Position numbers and translations under genes: made by a program. Positions 1 to 64,000 of a stretch of DNA of 64,000 nt are shown here, in pieces. How positions within the stretch are numbered: position 1 is the first letter of the stretch; each line of letters begins with the position of its first letter. The DNA is from Oribacterium sp. NK2B42. Its GTDB lineage: Bacteria > Bacillota > Clostridia > Lachnospirales > Lachnospiraceae. Location: NCBI RefSeq assembly GCF_000424445.1, contig NZ_AUJX01000010.1, positions 1 through 64,000 of the forward strand, given 5' to 3'. The notes beneath the pieces are model-generated. The model was not told the origin of the DNA and searched no databases. It worked only from the letters and a program-made list of their open reading frames with translations.

Positions 1-243
1 AGGGCAAACACAGATCACCGATCGCTCGGAGAACTGTTCTACCTGTATGTCCAGGAAGTAGCGGAAATAACCTTTGACCATTCTATGCGACTAATCATGA
101 TCGCACTGCTTTCAACCGTCAAAGAGTTCTTTGCGCTCACTGATGCTCAAATGGCAGGGTTTGTACAGCAATTCATCAACAACCTGCCAAACTATCTGAA
201 AGCGCCCTTAGAGGCCTGCGCGGAGCAGTTGTCGGCGGCATAA
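1..243 (+). CDS. C-terminal fragment of an unrecognised protein (cut by window edge)
   Basis: The plus-strand frame beginning at base 1 is open to a TAA at 241-243 and gives an 80-residue C-terminal tail ending in EACAEQLSAA. The protein starts outside the window. It is mostly helical in appearance with hydrophobic stretches (LIMIALLSTV) but I recognise no family. Its codon choice (GCG, CTG, TCG, CGA) looks more G+C-rich than the neighbouring genes, which may indicate acquired DNA, but the sample is short. It is convergent with dapA. Confidence 0.45.
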   Translation, partial: RANTDHRSLGELFYLYVQEVAEITFDHSMRLIMIALLSTVKEFFALTDAQMAGFVQQFINNLPNYLKAPLEACAEQLSAA

Positions 244-282
244 TGGTATTTTTGTGCCGCAAACATTGTAAACACTGAGTTT

Positions 283-300
283 CACGCCCTTTTGGGTGTG
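283..300. terminator. short hairpin between the fragment and dapA
   Basis: CACGCCC and GGGTGTG pair (one G-T) around a TTTT loop, in the 93-base gap between the convergent genes. There is no clear T-run on either side, so termination is only a guess from position. Confidence 0.25.
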
Positions 301-336
301 GGAAGTATTAGTTATATTACTATGTTCAATTCAAGA

Positions 337-1221
337 TTAAAGAATTCCGTATTTCTCCATCTCTTTCTTGAGAAGCTCCTTTGTGGCATCTGATGCCTCT
401 GTAAGAGGAAGTCGCAGAGAACCTACCTTCTTTCCCTGAAGATTCATGGCTGCCTTAACCGGAATAGGGTTAACCTCTGCAAAAAGAGCCTTGATAAGAT
501 TAAATGCCTTAAGCTGGGCATCCAGTGAGCCCTTAACATCACCGTCAAACCACTTCTGGCAGATTTCGTGAGTCTCTCTCGGAGCAACATTGGAAAGAAC
601 AGAAATAACTCCTGAGCCGCCAAGTGCAAGAAGAGGAACAACCTCATCATCATCTCCTGAATAAAGAGCAAAATCCTTATCCACGAGAGTCATGAGCTTT
701 GTACTCATCTCGATATTTCCTGTAGCATCCTTAACACCAACGATATTCTTTACATTGTTGTAAAGATAAGCCATGGTCTCCGGCTGTATGGTAACGCCGG
801 TTCTTGAAGGAATGTTGTAAAGGATACAGGGAATGCTGATGCTGTCAGCGATAGCTGTAAAGTGCTTGATAAGACCGTTCTGTGTAGCCTTGTTGTAGTA
901 AGGTGTAACCAGAAGAACTCCGTCAGCTCCATCCTTTTCAGCCTGCTTTGAAAGCTCTATGGCTGTTGCTGTACAATTACTGCCGGTGCCTGCAATAACC
1001 GGAATACGATGAGCAACTTTTTCTATAATGAAACGTACAACGTCCATATGCTCTTTTTCTGACATTGTAGAAGCCTCACCTGTGGTACCGCATGCGATGA
1101 TGGCATCTGTGCCGCCTTCAACCTGCTCTTCGATGAGCTCTGCCAGTTTATCGTAATTTACTGAACCATCCTCATGAAATGGAGTAATGAGAGCTACTCC
1201 TGCTCCTTTAAATATGGCCAT
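337..1221 (-). CDS. dapA: 4-hydroxy-tetrahydrodipicolinate synthase
   Basis: Condenses pyruvate with aspartate semialdehyde in the lysine and diaminopimelate pathway; cytoplasmic. The 294-residue protein has the normal family length and the expected landmarks: CGTTGEA around residues 44-50, the catalytic Tyr135 and Arg140 in YNIPSRTG, and the Schiff-base Lys164 in VGVKDATGN. The start ATG at 1221 has a GGAGG ribosome site seven bases upstream. It stands alone, downstream of and separated from typA by about 340 bases, with its own probable -10 box. I looked for a lysine riboswitch in the leader and saw no suitable structure. Confidence 0.97.
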   Translation of the reverse strand: MAIFKGAGVALITPFHEDGSVNYDKLAELIEEQVEGGTDAIIACGTTGEASTMSEKEHMDVVRFIIEKVAHRIPVIAGTGSNCTATAIELSKQAEKDGADGVLLVTPYYNKATQNGLIKHFTAIADSISIPCILYNIPSRTGVTIQPETMAYLYNNVKNIVGVKDATGNIEMSTKLMTLVDKDFALYSGDDDEVVPLLALGGSGVISVLSNVAPRETHEICQKWFDGDVKGSLDAQLKAFNLIKALFAEVNPIPVKAAMNLQGKKVGSLRLPLTEASDATKELLKKEMEKYGIL

Positions 1222-1264
1222 AATAACCTCCGATTTTTAGGGTTTTAAACACTAAACTCAGCCT

Positions 1265-1270
1265 ATTATA
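1265..1270 (-). promoter_or_regulatory. candidate -10 box for dapA
   Basis: A perfect TATAAT on the minus strand lies 43 bases before the dapA start. No good -35 box is visible at 16-18 bases, so the call rests on the -10 and its position. The rest of the 1222-1558 gap is AT-rich and holds no gene that I can see. Confidence 0.35.
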
Positions 1271-1525
1271 CAACACTAAGCAAAAACAAGCGACAGAAAA
1301 TCTGCCGCCTGCCATAATTTTTATTCATTTCAGAAATATAAGATAAAAAAGCTTTAAATGCAATTCTCTTCGCTATTCTCATCCAATTTTTAACCGGAAC
1401 ATCGAATAATATGTATCAGGTACACAATGATTCGAACATACACATATATCCTCGTACTACGGACAGTGTGAATATACCGGATACTTTATATATATTGTGC
1501 TCGTGACGAACGCAGCCTTTTCAAC

Positions 1526-1544
1526 CTGACAGTATCACTGTCAG
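1526..1544 (-). terminator. 8-bp perfect hairpin just after typA
   Basis: CTGACAGT and ACTGTCAG form a perfect stem with a 3-base loop, 14 bases past the typA stop. There is no T-run after it, so it may be a weak terminator or an RNA 3'-end stabiliser. Confidence 0.35.
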
Positions 1545-1558
1545 TATATTAATGATGA

Positions 1559-3394
1559 TCAGCTGTTCTTACGAGCGATACCTGCTCTCTTTCTGAGGGT
1601 AGGATCAAGAATCTTCTTACGGATACGGAGATTCTCAGGGGTTACCTCAAGAAGCTCATCTGTATCGATGAAATCGATGCACTGTTCAAGAGACATGATC
1701 TTCTTCGGTGTAAGCTTGAGTGCTTCATCAGAAGCTGATGTACGGGTATTTGTAAGATGCTTGGTCTTGCAGACATTAAGCTCTATGTCCTCGGACTTAG
1801 GTGACTGACCGATGACCATACCTGAGTAAACCTTCTCGCCGGGTCCGATGAAAAGAGTTCCCCTTGCCTGAGCCTGGAAAAGACCGTAGGTTACAGCTTC
1901 ACCGTTCTCAAATGCAATAAGCGATCCCTGATGACGATATGAAAGCTCACCTCTGAACTCCCCATAACCGTCAAACTCGGTATTGAGGATGCCGTTACCC
2001 TTTGTATCTGTCATGAACTCGCCTCTGTAACCGATAAGTCCTCTTGAAGGGATATCGAACTCAAGACGGGTATAGCCTGTCGCAAGAGGAGTCATACCGT
2101 TGAGCACGCCCTTACGCTGGGTAAGCTTCTGGATAACAGTACCTGTGCAGTCATCGGGAACATCGATATATGCAATCTCCATAGGCTCCATCTTCTTGCC
2201 CTGCTCATTGGTCTTAAAGATAACCTCCGCCTTTGAAACCGCAAACTCGAAGCCTTCACGGCGCATAGTCTCAATAAGTACGGAAAGATGAAGCTCTCCA
2301 CGTCCCGATACCTTGAATGTATCTGCGGAATCAGTCTCCTCTACACGGAGTGAAACGTCTGTCTGAAGCTCACGCATGAGACGGTCTCTGATATGTCTTG
2401 ATGTAACGAACTTTCCTTCCTGACCTGCAAGAGGAGAATCATTAACGATGAAATCCATGGAAATAGTCGGCTCAGTGATCTTCTGGAAAGGAATAGCCTC
2501 AGCCTCACCGGTTACAACAGTATCTCCTACATGAAGATCCTCAATTCCGGAAATGGCAACTATCTCACCGCAGGAAGCTTCCTGAACATCCACTCTCTTA
2601 AGTCCATCAAAGGTATAAAGCTTTGTGATTCTTACCTTTGTCTTCTTGTCATGATCATGGTGGTTAACTACAAATGCTTCCTGATTGAGCTTAAGTGAAC
2701 CATTCTCGATCTTACCGATACCGATACGTCCGACGAACTCATTGTAGTCAATAGTAGAAACCAGCATCTGAGTATCAGCTTCCGCATCTCCCTCAGGAGC
2801 AGGAATATAATCAAGGATAGCCTGGAAAAGAGGCTCCATATCCTTCTCTTCGTCCTCAAGCTTTGCCTTTGCGAAGCCTTCCTTTGAAGAAGCGTAAAGG
2901 AACGGGCAGTCAAGCTGCTCGTCGGAAGCATTAAGATCCATCATAAGCTCCAGAACTTCGTCCTCAACCTCTGTAGGGCGTGCTTGTGGCTTATCGATCT
3001 TGTTGATAACACATAGTACGGGAAGTCTGAGATCCAGAGCCTTCTGAAGTACAAATCTTGTCTGAGGCATAGGTCCTTCAAATGCATCAACAAGGAGAAT
3101 TGCGCCATCAACCATCTTTAAGATACGCTCAACCTCACCACCGAAATCTGCGTGGCCCGGAGTATCAATGATATTGATCTTGGTATCCTTATACGTAACC
3201 GCTGTGTTCTTGGAAAGGATGGTGATACCTCTCTCACGCTCAAGAGGGTTGGAATCCATTACACGGATACCTACATCCTGGTTGTCACGGAATACACCTG
3301 ACTGCTTTAAAAGTTCATCTACCAGAGTCGTTTTACCGTGATCGACGTGGGCGATGATAGCGACGTTACGAATATTTTCTCTCTTCTGCTTCAT
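1559..3394 (-). CDS. typA: ribosome-associated GTPase TypA/BipA
   Basis: A translational GTPase of the EF-G family that binds ribosomes and helps assembly and stress or cold adaptation. The 611-residue length is normal. Visible G motifs are AHVDHGKTT (G1, about residue 15), DTPGHADF (G3) and NKIDKPQAR (G4). Domains II, III and V and the TypA-specific C-terminal region follow, with RGLIGYRGEF typical of the family. It ends RAGIARKNS. The gene lies 56 bases downstream of the YigZ-family gene on the same strand, so the two may share a transcript. Confidence 0.97.
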   Translation of the reverse strand: MKQKRENIRNVAIIAHVDHGKTTLVDELLKQSGVFRDNQDVGIRVMDSNPLERERGITILSKNTAVTYKDTKINIIDTPGHADFGGEVERILKMVDGAILLVDAFEGPMPQTRFVLQKALDLRLPVLCVINKIDKPQARPTEVEDEVLELMMDLNASDEQLDCPFLYASSKEGFAKAKLEDEEKDMEPLFQAILDYIPAPEGDAEADTQMLVSTIDYNEFVGRIGIGKIENGSLKLNQEAFVVNHHDHDKKTKVRITKLYTFDGLKRVDVQEASCGEIVAISGIEDLHVGDTVVTGEAEAIPFQKITEPTISMDFIVNDSPLAGQEGKFVTSRHIRDRLMRELQTDVSLRVEETDSADTFKVSGRGELHLSVLIETMRREGFEFAVSKAEVIFKTNEQGKKMEPMEIAYIDVPDDCTGTVIQKLTQRKGVLNGMTPLATGYTRLEFDIPSRGLIGYRGEFMTDTKGNGILNTEFDGYGEFRGELSYRHQGSLIAFENGEAVTYGLFQAQARGTLFIGPGEKVYSGMVIGQSPKSEDIELNVCKTKHLTNTRTSASDEALKLTPKKIMSLEQCIDFIDTDELLEVTPENLRIRKKILDPTLRKRAGIARKNS

Positions 3395-3450
3395 TCTATT
3401 ACCTCAGATATTACATTAAAGAAACGTTTGCTTCTCATTACAAAAAAATC

Positions 3451-4065
3451 CTAGGCATTATACCACCGGGATTTCTCGATTGCAAGTGTTATACTGCCTC
3501 CGGATATCTCCTGTATGTGATTTTGAAACGGGACAAGCTTAAGTTCAGGCACAAGCCAGGTCATTTTAACATTATTCCCATACTCAGCCCCAGCTTCGGT
3601 AATGCCGGTGGTCTCCGTGAAATATTTAATTTTTCCTACCAATGTATATGGAATCTCAGCTTCTGCCCTGTAACCTTCCACTGCCGAAAGGACCACAGCG
3701 CTGTCAATGGCAGCCTTTGCGGCATTGGTGTAGCTTCTGACCAGTCCACCGGTACCGAGAAGTGTTCCGCCGAAGTAACGGGTCACTATCATGAGCGCAT
3801 CATGTATGTCCTGTCCCTTCAGAACATTAAGGATCGGCATGCCTGCAGTCTGTGAGGGTTCGCCGTCATCCGACTGTTTCATGATCTCATAATTGTCGCC
3901 AATGACGTAAGCATAGCAATGATGTCTTGCATCATAATATTTCTTTCTTACAGCATTGATATGTTCCTGGGCTTCTTCCTCAGACTTAATGGGAAACACC
4001 TCGCCTATAAAACGGGACTTCTTCTCCTCATATTCCCCTGTTGCGTAATCTTTGATATATTTCAT
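3451..4065 (-). CDS. YigZ/IMPACT (UPF0029) family protein
   Basis: A 204-residue protein of the YigZ/IMPACT family, relatives of which bind nucleic acids or influence translation; the bacterial role is not settled. The hallmark segments are DDGEPSQTAGMPIL around residues 67-80 and VTRYFGGTLLGTGGLVR around 94-110, followed by the smaller C-terminal alpha/beta domain. It is full length. It precedes typA in the same direction with a 56-base gap, a sensible pairing if both act on translation, but that link is inference. Confidence 0.9.
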   Translation of the reverse strand: MKYIKDYATGEYEEKKSRFIGEVFPIKSEEEAQEHINAVRKKYYDARHHCYAYVIGDNYEIMKQSDDGEPSQTAGMPILNVLKGQDIHDALMIVTRYFGGTLLGTGGLVRSYTNAAKAAIDSAVVLSAVEGYRAEAEIPYTLVGKIKYFTETTGITEAGAEYGNNVKMTWLVPELKLVPFQNHIQEISGGSITLAIEKSRWYNA

Positions 4066-4175
4066 AAATTCAGGTGTATAAATCTTTTGTCAATGTTTCT
4101 GTAATACCCGCTTCACCGGGGCTCAGGGATTTGATCCGGGGAGCTCATCCATCACAAATCAATGCAGCCCCCGCA

Positions 4176-6827
4176 TCAGTCTACTATTACTACCGGGGCT
4201 TCTATGCCACCGCCTGAACCGCCACTTGGTCCACCACTTGGTCCACCGCTCGGTCCACCGCTCGGTCCAAACTCTCTGGTCTCAGCCTGTGTTTCCACAG
4301 TTACCGGAATTTCAAACGTGATCGGCAGCTGAGGGGCAGCTGTACTGGATCTTCCGCCGTAACCATCATCAGTACCACGATCCTCATCATCAGGAATCTT
4401 AATGCTGCCTCCTCTGGAATGAAGCTCGCAATTATCCTTTGGTACTGTGCCTTCGGCAAAGTACTCTGTTATCACGGCACTGCCGCGGAAATCATTGTAA
4501 CAGCCCCGGGAAGGAAGCATGCCTGACTTACGGCATACCTTTTCCTGAACGATGCCATCCGGCTGCTCGAAACCGATATCCGGCAGTCCTTCATGAACTC
4601 TCTCCATGATCTTTCGCCAGATGTCTTTGTGGAAACCTGAGCCTCCGTTGTACTCACCGCTTGCATTGTCAATGAGGGGCTGGTTTTCGTCACAGCCTCC
4701 CCAGACACCACCTATAAAATAAGGTGAGAATCCAACAAACCAGATGTCCACATCCTTTGTGGTGGTACCTGATTTTCCCGCAAGACTCATTCCGTCAAAA
4801 TGAGCTCTTGTAGAGGTAGAGTTTACATTTATGGAACCGGAAAATGCTCTGTTCGGAAGCATTGACTGACTCATGGCATCTGTCAGAAGGAAGGCCGTAG
4901 TGGCTTTCATAGCCTGTACCGGTTCATCCAGAGTTGTATCGATGATGACATTACCGTTCTGATCTATGATCCTGGTGAAAAACTTCGCTTTGTTGAACTT
5001 TCCTCCGTTTGCTATGGTCGCATAAGCCTGGGTCAGTTCGAGGTTTGTTACACCGTTTGTAATACCGCCCAGAGCAAGTGCCGGATTCTCATCCTCATCA
5101 ACGAGAGAGGTGATTCCCAGACTTTCGGCATACTGACGTCCCTTATGAGGGTCCAGCTGCTCCATGAGGCAGCGTACCGCAACGATATTGAGGGAGTAAA
5201 TGATTCCGTCCCTTATGGTCTGATAACCCAGAAAACCCTTGCTGTACCAGTTTTTAAAGGTTTTTGCGCCTAATGTATATTCACCGTCATAAAAACTTGT
5301 GGCAAGTGTGGCGCCGTAAAGATCTATGGCCGGAGCAAAGCTTGAGATAACCTTGAAGGTGGATCCCGGCTGTCTCAGGGTGTTTGTGGCTCTGTTAAGT
5401 GACAATGAGAACAGCTTTTCTCCGCGTCCTCCGTTTACAGCCTTCACCTGACCTGTGTGAGGATCCATCAGAACAAAGGATACCTGGGGCTCCAGAGTTG
5501 TGAAAAAGCGTTCACCTATCTCTACATCAGTATCCGTAAGAAGCTCTGCCTTATATTCACTTATATAATTCTTTGCGGACTCCTCAGACTTAAACAGACC
5601 GTTAAAAGAAATGCCTCTTACTTCTTTTATATAATGAAGAAGGTCTCTTTCTGAATAGTTGACTATCGTACCGTCTTCATGTTTTACAGTGTATCGCCAG
5701 GTGATGGAATACTTTGCGGTATCATAGTTTTCGGGGTCATTGACCTCCTCATCAACTATTTTCTGAAGTCTCGGATCCTGAGTGGAATAAATGCTCAGTC
5801 CTCCGGAATACAGAAGATCCGTTGCCTCTTCCTTTGTGTAGCCAAGTCTGTCCTGCAGCTCCTGAACAACCTGCTCTGTAAGCTCATCAACAAAATATGA
5901 ATAGGGTTCCTCTACCTGTGCGGATTTCTGCGTATCTACGTCCTTTATGCGGGCATAAACATCATCCGCCTTTGCCTCATTATACTGTGCCTCTGTAATA
6001 TAGCCCTGCTCAAGCATGTTTGAGAGGACCTGGGCGCGTCTTGCGGCATTGGCTTTTGGATGCGTGATGGGGTTAAGGCCCGAAGGATTCTTGGTGATGG
6101 CGGCTATAACGGCACATTCGGAAAGTGTCAGAGTATTAACCTCCTTATTAAAGTAACGCCTTGCAGCAACTTTGACTCCGAGTGTGTTGGCACCAAGGTT
6201 TATGGTGTTCAGGTACTCGGTGATAATGCTTTGCTTAAGCTCTTCCTTCGTCATGTTAGGCTGATTCTCAAGCTCGAGGGCCAGATACTGCTCCTGGAAC
6301 TTACGGACATACTTTTCAAAGGCACCCTCGTTGAGACCGCCGCCGAAAACATTATTCTTGATAAGCTGCTGGGTTATGGTTGATCCGCCGCCGGCTGAGG
6401 AATCGTCGGAAACAACACCTCTTACGGCACGGAGTATGGATTTAATGTCTATTCCGTTATGTTCCCAGAAACGCTCGTCCTCTATGGCAACGAAAGCATT
6501 TATCAGATCCTGAGGGAGCTGCTCATACTTTACTCTTTCACGGTTCGAACCCTCCTGTACAAGGGTTGCGGTAACATTGCCCTCCGTGTCATAAACCTTG
6601 GAGGCATAGGCTGTGGGGCCCACATGAATGGTCTTAAGATCCGGTGCAGAATCCAGAACGCCTCTGAACATACCAAAGCCGAAGGCTGCGGCGATGATAC
6701 TGCCGAATACTGCTCCGATAAGAAGACTCATCTGAAAGAAGTGAGTGATACGGTTTCCTATCTTACCTTTGGTATCATCCAGCGCGTCCAGTGTTTTATC
6801 TATATTGTATCTGGTGTAATTTGTCAT
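4176..6827 (-). CDS. class A penicillin-binding protein (PBP1A type)
   Basis: A bifunctional peptidoglycan glycosyltransferase and transpeptidase anchored by one N-terminal membrane segment (about 33-55). The GT51 domain shows EDERFWEHNGID (catalytic Glu116) and GSTITQQLIKN at 148-158. The transpeptidase has S489TFK, S545LN and K685SGT. The 883-residue protein ends in a low-complexity tail with four tandem GPSG-type units, encoded by near-identical 12-base repeats at about 4208-4264; copy number there could vary. It is monocistronic in appearance, with a terminator of the upstream rpiB gene separating it from that gene. Confidence 0.95.
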   Translation of the reverse strand: MTNYTRYNIDKTLDALDDTKGKIGNRITHFFQMSLLIGAVFGSIIAAAFGFGMFRGVLDSAPDLKTIHVGPTAYASKVYDTEGNVTATLVQEGSNRERVKYEQLPQDLINAFVAIEDERFWEHNGIDIKSILRAVRGVVSDDSSAGGGSTITQQLIKNNVFGGGLNEGAFEKYVRKFQEQYLALELENQPNMTKEELKQSIITEYLNTINLGANTLGVKVAARRYFNKEVNTLTLSECAVIAAITKNPSGLNPITHPKANAARRAQVLSNMLEQGYITEAQYNEAKADDVYARIKDVDTQKSAQVEEPYSYFVDELTEQVVQELQDRLGYTKEEATDLLYSGGLSIYSTQDPRLQKIVDEEVNDPENYDTAKYSITWRYTVKHEDGTIVNYSERDLLHYIKEVRGISFNGLFKSEESAKNYISEYKAELLTDTDVEIGERFFTTLEPQVSFVLMDPHTGQVKAVNGGRGEKLFSLSLNRATNTLRQPGSTFKVISSFAPAIDLYGATLATSFYDGEYTLGAKTFKNWYSKGFLGYQTIRDGIIYSLNIVAVRCLMEQLDPHKGRQYAESLGITSLVDEDENPALALGGITNGVTNLELTQAYATIANGGKFNKAKFFTRIIDQNGNVIIDTTLDEPVQAMKATTAFLLTDAMSQSMLPNRAFSGSINVNSTSTRAHFDGMSLAGKSGTTTKDVDIWFVGFSPYFIGGVWGGCDENQPLIDNASGEYNGGSGFHKDIWRKIMERVHEGLPDIGFEQPDGIVQEKVCRKSGMLPSRGCYNDFRGSAVITEYFAEGTVPKDNCELHSRGGSIKIPDDEDRGTDDGYGGRSSTAAPQLPITFEIPVTVETQAETREFGPSGGPSGGPSGGPSGGSGGGIEAPVVIVD

Positions 6828-6960
6828 TTATTTCCTGCCTGAAATGCCTGAGCATCTTAAATATGTATATCTGTCTGCTTTACGCATAGTAAAACATTTT
6901 AATTATACTAGCCCTCGCAAACCTATGCAATGAAACAGGGCTTACAAATATATTTCACTT

Positions 6961-6998
6961 AATCAAAAGGAGGGCATCCATTTAAATGGATGCCCTCC
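6961..6998 (-). terminator. perfect intrinsic terminator after rpiB; GAGGGCATCCATTT repeat copy 1
   Basis: GGAGGGCATCCATTT and its exact complement form a 15-bp stem at 6969-6998. Read on the minus strand it is followed by TTTTGATT, a good terminator downstream of the isomerase gene at 7042. The stem sequence recurs at three other loci in the window. Confidence 0.8.
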
Positions 6999-7041
6999 GG
7001 CTCTGACCTGCTCTTTCGTAAAGCTGAGATATTTTTTGAAC

Positions 7042-7683
7042 TCAGTTCACAAGTGTTTTGATATAGTCTGCGATTTTCTCGTCCTTGCAGTTGGCGAAGA
7101 AAAGCTCTTTGAACTTTTCGCCCCGGAAAGCGCCTTTCACAAGTTCTGGATCGAGTTCCTTCAGAACTTCTACGAGATCCTGTCTCAGGGTGTGCCTGCG
7201 TACTTCGTCAAGGATCTTCTTGTTTCTCTGCTCGGGCTCACGTCTCTCTGGTGGGTATCCGCCTCCGAAGGGCTGTGAGAAGAGCTTCTCAAAAATGTAA
7301 ACGAGGTTCAGGTCTCCGCCCCAGCCGAACTTAAGTGCGAAAGGAAGGGCAACAGCATTACCATCGTTGATCTGTGCGAATGTAAATGCATCCAGCGGAT
7401 CCTCTACATGTCCGCAGATAACGCCCGGGAATGAGTTAAGTGCAAGCATTGCGCCCTCGCCTGTTCCGCAGCCTGTTACGACAAAATCTGCCGCACCGCT
7501 GTTGAGAAGTACAGCTGCAAGGATTCCGTTCTGAACATAGGTGAGCTGTGCTTCGTCTTCTGCACTGTACATACCATAATTATCTACTGTGTAGCCCTTC
7601 TCATCTGCGACTTTCTTGAGAGAGCTGTAGATCATGGCATTTTTTCCTGCCTGGGAGTTCTCATTGATTAACGCGATTCTCAT
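7042..7683 (-). CDS. RpiB/LacA/LacB-family sugar-phosphate isomerase
   Basis: Belongs to the ribose-5-phosphate isomerase B and galactose-6-phosphate isomerase superfamily. The N-terminal Rossmann-like domain starts MRIALINENSQ and carries VTGCGTGEGAMLALN around 69-83, matching the CGTG active-site loop of RpiB. At about 213 residues it is longer than classical RpiB (about 150), with a C-terminal extension seen in a subset of Firmicutes proteins, so the exact substrate is open. I chose the ATG at 7683 because AAGGAG lies eight bases upstream; a start seven codons earlier has no such site. Confidence 0.85.
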   Translation of the reverse strand: MRIALINENSQAGKNAMIYSSLKKVADEKGYTVDNYGMYSAEDEAQLTYVQNGILAAVLLNSGAADFVVTGCGTGEGAMLALNSFPGVICGHVEDPLDAFTFAQINDGNAVALPFALKFGWGGDLNLVYIFEKLFSQPFGGGYPPERREPEQRNKKILDEVRRHTLRQDLVEVLKELDPELVKGAFRGEKFKELFFANCKDEKIADYIKTLVN

Positions 7684-7842
7684 TATATTTCTCCTTAATT
7701 GCAAAAAAGTTAACCGTTTTACTAAAAATCATTCTAAATCACTTTGTCGGCAATTACAAGAGCTTATCGCAAGATTGTATGACAATATGCATCGGTATAG
7801 TCGAACCATAATAGCCGGAATCGAAGGTCATTAAAACCCAGC

Positions 7843-7893
7843 TAAAACCGCCGGGGACGGTTCTCGCCGGTGAGAACCGTCCCCCGGTGGTTT
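7843..7893. repeat. inverted repeat, GGGGACGGTTCTC family, copy 1
   Basis: A roughly 50-base near-perfect palindrome with core CGGGGACGGTTCTC and flanking TAAAACC/GGTTTTA arms. It lies just beyond the end of the radical-SAM gene at 7907 and before the isomerase gene start at 7683, so it could also stop transcription on the minus strand. Related cores occur at 8953, 26156 and 29541. Confidence 0.75.
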
Positions 7894-7906
7894 TACGGCA
7901 TATCCG

Positions 7907-8857
7907 TCACACTCCTTCCCCGTTCCAGTCAGGGATGAAGCTGTCCTTTGCAACGCTTCCATCCTGTATGAAGGCGCGGGTCACGCCTTTTTCCATGGCA
8001 TAATTTATGAGACGTTCATATTCACGGTGGGTTACTTTTCTGTTTATCTCGGGATATTTTTCCAGGCGTTCGAAGGGAGTGAACTGGTGCATGAGGCTAA
8101 GGTAAACATTGTCACCGTAGGTGTCGTAAACGTAGTCCACTACAGCCTTTCCGTTTTTTACCATTCCGGGCATTAGGAGGTGTCGGACTATTACACCTTT
8201 TTGCATGATGCCGCTATCGTCAAATGCCGGTTCCGGGCACTGTCTCACCATCTCGTCAAGGCTTTCTTTCGCTCTTTCGGGATAATCCCCGGCGCCGGAA
8301 TACTTCTTTGCTTTTTCAGAGTCCATATACTTGAAATCGTCAAGGTAAATATCGGCGAGACCGTCCAGCATATTGATAAGCTCCTTTGTCTCGTAACCGG
8401 AGCAGTTTATCACGTAAGGGATTTTAAGCCCCTGATCTCTTGCGAAAATCATGGCTTCCCTGATTTCCGGAATGTAATGATCCGGAGTTACCAGGTTAAT
8501 GTTGTTGGCGCCTTTTTCTTCAAGCTCCAGAAAGATTTCCGAAAGGCGACCAATGCTTACTCTTTTGCCGTTCTCACCATGGCTCAGCTCATAGTTCTGG
8601 CAGAAGACGCATTTAAGCGTACAGCCCGAAAAGAATACCGTGCCTGAGCCTTTGGTTCCTGAGATGCAAGGCTCCTCCCAGAAATGAAGTGCCGCTCTTG
8701 CAACATATATATCAGATGAAACTCCGCAGACACCGGTTTTTCCGGTGTTTCTTTCCGCTCCGCACTTTCTCGGGCAAAGTTCGCAGTGCTCCAACATCGG
8801 GTGAGTTGAATGAATATCTCTTAGTTCTTTTTCTTTTGTAATAACAGGTTTATTCAT
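7907..8857 (-). CDS. PflA-like radical SAM protein (COG1313 type)
   Basis: A 316-residue radical S-adenosylmethionine protein related to pyruvate formate-lyase activating enzyme. The CxxxCxxC cluster motif is C79TLKC83VFC86 inside FFSGCTLKCVFCQNYE. An N-terminal CELCPRKC motif (C25, C28, C32) and a further Cys44 suggest another metal or cluster site, as in the COG1313 group often named PflX. The substrate is unknown. No glycyl-radical enzyme is next to it, so the name activase would go beyond the evidence. Confidence 0.85.
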   Translation of the reverse strand: MNKPVITKEKELRDIHSTHPMLEHCELCPRKCGAERNTGKTGVCGVSSDIYVARAALHFWEEPCISGTKGSGTVFFSGCTLKCVFCQNYELSHGENGKRVSIGRLSEIFLELEEKGANNINLVTPDHYIPEIREAMIFARDQGLKIPYVINCSGYETKELINMLDGLADIYLDDFKYMDSEKAKKYSGAGDYPERAKESLDEMVRQCPEPAFDDSGIMQKGVIVRHLLMPGMVKNGKAVVDYVYDTYGDNVYLSLMHQFTPFERLEKYPEINRKVTHREYERLINYAMEKGVTRAFIQDGSVAKDSFIPDWNGEGV

Positions 8858-8952
8858 TTTCTATGACCACTTTATTTGTCCACAAGATTCTATACCGGTA
8901 TTATCCGGACACGATTTATTATCCGCTATATCGACTGTTCATGATACTAAGT

Positions 8953-9000
8953 AATCCACCGGGGACGGTTCTCGCCAGCGATAACCGTCCCCGGTGGATT
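8953..9000. repeat. inverted repeat, GGGGACGGTTCTC family, copy 2
   Basis: Two 23-base arms, AATCCACCGGGGACGGTTCT plus CGC, with one mismatch and a two-base loop. Its outer ACCGGTGGATT is repeated directly at 9001-9011. It sits 16 bases beyond the stop of the TtcA-like gene (minus strand) and has no T-run. Confidence 0.8.
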
Positions 9001-9016
9001 ACCGGTGGATTAGATT

Positions 9017-10339
9017 TCACTTTCGGAAGTTAGCATTTTTCCTGTTCTCTTCCGCGTTCTTTCTGGCCTGTTCGGATTTCGGCATGGAATCAATGCGGGC
9101 CTTCTCCTTCTGAAGCTCCTGAGCCTTTCGCTTCTCATCCTCCAGATGAATCTCGTCTTCAGTGAGAACTCCGATCTTCAGGTCGTTTTCATTATCATAC
9201 CACTCAAGGAAGCTGTGCTTCACATGCTGACGCTTGAAGCCAAGGATCTTGTTCAGACTTATGTTCTCCATGGCGCTGAAGATGTTTCGTTCAACGTACG
9301 GATTAGTCTCCTTAAGTTTTTCTATGAGATGCTTGGTTTCAAGCCGCTTTGAGCTGGTCTGTCCGTCGGTGTGACAGGTGGAGCAGGTGGCTGTGAAATG
9401 GCAGGCACACTGTATAAAGTTAAGGTGATTGTAGTCCCGCCAATGCTTTATTTCCGCCTCATGCACAAAGTATAAAGGCCTGATGAGCTCCATCCCCGGG
9501 AAGTTGGTGGAGTGAAGCTTCGGCATCATGGCCTCATACTGCCCGGCATAAAGCATTCCCATAAGAATGGTTTCAATCACGTCATCAAAGTGATGTCCGA
9601 GAGCTATCTTGTTGCAGCCCAGCTTCCGGGCTTCTTTATAAAGATATCCCCTTCTCATGCGGGCACAGACATAGCATGGTGACTTTGGAATGTTGTAAAC
9701 CGAATCAAATATGTTTGTTTCAAAAATAGTGAGAGGAATGCCCAGTAGCTCAGCATTTCTCTCGATGATCTTACGGTTTGCTTCGTTATAGCCGGGATCC
9801 ATGCAAAGGTACACAACCTCAAAAGGAAGCTTGTTATGACGCTTAAGCTCCTGAAAAAGCTTAGCCATAAGCATCGAATCCTTGCCGCCGGAAATGCAGA
9901 CAGCGATCTTGTCTCCCTCTTCCACCAGGTTGTAATCGCAGATGGCTTTCACAAACATGCCGTAAATGTTTCGTTTAAACTTCTTTCTGAGAGATTTCTC
10001 GATATCTTCCCTTCTCTGATCTGAGTCAAGATCTCTCTGTATCTGACGTAGCACCCACTTACCGTAACCTCCCTGAAGGCTGTAGGCTTCATAGCCCTGC
10101 TCCGAAAGATTGTCGGCAGCTGCAAGGGAAAGTTCGCCATACTTACAGTAAAGAACAACCTTTTTGTCCTTAGGAATGGCATGTTTCTTATCCGCTATTT
10201 CCACAAGATCCACTCTCATGGCGTCAGGCATCTTTCCTGTTATGAAATCCTGCTCCTCCCGGACATCTATAAGGGTATAGCTCTCCTTAGGCCAGGTTTC
10301 AAATTCATCTATAGTTATTTCTCTGATTGTTGCGTCCAT
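9017..10339 (-). CDS. rhodanese-TtcA fusion (PP-loop tRNA thiolation-type ATPase)
   Basis: The N-terminal 100 residues form a rhodanese domain (DVREEQDF; VVLYCKYGEL with the sulfur-carrying Cys65). The rest is a PP-loop ATPase of the TtcA group, with S150GGKDS, C222YVC225, and a later Cys-rich FIQCACHFTATCSTCHTDG. TtcA enzymes place 2-thiocytidine in tRNA using a [4Fe-4S] cluster; here the sulfur donor domain seems built in. I placed the start at the ATG at 10339 with GAGG just upstream; the alternative TTG eight codons earlier has no ribosome site. The tRNA target is inferred from the family. Confidence 0.85.
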   Translation of the reverse strand: MDATIREITIDEFETWPKESYTLIDVREEQDFITGKMPDAMRVDLVEIADKKHAIPKDKKVVLYCKYGELSLAAADNLSEQGYEAYSLQGGYGKWVLRQIQRDLDSDQRREDIEKSLRKKFKRNIYGMFVKAICDYNLVEEGDKIAVCISGGKDSMLMAKLFQELKRHNKLPFEVVYLCMDPGYNEANRKIIERNAELLGIPLTIFETNIFDSVYNIPKSPCYVCARMRRGYLYKEARKLGCNKIALGHHFDDVIETILMGMLYAGQYEAMMPKLHSTNFPGMELIRPLYFVHEAEIKHWRDYNHLNFIQCACHFTATCSTCHTDGQTSSKRLETKHLIEKLKETNPYVERNIFSAMENISLNKILGFKRQHVKHSFLEWYDNENDLKIGVLTEDEIHLEDEKRKAQELQKEKARIDSMPKSEQARKNAEENRKNANFRK

Positions 10340-10498
10340 ATAATCCTCAGTTCTTAATTCCAATCAAAGCATTTTCTCAAAAAAGTACATTTTCCTTTAT
10401 ATAAAAGGCTGCAAAAAATCTCTTGAACAATGCTCCTATATTATCCTCTTCGAAACAGCAACGACGATTATATGTTATGTGCAGGATTTCGGCAAGTA

Positions 10499-10532
10499 CA
10501 AACAAAGGACACCGGAAAATATTCCGATGTCC
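10499..10532 (-). terminator. intrinsic terminator of the S1-domain gene
   Basis: An 11-bp stem GGACATCGGAA/TTCCGGTGTCC (one G-T pair) with a TATT loop, followed on the minus strand by TTTGTTTG, 30 bases after the stop at 10562. Confidence 0.8.
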
Positions 10533-10561
10533 TAATGCAATCATTTTTTATTTTATACTGA

Positions 10562-11464
10562 TCAGTTAAGCTTGATTCCGTTCTTCCTCATGAGGTCGCC
10601 GAGTGTAGCGGTAGCAGCGCCGGACTCCTTGTAGTTTGCACGGAAGTCATCACGCTCTTCCTTTTCCTTGCGTTCCTTCTTCTCAGCCTCAAGTGCCTTC
10701 ATTGAAAGAGAAATCTTTCCGTCCTTTATGGCGATAACCTGAACCTGGACTATCTGCCCTTCCTTAAGTACATCTGAAGGTGACTTAACACGCTTGTTGG
10801 AAATCTCTGATACATGGAGAAGTCCCTGAACGTCATCTCCGAGGTCAACGAATGCGCCGTAGTCCTTGAGGGTCTTAACAGTACCTTCTGTTACGAGACC
10901 AACCTGAATCTTTGCAGCCTTTTCTTCCTTAGCCTTCTCCTGCTCTTCCCGGAGAACATCTCTTGCAGAAAGAACAAGCTTGTTGTTCTCAGGCTCAGCT
11001 GTGATAACACGAACATTAAGCTTCTTTCCTATCCAGTCCTTCAGCTCTTCTTCCTTGATGAAGTTAAGTGAAAGCTTTGAAGCAGGGATGAACGCCCTGA
11101 GACCGTCAACTGTTGCGGTAACACCGCTCTTGACTGCTTCAGCGATCTCAACCTGAATGGTCTTCTTGTTCTCGAAGTCATCAAGAACCTTCTCCCACTT
11201 GCTCATGTCAACGCGCTTTGCATTGGCATGCTTCTTGAATGATGCCTCAAGCTCATCCTTGAAGTCATCCATGGATGGGATCTTCTCCTCAGCAGCCTTC
11301 TTTACTGTTTCTACAGCTTCCGTAGCTTTTTCCTTTATCTCAGCTGCGGCAGCAACTGCCAGATCCTTTACGTCATCAGCGGTTACTGCAAGGTCGACAG
11401 CAACGTTCTCTGTTGCCTTCTGTGCTTCTGTTTTAACATTCTCGTTCTTGATTTCTTCTGCCAT
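10562..11464 (-). CDS. S1 RNA-binding domain protein (ribosomal protein S1-like)
   Basis: About 300 residues. An acidic, Ala/Lys-rich N-terminal region of roughly 95 residues is followed by two S1 domains: one around 120-185 (VDGLRAFIPASKL), and a clearer one around 190-265 (GTVKTLKDYGAFVDLGD, GLLHVSEIS). A Lys/Glu-rich tail ends the protein. It probably binds mRNA and aids translation, as Firmicutes RpsA-like proteins do; true S1 has four or more domains, so the short form is noted. The start at 11464 has AGAGG 11 bases upstream; an ATG at 11488, eight codons earlier, has a poorer site. Confidence 0.85.
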   Translation of the reverse strand: MAEEIKNENVKTEAQKATENVAVDLAVTADDVKDLAVAAAAEIKEKATEAVETVKKAAEEKIPSMDDFKDELEASFKKHANAKRVDMSKWEKVLDDFENKKTIQVEIAEAVKSGVTATVDGLRAFIPASKLSLNFIKEEELKDWIGKKLNVRVITAEPENNKLVLSARDVLREEQEKAKEEKAAKIQVGLVTEGTVKTLKDYGAFVDLGDDVQGLLHVSEISNKRVKSPSDVLKEGQIVQVQVIAIKDGKISLSMKALEAEKKERKEKEERDDFRANYKESGAATATLGDLMRKNGIKLN

Positions 11465-11595
11465 GATAGATGGTACCTCTTTTTTCATAATAATCCCGGG
11501 ACGCGCCCTATTGCCTTATATTGTAGCACAAAAACGGAAGTTTTACATAATGATTTACTCCAGAAAATGCAGGGGATGCGCGACGGCCCACGGGA

Positions 11596-11681
11596 TTGAA
11601 AAGACATCCGGCTCTGTATGTACGGCACAGATGCACTGGCGTGCGTCTGTGCCGTACATACAGAGCCGGATGTCTTTTCAA
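11596..11681. repeat. long inverted repeat with 40-base arms between divergent genes
   Basis: The arms run 11596-11635 and 11642-11681, beginning TTGAAAAGACATCCGGCTCT, with one mismatch and a six-base loop CTGGCG. It lies in the 491-base space between the S1-domain gene (minus) and the cyclophilin gene (plus), so it is upstream of both and cannot be their terminator. No ORF or transposase is inside it; it resembles a small palindromic mobile repeat. Confidence 0.85.
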
Positions 11682-11761
11682 CCCGCAAGCCTTGTCACCC
11701 ATCCTCTGATTTTTCTTCACTTAAACCACTACATGAATACTGATGTTATTTTTGATTAATA

Positions 11762-11791
11762 TCTGACACACAGATGAACATCTAATCGGCT
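11762..11791 (+). repeat. 30-base dispersed motif, copy A
   Basis: TCTGACACACAGATG, four variable bases, then TCTAATCGGCT. The same arrangement occurs at 37161-37190 with only a few changes. It lies just before the probable cyclophilin promoter. Its nature is unknown. Confidence 0.5.
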
Positions 11792-11800
11792 ATTTTTCTA

Positions 11801-11829
11801 TTGTTCAGACAGGGAATAATTGATAAAAT
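11801..11829 (+). promoter_or_regulatory. probable cyclophilin gene promoter
   Basis: TTGTTC and TAAAAT boxes are 17 bases apart, giving a leader of about 120 bases before the ATG at 11956. Confidence 0.5.
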
Positions 11830-11888
11830 CAAGTAGTTGTTAAATATCTTTGGAGAATTGCTTTGAAAAATTTTCGAGATATTGCTGA

Positions 11889-11930
11889 GCACCCTCATAA
11901 ATCTTATCCGGGTGCTTTGTTTGACTTTTT
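11889..11930 (+). terminator. terminator-like hairpin in the cyclophilin leader (possible attenuator)
   Basis: GCACCC pairs with GGGTGC and is followed by TTTGTTTGACTTTTT, all between the probable promoter and the ATG at 11956. An upstream ATATCT...AGATAT pair (11847-11882) could compete or stack with it. This layout fits partial termination within the leader, but no known riboswitch fold was recognised. Confidence 0.45.
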
Positions 11931-11955
11931 GTATATCGAATGAGAGGAATAATTT

Positions 11956-12441
11956 ATGGCAAATCCTATAGTTACTATCACAATGGATGACGGTAAGGAC
12001 ATAAAGATCGAGCTTTATCCCGATATCGCACCGATCACCGTAGAAAATTTTGTAAAGCTTGTTAAGGATGGTTTTTATGACGGTCTTACCTTCCACAGAA
12101 TCATTCCGGGATTTATGATCCAGGGCGGAGATCCAGAGGGAACCGGCATGGGCGGTCCTGGCTGGTCAATCAAGGGTGAGTTTTCATCAAACGGAGTTAA
12201 GAACGATCTGAAGCACACCCGCGGAGTCATCTCCATGGCACGCTCCATGAACCCGAATTCAGCAGGTTCACAGTTCTTCATCATGCATAAGGATTCACCT
12301 CATCTTGACGGCGATTATGCAGCCTTTGGAAAGGTTACAGAGGGCATGGAGGAAGTTGACCGTATCGCTTCCATTCCTACCGACTGGAACGACGCCCCTA
12401 AAATCTCCGTTACAATGACCAAGGTCACTGTTACAGAATAA
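11956..12441 (+). CDS. cyclophilin-type peptidyl-prolyl cis-trans isomerase
   Basis: A 161-residue single-domain cyclophilin without signal peptide, hence cytoplasmic. The core is intact: FHRIIPGFMIQGGDP around residues 46-60 (catalytic Arg), SMARSMNPNSAGSQFFI around 94-110, and LDGDYAAFGKV. AGAGG stands eight bases before the ATG. It catalyses proline isomerisation in protein folding. Monocistronic: it has its own promoter and leader hairpin and ends at a strong convergent terminator shared with ptsI. Confidence 0.95.
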   Translation: MANPIVTITMDDGKDIKIELYPDIAPITVENFVKLVKDGFYDGLTFHRIIPGFMIQGGDPEGTGMGGPGWSIKGEFSSNGVKNDLKHTRGVISMARSMNPNSAGSQFFIMHKDSPHLDGDYAAFGKVTEGMEEVDRIASIPTDWNDAPKISVTMTKVTVTE

Positions 12442-12482
12442 CTATAATCATTTGAGCAATTCCGCTAGAGATAAGTTCAAAC

Positions 12483-12526
12483 AGAGCCAGAGGGCATCCA
12501 TTTATAATCGGATGCCCTCTGGCTCT
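12483..12526. terminator. bidirectional hairpin between cyclophilin gene and ptsI; GAGGGCATCCATTT repeat copy 2
   Basis: A perfect 17-bp stem (AGAGCCAGAGGGCATCC and complement) with a 10-base loop in the 91-base convergent gap. It keeps the shared GAGGGCATCCATTT sequence, with AGCCAG in place of AGCCGG in the outer stem. Confidence 0.75.
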
Positions 12527-12532
12527 ATTCCA

Positions 12533-14176
12533 TCACTCAGTCTTTCCGGGAGTCTTACGAAGATCGATTCCACGAATAACCTTACGAAGTCCAAGTATGG
12601 AAACAGGATTTACAGACAGCTCATCAACTCCGTAGCGGAGGAATGTCTCTGTCAAAGTCAGATCCGCTCCGAGCTCTCCGCAGATTCCAACCCATGCACC
12701 GTGACGGTGTCCTGCCTCGATAGTCATCTTGATCGCTTTCAGAACTGCAGGATGATGAGTATCAAGGAAAGGATCCAGAGCCGCATTCTGACGGTCTATA
12801 GCCAATGTATACTGGGTGAGATCATTGGTTCCGATGGACATGAAATCACATTCTTCGGCAAGCTCATCCGCAATCAAAACAGCTGCCGGTGTCTCGATCA
12901 TAACACCGATACTGTACTTGCCGATTGTAACTCCCTTCTCAAGAAGCTCTTCTGTACACTCCTTAATAAGCTGCTTGCACTCATGAAGCTCTCTTGCGGA
13001 AATGATCATCGGGAACATGATACCCAGATTTCCGTAAGCAGAAGCACGAAGCAGTGCCCTCAGCTGAGTCTTGAAGAAATCTCTTCTTGTGAGGCAAAGT
13101 CTTATCGCACGACATCCCAATGCCGGATTGTCTTCCTTTACGAGATTCATGTAATCTACCTGCTTGTCAGCACCTATATCACAGGTACGAATGATAACCT
13201 GCTTTGGAGCAAGTGACTCAACTGCCAGTCTGTAGGCATTGAACTGCTCTTCCTCTGAAGGATAATCCTTGGAATTCAGATATACAAACTCTGAACGGAA
13301 CAGTCCTACTCCGCCGGCATCATTCTGCTGAACAAGTCCGATATCTGAAGGTCCGCCTATATTAGCATAAACCTTGATTGTCTTTCCATCGATGGTTGTA
13401 TTGCTCTGTCCCTTAAGTTCCTGAAGCAATGCCTTCTGTCTGTTATCGGCATCCTGCTTATTCTTAAGAGACTTCATGAGATCCTCTGTAGGTTCAATGT
13501 AAGCGCAGGCATTGTAGCCATCAAGAATGGCTGTCTTTCCGTCCCACTTGCTCGCTACATCACCGCACTGAACCAGAGCCGGGATTCCCATGGATCTTGC
13601 AAGTATAGCTGTATGGCTGTTAAGTGAACCTTCTCTCGTAATGATTCCGAGAAGAAGTGATTTATCGAGACGTACAGTCTCTGAAGGCGTAAGATCATTT
13701 GCCACAAGGATGCAAGGCTCTGTTCCCTGCATAGATTCGGGATCGATACCAAAGAGTACATTAAGAACTGCCTGCTCGATATCATAGATATCTGCCGAAC
13801 GCTCCTTCATGTACGGATCATCCATCTCGGCAAAAACACGTGCCTGATTGTTGAAGGCTGTCTTTACGGCATACTCTGCATTGTGCTTCTGGCTGACAAT
13901 GATCTCCTTTGTAGCGTCGATGAGGTCATCATCTTCAAGCATCATTGCATGCACTGAGAAGACCTCTGCACTTTCCTCGCCGGCATCAATAACTGCCTTT
14001 TCGTATAATGCATTCTGCTGATCGATAGCCTTTTCACGTGCCTCGTCAAAACGCGCAAGCTCAGCGTCTGTATCTTCAACAAGACTTTCACTGATAACTA
14101 CTTTCGGTGGTGTGTACACCTTGATCTTTCCGATTGCTATTCCGTTAAGAACACTTTTTCCTGTTGCAACTTGCAT
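12533..14176 (-). CDS. ptsI: PTS enzyme I, phosphoenolpyruvate-protein phosphotransferase
   Basis: The first enzyme of the sugar phosphotransferase system: it takes phosphate from phosphoenolpyruvate and passes it to HPr. The 547-residue length is slightly short of the usual 570. The phosphorylated His188 is in REGSLNSHTAILAR; the PEP-binding barrel shows GGVGLFRSEF, MIETPAAV, GTNDLTQYTLAIDR and the Cys of GICGELGAD. AAGGAG lies before the ATG. It follows ptsH by 77 bases with a terminator-like hairpin between them, so EI may be made in smaller amounts than HPr. Confidence 0.97.
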   Translation of the reverse strand: MQVATGKSVLNGIAIGKIKVYTPPKVVISESLVEDTDAELARFDEAREKAIDQQNALYEKAVIDAGEESAEVFSVHAMMLEDDDLIDATKEIIVSQKHNAEYAVKTAFNNQARVFAEMDDPYMKERSADIYDIEQAVLNVLFGIDPESMQGTEPCILVANDLTPSETVRLDKSLLLGIITREGSLNSHTAILARSMGIPALVQCGDVASKWDGKTAILDGYNACAYIEPTEDLMKSLKNKQDADNRQKALLQELKGQSNTTIDGKTIKVYANIGGPSDIGLVQQNDAGGVGLFRSEFVYLNSKDYPSEEEQFNAYRLAVESLAPKQVIIRTCDIGADKQVDYMNLVKEDNPALGCRAIRLCLTRRDFFKTQLRALLRASAYGNLGIMFPMIISARELHECKQLIKECTEELLEKGVTIGKYSIGVMIETPAAVLIADELAEECDFMSIGTNDLTQYTLAIDRQNAALDPFLDTHHPAVLKAIKMTIEAGHRHGAWVGICGELGADLTLTETFLRYGVDELSVNPVSILGLRKVIRGIDLRKTPGKTE

Positions 14177-14191
14177 ACTTTTCTCCTTCTT

Positions 14192-14243
14192 GAGATAAAA
14201 ATAAAGCCTCCCGGAAGTTACCTTCCGGTCTTCCGAGAAGCTT
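14192..14243 (-). terminator. terminator-like hairpin between ptsH and ptsI
   Basis: Arms 14230-14243 and 14204-14217 (AAGCTTCTCGGAAG with CTTCCGGGAGGCTT, two wobble pairs) are followed on the minus strand by TTTATTTTTATC, only some 15 bases before the ptsI start. It probably lets only part of the transcription through. Confidence 0.55.
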
Positions 14244-14253
14244 ATGTCTTTGA

Positions 14254-14511
14254 TCAGAAATTATCGTTAAGTGCCTTCTCAAGCTCAGCAGCGCAAGCCT
14301 CTTCGTCATCGCCTTCGATCTGAATCTTGATGGAATCACCCTGCTTAACGCCCAAACCCATAAGAGCAAGAAGCTTCTTCATATCTGCGTTCTTGTCACC
14401 CTTATAGATAGTTACCTTTGAATTAAAAACCTTTAAAGCTTTTACAAGGATACCAGCCGGTCTTGCATGGATTCCATTAGGGTCATTAACTGTAAACTCG
14501 ATCTCTTTCAT
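14254..14511 (-). CDS. ptsH: HPr phosphocarrier protein, Lys in place of Ser46
   Basis: The 85-residue histidine carrier between enzyme I and PTS permeases. His15 is in PNGIHARPAG as in all HPr proteins. The second regulatory site is changed: aligning KKLLALMGLG with the usual KSIMGVMSLG puts Lys46 where HPr kinase normally phosphorylates Ser46. AAGGAG precedes the ATG. It lies between the permease gene and ptsI and has a probable promoter of its own overlapping the end of the permease gene. Confidence 0.95.
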   Translation of the reverse strand: MKEIEFTVNDPNGIHARPAGILVKALKVFNSKVTIYKGDKNADMKKLLALMGLGVKQGDSIKIQIEGDDEEACAAELEKALNDNF

Positions 14512-14557
14512 GTTGATAATCTCCTTTATTTTTTAAGTACTGTTACAATTATATCAT

Positions 14558-14587
14558 ATTATACACTAACTTCATTATAATCGTCAC
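14558..14587 (-). promoter_or_regulatory. candidate internal promoter for ptsHI
   Basis: On the minus strand GTGACG (14582-14587) and TATAAT (14558-14563) are 18 bases apart, overlapping the last codons of the permease gene. A second TATAAT lies ten bases downstream (14548-14553). Confidence 0.4.
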
Positions 14588-16424
14588 TATTTGTTAAAAG
14601 AACTACAACTACATCCGGGTGATCGGCAGCCTTAATTGCAGCCTTGGAGAATCTAAGTATGGGCTGACCTGCCTTAACCTTGTCTCCGTCCTCTACCAGC
14701 GGCTCGAAGCCTTCTCCGTTCATGGCAACGGTATCAACTCCCACATGGATAAGAACTTCCATATCTCCGGGACCGCTGAGTCCGATGGCATGCTTTGAAT
14801 CAGCCACTGAGGAAACCTCGCCATCGAAAGGTGCGTAAACAACTTCTCCCTCCGGCTCGATTCCAACACCCGCCCCAAGTACTCCTGATGCAAATGTCTC
14901 GTCAGGAATCTTGTCCTGAGGAATCACATTACCATCGATAGGTGCAAGGATGGTTCCTGCCTCGCAGGTTATAACCGGCTTCTGCTCAAATTTCTCAGTC
15001 TCTGCTGCTGCCTCATCCACAGGCTTGTTTACAGGCTTTTTAACTTCTTCCTTCCAGAAGGTCCAGGTTCCTGCAAATGCTATTCCGCCGGAAACCAGAA
15101 GAAGAACCGTATAAACTCCTGCATTATTGATAGTAAGATATCCGGGGATACCGGTTACACCGTAAGCTGTAGCTCCGATTCCTGTGATGGCACCAAAGAT
15201 TGAACCGATGGCTCCGCCCACCATACCTGCCACGAAAGGCTTATAGAAACGAAGGTTTACACCGAAGATTGCAGGCTCTGTAATTCCGAGGGCAGCAGAA
15301 AGAGCTGAAGGAACCGCAATAACCTTGGTCTTATTGCTCTGAGACTTGAGACCTACTGCAAGACATGCACCGAACTGTGCGAAGTTCGCTGCTGATGCTA
15401 TAGGCATCCAGGTGTTGAGACCAACACTTGAAAGCATACCGGCCTCGATAACATTGTACATGTGGTGAAGACCCATAACTACGGTTACAGGGTAGATAGC
15501 ACCCATTACCATTGCGCCCAGAGGATTCTTTACAAGAATCTGTGCTCCGTTGAGAACCATGGTCTCAAGTCCTGAGAAAATAGGTCCTATGATGGTAAAT
15601 GTAACAAGAGCAGTGATGAGAACTGTACAAAGCGGTGTAATGAAAAGATCCAGCATCTCAGGAACATGCTTGTGGAACCATTTCTCAACATTACTCATAA
15701 GAAGTACTGCGATGATTACCGGGATTACGTGTCCCTGATAACCAAGCTGGTTGATCTGGAACAATGAATAGGAATCAGTGATCCTGATGTGTCCGAAGAG
15801 ATACCAGACATCATAACCCGCAGCTGCGTTCCAACCATTGGTAAGTGCAGAGTGGATCATCAAAAGACCGATAACCGCTCCGAGGAAGATATTTCCGCCA
15901 AAAACTCTGGCTGCTGAAATGGCAACGATTACAGGCAGATATGCAAATGCAGTATTCGCTACCATATCAAGGAAAGCATACCAGTCTGTTCCCGCAAAAT
16001 TGAGCCCCGGGATCTTTCCGAGAGCCTCTACAAGTCCCATCATAAGACCGGATGCAACGATAGCCGGAAGTATCGGCACAAATACATCGCCGATAGGCTT
16101 AAGCAGCTGTTTCCATAGTGGCTGCTTAGCGGCTGCAGCTGCCTTTACATCATCCTTTGTAGCTGCTGTCATACCTGTGATACTCAGGAACTCATCATAA
16201 ACCTTGTTTACGGTTCCTGTTCCGATGATCAACTGGAGCTGACCATTGGATTCAAACATACCCTTAACGCCTTCGACATTGTCAAGATACTCCTTGTCTA
16301 CCTTGCTGTTGTCCTTGATGACAAGTCTGAGTCTCGTTGCACAATGCGCTGCCTGTGCGACATTATCACGGCCACCAATGTGGTCAACGATTTCCTGCGC
16401 ACACTTTCTGTAATCAAGTGCCAT
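14559..16424 (-). CDS. PTS permease, fused IIB-IIC-IIA, sucrose/trehalose/beta-glucoside family
   Basis: A 621-residue sugar permease that transports and phosphorylates its sugar. Order: IIB (1-90, phospho-Cys28 in AAHCATRLRLV), membrane IIC (about 105-455, with GITEPAIFGVNLRF typical of sucrose and trehalose permeases), then a glucose-type IIA (about 490-620, active His in HVGVDTVAMNG). I start it at the ATG at 16424, preceded by GCGAGG; 14 upstream codons are unlikely. The neighbouring amylosucrase-type and fructokinase genes point to sucrose, but no GH32 sucrose-6-phosphate hydrolase is present nearby, so the sugar remains uncertain. Confidence 0.9.
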   Translation of the reverse strand: MALDYRKCAQEIVDHIGGRDNVAQAAHCATRLRLVIKDNSKVDKEYLDNVEGVKGMFESNGQLQLIIGTGTVNKVYDEFLSITGMTAATKDDVKAAAAAKQPLWKQLLKPIGDVFVPILPAIVASGLMMGLVEALGKIPGLNFAGTDWYAFLDMVANTAFAYLPVIVAISAARVFGGNIFLGAVIGLLMIHSALTNGWNAAAGYDVWYLFGHIRITDSYSLFQINQLGYQGHVIPVIIAVLLMSNVEKWFHKHVPEMLDLFITPLCTVLITALVTFTIIGPIFSGLETMVLNGAQILVKNPLGAMVMGAIYPVTVVMGLHHMYNVIEAGMLSSVGLNTWMPIASAANFAQFGACLAVGLKSQSNKTKVIAVPSALSAALGITEPAIFGVNLRFYKPFVAGMVGGAIGSIFGAITGIGATAYGVTGIPGYLTINNAGVYTVLLLVSGGIAFAGTWTFWKEEVKKPVNKPVDEAAAETEKFEQKPVITCEAGTILAPIDGNVIPQDKIPDETFASGVLGAGVGIEPEGEVVYAPFDGEVSSVADSKHAIGLSGPGDMEVLIHVGVDTVAMNGEGFEPLVEDGDKVKAGQPILRFSKAAIKAADHPDVVVVLLTNSDDYNEVSV

Positions 16425-16573
16425 TTTATTTACCTCGCTTTTAGATATATAACACTTATCTGCCACATAACCCCCCGGCAGACATGCACGATTGAAAGCA
16501 TGGATTATTTGATTAATGCTGTCTCCATGAAAAACAGCCGGCCGGTTTTCAGATCTTATATTGCCTGCATCAC

Positions 16574-16587
16574 ACCGATTGATCGGT
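16574..16587. promoter_or_regulatory. palindrome upstream of the PTS permease gene
   Basis: ACCGAT-TG-ATCGGT lies about 150 bases before the permease start in the 226-base gap after the HAD gene. It could be an operator; no regulator gene is adjacent and I saw no other clear signal in the gap. Confidence 0.25.
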
Positions 16588-16650
16588 TTTCGAATCCGGA
16601 CACATCAGGTATCAGGCTGTTTATGTCCTGACCAGTCTGTACTCAACGCT

Positions 16651-17475
16651 TTATATGAGCTTAAGATCTGCAAATGCCTTGGCAAGACCATCCTCAGTAA
16701 CCGACGGACAGACGATATCGGAAATCTCCTTGAGCTTTTCGGAGCCGTTTGCCATACATACAGAAACACCTACGGTCTCTATCATCTCAAGGTCATTCAT
16801 GCTGTCTCCGAAGCCTATGGTGTCTTCGATGGGGATTCCCAGGTGCTCCGCAATGAGCCTTACGCCTTTACCCTTATCGAATTTCCGGTTAATGAGTTCG
16901 CCATTGACACATCCATGTGCAGGAACATCCTGTATGACGAAGCTGAAATCCTTCTCAAGAAGATATCTGCATTCATCTATCTGGGAATTCTCCCTAGCCA
17001 TGATGACCACCTTGTAAATGGGCTGCCCGTCATACTCATCCATGGGACGGATGCCGAGGTTCTCGCTCAGAGCTTTCCGCCAGCGCTCTATTTCGGAATT
17101 ACCTCCCTCGGTACTGTCAAGAAAATCCTTAAGGTTGGCATCACCGAAAGATCCGTCTTTTCCTTCGATGGTGCAAAACACACCGTTATTATGGAGTGAC
17201 TCCAGCGCTATGTTCAGCTGCTCAGTACTCATAGGGCAATCATAAAGGACCTCGTCACCACAGGTAACATATCCTCCCGAGCTACCCACAACTCCGTCAA
17301 AATCATACTTAAGAACAGGCTTGAGCATGTCAAAATTTCTTCCTGTACACAGAAATACTTTATGTCCGTTCTGTTGGGCTTTCTTTATGGCTTCCACAGC
17401 ACTGTCCGGCGGAACATTGGTTCCCGCGGGAGTCAGAGTGCCGTCAATGTCTACGAAAATCAGTTTGTTTTTCAT
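16651..17475 (-). CDS. Cof-type HAD-IIB phosphatase
   Basis: A 274-residue haloacid-dehalogenase hydrolase of the Cof/YidA group, which removes phosphate from sugar phosphates and similar small molecules. Motif I is VDIDGTLTPAG with Asp9 and Asp11; motif II is LCTGRN; the late motif is GFGDSMNDLEMI near residue 220. The C2-type cap lies between. The gene sits between the amylosucrase-type gene and the PTS permease on the same strand, so a sugar-phosphate substrate is plausible. A good LacI-type operator lies 20 bases upstream of its start. Confidence 0.9.
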   Translation of the reverse strand: MKNKLIFVDIDGTLTPAGTNVPPDSAVEAIKKAQQNGHKVFLCTGRNFDMLKPVLKYDFDGVVGSSGGYVTCGDEVLYDCPMSTEQLNIALESLHNNGVFCTIEGKDGSFGDANLKDFLDSTEGGNSEIERWRKALSENLGIRPMDEYDGQPIYKVVIMARENSQIDECRYLLEKDFSFVIQDVPAHGCVNGELINRKFDKGKGVRLIAEHLGIPIEDTIGFGDSMNDLEMIETVGVSVCMANGSEKLKEISDIVCPSVTEDGLAKAFADLKLI

Positions 17476-17494
17476 ATCCGGTCATCTCCAAATC

Positions 17495-17514
17495 TGTGTC
17501 AACCGTTTGACACA
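17495..17514. promoter_or_regulatory. LacI-family-like operator upstream of the HAD gene
   Basis: TGTGTCAA-CCGT-TTGACACA is an 8-bp perfect inverted repeat around a central CG, the usual architecture of LacI/ScrR-type operators. It lies 20-39 bases before the start codon of the HAD gene. No LacI-type regulator is encoded in the window. Confidence 0.5.
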
Positions 17515-17642
17515 AATGTAATTTAACAAATTTTTAACAATCTTGCACTATAAAACTTCAATTATCGATTAAAAAAAATTATCTGTACTGTTCTCTGTAT
17601 AAAACCCCTGATATTTAAACAGATAAAGATCTTTTTAAGCTT

Positions 17643-19493
17643 CTAGCACTTAGTAATAAGCCATACAAAATCTCTTGCCGGAATTCCAACAGCCTTTGCT
17701 TCTCTCCGTTTATTGGTCATCAGATCTATATATTTCTCTTCTTCGTTGATCCAGGCGGTTTCATCCTGAGTTGAGAAATTGAAGAGAGCTATCATCTTTT
17801 CACCGTGGAAATATCTTCCTATTCCAAGGACGTGATCATTGTAGGTTTCAATTATCCAGCAATCTGCTCCGGATTCAAAAACTATATGTTTAGAACGGAG
17901 CTTCTCAAGCTTTCGTAAAGCCTTATAGATACGTCCCTGTCTCTTTGCGGGGGATTTTCTTGCCGCAACTTCATCCCATTTGAAGGCACCTCTGTGGAGA
18001 TACCTTGAATCATCCCATTTTTCCGGATCCTCATGGTATGTGTAGTCATTAAGCTGACCTATCTCATCTCCGGAATAGATGATAGGGATTCCGCTCTGGG
18101 TAAGCAGAAATGCGTGCAGCATTATGTCAAGCCGTATTCCTATATCCAGCTTCCAGTCATTTCTTTCATACTCTGCTGCCTCAATGCCGCAAAGGGATGC
18201 TGTAGTTCCGCAAAGTCTTGCGTCTCCAAGTCTCGGATCATTGTTGTAAAGCTCGCCCCTTGAATCAAGGCCATAGTGTGCTCCGCAGAAATATTCATTA
18301 AGGAACTTTTTATGGGAAACCTCTTCTACCCCGAATTGCTTAAGATAGTTATAGTCGAGACCCCATCCTATATCGTCATGGCAGCGCAGATAGTTAAGGA
18401 AAACATACTGCTTCGGAAGTGCGAAAACCTGTCCGAGCTGATGCTTCATGAGTCTCACGTCCTGAGTCGCCACAGTATGCCAGGTACTTGCCATAGTGGT
18501 AACATTGTAAAGCATATGGCATTCCGGCTTTTCGATGGTACCAAAGTACGGAACTACCTTGCTTGGCTCCATTACGACTTCTCCCAGAAGCAGTGTTCCC
18601 GGACATACGATCTCGGATGCCATTCTCATGATACGCACAAGGGTATGTACCTGAGGAAGATTCCGGCAGCTGGTGCCCAGTTCCTTCCAGATATAAGGTG
18701 TGGCATCAAGCCTTATGACATCAACACCGTGATTACACAGGTTCAGCATGTTAGCAGTCATGTCATTGAACACAACCGGATTTCTGTAATTGAGATCCCA
18801 CTGATATGGATAAAAGGTAGTCATCACCACCTTATGAACCGCCTCGCACCAAGTGAAATTGCCGGGTGCCGTAGTCGGGAAAACCTGTGGTACGGTTTTT
18901 TCAAACCTGTTGGGGATATCCCAGTTATCGTAGAAGAAATATCTGTCCTGATATTCCATCTCACCATTCCTTGCACGACGGGCCCACTCATGATCTTCGG
19001 AAGTATGATTCATGACAAAATCCATGCACACACTCATTCCGTTCCTATGGCATTCTTCCGCAAGCTCCTTCAGATCCTCCATGGTTCCAAGCTCCGGCTG
19101 TACTCTTCGGAAATCAGAAACCGCATATCCTCCGTCGGAACGTCCCTTAGGGCTCTCGAGAAGAGGCATAAGATGAATATAATTTGAACCTGTCTCTTTA
19201 AGATATGAAATCTTTTCCTTAACACCCTTCAGAGTTTTATTAAAACAGTTCACATACATCTGCATTCCCAGCATCTCGTTTCCGCGATACCAGTCAGGAA
19301 CCAGTTCTCTTGCTTCATCCCATTCCTTCAGAACAGAGTCACGTTCCTCATAGTACTGATGAAGCATACACAAAAAATAGTCAAAGGCCTGCTGATCATT
19401 ATGATACAGCTCGCTATAGAGCCACTTAAGTTCATCATAATGCTTATCAAGCCGCTCCTTAAACTCTTTCTCCAAATTAATGCTTTCAAACAT
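17643..19493 (-). CDS. amylosucrase-type GH13 enzyme
   Basis: A 616-residue family GH13 protein of the amylosucrase subgroup (sucrose glucosyltransferase or hydrolase). The long helical N-terminal region (1-75) is typical. Conserved regions: SDGGYAVSDFRRVQPELGT, MDFVMNHTSEDHEWA, VIRLDATPYIWKE (nucleophile Asp263), LLGEVVM (acid/base Glu305), and CHDDIGWG (His372, Asp373). It has no signal peptide, so it acts inside the cell on unphosphorylated sucrose or a close analogue. That sits oddly with a PTS permease alone, which would deliver a phosphorylated sugar. The divergent fructokinase would use the fructose released. Confidence 0.85.
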   Translation of the reverse strand: MFESINLEKEFKERLDKHYDELKWLYSELYHNDQQAFDYFLCMLHQYYEERDSVLKEWDEARELVPDWYRGNEMLGMQMYVNCFNKTLKGVKEKISYLKETGSNYIHLMPLLESPKGRSDGGYAVSDFRRVQPELGTMEDLKELAEECHRNGMSVCMDFVMNHTSEDHEWARRARNGEMEYQDRYFFYDNWDIPNRFEKTVPQVFPTTAPGNFTWCEAVHKVVMTTFYPYQWDLNYRNPVVFNDMTANMLNLCNHGVDVIRLDATPYIWKELGTSCRNLPQVHTLVRIMRMASEIVCPGTLLLGEVVMEPSKVVPYFGTIEKPECHMLYNVTTMASTWHTVATQDVRLMKHQLGQVFALPKQYVFLNYLRCHDDIGWGLDYNYLKQFGVEEVSHKKFLNEYFCGAHYGLDSRGELYNNDPRLGDARLCGTTASLCGIEAAEYERNDWKLDIGIRLDIMLHAFLLTQSGIPIIYSGDEIGQLNDYTYHEDPEKWDDSRYLHRGAFKWDEVAARKSPAKRQGRIYKALRKLEKLRSKHIVFESGADCWIIETYNDHVLGIGRYFHGEKMIALFNFSTQDETAWINEEEKYIDLMTNKRREAKAVGIPARDFVWLITKC

Positions 19494-19743
19494 ATCTAAC
19501 CATGTCCTTTGTTATTTTATTTTTAGTTCACGCTCTAAATAGAATTAATATTGTCCTAGACGTAATTATAAGAAAAAATATCCATCGCCGCAATGTAATG
19601 AGGCAGTATTTATAAAAAAAATATTATTTCTTTTATCCACTATGATGATTGATTTTTTATCGCCTCTCTTCTACAATCGAATTAGTCTATTTTTTCACAA
19701 TTTGCGTGGATCGCATAAGGTTTTATGAATGATCAAATTCAAG

Positions 19744-19784
19744 CGTCAGTCTTTCGCAAAGCAGATTATATCGATGGTCTGACG
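19744..19784 (+). promoter_or_regulatory. inverted repeat upstream of the fructokinase gene
   Basis: CGTCAG (19744-19749) and CTGACG (19779-19784) lie in the 377-base divergent space between the amylosucrase-type gene and the kinase gene, downstream of a possible TTGCGT/TATGAA promoter at about 19702-19730. The rest of the gap is AT-rich and shows no gene. Role unproven. Confidence 0.25.
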
Positions 19785-19870
19785 GTTAGGTATTCAGGAG
19801 CCAATTAGATCTGCAGCTGTATGTCAGAGATAAACGGCGAAAAACATGCGTTTATAGAGGAGGACAACAT

Positions 19871-20749
19871 ATGTTATATGGAGCATTAGAAGCAGGCGGA
19901 ACCAAGATGGTATGTGCCATAGGTGATGAAAACGGTAAGATTCTGGAACAGATTTCGATACCAACCGTTTCCCCGGAAGAAACCATGCCAAAGATCATTG
20001 ACTGGTTTAAGGACAAAAACATTGAAGCTCTGGGTATTGCGGCCTTCGGACCTATAGATCTGAACCGTAAATCGCCCACCTATGGAAGCTTCACAACTAC
20101 TCCGAAGCTTAAATGGGCAAATTACAACATTGTTAAAGACATGAGGGATGCCCTGCATATTCCCATCGGCTTTGATACCGACGTTAACGGTTCACTTCTT
20201 GGTGAGATAACTTATGGACAGGCCAAGGGGCTCACAGATGCTGTATATCTCACTATCGGAACAGGTGTAGGCGGTGGAGTAATGTCCAACGGAAAGCTTG
20301 TTCATGGAATGCTTCATCCGGAGCTTGGTCATATGAAGCTGCTTCCTTATGAGGGAGACACTTACAAAGGTCACTGCCCATATCACGGAACCTGCCTGGA
20401 AGGTATGGCATCCGGTCCCGCCATCGAGGACCGCTGGGGCAAAAAAGCCATAGATCTTAAAGATGACGCAAAGGTTTGGGACATGGAGGCCTTTTATATT
20501 GCCCAGGCGCTTTGCAATATCATACTTATCACGAGTCCGCAGATCATCATTCTGGGAGGCGGAGTAATGCACCAGCTTCAGCTTTTCCCTCTCATCCGTG
20601 AGAAGGTCAGGGAGATGCTGAACGGATATCTGAAGACTTCTGAGCTTTCGGATCTTGATCACTATATCGTTCCTGCGTCGCTGAATGACGATCAGGGTAT
20701 CATGGGATGTATCAAGCTCGCTATAGACGAAAAGGAACTGGAAGGTTAA
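19871..20749 (+). CDS. ROK-family fructokinase
   Basis: A 292-residue sugar kinase that most resembles fructokinase (ScrK/YdhR group), giving fructose-6-phosphate from fructose. The phosphate-binding loop is LEAGGTKMVCAIG at 6-18, the catalytic Asp is in GFDTDVNGSLLGE, and the ROK zinc site shows HPELGHM followed by GHCPYHGTCLEG. GAGGAGG lies seven bases before the ATG. It is divergent from the amylosucrase-type gene; together they make a coherent path for sucrose-derived glucose and fructose. Confidence 0.92.
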   Translation: MLYGALEAGGTKMVCAIGDENGKILEQISIPTVSPEETMPKIIDWFKDKNIEALGIAAFGPIDLNRKSPTYGSFTTTPKLKWANYNIVKDMRDALHIPIGFDTDVNGSLLGEITYGQAKGLTDAVYLTIGTGVGGGVMSNGKLVHGMLHPELGHMKLLPYEGDTYKGHCPYHGTCLEGMASGPAIEDRWGKKAIDLKDDAKVWDMEAFYIAQALCNIILITSPQIIILGGGVMHQLQLFPLIREKVREMLNGYLKTSELSDLDHYIVPASLNDDQGIMGCIKLAIDEKELEG

Positions 20750-20760
20750 TATAACCGGCC

Positions 20761-20981
20761 GGAGCCGGAGGGCATCCATTTGAATGCGAGTCGCTTCGTC
20801 GGAAAAATCTAAAATCTGACCCCTAAGAGGCACTAGGCCCTCGCCAATGTCAGAGTTCTCTTTATGACAACTCTGACTTGGCGAGGGGGCTAAGGAAAAT
20901 GGGACCAAGTGCCTCTAAGGGGTCAGATTTTGATTTTTCTCGACTCAGCTCAACGCATTCAAATGGATGCCCTCCGGCTCC
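20761..20981. repeat. three nested inverted repeats (221 bases); outer pair is GAGGGCATCCATTT repeat copy 3
   Basis: Outer arms 20761-20788 and 20954-20981 are a perfect 28-base match and contain GAGGGCATCCATTT. Middle arms 20811-20833 and 20909-20931 (AAAATCTGACCCCTAAGAGG plus CAC) have one mismatch. Inner arms at about 20838-20857 and 20870-20888 (CCCTCGCCAATGTCAGAGTT) differ by one base deletion. The whole can fold into a single long cruciform in the gap between the convergent fructokinase and CLC genes. It looks like repeats inserted within repeats. Confidence 0.9.
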
Positions 20982-21005
20982 TACTTTACTGGCTCCCTAC
21001 CGGGT

Positions 21006-22280
21006 TTAATGTGCGTTGATATCAACCCTTCCAGGGTCGTACTTGCTGTAGCGGATCTTTTGAGAGCCGTAGAGGCCGTAATTTCCCGAAAAGAGGAAAG
21101 TGATTGCTACGCCCAAAAGGATGAATGGTGAGAGTTCGAAGCCGAAGAGTTCGAAGCCGATCAGGATCGAGGTCATGGGGCAGTTTGTCACTCCGCAGAA
21201 AACGAAGGTTGCACCAAGGGCTGCGCCCATGGTGGGAGACATTCCGAAAAAAACAGCAACTGCATGTCCAAAGGTGGCGCCCACGAACAGTGTGGGTACG
21301 ATTTCGCCACCCTGAAAGCCTCCGGAAAGTGTTACAGCGGTGAAGAGCATTTTCAGCAAAAATGCGTAGGGCACTATCTTAAATGCTCCGTCAAGAACAC
21401 AAGCTTCTATGATAGCCGCACCGGCACCGTTGTAGGTCTGGGAGCCCACTATCAAGGTAAGTACAACCACAATTACACCGCAGGCCGCGGCTCTTAAATA
21501 ATTGTTTTTGACAGTCAGCTTTGCAAGCTTTTTTGTGCTGTGAAGAACTGCGCAGAAAAGTACTGCCACCAGGGAGCAAAAAATTGCAAAAAGGACCGTC
21601 AGTCCGCCCTGTTTAAATGAAAACTCCGGCACATTCGCGATCACCATGGTTTCTTCGGAACCCGGATTGATGATACCGGCAACAACATGTGCCGTAAGAG
21701 CAGCAACCACACAGGGCATAAATGCGGAGTAATACATCACTCCCACGGTACTCATCTCTATGGGCATGACCGAGGCTGCCAACGGCGTTCTGAACAATGC
21801 CGCAAAGGAAGCACTCATGCCACACATGATGGTACGTCTCCGGTCTTTATCATTAAATCCTATAAGCAGTCTTCCGAGGGCATCCCCAAGAGAACCGCCA
21901 ACCTGAAGCGCCGCTCCTTCTCTTCCGGCGGAACCTCCGAATAAGTGAGTTACTACAGTTGAAACTATGATAAGCGGTGTCATGCGAAAAGGAACCTTCT
22001 GATCGTTATGTATGGAATCTATGACCAGGTTTGTTCCTCTCGGCGAATCCGCTCCGAGGATATGGTAATACCAGACGATGGCAACACCTGCAAGCGGCAA
22101 TCCGAAAAGAATCGCCGAATGAGCTGTCCTCAGGGCGGTAACATAGGAAATGGCCTTACCGAATAATGCAGCCACAGTCCCTATTAAGGCTCCGCAAATA
22201 ACTCCAAATATCATCCATTTCAGATTGATGAAGAATTTCTCAAATAAAATCCCGGTTTGCTTAGATAATTTAATAAACAT
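21006..22280 (-). CDS. CLC-family anion channel or antiporter
   Basis: A 424-residue multispanning CLC protein without cytoplasmic CBS domains. The gating-glutamate region is GGSAGREGAALQVGGSLG, the pore helix region includes GGFQGGEIVPTLFVGATFG. The usual GSGIP chloride-filter string is not evident near the N terminus, which has GADSPRGTN, so it may belong to the fluoride-exporting CLC-F type, but I cannot decide that here. No fluoride riboswitch was found in its leader. A strong 13-bp hairpin lies 37 bases before the start. Confidence 0.85.
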   Translation of the reverse strand: MFIKLSKQTGILFEKFFINLKWMIFGVICGALIGTVAALFGKAISYVTALRTAHSAILFGLPLAGVAIVWYYHILGADSPRGTNLVIDSIHNDQKVPFRMTPLIIVSTVVTHLFGGSAGREGAALQVGGSLGDALGRLLIGFNDKDRRRTIMCGMSASFAALFRTPLAASVMPIEMSTVGVMYYSAFMPCVVAALTAHVVAGIINPGSEETMVIANVPEFSFKQGGLTVLFAIFCSLVAVLFCAVLHSTKKLAKLTVKNNYLRAAACGVIVVVLTLIVGSQTYNGAGAAIIEACVLDGAFKIVPYAFLLKMLFTAVTLSGGFQGGEIVPTLFVGATFGHAVAVFFGMSPTMGAALGATFVFCGVTNCPMTSILIGFELFGFELSPFILLGVAITFLFSGNYGLYGSQKIRYSKYDPGRVDINAH

Positions 22281-22316
22281 TTTCTTATTCCTTTTTCTTG
22301 ATACATACTCAGATTT

Positions 22317-22348
22317 TCAGGGAAATGTTATCCAAAACATTTCCCTGA
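22317..22348. repeat. perfect 13-bp hairpin before the CLC gene
   Basis: TCAGGGAAATGTT pairs exactly with AACATTTCCCTGA around a six-base loop. It lies between the end of the zinc-ribbon gene and the start of the CLC gene, both on the minus strand. With no T-run it may be an RNA element of the CLC leader or a terminator. Confidence 0.5.
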
Positions 22349-22407
22349 GATAATAACAATGAAATAATCCTAATGGCTTCTTCTGAACCGCTCATATGCG
22401 CGCGGCT

Positions 22408-22433
22408 CCCACGATCAAAAGACAAATCGTGGG
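22408..22433 (-). terminator. hairpin after the Tim44-like gene
   Basis: CCCACGAT and ATCGTGGG form a perfect 8-bp stem 17 bases beyond the stop at 22450. No T-run follows, so confidence as a terminator is low. Confidence 0.35.
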
Positions 22434-22449
22434 CAGATATTTATGATGA

Positions 22450-23400
22450 TTAAACTGTCTGCTGAGCAATGCCCTTAATGTTGTCGATAGCCCAGTCTTC
22501 ATTTTCTATGGTTATGATAGATCCGCAATATGGACATTTTGCTGTCTGATTGATATCAAGAGGTGCTCCGCAATGAGGACATACCACTGACTTAAGTCCC
22601 GTTTCTGTGGATGTCCTGATTCCGGTCTTTCTGCAGAGATCATACTCATAGGTCATGAATTTTTCTCTGTTCTTATCGCCTGAGATCAATGCTCCTGTCT
22701 CGTCATCAACCGTATAATCCACAATACGTGACCGTACTTCGCAGACAATGTGATCCATGCCATTTTCCTGATACCAGGTCATAGGTTCAACCGAAAGAAC
22801 AGCGATTCTCTCGATATAATTCGTCTGCCTGTTTCTTCTTAAAGCATCAAGCTGACGATCCGCCTGTGTATAGAAACTGTCGGTAAGATATGGACGTACT
22901 TCGGAAATATCCTTTGACTGCCATGCGTTCTGAAGCTTCACATAGACATTGGAAAGCTTTGATGCCAGGGCCACGCTGTCAAAGTCAGGATCGATCTCTT
23001 TGTAGGTATCGACAGGTTTACCCTTAGGTGCCTGTCTCCTTGTATTGATATTAACCGGCTTGTTTGCGTGGACGGAATTCATCTTCGCATTCGCTCTCAT
23101 AAAATATACTAAAAGTATAATGAAAACGATTACGGCAATGATGTAAACTGCGTCAAAACCTTCTGCTTCCGGTACGTTATAGTAGGAATTGTAGCCACCC
23201 GAGCTGTAGCCACTTGAACTTGAGCCGCTGTCCCAGCTTGAACCACTGTCCCAGCTTGAGCCGCTGTCCCAGCCTCCTGAGCTGTAATCGGAATCGCCTG
23301 AAAAGCTGCCAAAGTCTGCGCGTCCGGTTAATGCAAAAGCCGCTATAAGCATTCCCACCAGAAAAAAACTTATAAGCTTCCGTTTAAACTTATTTTTCAT
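22450..23400 (-). CDS. membrane protein with Tim44-like domain and zinc ribbon
   Basis: A 316-residue protein. A signal or anchor segment (about 5-26) leads into a Gly/Ser-rich stretch with three WDSGSS units (18-base DNA repeats near 23220-23275), then a membrane segment VYIIAVIVFIILLVYFM, and a cytoplasmic part resembling the Tim44/MBA1-like lipid-associated domain (about 150-270). It ends with a zinc ribbon, CPHCG plus CPYCG. Function unknown; such proteins are widespread in Lachnospiraceae. The ATG at 23400 is chosen because AGGAG lies 10 bases upstream; earlier starts are too close to that site. Confidence 0.8.
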   Translation of the reverse strand: MKNKFKRKLISFFLVGMLIAAFALTGRADFGSFSGDSDYSSGGWDSGSSWDSGSSWDSGSSSSGYSSGGYNSYYNVPEAEGFDAVYIIAVIVFIILLVYFMRANAKMNSVHANKPVNINTRRQAPKGKPVDTYKEIDPDFDSVALASKLSNVYVKLQNAWQSKDISEVRPYLTDSFYTQADRQLDALRRNRQTNYIERIAVLSVEPMTWYQENGMDHIVCEVRSRIVDYTVDDETGALISGDKNREKFMTYEYDLCRKTGIRTSTETGLKSVVCPHCGAPLDINQTAKCPYCGSIITIENEDWAIDNIKGIAQQTV

Positions 23401-23577
23401 AAATCTCATACTCCTGTAATATAATGTAGGAAACAAGTTCATCGGATGATCAGGATAATGTTCAGGTTCCCTTCCTTCATGAATTCCCGGACAAAAACAT
23501 TAATATAACCGCATCCGTAATCTACCTGCTTCTTAGTTTAGCATTTTTTGAATACATTATATATAACGGTTTTTTTA

Positions 23578-24474
23578 ATGAATTATTTATCTCTTTCAGA
23601 CTATCTAAAACAGACCTACGGTCAAAAGGTTTATAAGATTTCTCTTCAATCCGGCTGCACCTGTCCTAACAGGGACGGAACCCTGTCCGTGGGAGGCTGC
23701 ATCTTCTGTTCCGAAGGCGGCTCGGGAGATTTTGCCACTCCGCTGCTTCCGGTAAAGGAACAGATAGACATTGCCATAAAAAAAGTTGAACAAAAGCTGC
23801 CTGCCGGAAAAGAACATAAATTCATAGCCTATTTTCAGTCCTACACAAACACCTACGGAGACACAGCTAAGCTCAGGGCTTTGTATGAAGAGGCTCTCAG
23901 TGATGACCGGGTGGTTGCATTATCCATCGGAACAAGACCGGACTGCATAAAGGACGATATGCTTGAGGCATTGAAAAACCTTCAGACAAAGTACGGCAAA
24001 AAGATTTGGGTGGAACTGGGGCTTCAGTCCATACATGAAAGCACTGCCAAACGTATAAACAGAGGATATCCTCTGCCGGTTTTTGAAGATACCTACAGAA
24101 AGCTGAAGGAAGCCGGTCTTACTGTCATCGTCCATGTCATCCTGGGGTTTCCCTGGGAAACCGAAACGGATATGCTGGAAACCATAAGATATCTCTCTTC
24201 TCTTTCGCCCGTGCTTGACGGTATCAAGCTGCAGCTGCTCCATGTACTGAAAGGAACCCGGCTGGGGGAAGATTATCTTCATGAGCCCTTTCATGTTATG
24301 GAGCTTCAGGAATACTGCGATCTTGTAGTCAAATGTTTAAAGCTTTTACCGAAAGAGACCGTAGTGCACCGTATAACCGGAGACGGACCAAAAAAGCTTC
24401 TTCTGGCTCCTTTATGGTCCGGAGATAAGAAAAAAGTTTTAAATACGCTTAATCGCGCGATAAAACTTTCATAA
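23578..24474 (+). CDS. YhcC/TIGR01212-family radical SAM protein
   Basis: About 298 residues. The radical-SAM cysteines follow the spaced pattern of this family: CTCPNRDG, then GGCIFCSEGG. Further typical strings are YFQSYTNTYG near 90 and VHVILGFPWETE near 190. These proteins resemble the Elp3-type radical-SAM fold, with proposed roles in RNA modification; the substrate is unknown. The chosen ATG at 23578 lacks a good ribosome site, and a TTG ten codons upstream is also possible. The family usually begins shortly before the LSDYLKQTYG-like string, which favours the ATG. Confidence 0.88.
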   Translation: MNYLSLSDYLKQTYGQKVYKISLQSGCTCPNRDGTLSVGGCIFCSEGGSGDFATPLLPVKEQIDIAIKKVEQKLPAGKEHKFIAYFQSYTNTYGDTAKLRALYEEALSDDRVVALSIGTRPDCIKDDMLEALKNLQTKYGKKIWVELGLQSIHESTAKRINRGYPLPVFEDTYRKLKEAGLTVIVHVILGFPWETETDMLETIRYLSSLSPVLDGIKLQLLHVLKGTRLGEDYLHEPFHVMELQEYCDLVVKCLKLLPKETVVHRITGDGPKKLLLAPLWSGDKKKVLNTLNRAIKLS

Positions 24475-24664
24475 ATAAATGGCGCTTTGATATAAAATAG
24501 GGCTATATAGCAACCGTATGACATATATTTATTAAAAATTTCGAAAAATCCTGTTGCCTAATCTCAATTCCTTAAGTTAAAATTAGCTTAATATCTTAAT
24601 TATGACACTTGAGAATGGATTTTTAATATTTGGGGGGATATTGGAAATTCATTGGGGAAATAAA

Positions 24665-25984
24665 ATGACTGAGAGTAAAATGAATAGTATGATTAACTTT
24701 GCAAAAATAGCCAGAAGTATCCTGGATAAATATCCGGATAGAAGGTATCTTTTAGTGCGCTCAAACATCAGGGATTTCAAGCTGGTCAATCAGTTGTTCG
24801 GATTTCAAAAAGGAAATGAGATCTTGTCCTGTATTGAGAATTTCTTATTTGATCACAGAGACTCCTATGCCGCTTACAGTCAGATAGCGGTAGATCAGTT
24901 TGTTATTCTGGTGGAGAAGGACAGATTCTCAACTACGGATTTTTCAAATTTACCGGTTATCTGTTCCCGGCTTATAACCACGACAAAATTCCGCATCCAT
25001 ATCCAGTTAGGCATTTACGAAATCGTCGATCCTCAGATGGAGATATATTCCATGTGTGACAGGGCAAAGCTCGCCCTTAAATCCATCAGGATAGACGAGC
25101 CTCTGTCTGTAGCATGGTATAACGAATCCATAATGGAAAGCCGGATCTATAACAAAAAAATCATCAACGAATTCGAAAGCGCCCTGGAAAATGAGGATTT
25201 TGTCATGTATCTGCAGCCTCAGGCCAATACCAAGGGTGAGATCATGAGTGCTGAAGCATTAGCCAGATGGAATCTGAAAGACGGGACTATCCTTTCTCCT
25301 TCACAGTTCATAAAGATACTCGAGGAATCCGAGCTTATATGGAAGCTGGATCTTTATATGTGGGAAAACGCCGCAAAGCTTCTGGCTCAGTGGAAAAACG
25401 ATCCGGAAAAGAAAAACCTGAGCCTTTCGGTCAACATTTCTCCGAAGGATCTTTACTATATTGATATAGAGAAAAAACTGACAGAGCTGATTGAAAAATA
25501 CGACATCTCTCCTGACAAAATGAACGTAGAGATAACCGAATCCAGCTTCGTCAACAATTCTGATCTTTACATCGACATGATCTCGAGACTTCATAATGCA
25601 GGCTTTGCCATCGAGATTGATGATTTCGGGAGCGGCTATTCATCACTGAATATGCTGAAAAATATCCGGGCGGATATACTTAAACTGGATATGGGATTTT
25701 TACATGACAGTAAGGATCTCATCCGTTCCCAGATAATCATCGATTCTATCATCGAAATGGCTAAACGTCTTGATATGCAGGTTATTTCAGAGGGCGTGGA
25801 GTCTCAGGAGCAGGCAGCCTTTTTAAAGATAAACGGATGCGACCTTTTCCAGGGCTTTTACTTCTCAAAACCTGTGCCGGTTGATAAATTCGAGACCGTA
25901 CTTAAAGAATATAATCTTGAGAAGACTTCAACTCACGGATCTCATCCGAAAACCACAAGAGATCTTGTTACGGAAACCGCATAA
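24665..25984 (+). CDS. EAL-domain c-di-GMP phosphodiesterase with degenerate GGDEF
   Basis: About 439 residues, no signal or membrane segment. The N-terminal third is a GGDEF fold that has lost its active site (AVDQFVIL where GGDEF should stand). The EAL domain is intact: AEALARW, VNISPKDL, VEITESS, IEIDDFGSGYSSL, ILKLDMGFL and ISEGVES give all the usual metal and catalytic residues, so c-di-GMP hydrolysis to pGpG is likely. The start at 24665 has GGGGA seven bases upstream; an ATG 21 codons earlier lacks a site. It ends before a long inverted repeat and a terminator. Confidence 0.9.
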   Translation: MTESKMNSMINFAKIARSILDKYPDRRYLLVRSNIRDFKLVNQLFGFQKGNEILSCIENFLFDHRDSYAAYSQIAVDQFVILVEKDRFSTTDFSNLPVICSRLITTTKFRIHIQLGIYEIVDPQMEIYSMCDRAKLALKSIRIDEPLSVAWYNESIMESRIYNKKIINEFESALENEDFVMYLQPQANTKGEIMSAEALARWNLKDGTILSPSQFIKILEESELIWKLDLYMWENAAKLLAQWKNDPEKKNLSLSVNISPKDLYYIDIEKKLTELIEKYDISPDKMNVEITESSFVNNSDLYIDMISRLHNAGFAIEIDDFGSGYSSLNMLKNIRADILKLDMGFLHDSKDLIRSQIIIDSIIEMAKRLDMQVISEGVESQEQAAFLKINGCDLFQGFYFSKPVPVDKFETVLKEYNLEKTSTHGSHPKTTRDLVTETA

Positions 25985-26005
25985 TACATAACACTAAAAT
26001 TAACA

Positions 26006-26095
26006 GTTCAGACGGTGAACCAGGGGGGACGGGGTTGGTGGTCCATTTTAGGAAAATGGACCACCAACCCCGTCCCCCCGGCCCACCGTCTGAAC
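26006..26095. repeat. long composite inverted repeat
   Basis: Outer arms GTTCAGACGGTG/CACCGTCTGAAC (26006-26017, 26084-26095) flank inner 27-base perfect arms starting GGGGGGACGGGGTTGGTGGT (26023-26049 and 26053-26079) with a three-base loop. It lies between convergent genes, just before a separate ordinary terminator, so it is not needed for termination. It contains a GGGGACGG-like core. Confidence 0.85.
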
Positions 26096-26105
26096 CGATA
26101 CCACT

Positions 26106-26130
26106 AAAAGGAGCCCGAAGGGCTCCTTTT
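26106..26130. terminator. bidirectional intrinsic terminator after the EAL gene
   Basis: AAAAGGAGCC and GGCTCCTTTT form a 10-bp stem with a CGAA loop and T-rich ends on both strands. Confidence 0.85.
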
Positions 26131-26155
26131 CTATGCCTTGAGTTATGTCTAATCC

Positions 26156-26185
26156 AAAACCAGGAGAACCGTCCCCTCTGGTTTT
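26156..26185 (-). repeat. short hairpin of the GGGGACGGTTCTC family (copy 3)
   Basis: AAAACCAG and CTGGTTTT arms enclose a single GAGAACCGTCCCC half, so here only one half of the palindromic core remains. It follows the wall-binding protein gene at 26230 and may terminate it. Confidence 0.55.
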
Positions 26186-26229
26186 GCAGTTCCCATCCGG
26201 GGTTGAATCGTCTGCCGGCGGGTTTTCTT

Positions 26230-27387
26230 TTACCCGGTCTGATTTCCAAGTATCATTTGAGAGGTCATGTCGTAAGCCCCATTCTGCTGGATTCCGTATG
26301 AGGGGTTATGTCCTAGAGCTTCCAGCCATCTGCCGTCATTTCCCACATAATAACCGTCCGGCGTCCATGAATTGGTCAGCATTCCGTAGTCCCCGAGATA
26401 ATAGTAAACCCCCTGCCACAAAACCCATCCGGTCTGCATGTAACCGTTTTGGTTGAAATAATACCACTTATCTCCTATCTGCTGCCAGTTGTTGACTGTA
26501 TAGCTGCCGTCGGAATTGAGATACCACCATCCGTTTTGGTCAAGCTGCCAGCTTCCGTTGGTATCCGCCGTAGGGGATAATGTTGTATAGGATGAAGCTG
26601 CAGTACCTTCTTCAGTCACTGTCTCTGTTCCGAAGATATTGGCCTTTATGGCAGCCGCCTGTTCGGAAGTCAGGTTAAGGACATTGGAAATGGCATAATT
26701 CCCTCTGTCATCGGAGCCATTGTCCGCCCTGACCGCCACAGAATAAATGCCGGCATCAGAGAAATAATTGTGGAAATCATATTTTTCTTTTTTGGTTGAT
26801 ACCTTTGTTATATTTACACCATCCTTATAAAAAATGATGTCGTACTCATCGGCATTTCCACTCCAGGTTACCCGACCGGTTTCTGCGTTCAGGGTTACAT
26901 CCGTCACTTTTGTGCTCTTCGAGGATTTTTTGCTGCTTGAAGAACTGCCGGATGAGCTGCCCGACTTCTTTGAGCTTGTGGAGGATGAAACATTAACAGA
27001 ATCCTTGTCGGTGGTTTCCACATATGCGGAGTTGCCTGCATCCTCAGACACATCAAGCTTGATGGTTATCTGTGAGCTTGAGACCCTTTCAAATTCCTCG
27101 ATATCCGAGTTTGTATAATCACCAAAAATGCTGACTCCGCTCTTCTTCATTTTACTCGACCAGGAATTACCCGACCCGGCGCTCATTTTGATGGTCAGTA
27201 TATCGTCGTTCTTACTTGAAGAAGAAACCTTATACCCTGAAAGAGCTGAATAATTTGACACTGAAAAACTGCTTCCGTTTTTAGTAACCGATATGGATAC
27301 GCTGCTGTATTCCTGTGCCAATGCTGTAACGGAACACAGTATAAGCCCGGTCAAAAGCCCTATGGCTCCACAAAATGTCTTTTTCAT
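26230..27387 (-). CDS. secreted protein with choline-binding-type wall repeats
   Basis: About 385 residues. A signal peptide (MKKTFCGAIGLL... cut near ALA-QE) is followed by a region with little resemblance to known domains, a long Ser/Lys linker (about 135-160), a fibronectin-like segment, and C-terminal aromatic repeats: WQLDQNGWWYLNSDGSY, WQQIGDKWYYFNQNGY, MQTGWVLWQGVYYY and so on. These match cell-wall-binding repeats that attach proteins to choline or other wall polymers. The ATG at 27387 has GAGG eight bases upstream. It is a paralogue of the protein at 28416, with the barstar-like gene between them. Confidence 0.85.
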   Translation of the reverse strand: MKKTFCGAIGLLTGLILCSVTALAQEYSSVSISVTKNGSSFSVSNYSALSGYKVSSSSKNDDILTIKMSAGSGNSWSSKMKKSGVSIFGDYTNSDIEEFERVSSSQITIKLDVSEDAGNSAYVETTDKDSVNVSSSTSSKKSGSSSGSSSSSKKSSKSTKVTDVTLNAETGRVTWSGNADEYDIIFYKDGVNITKVSTKKEKYDFHNYFSDAGIYSVAVRADNGSDDRGNYAISNVLNLTSEQAAAIKANIFGTETVTEEGTAASSYTTLSPTADTNGSWQLDQNGWWYLNSDGSYTVNNWQQIGDKWYYFNQNGYMQTGWVLWQGVYYYLGDYGMLTNSWTPDGYYVGNDGRWLEALGHNPSYGIQQNGAYDMTSQMILGNQTG

Positions 27388-27501
27388 TTTATTTTCCTCA
27401 TCTATAAATGCATGTTTTCCGCCGCTTTGAACCGGCGGCACAAACAGTAATGAAAAGTATTTTCACTATCTACCTATATTCCCGTCATTACCTGTCTTTT
27501 A

Positions 27502-27520
27502 AAGTGACAACATGTCACTT
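27502..27520. promoter_or_regulatory. palindrome between wall-protein and barstar-like genes
   Basis: AAGTGACA-ACA-TGTCACTT is a perfect 8-bp inverted repeat in the divergent space 27388-27761. A second imperfect one, GTGTGGC...CACAC, lies near 27690. A CCGCCG/CGGCGG hairpin lies at about 27419-27437. They may be operators; nothing else was seen in this gap. Confidence 0.35.
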
Positions 27521-27761
27521 GTAAGCTTATTTTAACATATTCCGGGGTTTTTTCTTTGTCTTTTAGGGTACGGTAATCTGACTTTTTATTACAAAAAGAT
27601 AAATAGCCTATAATTTTTTTAATCCGGGTATAATCATTTTCGGAATATTGTCGTAAATAGATATATGTACAGTGAGTTTCAGTGTGGCAAAACCTGTCAC
27701 ACCTATAAATACAGTTTTACTATTGTTTCAGCAAGGAATTAATGTTCTTACGGAGGAACCC

Positions 27762-28154
27762 ATGAAGTATGTTCTTGACCTTAGCGATGTAACAGATCGT
27801 GATGAATTATTTGACGCCATCGTTGATCAGCTTCCGGTGTCCAGCTATTTTGAAAGAAGTCTGGATGGTCTATATGAAGATTTTAGCGAAATCCTGGAGG
27901 ATAGTGAACTTGTGGTGAAAAACTTTGAGGAGCTTGCTGAGTCTGAGCCTCAGTTCTTTAAGAAGTTTAAGCATACTCTTAAAGCCCTGATGGTGGACAT
28001 ACCGGATTTCGAGGTACGATTCTCTTCCGAAGATGAATCGGAGGATGAATATGACAATTCCGAGGAGGCTGAATATGATTCCAGCGGCGATGACTATTCC
28101 GATCCGGATGATAATTACAGCGACAGCGACAGTTATGATAAGATTGATATGTAA
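27762..28154 (+). CDS. orphan barstar-like protein with acidic tail
   Basis: About 130 residues; the ATG at 27762 has GGAGG six bases upstream. The first 90 residues resemble barstar, the intracellular inhibitor of the RNase barnase: KYVLDLSDVTDRDELFDAI, then a region like the barstar helix (SYFERSLDGLYEDFSEI) and a final strand VDIPDFEVRF. The last 40 residues are almost only Asp, Glu, Ser and Tyr. No barnase-type RNase gene is beside it. It could be an immunity protein kept without its toxin, or could regulate a host RNase; the family assignment is by pattern only. Confidence 0.6.
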   Translation: MKYVLDLSDVTDRDELFDAIVDQLPVSSYFERSLDGLYEDFSEILEDSELVVKNFEELAESEPQFFKKFKHTLKALMVDIPDFEVRFSSEDESEDEYDNSEEAEYDSSGDDYSDPDDNYSDSDSYDKIDM

Positions 28155-28164
28155 ATGGGATTTT

Positions 28165-28199
28165 GCAGGGTGCCTTGACCGGCATCCTGCTTTTCTTTT
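28165..28199 (+). terminator. intrinsic terminator of the barstar-like gene
   Basis: GCAGGGTGCC and GGCATCCTGC pair (one G-T) with a six-base loop, followed by TTTTCTTTT. The remainder of the gap to 28415 is probably the promoter and leader of the next gene; I could not fix a promoter. Confidence 0.8.
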
Positions 28200-28415
28200 G
28201 GCCCCTTGGATTTTCGCTGTTCCAATATTCGTCATGTTTTCTTAAAATTCAAGTATCTTTTTTTCAGTTTCACTTCAGCATGCATTGTTATCATGATGCC
28301 ATCAGTTACAAAACCTGTGTGGGATTGCAGATCACTTTCCTGTATAGGAATATCGGCTGAGAACAAAAAAGGTTTGATCATATGAATTAAAAGATAAAAC
28401 CTAAGGAGGCTAAAA

Positions 28416-29525
28416 ATGAATACAAAACATGCATTAGCAGCATTAACAGCTGCTGCCATGATAGCAGGAACTTCCATTCCGGCATATGCAGACAGCAGAA
28501 CTGCGATTTCTTCGGTAACCATCAATGTGGCAACCGATCTTTCCATCGGTTCGACTTCCAGCGATGTAGAGGTTACAACAAGTTCTTCATTATATGATGT
28601 TTACAGTGCGACCATTACAAATACACCGAGTGATGGCTGGGAAGAAGATGATAACCCAAAGGTACAGATCAAGCTCCAGCTTGAAGACAGCGATGATTAT
28701 AAGTGGAATATCACGAAATCCGATGTCACGGTAACCGGTGATGACGGTTCAGTCACATCAGTTTCAGGCGGAAGCGGCCACGGATACCTTACTATCGTTT
28801 ATACGCTTAAGGATCTTGATGAAGTTTACACCAACTGGTCAAGTTCTCTCGATCTTGATATAGATGATGCAGACTGGCAGTCCGGAAACGGTATTGCAGA
28901 CTGGACAGCTGCCGAATGCGCAAAAAAATATGAGGTAAAGCTTTACAAAGGCAGCTCTCTTCTTACAACCGTAACAACCACAAATACCTATTACAGCTTT
29001 GCTAACTATTTTACATCCGCAGGTACTTACAGTTACAAGGTACGCGCAATATACACAAGCTCCCATAAGGGTGACTGGGAAGAGTCCGATGATATATATG
29101 TGACGGAAACTGAGGCAAACTACATTTACTCCAAATATAACTCAAGTATCAACAGCACTACCTCTTCTACCTCAAGTTCCTATGTAACAGGTCTTACAGG
29201 TTCAACCGTATACGGTCCCACAACATTGGCCAATACCCTGGCGAATTCAACAGGCGGCCAGTGGATACAGGATCAGTACGGCTGGTGGTACAGAAATGCA
29301 GACGGTTCCTGGACCTCCAACGGCTGGCAACAGATAAACGGTAAGTTCTATTATTTCAATTCCTACGGCTACATGAAGACCGGCTGGATCCTTTGGGACT
29401 ACCAGTACTACTATTGCGGCGCTGACGGAGCAATGCTCACTAACACAACAACCCCTGACGGATATTATGTAAACTCCTCCGGTGTCTGGGTTTCAAACTA
29501 CAGCCCCTACGGCTATACTGCATAA
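28416..29525 (+). CDS. secreted protein with choline-binding-type wall repeats (paralogue)
   Basis: A 369-residue exported protein. The signal peptide MNTKHALAALTAAAMIAGTS ends at AYA-DS. The middle is a beta-rich, Asp/Ser/Thr-rich segment with a part resembling the fibronectin-like stretch of the gene at 26230 (YEVKLYKGSSLLTTV, ANYFTSAGTYSYKVRA). The C-terminal quarter has wall-binding repeats: GQWIQDQYGWWYRNADGSW, GWQQINGKFYYFNSYGY, MKTGWILWDYQYYY. AAGGAGG precedes the ATG by six bases. It is more distant from its neighbour in the middle than at the ends, consistent with an old duplication. Confidence 0.87.
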   Translation: MNTKHALAALTAAAMIAGTSIPAYADSRTAISSVTINVATDLSIGSTSSDVEVTTSSSLYDVYSATITNTPSDGWEEDDNPKVQIKLQLEDSDDYKWNITKSDVTVTGDDGSVTSVSGGSGHGYLTIVYTLKDLDEVYTNWSSSLDLDIDDADWQSGNGIADWTAAECAKKYEVKLYKGSSLLTTVTTTNTYYSFANYFTSAGTYSYKVRAIYTSSHKGDWEESDDIYVTETEANYIYSKYNSSINSTTSSTSSSYVTGLTGSTVYGPTTLANTLANSTGGQWIQDQYGWWYRNADGSWTSNGWQQINGKFYYFNSYGYMKTGWILWDYQYYYCGADGAMLTNTTTPDGYYVNSSGVWVSNYSPYGYTA

Positions 29526-29540
29526 AATACAAAGCTGAAA

Positions 29541-29580
29541 CAAAGGGGACGGTTCTCGCCGGCGAGAACCGTCCCCTTTG
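29541..29580. repeat. perfect 40-base palindrome, GGGGACGGTTCTC family copy 4
   Basis: CAAAGGGGACGGTTCTCGCC is followed at once by its exact reverse complement, giving a loop-free 20-bp palindrome 16 bases after the wall-protein stop. It may serve as the terminator, since TTTG follows. Confidence 0.9.
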
Positions 29581-29597
29581 ACTCTATTCTTGTAAAA

Positions 29598-29636
29598 AGC
29601 CGGAGGGCATCCATTTAAAACGTATGCCCTCCGGCT
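29598..29636. terminator. bidirectional hairpin; GAGGGCATCCATTT repeat copy 4
   Basis: AGCCGGAGGGCAT and ATGCCCTCCGGCT form a 13-bp stem. On the minus strand TTTTTAC follows, so it can end the PTS permease transcript from the right; it lies between convergent genes. Confidence 0.8.
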
Positions 29637-29667
29637 CTGACATTATACCAAATTCCAATGTATCATA

Positions 29668-31020
29668 TCACTCATCAAAACCAACTATCCAGGTGATGAC
29701 AAATCCAAGAACTGTTGCAAGTACTGCTGCAATGCAGGCAAAGACAAAGTTCTGCATTGTGCCACCGAGGAAGATCGGAAGTGTAAGGAATGAGCAGGAT
29801 GCGGTAGCGTAGGCACGAACATCAAACATACCTACAAATACACCTGTGATGGCTGCTGCAATGATGGCTGAGATAAGTGGCTTTCTCAGACGGATTAGAC
29901 AACCGTAAAGTGCAGGCTCGGTTACTGAAAGGAGTGCTGTTACGCCTGTTGAGATTCCTGTCTGCTTATTCTCTGCCTTTTTGGCCTTAACGCCCACAGC
30001 AAGAGCTGCGCCAGCGATGGCAAGGTTAGCTGCGAGGGCCTTGGTAAAGAGAAGTGATGAACCATAGGTTGTAATCTCGTTTACGATAAGAGGAGTGATG
30101 ATGGTGTGCATTCCAACCATAACGAGAAGCGGATGTAATGCTGAAAGAACTGCCATGCTAAGTCCGCCGAAGCTTGTAAGCCATACGCAGAAGTTTGCAA
30201 GTGCCATACCGATGATAGTTCCGATAGGTCCAAGGATGAGAAGTGTAAGGATAAACATTACCATGCCAAGGATAAAGGGACGAAGGATCGACTTAACCGC
30301 ATCAGGAAGTACCTTCATGATCTGTTTGTCAAGCGCTGCCATAACAGGCACCATGAGAAGCGCGGGAACGATGTTTGATGTGTAGCTAACCTTTGTGAGG
30401 GCAATGCCGAAAAGGTTCAGTTCCTCAACACCGGAGATGGAGCCGGAGCAAAGGGCAAGCATAACAAAGGCCGCTACATATTCATTGGTCTTGAGACGGC
30501 GGGCTGCCGCAAAGGCTACCATTACCGGCAGGTAGCTGTAGGCTGCCTGTGCAAGTGTATTGATGAGCATATATGTGCTGCTCTCTGCTGCAGCCGGATT
30601 CATGAACTTAACGATCGAAAGAAGCGCCGAAATAAGTCCGGAGCCGATGAGTACAGGGATTGTCGGAGTGATACAGCCTGAGATAAAGGCAAATATCCTG
30701 CTCACTACATTCTCATTTGTCTTTTCATCAAGATTCTCCTGAACAGGTGCCTCTTGGCCGCCGGCGGGAAGAAGCGGGAGCATCTCGTTGTAAAGCTGCT
30801 CTACTGACGGTCCGATGACGATCTGGTACTGTCCTGCCTGGTCAACTACGCCTTTAACTCCGTCGATTGCCTTAAGAGCTTCTTCGTTTGCCTTTGTCTT
30901 ATCGTTAAGTACCAGGCGGAGTCTGGTCATACAGTGTGTGTGGGTTTTAATGTTGCCGGCACCGCCTACTGCTGCAACGATTGCAGGTGCCATGGTTGTG
31001 AAATCAAGTTCTTTCTTCAT
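29668..31020 (-). CDS. PTS permease IIBC, beta-glucoside type, without IIA
   Basis: A 450-residue IIB-IIC protein. IIB (1-85) carries the phospho-Cys30 in THTHCMTRLRLV; the IIC part has about ten membrane segments and the family string SVTEPALYGCLIRLRKP. No IIA domain is attached, so it must take phosphate from a separate IIA, perhaps the one fused to the permease at 14559. AAGGAG precedes the ATG. It is transcribed just downstream of the 6-phospho-beta-glucosidase gene (59-base gap), which makes a beta-glucoside the probable sugar. Confidence 0.9.
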   Translation of the reverse strand: MKKELDFTTMAPAIVAAVGGAGNIKTHTHCMTRLRLVLNDKTKANEEALKAIDGVKGVVDQAGQYQIVIGPSVEQLYNEMLPLLPAGGQEAPVQENLDEKTNENVVSRIFAFISGCITPTIPVLIGSGLISALLSIVKFMNPAAAESSTYMLINTLAQAAYSYLPVMVAFAAARRLKTNEYVAAFVMLALCSGSISGVEELNLFGIALTKVSYTSNIVPALLMVPVMAALDKQIMKVLPDAVKSILRPFILGMVMFILTLLILGPIGTIIGMALANFCVWLTSFGGLSMAVLSALHPLLVMVGMHTIITPLIVNEITTYGSSLLFTKALAANLAIAGAALAVGVKAKKAENKQTGISTGVTALLSVTEPALYGCLIRLRKPLISAIIAAAITGVFVGMFDVRAYATASCSFLTLPIFLGGTMQNFVFACIAAVLATVLGFVITWIVGFDE

Positions 31021-31079
31021 AGTTTATCTCCTTATTTGATATGAATCCCTTGCTTTTTCCTACGAGTTTTTCTTTCTAT

Positions 31080-32528
<1,449 letters not shown>

Positions 32529-32725
32529 TTAACGCCCTCCTTACTGAAATTTATGGTATGATGCAGACATCATGTTTTTATACTTTGCGGATGCCTCAAT
32601 CAGATAATGGGCTCCGCATACATCTGCAACTGACTGTATATAGATTAAAAGTTTATAAATAATTAATCCATTCCATTAATTGCAAATTTTTAATGCAAAA
32701 AATGGAATGGCCGGAGCTGAACCCT

Positions 32726-34612
32726 ATGGTATTGACAAACCGACAGATTTACATCATTTCATATCTTCTTAACCACTCAGGCGGAGTTGATGCGGAGAGA
32801 CTTGCCGCTCAGAGCAATATCTCATTAAGAACACTTCAGAACGAGATAAAGGATATCAATGACTCACTTGAGGATGGGGCCTGCATTGTCAATGTCGGAA
32901 AGCATGGTTATGTCGCAAAGGACTTCAGTTCAAAGGCCAGAGCACTGATACTGGAACTCGCGGAGGATCGGCAGACCATGATCATGCCGGAGAAGCGGGT
33001 CAATGATATTCTTGCGGCTCTGATATTTGAAAAAGCTTACATAAGCATGGAAGCCCTTGCCGGAAAACTTTTTCTTTCCAAAGGAACCGTGTTCAGAACC
33101 ATCGAAAGTTCGAAGGTTTTAAAAAAGATCATAACCATAAGTAAAACAAAGGGACTTCGGATAGATCTGCCGGAATTTGAAAAAAGGCAGTATCTCACCA
33201 AGGTCTTTGATATTGACTCTGTAAATCTTTATGCGCCTGAGGTGGGTGCAAAATACAGAGGGCTTGATAAGCTTTTAAAGGGATATTTCACGAAGCTTTT
33301 TGTAGCACATAAATATCATGTGTCAGGGGAAGCACTGCGGAATTTCAGAAGGTATGTGATTCTTTCCCTAATCAGAAATGATCTCGGATATGAGCTTGAA
33401 GAAATAACCCATGGACTCAGGATTTCATCCCTTATGGAGGAAATTCTGGACGGTATAAGGAAGGTCACCGGTACAAGCTTTTCGGAGTCAGAGAAGCAGG
33501 ATCTTCAGGCAAAGCTTAATGAACTTCCGACTTTTCTAATGGACGTTTCTTCCGAAAAAATGGGCTGGATTCTGGAATGGGAACCTAAATATCTGCTTTT
33601 TCTGGATAATATCAAAGAAACCTTCGGCATCGTACCGAAGCTGAAAGAGGAGGATAAGAACCGACTGCTTCTTCATATCTGGAAGCTTTATCAGAGGACT
33701 GATGTGGGACACCACATAAGTAACTACAATAAACGAGAGATAAACAGGGCTTATCCCCTGGCGACGCATATCGTGGTGTCATGTTTTGAAAAAAGCTTCG
33801 GGTTCAGGATTCCTGAAACCGAAGTCACGCTTGTGGCCTTATACATTGCAATGGGGTTAAAAGAAAAAGCCGAAGGTATACAGTGCGCCATAGTCACCTC
33901 GAAAAATCCCAGCCTTGTCTGGCCTATGAAGCAATGGCTTATGGATAGATTTCCCGGAACTATCGAAGATGTTTCGATAATCGAGCATTACCGGTGGATG
34001 GACGGGACGGACAGCTCAACCAGCCTTCTCGATATGGAGCGAATGCTTATACTTACCGCAAGCCCCACCATGGCACTATCCTGCCCGGAATCTATACTTG
34101 TTAAACCTCTGGAGCTGGATAGCGAGTTCGATAACATCGACAGAAAAATCCGTAAGATACTTGAGAAACGAAGGACGGATACATTGGCATCATCAATAGA
34201 AAAGTATGTGACAACATTTACGGTGCCGGCTGAAAAGATAAAGAGCTGCAAAGGAATCCCGGAGCTTCTTAAGACTTTGGGTGAGAAATCCGGCGATGAC
34301 AACCTGGTCAATGATGAAAGATACGAGTTCGTATTGGATACGGACGTACTGCTTATCCCCCATATTCATGCAGAAAATGCTTCCGGAAACTATCAAAACA
34401 GTATAAGAGTTTATAACCTTGAAGCTCTTCTCACTTATCGCGGAAGCAATGTGCACTCGCTGGTTATCTCCGATTATTACAGTGGTTCAAAAGGCATCGG
34501 GGAAACTACGTCGTATGATTCCGGGACCAACACCTGTCAACAGGAAATCCGACAATTCTACAGCTGCATAAAAGAACTGCTTTTGCCGGGTAGAATTGAC
34601 GGACTCACCTGA
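32726..34612 (+). CDS. PRD-containing transcriptional regulator or antiterminator
   Basis: About 628 residues. N-terminal winged helix-turn-helix segments (LTNRQIYIISYLLNHSGG; SNISLRTLQNEIKD; a second near 105-125) are followed by PTS regulation domains, one with RLLLHIWKLYQRT and VTLVALYIAMGLKEK, then an IIB-like part (CAIVTSKNPS). Such regulators sense sugar through PTS phosphorylation; the divergent glucosidase and permease genes are the likely targets. It resembles the BglG/MtlR superfamily but begins with DNA-binding rather than RNA-binding domains. I prefer the ATG at 32726, which has GGAG nine bases upstream, over two earlier ATGs. Confidence 0.85.
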   Translation: MVLTNRQIYIISYLLNHSGGVDAERLAAQSNISLRTLQNEIKDINDSLEDGACIVNVGKHGYVAKDFSSKARALILELAEDRQTMIMPEKRVNDILAALIFEKAYISMEALAGKLFLSKGTVFRTIESSKVLKKIITISKTKGLRIDLPEFEKRQYLTKVFDIDSVNLYAPEVGAKYRGLDKLLKGYFTKLFVAHKYHVSGEALRNFRRYVILSLIRNDLGYELEEITHGLRISSLMEEILDGIRKVTGTSFSESEKQDLQAKLNELPTFLMDVSSEKMGWILEWEPKYLLFLDNIKETFGIVPKLKEEDKNRLLLHIWKLYQRTDVGHHISNYNKREINRAYPLATHIVVSCFEKSFGFRIPETEVTLVALYIAMGLKEKAEGIQCAIVTSKNPSLVWPMKQWLMDRFPGTIEDVSIIEHYRWMDGTDSSTSLLDMERMLILTASPTMALSCPESILVKPLELDSEFDNIDRKIRKILEKRRTDTLASSIEKYVTTFTVPAEKIKSCKGIPELLKTLGEKSGDDNLVNDERYEFVLDTDVLLIPHIHAENASGNYQNSIRVYNLEALLTYRGSNVHSLVISDYYSGSKGIGETTSYDSGTNTCQQEIRQFYSCIKELLLPGRIDGLT

Positions 34613-34772
34613 TACAACAAATAATAAGTTCTGACACGTTAAGTATTGTTAAATCGCTGAAATGACCCATTTTGAACATTATCACAATCGTAATCATACA
34701 TTATTTCATGCAAGTATGACCCGGTTTATGTATTATGGGATTTTAATACAGACTTATGCTTTGATATGACTG

Positions 34773-35417
34773 TCACTCTTTGGCGAGTAGTATCACACCA
34801 TTTCCGGCGCCGATGCGGTCAGCACCGGCGTTAATAAGCTCCATAGCCTGCTCATAGGTCCTGATTCCGCCGCTTGCCTTGACCTTTGCGCGGTCGCCAA
34901 CAGTCTTTTTCATGAGAGCAACATCCGATGCAAGGGCTCCGCCGGTGGAAAAGCCTGTTGAAGTCTTTACAAAGGAAGCTCCGGCTTCAACCGAAAGCTC
35001 ACAGGCCTTCACGATCTCATCCTTTGTGAGCAGGCAGGTTTCGATTATAACCTTCACGGTTCTGCCTTCACTTGCATCAACCACTGCCTTGATATCGGCT
35101 TTCACCATTTCATAGTTTCTGTCTTTCATGCCACCGACATTTATGACCATGTCAACCTCATCAGCTCCATCCTGAACCGCTGTCTTTGCCTCAAATGCCT
35201 TTGCTGCAGTACTCATGGCTCCGAGAGGGAATCCCACAACGCAGCAGACTTTTACGTCGCTGCCCTTAAGCTCCTCTGCCACAAGTGGTACGTGACAAGT
35301 ATTAACACATACAGATGCAAAGCCATACTTCTTTGCTTCACTGCAATATCTTTTAATGGTTTCTGTGGTTGCATCTGCCTTAAGCATTGTATGATCGATC
35401 ATTTTTTCGATATTCAT
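34773..35417 (-). CDS. deoC: deoxyribose-phosphate aldolase
   Basis: Cleaves 2-deoxyribose-5-phosphate into acetaldehyde and glyceraldehyde-3-phosphate in deoxynucleoside breakdown. The 214-residue protein is typical. Landmarks: [10 protein letters not shown] with Asp89, VIIETCLL, the Schiff-base Lys151 in [12 protein letters not shown], and Lys180 in [15 protein letters not shown] precedes the ATG. It has no other nucleoside gene beside it and lies convergent with the PRD regulator; the 160-base gap between them holds no clear terminator. Confidence 0.97.
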
Positions 35418-35459
35418 ATCTTTGTCTCCTCGTATTATGCTATTTGAAGCAAAATTTAA

Positions 35460-37040
35460 TTATTCTGCCACCTTCCACCCTACAAGTTTTCTTGATTTTG
35501 AATCAAATGTTACACCAATCTTATATAGTTTTCTTTCGTCTGCAATATACGGCAGTGCATAATCCTTTGTATCAATCTGAGCAAGAGCAGCCTCGGCTGT
35601 ATCATCTCTCTTAAACTCAAACAGATAGATATATTTATCTGTCCTTATGCACAAATCAATGCGCCCATCATAAATCTGTCTTTCGCAGTCAACATACCTT
35701 CCCAGAAGTATGGCGAGCAAATAGACAACCGACTGAAAATAATGCTCAAAGGGATCATCTTCTCTCGTATAGGTAATACTGGCAAATAATCCCGTTAGCA
35801 CGTCTCTTATCTTATCCAACTGCCCATTTTCAATGTAATCATCCAAAGTAAAGATATCGAGACCATTGCCGGGTGTTGCTTTTGGGACATAATATTTTAA
35901 AAGGCTTTCGATGAAACCATATTTCACTTCATCATTCGGAAAGCATAATGTGTATCTTCTGCGTTTTTTATCATAATCAGCTATTGTAAGATATCCTGTT
36001 TGATAGAGAAGTGGAACCAGATCCAAAGTATCTCCGGTATAATCCTTTAGGGTAGCTTCATTTGCAAAAATAGTCCTGTTTGTAAATTTTTGAACTTCAA
36101 ATCCGCTATCCTTTATCTTACTCAAAAGGAATGTTGGTGTTCCAGTTTCAAACCAGTAAGAACCAAAATCCTTTGAAAAGAATGCATTTAATAAACTGAA
36201 CGGGTTATAAACACCTTCAGCCGAAGGATGGAAATGATAGCCATCATATTGTTGTTTGATTGTACTCAGACATTCATCAGTGTTTAGCCCCTGTCTATCC
36301 GCCAGCATATGAACTTCCGGGTCAAAGAAATCACTAATCTCACCATCTGTAATCCCACATAACGTAGCATATTCTTTATCCATAGAAATATCCTTAAGCT
36401 GATTTAAATCACTAAAAATGCTGACCTTATGGAATTTAGTTACACCGGTAATAAATATGAACTGGATTGATTCATCGCAGCTTTTCAGAACACTGAAAAA
36501 GCCCTTAAACACCTCTTTATTATGATCCTGAAGTTCCTTTTTATTAATTACATCAAGCAGTGGTTTATCATATTCATCAACCAAAACCACAGAACGAAGG
36601 CCTGTCTTTTCCTTTGCTTTTATGAGAAGCTTCTGAAATCTTTCTCCTAAAGCATTAGCTTGGTTTTCATAGCCATACTCCTCTTCCCATTCCGAAAGCA
36701 TAAAAGATAACTTCTGCTCCAAAGCTCCTTCAGTCTGATAGTTTGCTCCGTTAAAATCAAAATAAAATACAGGATATTTCTTCCATGCATCCAAATTATT
36801 CTTTTCCAGTTCTTCTATTGCAAGACCCTCAAATAATTCTTTCTTACCCTCCCAATATGCCTTCATGGAAGAAAGAAGAAGACTTTTTCCAAATCTCCTG
36901 GGTCTGCTCAAAAAGTACGGAACGTTATTATGAGCAAGTCTGTATATAAACTCTGTCTTATCAACATAAAGAAAATTGTCAGTTCTGATTTTTATAAATC
37001 CCTGTATACCTACAGGTAATTTTCTGATCACTTCTCCCAT
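35460..37040 (-). CDS. AAA-ATPase-like protein with C-terminal PD-(D/E)XK nuclease-like domain
   Basis: A 526-residue protein of a family very common in Clostridia and Bacteroidetes (AAA-ATPase_like plus PDDEXK_9 domains). The Walker A is SRPRRFGKSLLLS near 45-57, Walker B VVLVDEYDKPLLD, and the sensor-like string FIFITGVTKF. The C-terminal part has DLCIRTDKYIYLFEFKRD, a D...ExK pattern. The cellular role is unknown. It lies alone, 42 bases upstream of deoC on the same strand, without an obvious functional tie. A different member of the ATPase-nuclease type lies at 49848. Confidence 0.88.
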   Translation of the reverse strand: MGEVIRKLPVGIQGFIKIRTDNFLYVDKTEFIYRLAHNNVPYFLSRPRRFGKSLLLSSMKAYWEGKKELFEGLAIEELEKNNLDAWKKYPVFYFDFNGANYQTEGALEQKLSFMLSEWEEEYGYENQANALGERFQKLLIKAKEKTGLRSVVLVDEYDKPLLDVINKKELQDHNKEVFKGFFSVLKSCDESIQFIFITGVTKFHKVSIFSDLNQLKDISMDKEYATLCGITDGEISDFFDPEVHMLADRQGLNTDECLSTIKQQYDGYHFHPSAEGVYNPFSLLNAFFSKDFGSYWFETGTPTFLLSKIKDSGFEVQKFTNRTIFANEATLKDYTGDTLDLVPLLYQTGYLTIADYDKKRRRYTLCFPNDEVKYGFIESLLKYYVPKATPGNGLDIFTLDDYIENGQLDKIRDVLTGLFASITYTREDDPFEHYFQSVVYLLAILLGRYVDCERQIYDGRIDLCIRTDKYIYLFEFKRDDTAEAALAQIDTKDYALPYIADERKLYKIGVTFDSKSRKLVGWKVAE

Positions 37041-37160
37041 ATTGCAGACCTCCTTCGAAATAACCTGGCAAAATTATATCATTGCCAACGTCTATTCACA
37101 ATTCAACCTATATTTAGTACTCACCTCTCATCTATAATCGCGTGTTTTTCAATGTTTATT

Positions 37161-37190
37161 TCTGACACACAGATGCAGCTCTAATTGGCT
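37161..37190 (+). repeat. 30-base dispersed motif, copy B
   Basis: TCTGACACACAGATG, four variable bases, then CTCTAATTGGCT: the same arrangement as 11762-11791. It lies in the 239-base gap between the SWIM gene end and the ATPase gene start. A 7-bp hairpin (GTCGGAT/ATCCGAC, 37216-37240) lies nearby with no T-run. Confidence 0.5.
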
Positions 37191-37279
37191 CCTTATTTAG
37201 CGGCATAAGAATACCGTCGGATGTCTTTCTCCAATCCGACAAAAAGGTTTGGAAATCCATGAATCCAATTGCATTGTTG

Positions 37280-38011
37280 TCATATGACACCAAACAGACT
37301 GCTTATGTCTTCGTCAATTATTCTGTCACTTTTGCATTCAGCATTTTGAAGCATCTTTTCTACTCTGTTTTCCAGAGCGACGCCGATAAATCTGTCAACG
37401 TCTATGCCTCTAAGACTGAAGAAATAAAAGGGGTTCTCATCAAATCGCACTCCGATTCCATACATTACAGCTGCTACATGCTTGCACATGAGAGCCCAGT
37501 CCGGGCAGCTGCAGCCGAAGCTTATTTCCCTTACAGTCGGAAAAAGTCCCCCTTCGGAAGTGAATACTTCCTTGAGTTCTTCCGGGAATTCACCACTTAC
37601 CAGCTTCTCAAGACTCTCTATCCTGGTACTGCATTTATCGATGATTTTCTGGCAGTTTTCTTCAGAAAGTCTGCCAATCCTGATCTCAACATTGTAAGGT
37701 GAACGTCTTCTGCCCTGCACTTTGGCAAGCACCTTTCCGTCATGAATCTGAAGATCGATAACTGTACCGGAGCGTACATAGCCTTTTCCACGGTCAAGCC
37801 TGCTGCTGTAATCCGCATAGCTCTCGAGATTCCGGCACCAGGCCTGTCCCCACCAGCTGGTACATATCTCACCGCGTCTGGATTTAGGCATGATAGGTGA
37901 ATAGTTTTTTCCTTTCTTTTTAGCTGTTGAGGCACTCTCTTTTGCCTTACGCCTCAATTCTTCTGCAGACGGTTGAGAGTAAACCGTATGATCGTCCCAA
38001 TATCTCGCCAT
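37280..38011 (-). CDS. SWIM zinc-finger protein
   Basis: A 243-residue protein with a clear SWIM finger, FGCSCPDWALMCKHVAAVMYG near residues 165-185 (CxCx...CxH), a motif that binds zinc and probably nucleic acid or protein. The N-terminal part has SWWGQAWCRNLESYADYSSR, which is standard for SWIM proteins that partner SNF2 helicases. It begins three bases after the helicase stop, so the two form one operon and likely one functional unit in chromatin or DNA transactions; the bacterial role is not known. Confidence 0.92.
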   Translation of the reverse strand: MARYWDDHTVYSQPSAEELRRKAKESASTAKKKGKNYSPIMPKSRRGEICTSWWGQAWCRNLESYADYSSRLDRGKGYVRSGTVIDLQIHDGKVLAKVQGRRRSPYNVEIRIGRLSEENCQKIIDKCSTRIESLEKLVSGEFPEELKEVFTSEGGLFPTVREISFGCSCPDWALMCKHVAAVMYGIGVRFDENPFYFFSLRGIDVDRFIGVALENRVEKMLQNAECKSDRIIDEDISSLFGVI

Positions 38012-38014
38012 ATC

Positions 38015-40618
38015 TTATATCTCCAGTCTCATGAGATTGAGAAGCTCTGAATCAGACATCTCCGTGATCCAGTTCTCGCCTGTTCCCACAACACTTTCCG
38101 CCAGGGAAACCTTATCTGTTATCATCTTGTCTATCCGTTCCTCTATGGTACCCACTGTCACAAACTTGTGAACAATAACACTTTTATTCTGACCTATCCT
38201 GTAGGCTCTGTCGGTTGCCTGGTTCTCAACAGCCGGATTCCACCATCTGTCAAAATGTATCACATGATTTGCGGCTGTTAAATTCAGTCCTGTGCCTCCC
38301 GCCTTGAGGGACAGTATCATATAGGGTACATAGTCCTCAGCATTAAACTGATCCACCAGCTTCTGACGTCTGGAAACCGGCACCCCGCCGTGGATGACAA
38401 GACCCTCGCACTCAAATATCTCTGTAAGGAACTTCTCAAGATACGGAATAATTTCTTTATACTGAGTAAAAATAAGCACTCTCTCACGTCTTGAATATAT
38501 TGTCTCACAGAGCGCCCTCATAACTTCAAACTTGCCGCTGTCCTTTGGCGAAAATCTCTCCTGTCCAAGAAACTGATCCGGATGATTGCAGATCTGTTTA
38601 AGCTTTGTTAATGTCGCAAGCACCAGACCTTTTCTCTTCATTCCGTCTACTGATTCCAATGCTTTTTCAAGATCTGCGACCTGTTTTCTGTATAAAACGA
38701 TCTGCTTCGGCGAAAGATTTACATAATCAATCTTTTCAACCTTATCAGGCAGGTCTTTGATTATCTTTTTGTCACTCTTCAACCGGCGGAGAAGGAAGGG
38801 ACTGATGATATTTTTAAGCTTTCCATAGCCATCGGAATGCTGAGGAAGTTCCTTTGTGAATTTGCGGAATTCATCAGAAGTTCCGAGAAGACCTTTATTC
38901 AGGAAATCAAATAGTGACCAGAGATTCGTAAGATCATTCTCTATAGGCGTACCTGTCATTGCAATCTTATGAACCGCAGGAATCTTTTTAATGGCTCTGG
39001 TCTGTTTTGTAGCAGGATTCTTTATTGCCTGGGCTTCATCAAGGATGAGATAATCTGCCTTTCTTTTGGAAAGCCCTTCCATCCTTAGTGCCATACCATA
39101 GGTCGTGACATTAATAAAGGATGGATCATCCAGATACTGTTTTTCCATTACTTCCGCCTTTTCGCCATGCATGATCCTGAACGGAAGATCCGGAGCGAAT
39201 TTTTCCACCTCTTTTTCCCAGTTTCCAAGAAGGGATGCCGGCACTATCAAAAGCGCGACCGCATTCTTATCCTTCTTGTAGACCCATGAAAGAAATGTGA
39301 TTATCTGGAGAGTCTTTCCGAGACCCATGTCATCAGCAAGGCAGGCTCCGAAATTGATATTATTCATGTAGCAAAGCCATCTGAAGCCCGTCTCCTGATA
39401 AGAACGGAGATCGGCTTTGACTGTCTTTGGAACCTTTTCATTCTTTATATTCTGGGGTTTCTTGAGATTTCCCAAAAGAGTTCCCAGCCATTTGCCATTT
39501 GTAACCACGGGTCCGATGTCAATGTCTATCTTGTCAGAAGAAAGACCTGCCTCAAACTTCAAGGCTTCCAAAAGGCTCATATCACCACGGTACTTTTCAA
39601 GATCCCCAAGCATCCTTTCAAGACGTGAGTGATTGACCTCAACCCACTTGCCCTTCAGAAGGGCAAGTCCTTCGGTCTGATCCAAAAGGCTCTTAATATC
39701 ACTTTCAGTCAGTGGCACACCATCCACTGTAAGCTCCGGAACCATTGACACAATGGACTCTGCTCCCAGAAGTGCAGGCTTGTCTTCACCAAGCTTTACC
39801 TGCATTGAAATGCTGCTCTGTCCACGCTTCCACCAGTTCGGAAGACGGCATACTACACCGCATTCCTCTATTTTCGGAACTGCCTTTAAAATTTCATAGG
39901 CTTCTTCCGAGGTCATTCTCAGCGGATGAAACATTTCCCCTGACTCCACAAAGGAAGCAATGAGCGGGGAAACCTCTGCTGTTCTTCCGAGACACGCAAG
40001 AAGTTGAAGAAGCTTGTCCCTGTCATGCTTATATTCTTCCAATGCATAGGATAAAGGCACATGCTTGACCCCGCCTTCTCCATCCTTTGTCGCATAGGTA
40101 GCAAGAAAAGCAAAGGGTCTTCCCGTATCATCCCTGGTATTCTCTACAAGATGAAAAAATATTCTTTCCGGAACTCTCAGATTCTGGTTAAGCTCCGTGA
40201 GATACATTCCGGCTGTTCCCTGATAATCCCGAAGACCGGCTGTGAATACTGAAGAAAGCTTCATGACCTGAAGAGCAATCCAGGCTCTGCTGATATTCTC
40301 CGTTCCTATCCCGAAGGGAATCGTCATCTCAAGTTCTTCGCAGGTCTCTTCTGAAAGTTCTATCTGCACCTTATCTCTCAGTACTTCAAGATCGGGATTA
40401 CTCTGCACCGCCTTGATAAAATAGCCGGATAATCTTTTCAGAAACGCAAAGGAGGGGCTTTCTCCACCACTTGCAGGAGAAAGTCCCGCCTCCAAAAGAG
40501 CCTTGTATTTATCAGCTATGAATTGCTGCCTCAGTTTCTGTTCAGCTTCAGCGCCTGTAATTTCATCTTCAGGTCTGTCAACTATAAAACTGTCCTCCGT
40601 GAATATGAATGAAAGCAA
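38015..40618 (-). CDS. SNF2-family DEAD/DEAH-box helicase
   Basis: An 867-residue double-stranded DNA translocase of the SNF2 family. A helical N-terminal region including a bacterial SNF2-associated domain (to about 400) precedes motor motifs: ACLADDMGLGKTLQI (Walker A), LILDEAQAIKN (DEAQ box), MTGTPIEN, and in the second lobe LSLKAGGTGLNLTAANHVIH, DRWWNPAVENQATDRAYRIG. It overlaps nothing and is followed after three bases by the SWIM gene. No methylase or other defence gene is adjacent, so I do not call this a defence system. Confidence 0.95.
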   Translation of the reverse strand: MLSFIFTEDSFIVDRPEDEITGAEAEQKLRQQFIADKYKALLEAGLSPASGGESPSFAFLKRLSGYFIKAVQSNPDLEVLRDKVQIELSEETCEELEMTIPFGIGTENISRAWIALQVMKLSSVFTAGLRDYQGTAGMYLTELNQNLRVPERIFFHLVENTRDDTGRPFAFLATYATKDGEGGVKHVPLSYALEEYKHDRDKLLQLLACLGRTAEVSPLIASFVESGEMFHPLRMTSEEAYEILKAVPKIEECGVVCRLPNWWKRGQSSISMQVKLGEDKPALLGAESIVSMVPELTVDGVPLTESDIKSLLDQTEGLALLKGKWVEVNHSRLERMLGDLEKYRGDMSLLEALKFEAGLSSDKIDIDIGPVVTNGKWLGTLLGNLKKPQNIKNEKVPKTVKADLRSYQETGFRWLCYMNNINFGACLADDMGLGKTLQIITFLSWVYKKDKNAVALLIVPASLLGNWEKEVEKFAPDLPFRIMHGEKAEVMEKQYLDDPSFINVTTYGMALRMEGLSKRKADYLILDEAQAIKNPATKQTRAIKKIPAVHKIAMTGTPIENDLTNLWSLFDFLNKGLLGTSDEFRKFTKELPQHSDGYGKLKNIISPFLLRRLKSDKKIIKDLPDKVEKIDYVNLSPKQIVLYRKQVADLEKALESVDGMKRKGLVLATLTKLKQICNHPDQFLGQERFSPKDSGKFEVMRALCETIYSRRERVLIFTQYKEIIPYLEKFLTEIFECEGLVIHGGVPVSRRQKLVDQFNAEDYVPYMILSLKAGGTGLNLTAANHVIHFDRWWNPAVENQATDRAYRIGQNKSVIVHKFVTVGTIEERIDKMITDKVSLAESVVGTGENWITEMSDSELLNLMRLEI

Positions 40619-40737
40619 TGTAGTTCCTCCATTTTTGTATCAAAACTCATCATTGGGAATGATTATACATCTTCCGGAATGATTTAGCAAAATTATATCA
40701 CCACTATGCCCTCAACCCGTCTGACAGGATGTTAATC

Positions 40738-40995
40738 TCACACCTGCTTAAGTGCTTCCTCCAGCGCTTTTGAAAGCTGGTCACCACAGGAGGTTCCCTT
40801 TCCTCCGCAGTCCACTCCTTTCAGGAGTTCTGCAATCTCACTTGCAGGATGACCTTCGCAAAGTCGGGAAATAGCCTTGAGGTTTCCGTTGCAGCCTCCC
40901 ACAAAAGAAACATTTCGCACCTTATTTTCATCATCCAACTCAAAGTCGATCAGTCTGCTGCAGGTTCCGCTGGTTTTATACTGAAAATGTGTCAT
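40738..40995 (-). CDS. TSCPD-domain protein (TIGR03905 family)
   Basis: An 85-residue cysteine-bearing protein of the small TSCPD family, named for a motif also seen at the end of some ribonucleotide reductases; here it appears as GKGTSCGDQLSKALEE near the C terminus, with GTCSRLIDFEL and VGGCNGNLKAI earlier. Five or so cysteines suggest metal binding. Function is not known. It is separate from the helicase operon by 119 bases and may be its own transcript. Confidence 0.9.
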   Translation of the reverse strand: MTHFQYKTSGTCSRLIDFELDDENKVRNVSFVGGCNGNLKAISRLCEGHPASEIAELLKGVDCGGKGTSCGDQLSKALEEALKQV

Positions 40996-41093
40996 GATAA
41001 ATCTCCTTCTTCAGACATCTCTTGAAAATCTTCACTTGATACTCTGATAAAATATACTCTGTTTGAATCATTTTTCAAGAGCCTTCATTCTCT

Positions 41094-42356
41094 CTAATTC
41101 TTTATCGTATATGCAGAAATGTCAAATACCTTTGAATCAGGTCGGTCATCGAACTCATGGATCATATAAACCGCATCCGTGGCACCCGGCGTATCTGAAT
41201 CCGGATTTTCTGTGCGCAGGCATTTTGCAAGATGACCATCCTTATCATATAAGAAAATACACTCCGGTTCGTAACCTTCAGCCGGGAATATCTCGGCATC
41301 ATAAGTTACTCCATTATGTTCCATGGTATCTTTACTGTAATTGGTTCTCTGACTGCAGACATATATATCATTGATCAGATCGTCTAACAGTTCCGGATCA
41401 TTCCTGATAAAGGAAGATGACACATCGGTCACCATGATTCCGGTCATATCATCAGGATACAGATTGTAAACCTTATCATCACTGTAATAGGTGATCATGC
41501 GGTCTGTCAGACTCTTCACCTTCATAGTACGAAGAGAATGATACTGACCGTCAAGAACCTGTACCTCATATTCCTGTGTGACATCCTGAGCCTCAAGATA
41601 CACATCGTACTGTAGATAGATTCCGTCAGCTTTATCCAAACGGTTCCAGAGATCAGCTGTATGTGAGTCATTACCGCTATTCGGCAGATCAAGTTCACCG
41701 TTATTTACCTTCTCAGTATACTCTTCCATTGTCATGAGTTCATAGGACGAAGTATCCGCGTCTTCTTTCGCAAAATATATAACATCCCCGCCTGTATCCG
41801 GTATTTCAAGTTCGATAATGCCATCTCTGATTATACAATCTGCCGTTCCTCCGTCATCAACCGTAACCTGCAGCTTTTCTCCGTCCCGGGTCCATTTTTT
41901 TACAGTAGTCTTATCTCCGTTTAATGTCATGTACCCGGTGCCGTCCTTTTCCAACATCAATTCAGATGTAAGCTCTAAGGATTCCGCATAGAAAGCATGA
42001 CCTTCTGATAAAGCTCCGAAAGCCGTATATGTGCCTTCCACCGGTCCCGTATATTCCTTTTTCGTAGAATTTGAACCACCCAGAATCTCCTCCTCAATAT
42101 TTGCAATTTCCTCCTTAGCGGAAGCAGACTCTTTATCCGGTGCCGGCTCTGTTGTATGCACTACAGGTTCCGCCATTGCAGCCGTAGTTTCATGAGCCAT
42201 AGTAGTTCCCGAAACCGTCGTCTCTGAAACTTTATCCGGTGCCTTCCCGGCATCTGCCGCATCAGGCTTTCCTCCACAGGCACTTAAAAATGTCACCATC
42301 AATAATAATGTCGTAATAGTTAATCCATTCATAAAATAATTGCCATTTCTTTTCAT
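41094..42356 (-). CDS. lipoprotein of unknown function
   Basis: About 420 residues beginning MKRNGNYFMN, with a signal peptide and lipobox FLSAC (Cys27), then a Thr/Ala/Glu-rich linker. I recognise no family in the rest. The C-terminal half (from about residue 230) looks like a beta-rich domain with DGQYHSLRTMKVKS and YNLYPDDMTGIMVTDVSS, as in outer surface lipoproteins of Lachnospiraceae that resemble LolA/MucB folds, but this is a guess. GAGGAGG lies six bases before the chosen ATG at 42356. It is downstream of the sensor GGDEF-EAL gene but separated by a hairpin. Confidence 0.65.
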   Translation of the reverse strand: MKRNGNYFMNGLTITTLLLMVTFLSACGGKPDAADAGKAPDKVSETTVSGTTMAHETTAAMAEPVVHTTEPAPDKESASAKEEIANIEEEILGGSNSTKKEYTGPVEGTYTAFGALSEGHAFYAESLELTSELMLEKDGTGYMTLNGDKTTVKKWTRDGEKLQVTVDDGGTADCIIRDGIIELEIPDTGGDVIYFAKEDADTSSYELMTMEEYTEKVNNGELDLPNSGNDSHTADLWNRLDKADGIYLQYDVYLEAQDVTQEYEVQVLDGQYHSLRTMKVKSLTDRMITYYSDDKVYNLYPDDMTGIMVTDVSSSFIRNDPELLDDLINDIYVCSQRTNYSKDTMEHNGVTYDAEIFPAEGYEPECIFLYDKDGHLAKCLRTENPDSDTPGATDAVYMIHEFDDRPDSKVFDISAYTIKN

Positions 42357-42484
42357 ATTCATCCTCCTCTGAAATAAATAAGTCCTTAGTTCTTCTGCAA
42401 TCATTCCGCACAGATTATCTTGCACATACATTTATGTTTTTATTTTACCATAGCCTGTCTCACTTTTATATGGATAAACTAAGA

Positions 42485-42512
42485 GGTGCACAATAATTGC
42501 TTATTGTGCACC
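42485..42512 (-). terminator. hairpin after the sensor GGDEF-EAL gene
   Basis: A perfect 12-bp stem GGTGCACAATAA/TTATTGTGCACC with a four-base loop, 5 bases beyond the stop at 42518; the following TCTTAGTTTATC is only moderately T-rich. Confidence 0.6.
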
Positions 42513-42517
42513 CCCAC

Positions 42518-44755
42518 TCAGGAACGTACTGCCTTAATTAAAAACTCTTTTATACTCTCTTCACTGAACTTTTCAAACTCCTCCACCGGAAGCGGCTTAC
42601 AGAAATAAAAGCCCTGCATATCCGAGCAGCCATTCTCCTGAAGGAATCTCGCCTGGATTATATCCTCTACACCTTCAGAAATAAGCTTCAAGCCGAGGTC
42701 ATTGACCATCCTTATCATATAGGACACGATGATCCTTCCTTTTTCCGGGTCACCGTTTGCGGTAAGGAAACGGAAATCCAGCTTTATACGATCCACCGGA
42801 ATTTCTTTCAGCATTCGAAGTGATGAATATCCGCTTCCGAAATCATCCATCTCAACTTCAAAGCCATATTCCCGTAGCCGCCTTGAAGCATCAATGATAT
42901 AGGATGAATTTTCCGTATAGGCAGTTTCTGTTATCTCTATATGCAGCTGGTCCGGAGTCAGTCTATAGGTTGTTATCAATTCCTTAAAATGATTTGGGAT
43001 ATCTGCCTGTTCCTTTATGTCATTTCTCGAAACGTTTACAGATACAGTTCTGTGGATTCCCTGATCGTTCCATCTCTGAAGATCCTGACACACCTTTTCC
43101 CAAACAAAACAGTCAAGATCGTAGACAAGTCCTGCTTCCTCAAGGACAGGGATAAACTCACCGGGACTTATCCATCCTAGCTTTGAATGCTTCCACCGGC
43201 ATAGTGCCTCGGCACCGGTGATACTTCCTGTTTCAAAATTCACCTGAGGCTGATACCACACCTGTATCTCACCGGATCCGATGGCAATGGGAAGATTTTC
43301 TATGATGTCCGCAGACCTCATTCCTCTTTCCCACTGATCCGGATTATAGAAGCCATAGCTTTCTTTAAGGTTTTCCTTAACCTTTTTCTCCGCCACCCTG
43401 GCATAATCCACCATATGGTCTACATCGGGATTCCTGTAATCTTCAGGCGTAAGAACATAGATCCCGCTGCAGATCCTTATCTTATTGTCTTTATTCCTGC
43501 TTATAAAGAAATCCCTTACCTGATTGATAACATCATTTTCATCCTGTTTAAGCTGCTTATTTCCTCCGGCATGCCTGAAAACGACAACATGATCTCCTTC
43601 TATCCTTCCTATGGCTTCGTCATCCCCCATTACCTCCATGGATTTTTTTACCCAGAAGCTCAGAAGCTCATCTCCTGCCTCCTTCCCGTAACGGTCATTG
43701 ATATACTTGAAATCCCGGATATTGTTGTAGGAAAGAAAGTACTTGGTGTCCGGATTGTCTCTCAGGATCTCAACAACCTTTTTTCTGAAACCATTTATAC
43801 TCAGTGCTCCGGTCAGAGAATCATGATCCAGAAGCTCCCGCATTTTCTGTTCCTGCTGCAGTTTGACAGCAGTGTATCTTTGTTGCGAGATAATGATTAT
43901 TGCGATAAAAAGTAATACTCCAAGAAGAATGACAGCACCATACTTATGGATATAGTCAAAGAAATTATACTTATACAGATTACGTGAAGTGTAATCAAGC
44001 ACTATACCCTGGCTGACGGTATCCGGAAGGTCTGAAATCCCCCGGTTCAGATGTTCGATAATGTCACGGCCTCTGTCAGTATCTCTGGTTCCTGCCCTGA
44101 AATCCATAGAGAATATGGTTGAAGTCTGTGGAGAAAGATCCTCATAAGAAGGTTTCTGAAGTATGAAGCTCCAAACATAGGAATTGTGAAGGAGGGCATC
44201 AACATCTCCTGAGCGAAGAGCCTTGACGCAATCATCCATATCATCATATAGACTGATCTCCATGTCGGGATACATCCCCTTTACTGTCTCAGCCACACCG
44301 CCCAGGGATCTGAACATCCCCACCTTAAGCTTATTCAAGTCTGAAAGGTTCCGGTTATTCTCTGTAACAATGGTAAAGGGTGTCTGCATCAAGTTATCAG
44401 AAACTATGCTGGACTGACCTGAAGCGCTTTTTATGGCGCTGCCGAATGGCATAAGAATGTCGTACTCTTCGTTATCGAGAGCATCCTTCAGGGTCTCTTC
44501 CTTCATAGCTACGAAGTTCAGCTCATACCCGGCATTATCCGCTGCCTCCCTCAAAAGATCCGCACCGATGCCTATGATCTCTTCTTTTGAATCATCGAGA
44601 TAAAAAACCGGGCAGCGGTCAACGGGAACACATACCGTAAGGATCTCTTTGCCTCCGGCTTCCGGACCGGCAAAGGACATAAACGAAAAACAGAGCACAA
44701 CAAAAAGACTTAGGATCAAAGCCCTTATCAGATTAAAGTTTCTTTTTGCTTTCAA
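42518..44755 (-). CDS. sensor protein: solute-binding domain, GGDEF (degenerate), EAL
   Basis: A 745-residue membrane sensor for c-di-GMP turnover. Signal peptide (1-29), an extracellular periplasmic-binding-type domain of the SBP_bac_3 fold (about 35-260; GADLLREAADNAG, DILMPFG), a membrane segment at 272-290, then a GGDEF domain whose signature is EGDHV and so probably inactive, and a full EAL domain (AEALCRW, VNVSRNDI, EITETAY, MDDFGSGYSSL, LISEGVE). The ligand, perhaps an amino acid, is unknown. It starts with TTG at 44755, because GGAAGGG lies eight bases before and the next ATG would cut the signal peptide. Confidence 0.9.
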   Translation of the reverse strand: MKAKRNFNLIRALILSLFVVLCFSFMSFAGPEAGGKEILTVCVPVDRCPVFYLDDSKEEIIGIGADLLREAADNAGYELNFVAMKEETLKDALDNEEYDILMPFGSAIKSASGQSSIVSDNLMQTPFTIVTENNRNLSDLNKLKVGMFRSLGGVAETVKGMYPDMEISLYDDMDDCVKALRSGDVDALLHNSYVWSFILQKPSYEDLSPQTSTIFSMDFRAGTRDTDRGRDIIEHLNRGISDLPDTVSQGIVLDYTSRNLYKYNFFDYIHKYGAVILLGVLLFIAIIIISQQRYTAVKLQQEQKMRELLDHDSLTGALSINGFRKKVVEILRDNPDTKYFLSYNNIRDFKYINDRYGKEAGDELLSFWVKKSMEVMGDDEAIGRIEGDHVVVFRHAGGNKQLKQDENDVINQVRDFFISRNKDNKIRICSGIYVLTPEDYRNPDVDHMVDYARVAEKKVKENLKESYGFYNPDQWERGMRSADIIENLPIAIGSGEIQVWYQPQVNFETGSITGAEALCRWKHSKLGWISPGEFIPVLEEAGLVYDLDCFVWEKVCQDLQRWNDQGIHRTVSVNVSRNDIKEQADIPNHFKELITTYRLTPDQLHIEITETAYTENSSYIIDASRRLREYGFEVEMDDFGSGYSSLRMLKEIPVDRIKLDFRFLTANGDPEKGRIIVSYMIRMVNDLGLKLISEGVEDIIQARFLQENGCSDMQGFYFCKPLPVEEFEKFSEESIKEFLIKAVRS

Positions 44756-44891
44756 AACAAAATCCCTTCCTTTTCTTTACCCTTTATATGAAATTTCGAC
44801 CTTGTTGCTTTTTTTATAAATTTTTACTTATAGAAATCTTCAAAAGACCAAAGATTTTATGGCATGCCAAATAATCAATGTATTTTCCTAT

Positions 44892-44928
44892 AATGTAAAA
44901 AGGCGGCCGGGATTACCCGACCGCCTTT
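44892..44928 (-). terminator. intrinsic terminator of the flavoprotein reductase gene
   Basis: AAAGGCGG.CGGG/CCCG.CCGCCTTT (one mismatch, ATTA-type loop) at 44899-44928, followed on the minus strand by TTTTTACATT, about 80 bases after the reductase stop at 45009. Nothing else was seen between 44756 and 45008 apart from a poor promoter region of the sensor gene. Confidence 0.85.
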
Positions 44929-45008
44929 AAATACATTACTTATATAAACGTATGCTTTTTGGGAATTAAACCTGAATTACTTGACCAAGCCTGATGGCTG
45001 TCAAACTA

Positions 45009-47030
45009 TCATCCAACATACTCTACAGCGCTGTTTCCTGCGATCTGACCAAATACGATGATATCAGTTACAGCAGTTCCGCCAAGACGGTTTCCGCCGT
45101 GAACGCCTCCGGTAACCTCACCGGCTGCGAAAAGACCAGGGATAACTTCGCCTGACTTGTTGATAACTTCTGAATTAGTATTGATCTTAAGTCCACCCAT
45201 TGTGTGATGGATACCGGGAGTTACAAGGATTGCATAGTAAGGTGCTGTTGCAAGGTCGTTCTCATTAGAGAATGATGTACGTCCGAACTCCTCATCCTTC
45301 TTGTCAGCCCAGATCTTAGCCCAGCCTTCCATTGTCTCCTTGAATGCATCTGCAGGGATACCGATTGCCTCTGCAAGCTCCTCATAGGTCTCGCCCTTGT
45401 AGCCGTAACCGGAATCAAGGTAACCCTGATATACCTTAGAACCATCAATCATCTTCTGATCAAGGATAAGCCATGCAGTACCGTTTGTCTGCTCAATTTC
45501 TGCTGCAGAAACCTTATCTCTTGTTGAAACCTCATCGTAGAAACGCTTTCCTTCGTTGTTTACAAGGATAGCACCGTCACCACGAACACCCTCTGTGATA
45601 AGGTGGGCATTGCCGCCTTCATCGATATGAACTGTAGGATGGATCTGTATCTGATCAAGATCAACTACGTCAGCATTAACATCTTCAGCCTGTGCCATCT
45701 TGATACCCTGGCCGAGAACGCCGTCAGCATTGGTTGAACAGAAGCCCTTGAGATCAGGCCTGAGCTCTTCAACCATCTCTGAGTTTGCACCGAAACCACC
45801 GGTTGCAAGAACAACAGCCTTGGCATTAACAGTGATCTCGTTTCCGGTCTCACCCTCTGCAACAACGCCAACTGCCTTGCCGTCCTCCATGATGATCTTG
45901 TTAGCTGTGGTATTGTAGTAAACCTCGATACCGTCTCTGTCCTCTACGTTCTTTGTAAGAGCGGGAACGATGAATGCACCAACTGCAAGTGTCTTGCCCT
46001 CTGCATCTACAGGTCTGTGGATACGCTTAACTGAAGCTCCGCCGGCTGCACCAACGGAAGGAAGCTCTGCATTGTGCTCCTTAAGCCATGTGATGGCACC
46101 TGCTGAATTCTTTGTAAGTGTATCAACAAGCTCAGGATCGTTGATCCCATGTCCGCCAATGATGGTATCCAGAGCCATAAGCTCGGGAGTATCGAAATAT
46201 CCGTCAGGTGAAGCCTGGTAAGCATCCCACTGCTGCTGAACTGTTGCAGCAAGCTTTGTGATAGTCTCATTATCAGCCCACTTCTCAGCTGCTGTCTTGA
46301 GAGTCTTCTCAACACCATCACCCTCTGTGAACTCATTCTTCTTCTGATATTCTGTACCTGCAGCATTGAGACCACCGGTTGAACGGACTGTATTTCCTCC
46401 GCCCATTGCCTGTGACTCAAGGATAACTACCTTCTTACCTGCGTCAGCTGCTGTAATGGCTGCTGTCATACCTGCGCCGCCCATACCAACAACAACTATA
46501 TCTGTATCGATGGACATATCCTCAGCTTTTTCAACTGCCGCATCGATCTCTACTGAATCAAGATCCTCAGGCTTAAGTCCTGCCTCTGCCAGAGCTGCTG
46601 TTGCTGCCTTAACGATGGCATCTGACGTGATGGTTGCGCCGGAAACAGCATCAACCTGAACTGTGTTTCCTGCTATCATCTTCTCAGGGAAATCAGCGAT
46701 AGGCTTTGAACCTATACCATCAGTCTCTCCCGGACCTTCAATCTTAACGTCTGCGATCTTTCCATCTTCAAGTGTCAATGTAACTGTTACAGGGTTGCTG
46801 TCACCGTGGATTCCCGGTGCTGATCCTGTAAATGTTCCTGAAACCGCTCCTCCCTCTGCTGCCGGAGCTTCTGTTGCTGCGTCTGTCGCAGCTGCGGTTG
46901 TTTCTGCCTCCGGTGCTGCTGTTGTTGCTGCCGGAGGAGTGCTTCCGGCACATCCTGCAAGGGCTGTTGCTGTCATGGCTCCTGCCATAACCACTGAAGT
47001 AATCTTTCTACCCAGTTCAAGTTTTTTCAT
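45009..47030 (-). CDS. surface FMN/FAD lipoprotein reductase (fumarate/urocanate reductase-like)
   Basis: A 673-residue flavoprotein. Lipobox LAGC (Cys27) and a Thr/Ala/Pro linker (30-60) place it outside the membrane. An FMN-binding domain (62-145) has QVDAVSGATITS, where Thr133 is the expected site of covalent FMN attached by ApbE. The rest is a fumarate-reductase-type FAD domain: IVVVGMGGAGMTAAI, GGGNTVRSTGGLNAAG, and GIHHTMGGLK, AAGEVTGGVHGGNRLGG at the end. It probably reduces an extracellular acceptor such as fumarate, urocanate or an acrylate. The substrate is unknown. GAGAGG precedes the ATG. Divergent from the RpiR regulator. Confidence 0.9.
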   Translation of the reverse strand: MKKLELGRKITSVVMAGAMTATALAGCAGSTPPAATTAAPEAETTAAATDAATEAPAAEGGAVSGTFTGSAPGIHGDSNPVTVTLTLEDGKIADVKIEGPGETDGIGSKPIADFPEKMIAGNTVQVDAVSGATITSDAIVKAATAALAEAGLKPEDLDSVEIDAAVEKAEDMSIDTDIVVVGMGGAGMTAAITAADAGKKVVILESQAMGGGNTVRSTGGLNAAGTEYQKKNEFTEGDGVEKTLKTAAEKWADNETITKLAATVQQQWDAYQASPDGYFDTPELMALDTIIGGHGINDPELVDTLTKNSAGAITWLKEHNAELPSVGAAGGASVKRIHRPVDAEGKTLAVGAFIVPALTKNVEDRDGIEVYYNTTANKIIMEDGKAVGVVAEGETGNEITVNAKAVVLATGGFGANSEMVEELRPDLKGFCSTNADGVLGQGIKMAQAEDVNADVVDLDQIQIHPTVHIDEGGNAHLITEGVRGDGAILVNNEGKRFYDEVSTRDKVSAAEIEQTNGTAWLILDQKMIDGSKVYQGYLDSGYGYKGETYEELAEAIGIPADAFKETMEGWAKIWADKKDEEFGRTSFSNENDLATAPYYAILVTPGIHHTMGGLKINTNSEVINKSGEVIPGLFAAGEVTGGVHGGNRLGGTAVTDIIVFGQIAGNSAVEYVG

Positions 47031-47054
47031 AATTTTCTTACCTCTCAGTTTGTT

Positions 47055-47070
47055 TTGACAATTTTGTCAA
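47055..47070. promoter_or_regulatory. candidate operator between reductase and RpiR-type regulator
   Basis: TTGACAA-TT-TTGTCAA is a near-perfect palindrome 25 bases upstream of the reductase start; a half-site TTGACAA recurs at 47140-47146. On the minus strand a GATAAT box (47095-47100) lies upstream, so the palindrome would be in the early leader of the reductase transcript, where a bound repressor could block it. Confidence 0.5.
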
Positions 47071-47181
47071 TTAGATACGGTTTTCTGTGGCAATATTATC
47101 ATCCGGCTATAGATAATGCAACGGGTTTTTGATATATTATTGACAACGTTATGTTTTTTTTATAAATGCCGGAGCAGATTA

Positions 47182-47931
47182 ATGAATATCATAGAAAAAA
47201 TGCATCAATTTAAGGATTCATACACCTCAAATGAACAGAAACTCTATCAGATGATCATTAAAAATCCTGACCTCATACACACCTTCACCATCACACAGAT
47301 CGCAGGTTTTGCTGACGTCTCTACTTCAGCCATGCTGAGATTTTGCAAACGACTGGGCTTTAACGGCTATAAGGATTTCAAATTTGAAATGGATGCCTGG
47401 CTCCGTTCCGAAAGTGCACAGTCAGCTTCCGACAATCCTCTTCAAAAAATCGCAAGCTCCTTTTCCGATGCCATAATGTCTATACCGGAGGCATGTGGTG
47501 ATGGACTAAACAAGCTTTCAACTGACATACTTTCATCTGATAAAGTTATGTGTTTTGGACGATACAGAAATAAGATAGTCTGCGATAAATTCCGGATGAA
47601 TCTCACAGACCTTGGCATCCCCTGCCTTGTTGCCTCAGATCTTCTGAGCTATGAGCATTCCGAAAAGCTGGTAGATTCAGACACCACAGTGATCATCTTC
47701 AGCGTCTATCACGATATGAAAAGCTACCAGAGCATAATTGAGGAAATCTCCTCAATCACAGATAACCTCTGGCTTGTAACCTGTAATATTGAAAGAACCA
47801 AACATACTCCTATTCCAAATATACTTCTCTTACCGAACATCTCCAACAATTACATGGCCGTGGATCAGCAGGCTGTAATGATAGCCTTTGTTGAGATGCT
47901 GACATATATGTTGAGGCAGCACAAATTATGA
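47182..47931 (+). CDS. RpiR/MurR-family transcriptional regulator
   Basis: About 249 residues: an N-terminal helix-turn-helix of the RpiR type (FTITQIAGFADVSTSAMLRF, about 35-55) and a C-terminal SIS domain (about 90-245) of the kind that binds phosphosugars or related ligands. I start it at 47182, with GGAG seven bases upstream, not at an earlier site 22 codons back. It is divergent from the flavoprotein reductase and presumably controls it, an unusual partner for a sugar-sensing family. It ends four bases from the convergent RsgI-type gene. Confidence 0.88.
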   Translation: MNIIEKMHQFKDSYTSNEQKLYQMIIKNPDLIHTFTITQIAGFADVSTSAMLRFCKRLGFNGYKDFKFEMDAWLRSESAQSASDNPLQKIASSFSDAIMSIPEACGDGLNKLSTDILSSDKVMCFGRYRNKIVCDKFRMNLTDLGIPCLVASDLLSYEHSEKLVDSDTTVIIFSVYHDMKSYQSIIEEISSITDNLWLVTCNIERTKHTPIPNILLLPNISNNYMAVDQQAVMIAFVEMLTYMLRQHKL

Positions 47932-47935
47932 TGTA

Positions 47936-49288
47936 TTAATTTTGATATGGCAGCTGCATCCATGGACCAACGGGAACCTGCGGACCCGGGGATATAGTTC
48001 CCTGGTCAACTGTTGTTTCAGGAACAGTGACAGAAGTATCTCCTCTTGAAGGACCGAACTCATAGGCATTTTCATTTCCTGCAGAACCTGAGGGAACGTC
48101 ATTGCCTTCTGAATCTGCATTATATGCTTCATTAATCTCTGCTGCAGCTTCTATCGGATCTTCACCGAAAGACTGTTCCGGTAATGTTTCCATCTCAGCC
48201 CAATCACCTGTAATGAGGTTTCCGTTTACATCATACATTTCTGGAACCGTCTCCGGCTCAAAGCCTTCAACAGATTCATGAGTCTCATACTGGATGTCAA
48301 GGTTACTGATGGATACCTTGCCATCATCTTTCTTTAATTCAGGAGCTTTGTACGTACCCTTTACGGCACCGACACCCTTCATGAGATCCTCTACGGATGC
48401 CTCCTTATAGCGTTCCGCAAGACTCTTGTCGATCTGTATCTCTGACGCTCTTTTTTCTACCGCCGCTGTATCCGTCTTATCGGATGGCCTTACGGAATTT
48501 CTTGCCTCAACAGTACGTATAGCCTGATATCTGCCCGTTGAGATCGATAGATTGGATGCCATATTATGCTCCGTGAGATCAGCCGTGTTTATCAGATAAT
48601 AACTGCTGCCGGTTCCGTTGCTGTCCGAATTGGTAGTCACATTGGTCATTCCTGAAATTTCATTGAGACTTTCTTTTATCTCATCTACAAGCAGCCCGGT
48701 TCTTTCAGGTTCCGATCCCGAGACATTGAGAAGGATACATGCTGTCGATGTATTTTTCCCGTTCCCGGATATTTTATCTTTGGTCGCTTCTTTCCCTGCT
48801 GTATCACCTTTGCCCGTTCCTGATGTCGCATTATTTTTTGAATCAGCAAAAAGCCCCTGCTCCTCCATAACATCAATAGTCTTTTTGAGCGCCTGCCCAA
48901 GAGTATTACCTATAAGATGTTTTGTTTCCAGTTCTTTTTCCAATGTGATGGCTTCATCGTTTACGGAGTAAACCTTTATAACTCGGTTAAAGCGGTTTAA
49001 CGAGAACTCCAGTGACGGATTTACATCCACAGACACATAGGAAACTGCAAATGCCGCGTTGTAGGTATACCAGACCACAAAGGTCAGAACCACCACCATA
49101 AATGCTGCTGCCACGAGACGTTTCAATATCTCTGCCGCAATGGGTCCGGCTCCTGTACCGCGGGTGGTCCCGATAATATCGATGGTATCCCCCGCCTGTA
49201 ACTCATTCTGTTTTATTCTGATAATGTCACCGTTCTTCTTGAGAACCGCCGCCTTACCGTTTTTAACTTCCAGAACTACTGCTTTCAT
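47936..49288 (-). CDS. RsgI-type anti-sigma factor
   Basis: A 450-residue membrane protein. The N-terminal RsgI_N domain (1-50; KAAVLKKNGDIIRIKQNELQ) binds SigI-type factors; a membrane segment (57-75) follows. The extracellular part starts with VSVDVNPSLEFSLNRFNRVI, the characteristic RsgI-family segment, and a VYSVNDEAITLEKEL region. The tail is rich in Asp, Glu, Ser and Pro, without a carbohydrate-binding module. The ATG at 49288 has no strong ribosome site. It is transcribed just after a truncated SigI-like gene, as rsgI follows sigI. Confidence 0.87.
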   Translation of the reverse strand: MKAVVLEVKNGKAAVLKKNGDIIRIKQNELQAGDTIDIIGTTRGTGAGPIAAEILKRLVAAAFMVVVLTFVVWYTYNAAFAVSYVSVDVNPSLEFSLNRFNRVIKVYSVNDEAITLEKELETKHLIGNTLGQALKKTIDVMEEQGLFADSKNNATSGTGKGDTAGKEATKDKISGNGKNTSTACILLNVSGSEPERTGLLVDEIKESLNEISGMTNVTTNSDSNGTGSSYYLINTADLTEHNMASNLSISTGRYQAIRTVEARNSVRPSDKTDTAAVEKRASEIQIDKSLAERYKEASVEDLMKGVGAVKGTYKAPELKKDDGKVSISNLDIQYETHESVEGFEPETVPEMYDVNGNLITGDWAEMETLPEQSFGEDPIEAAAEINEAYNADSEGNDVPSGSAGNENAYEFGPSRGDTSVTVPETTVDQGTISPGPQVPVGPWMQLPYQN

Positions 49289-49378
49289 GTATCATCACTT
49301 CCTGTTTTCTATATCATTTAAACATTTCATTCATATATCCAATCCGTATTTTCCGAAACAGATTTATAGTATTATCGG

Positions 49379-49864
49379 TTATTTCCTGATAACTTTACTG
49401 ATATATGAAAAATATTCTCCAAGCTCCGGATACTCTCCGTTCAGTATCTCCGCCGCCGCAATGATATATTTCCTGTGTTTCTCGATAATCTTCCTTGGCG
49501 CTCCACTGTATTTTACAAGCTCCTTCATGGGAAGCTCGAGATTTGATCTCATCATGGAAAAGAAGGCTGGATTTTCAACCAGTACTGCCACCGAATCGGC
49601 GACAGCCCCCTTAGCCTTGGCTCCCTTCGGAGAACAGGCAGCAAGCTCAAAAAAAGAAAAGCCATAGGGCTCCAGGAGCACCTGAACCTTATCTATCTCA
49701 TCCTTTATAAAAAAATGACCTTTTTTTATTTCTTCGCTCCCGTCTTCTTTTATTTCTATGTTTTCTTCTTTTATTCCAATGTTTTCATCCGTCATAATTC
49801 CCATGTGACTTGCAGGTCGCCCCTCCTGTTCTGCTTTATTGATAAAACTAGACCGTCGCTTCAT
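49379..49864 (-). CDS. SigI C-terminal-domain protein lacking the sigma-2 domain
   Basis: A 161-residue protein whose last 110 residues match the C-terminal domain of sigma-I: YGFSFFELAACSPKGAKAK, LPMKELVKYSGAPRK, and EKHRKYIIAAAEILNG. In full-length SigI (about 240 residues) an N-terminal region for RNA polymerase binding and -10 recognition precedes this; here it is replaced by about 50 residues with no resemblance to it. The gene starts inside the last codons of the ATPase gene (17-base overlap). It is the right part for binding the RsgI-type protein encoded after it. Whether it is a decay product or a working adaptor is open. Confidence 0.7.
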   Translation of the reverse strand: MKRRSSFINKAEQEGRPASHMGIMTDENIGIKEENIEIKEDGSEEIKKGHFFIKDEIDKVQVLLEPYGFSFFELAACSPKGAKAKGAVADSVAVLVENPAFFSMMRSNLELPMKELVKYSGAPRKIIEKHRKYIIAAAEILNGEYPELGEYFSYISKVIRK

Positions 49865-51440
49865 AAAGAAGCTTATCTCCTACATGAACCTGCTTTATAC
49901 CTTCTTCTTTTCTTTTATTAAAATTAAAGCTGAGCATATAACCGGTGGTCAAACCGAAGTAGTCAAGATACTCGCTTATTTGTTTTTCTCCGGCCTCGTT
50001 ATACCGCTCACCGTGCCAAATTTTTAATTCAATAATATATTGCTTCTCAAGATAATCGATAATTATGTCCGTTCTTTTCTGGTCTCTTGTCTGAGCCTCA
50101 ATATAGTAATTACCTGTACCATTGATAATGGGCTTCAGATACAGAAGGAACTGTTCTCTACCGTCCTTCTCCTTGAACCTCTCCTTAAGTGGTCCATATA
50201 TCTGATGATACGTTTGAACAAAACGCTCCAGTATAAGACGTACATTCAGGCGCCCGTTTTCAACAAAAATGTTTTTAGCCAGGTCACCTTCTCTGAAAAA
50301 TACGCTGTTTTTCATCTCTTCCTCTGAAAGGAAAAGATTATATAATCTTGTCTCAAATATTCTGTTGTCTATCCTTACACTATTATTATAGTTTCTTATA
50401 AAACCATACATCTGCATAAGGACAATGTCTCTCTGGTCAGGATTCCATGTAAGCTTAATCCCTTCCATAAGGATACTTCTGAGCGAAGCCTTTAATTCCG
50501 GAAGATTGTTGAGTTTCCCTGTCAATGACTGAAACAAAGTATTGTCCTCTGCGAGAATCAGCTTTACAGCTTCGTCCAAACCTCTGACAGACCATCTGTC
50601 TTTTATGTTATCAATCTTTTTTTCTACTTCTGTATCCAACAGTTCGCATATACGGCTGACAAGAAAGGGATACCCATTTGTATATTCTCTGATGAGCTTT
50701 GCCATCTCGCCGGTATCCATTCCGGTATGATGGTCTGCCTCATATTCATCCAGCATTCCTTTGATTCCGGCAGCTGAAAGACTCATATCGATAGTAAAAT
50801 CTGCTGCTATATTCCACGGACTATTCTCTTTGTGTTCGTCCTCATCCCTTATTTTTATCTTAAGATGCTTAACATCAGTAACCCCTGATAATATGACTGA
50901 TTTAAATGTCGGAACCCCGCTGGATTCCCTTGCGATATATCCATCTCTCAAAAGTCCGAGAAAATCAAGGAACACCTGATTATTTGTTGCACTATCAACC
51001 TCATCGATTATCAAAACTACCGGCTTTTCACTGACAGCAATCCATCTTCTGAATACACGATAAAGTTCATCCATCTTAAGCTGTTCAGCTTCTTTTTCGC
51101 AAAAACCTTCCAAGGCACTAATAGTCTTTTCAGGAATAGGAACCCCAAAGAACTCTACCTGATCCAACACCAGTCTTGAAAATGTTTGAACAAACTCACC
51201 CTCTGTCTGATATCCGGCCTTTGTTATTCCCTCAAAGCTGAGACTTAAAACAATATAATCATCGACAAGTGCCTGCTGCAGTGCTTTCAGAGTTGTTGTT
51301 TTTCCATACTGCCTTGCCCGGTTAATGGTGAAATATTTCCCACTATAAACCAGCTTCTTTATCTCCTCCACTCTCTCGGAGATATCAACCATATAATGTT
51401 TTGACGGAATACATACCGCTGTAGTATTAAATGATTTCAC
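49848..51440 (-). CDS. AAA-type ATPase with C-terminal nuclease-like domain (AAA-like, restriction-type)
   Basis: About 530 residues. Begins with KSFNTTAVCIPSKHYMVDIS, the usual start of this family; I therefore choose a GTG at 51440, which has AAAGGAG five bases upstream, over an earlier ATG-less extension. Walker A is NRARQYGKTTTLKA near 45-58, Walker B VVLIIDEVDSAT. The C-terminal DIIIDYLEKQYIIELKIWHG has a D...ExK nuclease-like pattern. The role is not known. It overlaps the SigI-like gene, and the pairing suggests a shared transcript, but a functional link is unclear. Confidence 0.85.
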   Translation of the reverse strand: MKSFNTTAVCIPSKHYMVDISERVEEIKKLVYSGKYFTINRARQYGKTTTLKALQQALVDDYIVLSLSFEGITKAGYQTEGEFVQTFSRLVLDQVEFFGVPIPEKTISALEGFCEKEAEQLKMDELYRVFRRWIAVSEKPVVLIIDEVDSATNNQVFLDFLGLLRDGYIARESSGVPTFKSVILSGVTDVKHLKIKIRDEDEHKENSPWNIAADFTIDMSLSAAGIKGMLDEYEADHHTGMDTGEMAKLIREYTNGYPFLVSRICELLDTEVEKKIDNIKDRWSVRGLDEAVKLILAEDNTLFQSLTGKLNNLPELKASLRSILMEGIKLTWNPDQRDIVLMQMYGFIRNYNNSVRIDNRIFETRLYNLFLSEEEMKNSVFFREGDLAKNIFVENGRLNVRLILERFVQTYHQIYGPLKERFKEKDGREQFLLYLKPIINGTGNYYIEAQTRDQKRTDIIIDYLEKQYIIELKIWHGERYNEAGEKQISEYLDYFGLTTGYMLSFNFNKRKEEGIKQVHVGDKLLYEATV

Positions 51441-51503
51441 GAATAACTCCTTTGCCGAACCATGTAATTCACAACTTCCAATCAGGTTTGCCAAAAAAAA
51501 TAA

Positions 51504-51557
51504 GCTACGATATAAGGAGTAAAAGAACAATGTCTTTAAACCTGCTTATATCGTAGC
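51504..51557. promoter_or_regulatory. 13-bp inverted repeat upstream of the ATPase gene
   Basis: GCTACGATATAAG (51504-51516) and its exact complement (51545-51557) are separated by 28 bases and lie 64-117 bases before the GTG start. This could be an operator or a regulatory hairpin in the leader. The remaining 51558-51815 has no gene that I recognise. Confidence 0.4.
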
Positions 51558-51815
51558 ATATTCTAAACTTTTAAAAAACGATGATTTTTCCTATTACATT
51601 ATTCAAGCTCATTACCATTCCAACCTGTTACAGTTGTTTCAATACGTCCCGAACGTTCATAACATTCATAAAATCCGGCAAGAGTTTATATTTTAAATCG
51701 TCATTGGAACGACTCGCCACCTGACACGGGATTACTATTCTGGCCTTCATCCTGAAACAGATAAGATCGGAGGATACGGCAAATATTCAATCCACTATGT
51801 AGTACCCTTCAATCT

Positions 51816-52757
51816 TTACTCAGCAACTTCCAACAGGGTAATGTCGAAATTCAGCGCCTTTCCCGCAAGTCTGTGGTTTCCGTCAAAGGTAACAGTCTCC
51901 GAAGTCTTCTCGGTCACCGTAACAGGGAAGCGCATTCCCATATCATTCATGAGCATGATATCCTGTCCGATCTGAAGATTCTCTGACCCAGGAACTTCTG
52001 AAATATTTGCGACAAGCACTTTCTTTTCATTATATTCACCGTATGCATCTGCCGGCTCGATATGGATGCTCTTACTCTCTCCGACCTCCATATCAACAAC
52101 CACCTTGTCAAATCCCGGGATCATCATGCCGACACCGGCAACAAAGGATAACGGCTGATTGCGGTCATAAGATGAATCAAACTTGCTTCCGTCATCAAGA
52201 GTTCCTGTGTAGTGAACGCTTACTGACTTACCGGCATTCTTACCCTCGTAAATGATGCTCATTTCACGGCTTCCGCCGCAGCCACCGCAATCGCCTTCGC
52301 AATCATCTCCGCAGTCACAGCTTTCTTCATCATGATGTCCACAGCCGCAGCCACTTGCTTCTTCACTCTCTCCATTATGATCGTGATGTCCGCAATGATG
52401 ACCCTCACCGTGATGGTGATCTTCTCCATGATGGTCACAATTTACACCCTGGGAAACCAGATTTCCTGCAAGGAACTCCTCAACAGCTTTATCTGTATTT
52501 CCGGTTGCTCCCGAAATAACCTTGATACCCATTTCTGCAAGAGCTGCCTGTGCACCGCCTCCGAGTCCGCCGCAGATCAATGTATCAACCTCTGCATCCT
52601 TAAGAACTCCTGCAAGAGCCTCATGCCCTGCACTGCCGGAGCCAAGGATCTCACTTGCTGTGATTTTTCCATCCTCTACTGTATAAAGCTTAAATTCTTT
52701 AGTCTTTCCAAAATGCTGAAAAACCTGACCATTATCATAAGTAACTGCTATCTTCAT
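51816..52757 (-). CDS. NifX/NifB-like domain fused to a His/Cys-rich linker and SlyD-type FKBP
   Basis: A 313-residue fusion. Residues 1-100 are a dinitrogenase iron-molybdenum cofactor-binding type domain (NifX/NifY/NifB C-terminal fold; VTYDNGQVFQHFGKTKEF, ICGGLGGGAQAALAEMGIKV). Residues 105-165 are extremely rich in His and Cys (HHGEDHHHGEGHHCGHHDH; CGCGHHDEESCDCGDDC), a probable metal store. Residues 170-313 are an FKBP prolyl isomerase of the SlyD type (VHYTGTLDDG, LSFVAGVGMMIPGFDK, DGNHRLAGKALNF). It is likely a cytoplasmic metal-binding chaperone. GAGG precedes the ATG at 52757. An internal ATG at 52262 could give a stand-alone FKBP. Confidence 0.85.
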   Translation of the reverse strand: MKIAVTYDNGQVFQHFGKTKEFKLYTVEDGKITASEILGSGSAGHEALAGVLKDAEVDTLICGGLGGGAQAALAEMGIKVISGATGNTDKAVEEFLAGNLVSQGVNCDHHGEDHHHGEGHHCGHHDHNGESEEASGCGCGHHDEESCDCGDDCEGDCGGCGGSREMSIIYEGKNAGKSVSVHYTGTLDDGSKFDSSYDRNQPLSFVAGVGMMIPGFDKVVVDMEVGESKSIHIEPADAYGEYNEKKVLVANISEVPGSENLQIGQDIMLMNDMGMRFPVTVTEKTSETVTFDGNHRLAGKALNFDITLLEVAE

Positions 52758-52832
52758 TTGATACCTCATTTTCTCTTATTGATTTCTAAATAACCTCTAA
52801 AGTATAAGGTATTTGTCAAATTATTGAAAGCA

Positions 52833-53187
52833 TTACTTTCCTTCAGCCGCAAGCTGTCCTGCAAGTCTTCCAAAGGTTGCGATCCTTCCTGCCTGAGCTC
52901 CGGCGAGATAGTTTGGATAGCTGCCATTGTAATATCCGCCGGCCTGACGAACACCGTAGAAAGGAGCCTCCTCCATGGATGAAAGTCTGAAGCCTGCCTT
53001 ACCAACTTCGTCCGGCTTGATGGCACCACGCTAGAATATCATAGATGTATGTGTGGTATCCATAACCGCACCTGCCCAGAGACAAGCCTTGATTCCGCTG
53101 CCCTTTGCTCCGGGCTTTGAATAGTTAACACAGGTCTTCTCCAAGTCCCTTCACAAAGTCTCTTCTGGACACTATATTCTTTGCCAT
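52833..53187 (-). pseudogene. remnant of a Tat-type FAD-binding reductase, internal part deleted
   Basis: A ribosome site GGAGG and ATG at 53187 begin MAKNIVSRRDFVKGLGEDL, an RR-containing export-signal start, and then stop at once. The rest, in another register and with a further stop, ends in RLSSMEEAPFYGVRQAG, GGYYNGSYPNYLAGAQAGR and IATFGRLAGQLAAEGK, the C terminus of fumarate-reductase-type flavoproteins. Most of the middle, roughly 400 residues, is missing. The fragment is about 355 bases, whereas the whole gene would be about 1.6 kb. It is therefore a dead gene next to an insertion sequence. Confidence 0.7.
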
Positions 53188-53513
53188 AATTTTCCTCCAA
53201 CATCAGAATCACTTGTTATAAATAATCAGCCAGAAAACCCATGACCTTTTGGTCGTGGGATGAATGGCGTCACTTTTAGAAGTGTATATTTTTTTGGGGT
53301 GTCACTATGAATATGGCACGTAATGTGCTATTATATATATATGAGTGATCCGTGTCTTACGAAATGAAAAAACTGTATGTATCTAACCATTAAGCAACAG
53401 ATAACTGAAGAATATCGCTCGTATCTATTCTGTTGAAGAAGGTAAAACAGCTACTTTTCTTGATCTGATGAGACGTGGAATCCAGTAAAAGTACCAGTTA
53501 GGGACTAAAGATT

Positions 53514-53942
53514 ATGAATGACAAACAGTATCATAGTGCTTCGCATTGAAAATACCTTATACAGTATCACATTATATGGTGTCCTAAATTCAGATTTTCT
53601 GTATTAAAAGGGAATGTTGATGTTGCCCTGAAGAAGATATTACAGAAAATATGTAATGACTATGGATACCTTATAAAAGCACTTGAAGTAATGCCGGATC
53701 ACATACACATATTTGTAGATGTTCCGCAGACAGTGGCGCCTTGTGGAGTAGTAAGTACACTCAAAAGCATAAGCGCTATTGAACTCTTCAAAGCATTCCC
53801 ACAACTAAAACAGTTCTATGCAAAATGCGGTGCTCTATGGTCAAGAGGGTATTTTGTATCAACAGTAGGTCACATAAGCGAAGCAACAGTAATTAAATAC
53901 ATCAAGGAACAGAAAAACCATGACAAATCAAGAATACAATAA
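53514..53942 (+). pseudogene. tnpA: IS200/IS605 TnpA transposase with an early stop codon
   Basis: Reading from the ATG at 53514 (AGGGA upstream) gives MNDKQYHSASH, then TGA at codon 12, after which the same frame runs on for 130 codons: KYLIQYHIIWCPKFRFSVLK, MPDHIHIFVDV (HUH metal site), and IKYIKEQKN with the probable catalytic Tyr. A single base change in a Ser codon could have made the stop. No frameshift was seen. Unless TGA is read through, no active transposase is made from this copy. Confidence 0.85.
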
Positions 53943-55530
53943 GCTTCTGAAACAATATCATAAACTTTCTGACAGACATATTTTAGTTGCAGAGACTGAT
54001 ATGCCTTATTCTGATGTACAAAAGGTTGTTGCTCTTTCTGATAAGGTCCGCAAAGCAGGTAACGAACTTGTTGGCCTTATGAGAAAGAATCATGACCAGC
54101 TTATACGCACAAAGAAATACCGTAAACTTCTCAATCTATACGGAAATACTGAGAATAAGGTACATCGTAAATCTCTGGCTAAACAGCTTAACGAAATGCA
54201 GAAAGTCTATAATGTAACCTGGGATTTTTGCAGGGCTTCCATGATACCTATCGGCAAGAAATACGGCATAGATGCAGTATTCGCTCTCACTAAAGCCGAG
54301 GATGTATGGCGTGGTATGGAAAAATGTCTTTATAGTAACGGAGAGATGCTTCATTTTTCCAAGTACGGAGAGCTTCCCTGCATCAGAGCAAAGCAGATAA
54401 ATCGTGGAATACCTGTCTCTATAAAAGATAATAAAGTGCAGTTTAAACTTGGTAGGATAATGTTTGGGTTGCAGATAAAGGATAGATTTCAAACCGATGA
54501 AATAAATGCTGTCATGTCATATCTTGCCAATCCTGAGATTATGGATACAAAAGCGGTGGATACATTTATAGAAGGAGCCCGTTGCATAGACACATACAGA
54601 CCCTGCTATGCTACTCTTGTTCCCAAATTCATCAGGGGAAAATACAGGGTATACCTTCATCTGACCATTGAAGGCAAAGCGAAGCCTAAATATGATAAGT
54701 TTGGCAATCCAAGGCATAAATATGGTAAGGGAATTATAGGTGCTGACATAGGAACACAGACTGTTGCCTATACCTCTGATACGGAAGTCGGATTAAAGAA
54801 CTTATCTGAACGAGGTAACAGTATACAAGATTCAGAGCGTTTGGAAAGACTGTATTACAGAGCTATGGACAGATCAAGGAGAGCAACTAATCCTCAGAAT
54901 TACAATGATAACGGTACAGTTAAGAAAGGCAGGAAGTCTTGGAAATACTCAAATCATTACAAGAAACTGCGGGCTAAACATTCTGAGTTATGCCGTATCA
55001 ATGCAGTAAACAGGCAACTCGCAATAAATGAGGATGCTAATCATTTGAGAAGTCTTGGCGATACATTCATAACAGAACCTAAAAACGCAAGCAAATTGAT
55101 GAGACAAGTAAAGAAAACAACTAAAAACGCCAAAGGTAAATTCAATAAGAAAAAGCGGTTTGGCAAGTCCATAAAGAATAGATGTCCGGACGGATTCCAA
55201 ACTACGGTGAAAAATAAATTCAAGGTTTCAGGTGGTACATATATAGAAGTACCAAACAATTATAGAGCGAGCCAGTATGACCACACTGCTGATGATTATA
55301 TCAAAAAGAAGTTGTCTGACAGAATTTATAAACTCCGAGATGGGACTATGGTTCAAAGAGATTGGTATTCATCATTTTTACTTTACTGTTACGATTGGAA
55401 GACTAAAAATGTAGACAAAGACAAATGTATTGCGACTTTTGACAAGTGTCACACAAAAGAAAAAGCCCTGATCGCATGGATCAAGGCTAATAAGATTAAA
55501 ATACTAAACAGCGGAATTAAGGTAGCTTAA
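53920..55530 (+). CDS. tnpB: TnpB RNA-guided nuclease, variant without zinc-finger cysteines
   Basis: A 536-residue RuvC-like nuclease of the TnpB family. RuvC catalytic residues: Asp276 in GADIGTQTVAY, Glu386 in FITEPKNASK, Asp481 in VQRDWYSSFLL. TnpB normally carries a CxxC...CxxC zinc finger between the last two; here that segment (440-480) is NNYRASQYDHTADDY... with no cysteine pair. It is also longer than the usual 400 or so residues. The start overlaps the tnpA end by 23 bases. No stop or frameshift interrupts it, although tnpA is dead. Confidence 0.88.
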   Translation: MTNQEYNKLLKQYHKLSDRHILVAETDMPYSDVQKVVALSDKVRKAGNELVGLMRKNHDQLIRTKKYRKLLNLYGNTENKVHRKSLAKQLNEMQKVYNVTWDFCRASMIPIGKKYGIDAVFALTKAEDVWRGMEKCLYSNGEMLHFSKYGELPCIRAKQINRGIPVSIKDNKVQFKLGRIMFGLQIKDRFQTDEINAVMSYLANPEIMDTKAVDTFIEGARCIDTYRPCYATLVPKFIRGKYRVYLHLTIEGKAKPKYDKFGNPRHKYGKGIIGADIGTQTVAYTSDTEVGLKNLSERGNSIQDSERLERLYYRAMDRSRRATNPQNYNDNGTVKKGRKSWKYSNHYKKLRAKHSELCRINAVNRQLAINEDANHLRSLGDTFITEPKNASKLMRQVKKTTKNAKGKFNKKKRFGKSIKNRCPDGFQTTVKNKFKVSGGTYIEVPNNYRASQYDHTADDYIKKKLSDRIYKLRDGTMVQRDWYSSFLLYCYDWKTKNVDKDKCIATFDKCHTKEKALIAWIKANKIKILNSGIKVA

Positions 55531-55725
55531 AACAATTAAATATGGGCGATTGACTGTACGTCCTTGTCACAAGACAGAAATTTACCGCTAATGTGGTCGT
55601 TGGACTGCTTGGTAATGAAAGTCCTGATTCAAATAGATTTACACCTGTAACTCCAAAGTCTGAAAATGATGTACGATTACAGGCTAGGCTTGGTAATCAG
55701 AACCCCACGGGCTTGCCCGTGGAAG
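55531..55725 (+). ncRNA. probable TnpB guide RNA (omega RNA) and element right end
   Basis: The 195 bases from the tnpB stop to the right-end hairpin have no ORF but contain several short inverted repeats (TTGTCACAAGACA at about 55563; GGTCGTTGGACTGC) and end in the CCACGGGC hairpin. In IS605-type elements the guide RNA overlaps the 3' end of tnpB and stops at the right end, so its sequence just outside 55725 would be the guide. This is assigned by position only. Confidence 0.45.
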
Positions 55726-55828
55726 CAGTCAGTTATGTGACGATACCATCTTTACAGCATTCCCAAAAGTAAGTATTCTTTAGATATATCGCAAGTTCAG
55801 CTTGCGTTTTGCTTAACAGGAGAAAACC

Positions 55829-55986
55829 ATGACCATCCAGCAGATGCCCCACCTCTCTGCGCCGCCATCATCGTAAATGAAGATACCCTTACAACTCCCG
55901 GATTCAGGGCTTTTGTCACACTCTTTGCCAATGCCTTGAAATACTACTACAAGAACGAGCCTTTTATCAGGCAGCCGCTTCCGTAA
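55829..55986 (+). pseudogene. remnant of a LysR-type regulator, internal part deleted
   Basis: AGGAG and an ATG at 55829 begin MTIQQMPHL, like the N terminus of LysR regulators (MTIQQ..). A few bases on, in another frame, comes AIIVNEDTLTTPGFRAFVTL and KYYYKNEPFIRQPLP before a stop, which resembles the tail of such a regulator. Nearly everything between is gone (a full gene is about 900 bases). LysR genes often sit divergently next to the type of flavoprotein whose remnant lies at 52833; here the insertion sequence stands between the two remnants. The family call rests on short matches. Confidence 0.45.
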
Positions 55987-56087
55987 AAAACCCGATTCCG
56001 ATTTTAACGATTTTTTTGCCGATCAGATCGGTGTCTATATGTCTAAATTAAACTAAAGAAATATGAGTTCACAAAGGAGAAAGCATT

Positions 56088-57149
56088 ATGAACCTGATCA
56101 AGAAAAATATATCGATATTGCTGCTGATAATGTCTATGGCGGTGCTTCAGACCGGATGTGAACAAATAAATACACCTGCAATAGAGGAAACCGTTAAAGA
56201 AAGCTCGCCGGAATCTGTATCGAAGATCGAATCGGAGTTCGTAAGTGAATCTGTATCCGAAACAGCATCCGAACCTGCAAATGATTCTGTATCGAAAATC
56301 GAATCTGAGCCGGCAACTGAATCAGAATCCGCAAATAAATATGATTCCGCAATTGTAAGTTATCTCGGACCCGAGGGAACCTATACCCAGGAAGCCTGTG
56401 GTGTGTTTTTCGAAAAAAAAGGAACGTACGCTCCGTATAAAACAGTTTCCGAAGCGGTAGAAGCATTGATCAATGGCGAAAGTAAATATGCAGTAATTCC
56501 GCAGGAAAACACCATCGGCGGAGCCGTGACAGACTATGTCGACATCGTTATCAACCAGAAGGAAGTTTCCGTTGTCGGTGAAGTGGAATTGCCCATCAAT
56601 CAAAATCTCCTGGTTTTGCCCGGGACTGAAGCCGGAAATATAGAAAAGGTATACTCTCACAAGCAGGGCATTGCCCAGGGAAAAGACTGGCTGAAGGAAA
56701 ATCTTCCGAAGGCTGAGATCATCGAAGTATCCAGTACTGCCGAAGGCGCGAGACTTGTGGCTGAAGAAGGTAATGCCTCTAACGCTGCCATTGCATCTGC
56801 TGCCTGTGCCGAGGTCTACGGACTTGAGGTCCTGGCAGCCGGCATACAGAATAATGACAGCAATAAAACCCGGTTCTACGTTCTTTCAAAGGATAATCCG
56901 TCTATGGATAAGAACGAAAGAATGGCATTTGTGGCTTCCGGAAAAGCTGAAGGTCTTCCTGGACTTTTGGCTCATCTTGAAAATGCAGGAGCAAAGCTTG
57001 TGACGATCCATGACAGACCAAGAAAAACCGAACTTGGTGAGTATAATTATCTCATTGAGTGCTCAGACTTAAGTTATGAAGATTACGAAAAGCTCACAGG
57101 AAACCATTCCTTTGAATTCAGGTATCTTGGTGAGTTCCATGTGAAATGA
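56088..57149 (+). CDS. prephenate dehydratase as a surface lipoprotein, with ACT domain
   Basis: A 353-residue protein. It starts with a signal peptide and lipobox LQTGC (Cys24), then a 60-residue Glu/Ser-rich linker with repeated SKIES(E/F) units. Residues 87-270 are a prephenate dehydratase domain: YLGPEGTYTQEA (92-103), VIPQENTIGGAV (137-148), and the catalytic TRF (261-263). Residues 278-350 are an ACT regulatory domain (GLPGLLAHLENAGAKLV) with HDRPRK in place of the usual ESRP. The enzyme makes phenylpyruvate from prephenate, normally in the cytoplasm; export is the surprise. AAAGGAG precedes the ATG. It is flanked by gene remnants. Confidence 0.9.
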   Translation: MNLIKKNISILLLIMSMAVLQTGCEQINTPAIEETVKESSPESVSKIESEFVSESVSETASEPANDSVSKIESEPATESESANKYDSAIVSYLGPEGTYTQEACGVFFEKKGTYAPYKTVSEAVEALINGESKYAVIPQENTIGGAVTDYVDIVINQKEVSVVGEVELPINQNLLVLPGTEAGNIEKVYSHKQGIAQGKDWLKENLPKAEIIEVSSTAEGARLVAEEGNASNAAIASAACAEVYGLEVLAAGIQNNDSNKTRFYVLSKDNPSMDKNERMAFVASGKAEGLPGLLAHLENAGAKLVTIHDRPRKTELGEYNYLIECSDLSYEDYEKLTGNHSFEFRYLGEFHVK

Positions 57150-57226
57150 TGTTGGTATAAGTGAAGCCTCATATAAAAATATGTGGTAAAATATGCGATA
57201 TGTATTTCATGAAAAACAATAATTGA

Positions 57227-57394
57227 TTTAGAAAACACATTGATAAAGTAAAGAAACTACATAATTTCAATGAGTACGTTATCGAAAAGATAATGGCAAA
57301 AGACTATGACGCTGTAGTTAATTATGAAACTATCAAGGATGCAGATTATGCTTTACCTACGCCTGAGCATTATCTTCCGCTTCTATCAGTGTAG
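57227..57394 (+). pseudogene. C-terminal fragment of a LigB/YgiD-type (4,5-DOPA) dioxygenase
   Basis: A 55-codon open stretch without start: LHNFNEYVIEKIMAKDYDAV, NYETIKDADYALPTPEHYLP, then LLSV and a stop. The ALPTPEHYLPLL string is typical of the C terminus of extradiol DOPA dioxygenase-like proteins (YgiD), and the upstream part fits too. The front two thirds and the final residues are absent. The rest of 57150-57602 is AT-rich and has only the promoter described next. Confidence 0.55.
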
Positions 57395-57582
57395 AATAGC
57401 AATCGCACTAAAGATTTGGTACAATTATAATAATTATTACTCTGTAGCCTAAAAATGAATGCAAACGTCTGCATTTATAGAGTAACATTTAATATGCATC
57501 GTAATATATAAACTTCCTGTAAACATGGAGCACATGCTTTTTGTTTATAAAGCTTTTATTTGAGTCAGATGCCTGTATTACA

Positions 57583-57611
57583 TTACATTGTAAACCAGAG
57601 TAGTGTATAAT
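57583..57611 (+). promoter_or_regulatory. promoter of the diguanylate cyclase gene
   Basis: TTACAT (57583-57588) and TATAAT (57606-57611) are exactly 17 bases apart, 22 bases before the start codon, and GGAG precedes it. Confidence 0.6.
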
Positions 57612-57632
57612 ATGTACACAGGAGACACGTCT

Positions 57633-59135
57633 ATGTCAGATCAAAAAGCAAATAATTCTCTGCAAAAATCACTTATCCGCATCAGCGTAATCATTGTTAT
57701 ATTCATATCCCTTTCTGTGGGTTCTTTGTGCTTTGAAATTTACAGAAGAGATATGATAAGCAGATATCAGAACTACGCCGGAGATGCCATCAACTTTCTG
57801 AGCAGCTGCATAGACGTTGATGACCTTGAACAATGTATACGCACCGGTGTCAAATCCGATAGTTATAATGAGCTTCAGACTCTTGCCAATGATCTCAAGG
57901 AAACCCATGACCTGTTTTTTATATATGTAATTAAGCCGTTAAGAGCTGATCCTCCGGACAACATGATGGATGTCTTAGCTGCATATACTTTATACGAAAA
58001 GACATATGAAGCAGATGAACTTACCGATCTTGGAAACTATACCGGAGATGCTTATCCAAGGGATGTAGCCCTTGAGTACCTGCATCGCATGGACACTGAT
58101 ACAACTGTCACTTATTTTAGAAATGATACTGACTTTGGGAAGATATATACCGCAATTCGTCCTCTTATAAATTCAAAAGGAGAACCCGTTGCGGTAATTT
58201 GTGGTGATATCCTTATTGATGACATATATAAAGCAGCCTATACATATGCACTTGCGACATTCATAGTTGCACTTATCGCAGGTCTTCTTCTTGTTTTAGC
58301 GCTCAATAGATGGTATAACAAGCGGATAGTCAAGCCTATACGAACCCTTGAAAATGCAACCGGCAAAATTGAAGAAAAGTGCCGAAAGCGTGCTCCTGTA
58401 TCAGAACTTGTTATGGATGAACTTGATATACATACCCATGATGAAATTGAGTCCCTGTCAGTCTCCATCTTCTCTATGGTTGAGGATATCAGAGATTATG
58501 CCTCTGACCTGATTAACAAAGAAAAAATATTAAGTGACATGCAGGATAAGAACTCTCAGCTGGAAGCTCTTGCAAACCGTGATTCTCTAACCGGAATAAG
58601 AAACAAAACTGCATACGACAATGAAATCAAAAGCCTTGAACGAAACCTTAAGCTTGGACAAACTGAATTTGGAATCGGAGTCGTTGATCTTAATTATCTA
58701 AAAAACATCAATGATACTTATGGTCACGAAAAGGGTGATGAAGCTATTAAGAACATTTGTCATATAGTTTGCAATATATTTTCCCGCTCTCCTGTCTTCA
58801 GGATAGGCGGTGACGAATTTGCCATAATCCTGAAGGACCAGGACCTTAATAATATTGAAACCCTCATTGAAAGATTCAACAATAAGCTTTCAGCATTGGC
58901 AGAAAACAATAAGCTTTCTCCTTGGGAGGCTGTGTCAGCTGCGATCGGCTATGCCACGTATGTATCCTCATCATTTTCTTTTTTTAGTTCTGAAGGACTC
59001 GCCTTATCCAGTGTAGACTCATTTCCCTCATTTTCTGATCCATTTTTGGCCAGTGCCGGTTGCATTGTGCTTACGACCATTGCCAAGGACAGCAAAGCCG
59101 CACAATACCCCCTTAAACTTCTTTTCATACTATAA
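57633..59135 (+). CDS. sensor diguanylate cyclase, C-terminal end replaced by antisense read-through
   Basis: About 500 residues. Signal-anchor segment (about 15-35), an extracellular Cache/PAS-like sensor (40-205), a second membrane segment, a HAMP-like linker, then GGDEF: ALANRDSLTGIRNKTAYD, VVDLNYLKNINDTYGHEKGD, and FRIGGDEFAI with an intact active site. No RxxD inhibitory site precedes GGDEF. After SAAIGYATY the normal end of the domain is missing; the last 55 or so residues are the complement of a signal-peptide-coding region on the other strand. So the true end of the gene was lost, near 58957-58965. Activity is uncertain. Start ATG at 57633 has GGAG upstream. Confidence 0.85.
   Translation: MSDQKANNSLQKSLIRISVIIVIFISLSVGSLCFEIYRRDMISRYQNYAGDAINFLSSCIDVDDLEQCIRTGVKSDSYNELQTLANDLKETHDLFFIYVIKPLRADPPDNMMDVLAAYTLYEKTYEADELTDLGNYTGDAYPRDVALEYLHRMDTDTTVTYFRNDTDFGKIYTAIRPLINSKGEPVAVICGDILIDDIYKAAYTYALATFIVALIAGLLLVLALNRWYNKRIVKPIRTLENATGKIEEKCRKRAPVSELVMDELDIHTHDEIESLSVSIFSMVEDIRDYASDLINKEKILSDMQDKNSQLEALANRDSLTGIRNKTAYDNEIKSLERNLKLGQTEFGIGVVDLNYLKNINDTYGHEKGDEAIKNICHIVCNIFSRSPVFRIGGDEFAIILKDQDLNNIETLIERFNNKLSALAENNKLSPWEAVSAAIGYATYVSSSFSFFSSEGLALSSVDSFPSFSDPFLASAGCIVLTTIAKDSKAAQYPLKLLFIL
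58949..59128 (-). pseudogene. 5' end of a secreted-protein gene, truncated
   Basis: AAAGGGG and an ATG at 59128 open MKRSLRGYCAALLSLAMVVS, a clear signal peptide ending near ALA, followed by KNGSENEGNESTLDKASPSE. The frame ends at a TAG that belongs to the diguanylate cyclase sequence. It is therefore the front of a convergent gene of which the rest has been deleted. The product was exported, but its function cannot be told. Confidence 0.65.
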
Positions 59136-59235
59136 CCCCTTTCTTTGTACAGAAAATAGTGACCACTGCTGTACAAACTCTTTCATAATTTTACTTTGTA
59201 TACACAATAAACCTCAATCTGTGTCTGTTATTGTG

Positions 59236-62139
59236 TCACGATAATTTTGCAATATTTATAAGCTCATCAATATCATATATTTTGCTCTTCTTTATATGTC
59301 CCGTTCCATAGTCAAAATACAAGGTATCGTCATATACGTCACATAAGTTAGGCAGAATAGCCAGTTTTTCAAGTTTTTGGTTCATAAGAACCGCAGTCTT
59401 GTCTAGTATCGTTTCATCTGACATGATTACATACTGAGCTACTATATAATCACCCATTTCCGTGACATAAGTAAGGCGTGAATCTTCTTCTAAGGTACCT
59501 ACCAGTTCTCCGGTGGATTTATCGTATATCTCTGGCGCATTTTCCCATGATGAAATGAATCTGTACTTGGAAGTTTCAAATTCCTCATACAGAGATTTGT
59601 CCGGTTTTTCATGTTGTTCTTCAGATATCAATGTTCCGTCCTTGGCATCATATTTTTTATGTATTCCGTCATACCATATTACCTCCAAATATGATGTGTC
59701 ACCTTCTCTTCTGAACTGCTGGTCATACATATTGTCCGGATTATCAAGCTTGACTTGTTTTACGAGCTGATTATTCATATCAAAAATGCTGAAGCTTTTA
59801 TAATCAAATAACATCAACCCGGATTTATCCGGAAGCACCCGGGCTTCTTCATGAAATACCGAAGCATCATAGGAAGCAAACTCGGCTTCATCATGCAGAT
59901 CTCTCCTGAGAACGCGAAGTACATTCTCATCTCTGTTTCCCAATACTCCGAATCCATCAGATGTGAACAGGAAATCATTATTTATTTCACCGCTTATACC
60001 GGTAACAACATGCCCACCCTTGTCATAAAATGTGACATTCTTATCATTAGTTGAAACAAGGATATATTCATCACCTGCGAAGAACGATGAGATTTTCCTC
60101 TCATCGATATAAATAAGCTCTTTTTCGGATAAATCTTTTGGGTCAATAGTTTCCAGAACATTTCCGCATGCTAAATAAACCTTATCTTTTTTTACATTAA
60201 GTTTTATCGGATCATCAGTATCAAAGGCACCTTCAAGAGTCGCGGAACCTGCATCAATAACATGAAGTGTACCGCCGCTTTTATCGGTATAATCAGCTCC
60301 CATGAACAGAGTGTTTCCAACAAATCCGCCTTCAAAGTGTCCATAGTCAGACTCATCATAAACAAAAATGTCGTTATCTTCGCTTGTAAGATCCAGGATA
60401 CTGACAGCACCATTATCATAACTGATTGCCAGTTTTGACCCATCTTCGTTTAATGCAAAAATATAGTCTTTAACATTGGTCAAAATGTTGTTTACATGCT
60501 TCTTAAGAGTATGTTCTCCCAAAGATTTGGAACTTAGCATTCTCCCATCCTGCATAGAATAAACAAGGCATTTGTTTTCATCAGTGTTTAAGGCCGCAAC
60601 AATTTTTCCATCACCTGATACTGAAAGAGTAGTTGCCTTGTCTCCCGTCCAAAGAGCTTTTTTATTTTTCAGGTCGTATGCAGTTACCCCGTCATCTCCC
60701 GCATAGACAATGGTATCCTCATTTACAAAAGCAACATCTGCCAAAGCAGAATTGATAATCGGTAATTCAACCAGCAGGTTCTGTGTCTTTGTGTCATAAA
60801 CCGCTGTTTTATAAGCGTAGGTAACCGCAAACTTATCTCCGGAAGGAGAGCCGATAATCACAAATGGAACTGAAGGAAGCGACAGCATCTGTTCATACTT
60901 GAACTTGTCCGACAGTTCATAGACCTGAAGTGCATCCGTCAAAGCCTTTTGGGCTTCCGGTGCTAAAGAATCATTAAAAATCGAATCATTTGCCGGTATT
61001 GCCTGAAGAGCATAATTCACGGCCTGTTTAACGTTTCCATCTCTCATGGAATCCGCAGAGTATTCCGCAAGGGTCAATGCCTCCTGTCTCTGATGCTGAC
61101 GTTTCATTCCTATATAAAACAGTCCCGCACCCAAAACCAGTCCTGCTCCTAAAACCGCATAAGAAACAATCATTCTCCGTCTATGCTTTTTTGTTCTTTC
61201 ATCATCCTTATAAAGATCAAGAAATGCCTTAAGCATTTCGGAAGCAGACTGATATCTTTTATCAGCCTCAGGATGCATTGCTTTTTTTATGATTCTGCAT
61301 ATTTCAGGTCTGCAATAATCAGCAGTTAAAGCTACTACATTCGGAGCCTCAGGATCAGGTCTTACTCCGGAAATGATGTGATAAAGTGTCGCGCCAAGAC
61401 TATAGATGTCTGAACGAACATCAAGCATCACCTTTTTTCCGTGTTTACCGGTACTGCCATTTGACTTAACTCCGGGATCAGAATTGACGCTGTCTTCAAT
61501 GATGGAAGTTTTGACTCCATCGAAATCCATATGCGTAGTAAGAATCTCGGTTTTTTCATACGCATCATCCTCGGACCTTATCATCTGACCGTCTATGTAG
61601 CTTATTCCATAATGCTCAGGTGATGCATAGCCTCTGCTGTATCCAACCTGAACGGAACCATGTTCACCTAAAGCCAGGGCGATATTGTAGTCTATCAGGC
61701 ATATATTTCCGTCAGGTTTAAGCATTATATTTGCCGGTTTGATATCGCCGTGTAATATTCCGTAAGGTGGCCGTGTATGAAGATAATTCAAAGCATCAAG
61801 TAGCTGACATGCCCACTTGACAACATCTGCCTGCTTTGGAATATTTCCACTTTTCAGGATTTTGTCAAAGCTCTGCCCTTCTATATAATCCATTACGGTA
61901 TAAACGACTCCGTCTTCTTCTACGTAGTCGTAAACCTGAGGTATATATGTATTGGAAAGTCCCTTTAACAGATCGACTTCTCGTCTCAGGATTTCCTCGC
62001 CAACACTCAAAGTTCTTTTATCTGCTTTTAAGACTATCATTTTATTCAAGCGAAGATGTCTGCCAAGATATACAACTCCACCACCGCCTGAACCTATTCT
62101 TTCTAATACTTCATATAAATCTGCAATAATCTTCCCCAT
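59236..62139 (-). CDS. membrane Ser/Thr protein kinase with extracellular beta-propeller
   Basis: A 967-residue Hanks-type kinase. Motifs: GSGGGGVVYLG (17-26 region), Lys38, Glu54, HGDIKPANIML (Asp132; HGD for the usual HRD), and IDYNIA (Asp150; DYN for DFG). The juxtamembrane region is basic (KKHRRR), then a membrane segment near 335-355, and the rest (about 400-960) consists of WD40-like repeats (e.g. VYAGDDGVTAYDLKNKKALW) forming a propeller that probably senses something outside. AGGGG lies eight bases before the ATG at 62139; an earlier TTG two codons upstream is unlikely. Lies in a cluster with PP2C and FHA genes. Confidence 0.93.
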   Translation of the reverse strand: MGKIIADLYEVLERIGSGGGGVVYLGRHLRLNKMIVLKADKRTLSVGEEILRREVDLLKGLSNTYIPQVYDYVEEDGVVYTVMDYIEGQSFDKILKSGNIPKQADVVKWACQLLDALNYLHTRPPYGILHGDIKPANIMLKPDGNICLIDYNIALALGEHGSVQVGYSRGYASPEHYGISYIDGQMIRSEDDAYEKTEILTTHMDFDGVKTSIIEDSVNSDPGVKSNGSTGKHGKKVMLDVRSDIYSLGATLYHIISGVRPDPEAPNVVALTADYCRPEICRIIKKAMHPEADKRYQSASEMLKAFLDLYKDDERTKKHRRRMIVSYAVLGAGLVLGAGLFYIGMKRQHQRQEALTLAEYSADSMRDGNVKQAVNYALQAIPANDSIFNDSLAPEAQKALTDALQVYELSDKFKYEQMLSLPSVPFVIIGSPSGDKFAVTYAYKTAVYDTKTQNLLVELPIINSALADVAFVNEDTIVYAGDDGVTAYDLKNKKALWTGDKATTLSVSGDGKIVAALNTDENKCLVYSMQDGRMLSSKSLGEHTLKKHVNNILTNVKDYIFALNEDGSKLAISYDNGAVSILDLTSEDNDIFVYDESDYGHFEGGFVGNTLFMGADYTDKSGGTLHVIDAGSATLEGAFDTDDPIKLNVKKDKVYLACGNVLETIDPKDLSEKELIYIDERKISSFFAGDEYILVSTNDKNVTFYDKGGHVVTGISGEINNDFLFTSDGFGVLGNRDENVLRVLRRDLHDEAEFASYDASVFHEEARVLPDKSGLMLFDYKSFSIFDMNNQLVKQVKLDNPDNMYDQQFRREGDTSYLEVIWYDGIHKKYDAKDGTLISEEQHEKPDKSLYEEFETSKYRFISSWENAPEIYDKSTGELVGTLEEDSRLTYVTEMGDYIVAQYVIMSDETILDKTAVLMNQKLEKLAILPNLCDVYDDTLYFDYGTGHIKKSKIYDIDELINIAKLS

Positions 62140-62150
62140 AACCAAATCCC

Positions 62151-62318
62151 CTAAAGATTATATCGCCATGGCTCACCATAATCATTTTTCAGCTTCTTTT
62201 TTAACGAATGGCCTGTGAGCAAAAATATAATCGTAATGATTAATGCCAATACAGCCGCAGCAATCATTATGACCATACCGCCATATAGAAACTGTTCTGT
62301 TAATGTAAGTTCATTCAT
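62151..62318 (-). CDS. small single-membrane-segment protein of the kinase cluster
   Basis: A 55-residue ORF beginning MNELTLTEQFLYGGMVIMIA, with one strong membrane segment (about 12-35) and a basic then polar tail ending EPWRYNL. Its ATG overlaps the PP2C stop (ATGAATGA), and it ends 11 bases before the kinase start, so it fits exactly in the operon, with four genes in tight order. No homologue is recognised. It could be a membrane partner of the kinase or phosphatase. Confidence 0.75.
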   Translation of the reverse strand: MNELTLTEQFLYGGMVIMIAAAVLALIITIIFLLTGHSLKKKLKNDYGEPWRYNL

Positions 62319-63192
62319 ACTTAATGTACCACCCTATAAAAATACCGATAAACAAAACAATTGCCAGAAACAATAGTTGGATAATCAGTGTTTTGCACCC
62401 TTTTTTATTGCCTTGTATCAAACCATTACCATGTTTAGTAACCTTAATAATAATACCGGTATTATCGTCCGGAGATCCCTTTTGGGAAACCATTTCGTGT
62501 ATTATTGAAAGAGCCTTTTCCGCGTCCCTGTTATCCTTAATATTTCTAAAAGCCGCAGGGATTCTCCTGATATAATCTTCTCCAACCACTTTGTAAATTC
62601 CGTCGCAGCAAAGGAAAAACAAATCTCCCTTTTTAACTATCCCGGCGAATCGGTTACAGATTAGATTGTCACTTGTCCCAACAGCTTTAAGTAGTTTGCC
62701 ATTATTGTCCGCATTAACCACAGGACTAATCTGGTTTTCCCAAATATCATCCCTTGTAACCTGCAGCATTTCACGGCCATCTTTCCTATAAACCCTGCTG
62801 TCACCTGCAGAAATAATGCAGAACTTATCTTTGTAAAACACAATGACTGCTACTGTGGAGCCACAGATTGAATTCCGGTTATACCTTAAGAAAATGGTTT
62901 TATTTGCTTCTTCAATCGCCTTTTCAAATCCGTCAAAGAGTTCTGTTGGACTTCCTTTATAGGGGCTTAGTATCAAGTCAGCGTGTGACTTGATACTATT
63001 CACAACTTCACCGGAAGCAAAATCCCCTTTGGAATGTCCCCCCATTCCATCAGCCACACAGAATACTGCAAAGTCTTCTCTGTTTATCGTAAGCAAAGAG
63101 TCCTGATTCGTTTCGGATCTGTCCCCCTTGTCTGTGTATGATGCGTAAATCAATTCAGGTGTTTCTTCGTTATTTCGAGAAAGAAACCACAT
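62311..63192 (-). CDS. PP2C-type Ser/Thr protein phosphatase with C-terminal membrane anchor
   Basis: A 293-residue phosphatase of the PPM family. Metal-binding and catalytic signatures: DRSETNQDSLL (25-35 region), FCVADGMGGHSKGDFASGE, ISAGDSRVY, LFFLCCDGIYK, and DDNTGIIIKV. The C-terminal hydrophobic segment IIQLLFLAIVLFIGIFIGWY is a likely anchor. GGGAG lies eight bases before the start, inside the end of the FHA gene (23-base overlap). It most likely removes phosphate placed by the kinase two genes downstream, forming a reversible phosphorylation pair. Confidence 0.92.
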   Translation of the reverse strand: MWFLSRNNEETPELIYASYTDKGDRSETNQDSLLTINREDFAVFCVADGMGGHSKGDFASGEVVNSIKSHADLILSPYKGSPTELFDGFEKAIEEANKTIFLRYNRNSICGSTVAVIVFYKDKFCIISAGDSRVYRKDGREMLQVTRDDIWENQISPVVNADNNGKLLKAVGTSDNLICNRFAGIVKKGDLFFLCCDGIYKVVGEDYIRRIPAAFRNIKDNRDAEKALSIIHEMVSQKGSPDDNTGIIIKVTKHGNGLIQGNKKGCKTLIIQLLFLAIVLFIGIFIGWYIKYE

Positions 63193-64000
63193 ATGTGTGT
63201 CTCCCTATGGTAATCTTCGAATTATTAACTATCAGCTGAGGAATTTCAGGCTTTAACTTAACCCCATTTACTGATGAATGATTTTTTACTCCCTTTACGT
63301 CAGTGTAGTAGAAAGTATCATTTGTTACAGACACAATTGCCTGATGTCCATGAACTGTTGTATCATCGCTGAGAACTATATGGTTATCAGGCTGTCTTCC
63401 TACCTTTATTTCGTTTATAAGTTCACATCTGAATGATCTTGCAGAGTCAGCTGCATCAGTCAGCATAAAGCGGTATCTCTGCACATCTGCTTCTCCACCG
63501 TCCGGTGTCATATAAACCGTTGAGCTGTCCTGTTTCCTCGGTGTAACACCAAGAATTTCTGTCTTTTCATACTCGTCAATCACTTTGGGAGCTACAGGTG
63601 AACTTGATGGCACAGGCTTTTTCTTTTTAGATAAAACAACTATCAATACTGTTATAAGAGCAGCAACAGCCAATAAAACCACTCCGCCTATTATTATCAT
63701 CCCAAATGGGAATTTAATCGTTTCTTCCTTTACCGCCTGTGTTTCAGTAACTTCAACAGCTGCCGTTGTTTGAGCTACAGTTTCAGTCACTTGTTTTTCC
63801 TTAAGTGAAAATGGCATGTTAACATTAAAAACAAGAGCTGTACCATCCGAAAGTGTAAGCTTGCTGCTTTGACGTCCTCCTATCCTTGCATCTTCAGGAA
63901 TAGATGCTTCAAACACGGTTATATCGGTATCTTTTTTTGTGATTTCTGAAACTGTCTGCGCTCCACCCTCTTCCAGAATCAAATACTCACAACCTGTCAG
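63170..64000 (-). CDS. FHA-domain membrane protein (N terminus beyond the window)
   Basis: An open frame from the right edge to a stop at 63170, at least 276 residues. The visible N-terminal part (extracellular, beta-rich, EIPEDAR-like segment and a Thr/Val/Glu-rich linker) precedes a membrane segment MIIIGGVVLLAVAALITVLI and a Lys-rich stop. The cytoplasmic C-terminal part is an FHA domain: INEIKVGRQPDNHIVLSDD, HGHQAIVSV, NSKITIGRHTYVVSF. FHA domains bind phosphothreonine, so this protein may be recruited by the kinase. The start codon lies off the window. Confidence 0.88.
   Translation of the reverse strand: MTGCEYLILEEGGAQTVSEITKKDTDITVFEASIPEDARIGGRQSSKLTLSDGTALVFNVNMPFSLKEKQVTETVAQTTAAVEVTETQAVKEETIKFPFGMIIIGGVVLLAVAALITVLIVVLSKKKKPVPSSSPVAPKVIDEYEKTEILGVTPRKQDSSTVYMTPDGGEADVQRYRFMLTDAADSARSFRCELINEIKVGRQPDNHIVLSDDTTVHGHQAIVSVTNDTFYYTDVKGVKNHSSVNGVKLKPEIPQLIVNNSKITIGRHTYVVSFSK

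Follow-up and report, generated by a model that had tools for sequence, protein, structure and literature searches.

The purpose of shikimate-pathway enzymes outside the cytoplasm has been called an enigma (PMC10520331, in the part of that article available). The same part describes exported fusions of chorismate mutase (CM) and cyclohexadienyl dehydratase (CDT) in beta- and gamma-Proteobacteria; these are rare and free of phenylalanine feedback, and their hosts keep a cytoplasmic CM-prephenate dehydratase (CM-PDT). PheC, the dehydratase of this exported type, is described there as having probably evolved from solute-binding proteins (PMC10520331). A second described system is GqqA of Komagataeibacter europaeus, which is reported to hydrolyse 3-oxo-AHLs and some penicillins and to complement an Escherichia coli pheA mutant (PMC8192741, available part). 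No report of an exported enzyme of the PDT family itself was found in the literature searched, as judged by titles and the openings of abstracts. The gene analyzed here, which a preliminary description had read as a PDT made as a surface lipoprotein, is compared with these systems below.

Layout and fold of the window protein

The window is a stretch of 64,000 nucleotides from Oribacterium sp. NK2B42 (contig NZ_AUJX01000010.1). The gene is a single, intact ORF that starts with ATG and encodes 353 amino acids plus a stop codon. Its features are:

56088..57149, + strand: exported (lipoprotein-like) prephenate dehydratase gene (ORF; PDT match at E 1.2e-59; layout recurring in separate genomes)
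56073..56079, + strand: Shine-Dalgarno-like AAAGGAG, ending 8 bases before the ATG (sequence)
56088..56156, + strand: predicted signal peptide, residues 1-23, with an L-Q-T-G end before Cys24 (sequence; export-signal-like N-termini in relatives)
56157..56159, + strand: Cys24 codon, the predicted lipid-modified first mature residue (sequence; Cys in relatives; Gln at -3 non-canonical)
56160..56348, + strand: flexible Glu/Ser linker, residues 25-87 (composition; low pLDDT; length differing among relatives)
56355..56897, + strand: PDT catalytic domain, residues 90-270 (Pfam; alignment with E. coli PheA)
56913..57146, + strand: ACT-like domain, residues about 276-353 (PRK11898 alignment, structure match, motif counts)

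The N-terminus (MNLIKKNISILLLIMSMAVLQTGC) consists of a basic n-region followed by a hydrophobic core, with Cys24 in L-Q-T-G-C. The preliminary description was right about the linker, where 14 Glu and 15 Ser occur among the 64 residues 25-88, and also about the presence of a whole PDT domain: the Pfam model PF00800 (PDT) matches residues 90-270 over profile positions 1-180 of 181, with 201.6 bits against a cut-off of 25.2 (E 1.2e-59). The NCBIfam model PRK11898 (NF008865 equivalog) aligned with residues 90-350 at 211.9 bits, below its cut-off of 219. Pfam domain, residues and fold all make the window protein a PDT, although it falls slightly under the NCBIfam equivalog line. The Pfam ACT model gave no score on it; the label ACT is used on the grounds of the PRK11898 alignment, the AlphaFold2 model and full-length matches to solved PDT-ACT enzymes.

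The AlphaFold2 model has a mean pLDDT of 79.6, with residues 85-353 mostly above 90 and most of residues 1-81 below 50. Structure matches of residues 87-353 were 6vh5 (Z 26.9), 2qmx (26.3), the GqqA structure 7am0 (26.1) and 3mwb (25.9), where Z values within 1 of each other count as a tie, and the predicted model has the same overall fold as the solved PDTs 6vh5, 2qmx, 3mwb, 2qmw and 3luy (Z 24-27 over 255-262 residues). Foldseek with the model also returned ABC solute-binding proteins at E of about 1e-6 to 1e-8, and VIA-align returned ModA/PtxB at a Z of about 8, a value that a common arrangement could also produce by itself. In the available part of the GqqA paper, the term PBP domain is used for the catalytic part of PDTs (PMC8192741). 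No solute-binding family in Pfam matched the window protein up to E 1. The protein is not of the PheC solute-binding-protein lineage, since it scores with PF00800 and its closest solved chains by both sequence and fold are PDTs. The preliminary description had contrasted it with enzymes of a different, solute-binding-type fold, and this was half right: the lineage is separate from that of PheC, but there is a likeness between the PDT domain itself and type-II binding proteins.

Relatives, export and spread of the gene

Within the genus, at least one exported copy was identified in 7 out of 17 genomes, and some PDT in 16 of the 17. A search for signal-bearing relatives across the Lachnospiraceae, as the preliminary description had proposed, identified a copy with at least 46% identity in 6 out of 397 genomes, each with at least one exported N-terminus; the next matches listed had at most 37% identity, and none of the 24 that were examined (L010-L033) was exported. 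A sample of the phylum contained a single genome out of 398, the window's own, that passed the exported-PDT profile at 1e-60. When a profile of 13 members was run against 84,980 species genomes, 304 relatives were found, the best 80 of which were examined. These 80 loci fall into the Bacillota, Spirochaetota, Actinomycetota and Riflebacteria. On the Bacillota side their record labels name Lachnospiraceae (Oribacterium, Butyrivibrio and others), Ruminococcaceae/Oscillospiraceae, Erysipelotrichaceae, Mogibacterium and Eubacterium, and the remaining labels name Treponema, other Spirochaetia/Spirochaetales, Coriobacteriaceae and Candidatus Riflebacteria.

Ruminant or rumen labels are carried by 49 of these 80 titles (best 80 of 304 relatives). 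A ruminant host together with a gut site is named in 20 titles (goat, sheep, yak, roe deer, water deer, water buffalo), one title names reindeer only, and 28 bear RUG names (rumen uncultured genomes; both the phrase and the tag occur in rumen papers). A further seven are isolates that we take to be rumen strains, and 24 titles are without a verifiable habitat (5 RUI, 6 UBA, 10 SRR bins and 3 others). Soil, sea or human material is named in none of the 80. The exported PDT is not peculiar to one genome or to the Lachnospiraceae, as the family spans several phyla with many ruminant-gut records.

Export was judged at the same 80 loci, two of which were cut by contig ends and left unjudged, using rules that are home-made and crude. 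A signal-like N-terminus (lipobox-like or otherwise resembling a signal peptide or TM segment) was present in 78 out of 78 judged loci and in 0 out of 69 cytoplasmic PDTs. A first count of 57 lipoboxes admitted weak sites (e.g., L079); a second, stricter rule sorts the 78 loci into 48 with a strict lipobox, 19 with a loosened one (the window's kind) and 11 with none, and none of the 69 controls was positive. The lipobox rule is PROSITE-like, and Gln at -3 lies outside its usual residues. Among the 11 loci without a lipobox, L112, L113 and L123 (Spirochaetia) and L086 (Riflebacteria) resemble cleaved signal peptides, and L085 and L130 resemble membrane anchors; the spirochaete loci L068 and L089 have a Cys. 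All 12 of the relatives from the whole-genome searches carry a Cys at the place equivalent to Cys24. Judged from these N-termini, the window PDT is almost certainly exported. Its lipid anchoring in Oribacterium sp. NK2B42 is highly likely and is graded separately because the window lipobox is non-canonical: the signal peptide of the preliminary description stands, and its lipobox LQTGC satisfies the loosened rule only (Gln at -3).

A tree was built from 84 exported and 69 cytoplasmic domains; in it the whole exported set lies on one side of one branch (SH-aLRT 100), and the stem of this clade is long (1.18 changes per site). The tree comes from a quick search, was flagged for a long branch at the neighbouring row L171 and leaves out the incomplete rows L106, L109, L138 and L140. 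By this phylogeny the exported PDTs are one supported clade. Members in the Spirochaetota, Coriobacteriaceae and Riflebacteria share 62-71% identity with the window domain, compared with about 30-40% for most of the cytoplasmic PDTs listed, which suggests that the exported PDT spread among phyla by gene transfer. Five spirochaete rows need three changes on an 82-row tree, and one of them (L068) lies within a Lachnospiraceae group with a bootstrap value of 99. Forcing the five rows into one clade was not rejected (p-AU 0.18), and a strict proof of repeated cross-phylum transfer was dropped on that account. Mis-binned contigs are possible for the single MAGs L068, L086 and L139. None of 46 pattern matches on viral contigs is a relative of the exported PDT, and all 78 plasmid records are below 60% identity, the best row reaching 37.5% (five plasmid rows were displayed, two of them with a pheA annotation and three at places without a listed gene).

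No recurrent neighbour gene was identified. In an all-against-all BLAST of 854 ORFs the largest cluster other than PDT occurs in 6 of the 80 loci, 46 of which are flanked by at least 2 kb on each side, so no dedicated transporter or sensor operon was seen. The PDT cluster itself shows 75 rather than 80 loci because antisense ORFs were clustered over the PDT gene, and at least one five-locus cluster consists of such antisense ORFs. The window PDT gene is flanked upstream by an IS200/IS605-like pair (assigned by eye; Pfam found nothing for the larger ORF) and downstream by a gene for a GGDEF protein. When 14 loci (the window's region and 13 of the 80) were scanned with Rfam, no T-box or other leader was revealed upstream; the sole match, in L073, was a c-di-GMP-I riboswitch that lies downstream of the gene. 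A promoter and terminator scan found four promoter-like sites against 5.4 expected and four terminator-like sites against 1.7 expected, with no terminator-like site after the window PDT gene.

In several relatives the PDT domain forms the C-terminal part of another secreted protein. It follows a GH3 domain in a lipoprotein of MC2017 (L072), a signal-bearing histidine phosphatase in L079, L118 and L127 (by Pfam) and L125 (by likeness to L118), and an acetolactate decarboxylase lipoprotein in one congeneric MAG (L034, the same as L074).

Acetolactate decarboxylase also occurs by itself in an exported-looking form. The window's genome has, as judged by eye, a second exported-looking metabolic enzyme of this kind, with a signal peptide (L056), and a cytoplasmic acetolactate decarboxylase elsewhere (L057). 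Seven genomes of the genus have the enzyme, two of them in the exported form and five in the cytoplasmic form only; the enzyme family is present in 16 of the 397 family genomes, and four loci (L186-L189) have lipoprotein-type leaders by eye.

Active site, ACT-like domain and the housekeeping enzyme

Residues were numbered by alignment with the real E. coli PheA sequence. The exported set consists of 88 rows, made up of the window, the 80 loci and seven loci from whole genomes, and includes the identical pairs L005/L070 and L006/L087 and the incomplete rows L106, L109, L138 and L140. The 69 cytoplasmic rows are the best-scoring matches from the family, genus and phylum searches and not a random sample. 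E159, N160, S208, Q215 and T278 of E. coli correspond to E140, N141, S190, Q197 and T261 of the window protein and are identical in 88 out of 88 exported rows. E232 of E. coli has been reported as a substrate-binding residue (PMC8192741, available part); Ser stands at this position in the window protein and in 82 of the 88 exported rows, and cytoplasmic Bacillota PDTs vary there too. At ten positions the exported clade has a nearly fixed residue that is rare among the cytoplasmic rows. They include Q139, G144, Y150 and Y264, located within or close to the PxEN and TRF motifs, and with class-specific residues flanking the active-site motifs in this way the substrate of the exported PDT may differ.

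The G-A-L and ESRP motifs form the phenylalanine-binding site of PDTs. The Gly of G-A-L (E. coli G309) is present in 69 out of 69 cytoplasmic rows but in only 2 of the 88 exported rows; it is replaced in the other 86, by Glu288 in the window protein, a loss that is absent from the preliminary description. The ESRP site reads ESRP, QSRP or SSRP in 67 of the 69 cytoplasmic rows and H[DE]RP in 83 of the 88 exported rows. Residues 308-311 of the window protein read HDRP, as had been pointed out before. By these motifs the window protein does not look like a phenylalanine-regulated PDT, and regulation by phenylalanine is unlikely. A membrane-attached, outward-facing PDT with ACT regulation had been proposed, of which the outward location is supported by the signal N-termini, and regulation by phenylalanine is not, the G-A-L Gly and ESRP being replaced.

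Of 13 pairs compared, 12 have dN/dS values of 0.05-0.22, some of these with saturated dS; the remaining pair, which has hardly diverged, has a value of 0.41. Taken with the conserved residues, these low values indicate that catalysis is constrained, that the usual phenylalanine site is gone and that something else in the ACT-like domain is constrained. The exported PDTs thus appear to have kept the active site and to have had the PHENYLALANINE switch rebuilt, and the exported PDT is likely to be a catalytically active PDT-type enzyme.

The same genome carries a conventional cytoplasmic CM-PDT of 380 amino acids on another contig (G000:C1:275.4-276.4 kb), which is the normal pheA that the preliminary description had suggested looking for. 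The window protein is 31% identical to it. As the cytoplasmic CM-PDT is retained, the exported PDT is an extra copy. No exported CM_2 chorismate mutase was seen in 12 genomes with an exported PDT (13 places with 12 N-termini, AroH-type CM lying outside the search), and a second CM in one of them (G380) is a cytoplasmic CM-shikimate kinase. With cytoplasmic-looking CM_2 enzymes in 12 out of 12 carrier genomes, prephenate for the exported PDT would have to come from elsewhere.

Possible roles and comparison with known systems

In the reading preferred here, which agrees with the conversion of external prephenate suggested in the preliminary description, a PDT-family enzyme was moved permanently outside the cell, where it would most likely be held by a lipid anchor in Oribacterium sp. 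NK2B42. Prephenate would leak from living cells or be released from lysed microbes or plant tissue in the ruminant gut, and would be converted at the cell surface into phenylpyruvate, CO2 and water. Phenylpyruvate, unlike the labile dicarboxylate prephenate, could then enter the cell and either yield phenylalanine by transamination or serve as a precursor of phenyl acids. Feedback by phenylalanine would be of no use outside the cell and would have been lost there. The proposition that the protein works as an outward-facing PDT, active and free of feedback, and makes phenylpyruvate from external prephenate is evenly balanced, and salvage of that prephenate as the benefit to the cell is held with a little more doubt than belief. 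Prephenate and acetolactate are both labile intermediates of amino-acid synthesis, and salvage is hinted at most strongly by this shared property of the two substrates. The literature searched yielded no report of prephenate occurring free in rumen fluid. An ACT-like domain that appears to be kept under selection despite the loss of its known ligand site lies outside what salvage explains. If salvage is right, an extracellular step would be added to phenylalanine supply in the rumen.

A broader reading, rather unlikely as a whole, treats the exported PDT as a mobile extracellular enzyme, encoded by one gene, that belongs to the ruminant gut. Export would have happened once, and the rim of the active site (Q139, G144, Y150, Y264) and the ACT ligand site (H[DE]RP) would have been remodelled to suit a different substrate and effector, both found outside cells. 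The gene would then have moved between Bacillota, Spirochaetota, Actinomycetota and Riflebacteria and become fused to those of further exported enzymes. If true, it would make the exported PDT a community-wide extracellular step of aromatic metabolism and not a stray biosynthetic enzyme.

The exported PDT might instead report on neighbouring cells, with the surface enzyme turning prephenate, which is normally internal, into a signal of lysed neighbours. Such a role has been proposed for the exported CM-CDT enzymes, the nearest functional precedent (PMC10520331, available part). The ACT-like domain with its new, near-fixed H[DE]RP is kept, and a GGDEF gene comes next downstream in the window; however, no receptor, transporter or sensor recurs beside the gene (commonest neighbour other than PDT in 6 of 80 loci, 46 of them with 2 kb on both sides), the five catalytic residues are invariant, and the hydrolase fusions fit enzymes better. 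A sensor was also the second suggestion of the preliminary description, and sensing is considered improbable on balance.

Improbable to the same degree is an altered or additional activity on the PDT fold, for example that of a GqqA-type AHL or beta-lactam acylase directed, outside the cell, against signals or antibiotics that competitors release. The GqqA structure ranks among the closest matches (7am0, Z 26.1), and the class-specific residues beside the active site allow a different substrate. The GqqA match is no better than those to ordinary PDTs (6vh5 26.9, 2qmx 26.3, 3mwb 25.9), though, and Y16, S17 and T174, the GqqA residues used in docking, resemble by eye positions common to PDTs and do not discriminate. 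Moreover, the reported Km values of GqqA for AHLs are in the millimolar range (PMC8192741, available part).

A solute-binding lipoprotein built on the PDT fold, handing its ligand to an ABC importer, is very unlikely and is the worst fit to the data when set beside sensing and changed activity. The PDT fold does resemble type-II binding proteins, and Gram-positive binding proteins are lipoproteins. Against this, an ABC transporter adjoins the gene in at most 3 of the 80 loci among the clusters shown, all 88 rows agree in E140, N141, S190, Q197 and T261, which is unexpected without catalysis, and fusions behind GH3 or phosphatase domains are unlike parts of an importer.

A chimeric ORF formed by frameshift or misassembly from a lipoprotein gene and a pheA gene, which the preliminary description had named as a possible refutation, has nothing in its favour except the oddity itself and can be set aside, since the same layout recurs in separate assemblies, isolate genomes included, a cytoplasmic pheA is separately present, and a deep split separates the clade of the exported domain from cytoplasmic PheA (SH-aLRT 100; 31% identity with the PheA of its own genome).

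The reading as an active, outward-facing PDT gives a clean prediction, namely feedback-insensitive activity, and leads to the question of what the rebuilt ACT domain binds. Cultured hosts exist among the named Oribacterium and Lachnospiraceae isolates, with Oribacterium sp. KHPX15 and P6A1 as examples.

Compared with cytoplasmic PheA (PF00800 PDT plus ACT), the exported PDT has the same PDT-ACT fold over residues 87-353 and the same five catalytic residues, and differs in its export signal, the lack of a CM domain, the replaced Gly and ESRP of the phenylalanine site, and Q139, G144, Y150 and Y264. It shares with the acetolactate decarboxylases L186-L189 of the Lachnospiraceae the character of a decarboxylating small-molecule enzyme with a lipoprotein-type leader, but these belong to the unrelated family PF03306. 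GqqA (7am0, 7alz), which stands outside the tree of exported and cytoplasmic PDTs, has the PDT-ACT fold (Z 26.1) and is credited with an extra activity on small molecules of other cells; it is only 22% identical, and with a reported 281 amino acids and a PDT domain from position 1 it is without a comparable leader and linker (PMC8192741, available part). PheC and the CM-CDT fusions are assumed to carry out the same chemistry outside the cytoplasm, and their hosts likewise keep a cytoplasmic CM-PDT; the available part of their description mentions no ACT domain for PheC (PMC10520331), whereas the window's family is the PDT-ACT enzyme itself. The exported PDTs are moreover mostly lipoprotein-like and mainly found in Bacillota, and no exported CM_2 accompanies them in the 12 genomes searched. 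By analogy, the exported PheC-type cyclohexadienyl dehydratases are the closest precedent, from which the present family is set apart in that the textbook cytoplasmic PDT itself appears to have been exported, in a lineage separate from PheC and with ruminant labels as an ecological handle.

Divergent and fused exported prephenate dehydratases

Five relatives (loci L007, L008, L009, L053 and L054) form a second, more divergent subclade of exported prephenate dehydratases (PDTs), with PDT domains 47-49% identical to that of the window protein and the same lipoprotein layout. PDT domains are also found fused to other exported enzymes:

L034:166-2295, + strand, 709-aa lipoprotein, acetolactate decarboxylase fused to exported PDT
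L072:5901-8798, GH3 lipoprotein with a PDT domain at its C-terminal side
L079:2252-4366, signal-bearing branch-2 histidine phosphatase with a PDT domain at its C-terminal side

The alpha-acetolactate decarboxylase domain of the L034 fusion is intact (PF03306, E 2.3e-70). The fusion is known from one MAG (L034 and L074 are one contig) and, given this single source, may be a product of misassembly. The PDT domain also lies C-terminal to signal-bearing branch-2 histidine phosphatases in L118, L127 and L125 (the last assigned by likeness to L118).

Acetolactate decarboxylases with export signals

L056:508-2220, + strand, contig C21 of the window's own genome, 570-aa acetolactate decarboxylase with signal peptide

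This protein also contains a long Lys/Glu-rich linker, and a cytoplasmic paralogue (L057) is encoded elsewhere in the genome. Acetolactate decarboxylases of other Lachnospiraceae (L186-L189) carry lipoprotein-type leaders.

Adjoining elements and other reading frames

Window, about 53540-55530, + strand, transposase-like pair (TnpA/TnpB of an IS200/IS605 element, by eye)
L073:3562-3651, + strand, c-di-GMP-I riboswitch directly downstream of an exported PDT gene
Window 51816-52769, - strand, Nitro_FeMo-Co (NifX-type, PF02579) and FKBP-type prolyl isomerase (PF00254) reading frame
Window 45009-47030, - strand, lipoprotein-like FMN-binding and FAD_binding_2 protein (domain matches)

The transposase-like pair, whose larger reading frame has no Pfam match, directly adjoins the window PDT gene on its upstream side. 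The NifX-type frame combines both domains with a His/Cys-rich stretch in a single product, possibly a metal-handling chaperone. The lipoprotein-like protein is predicted to be an outward-facing, fumarate-reductase-like flavoprotein.
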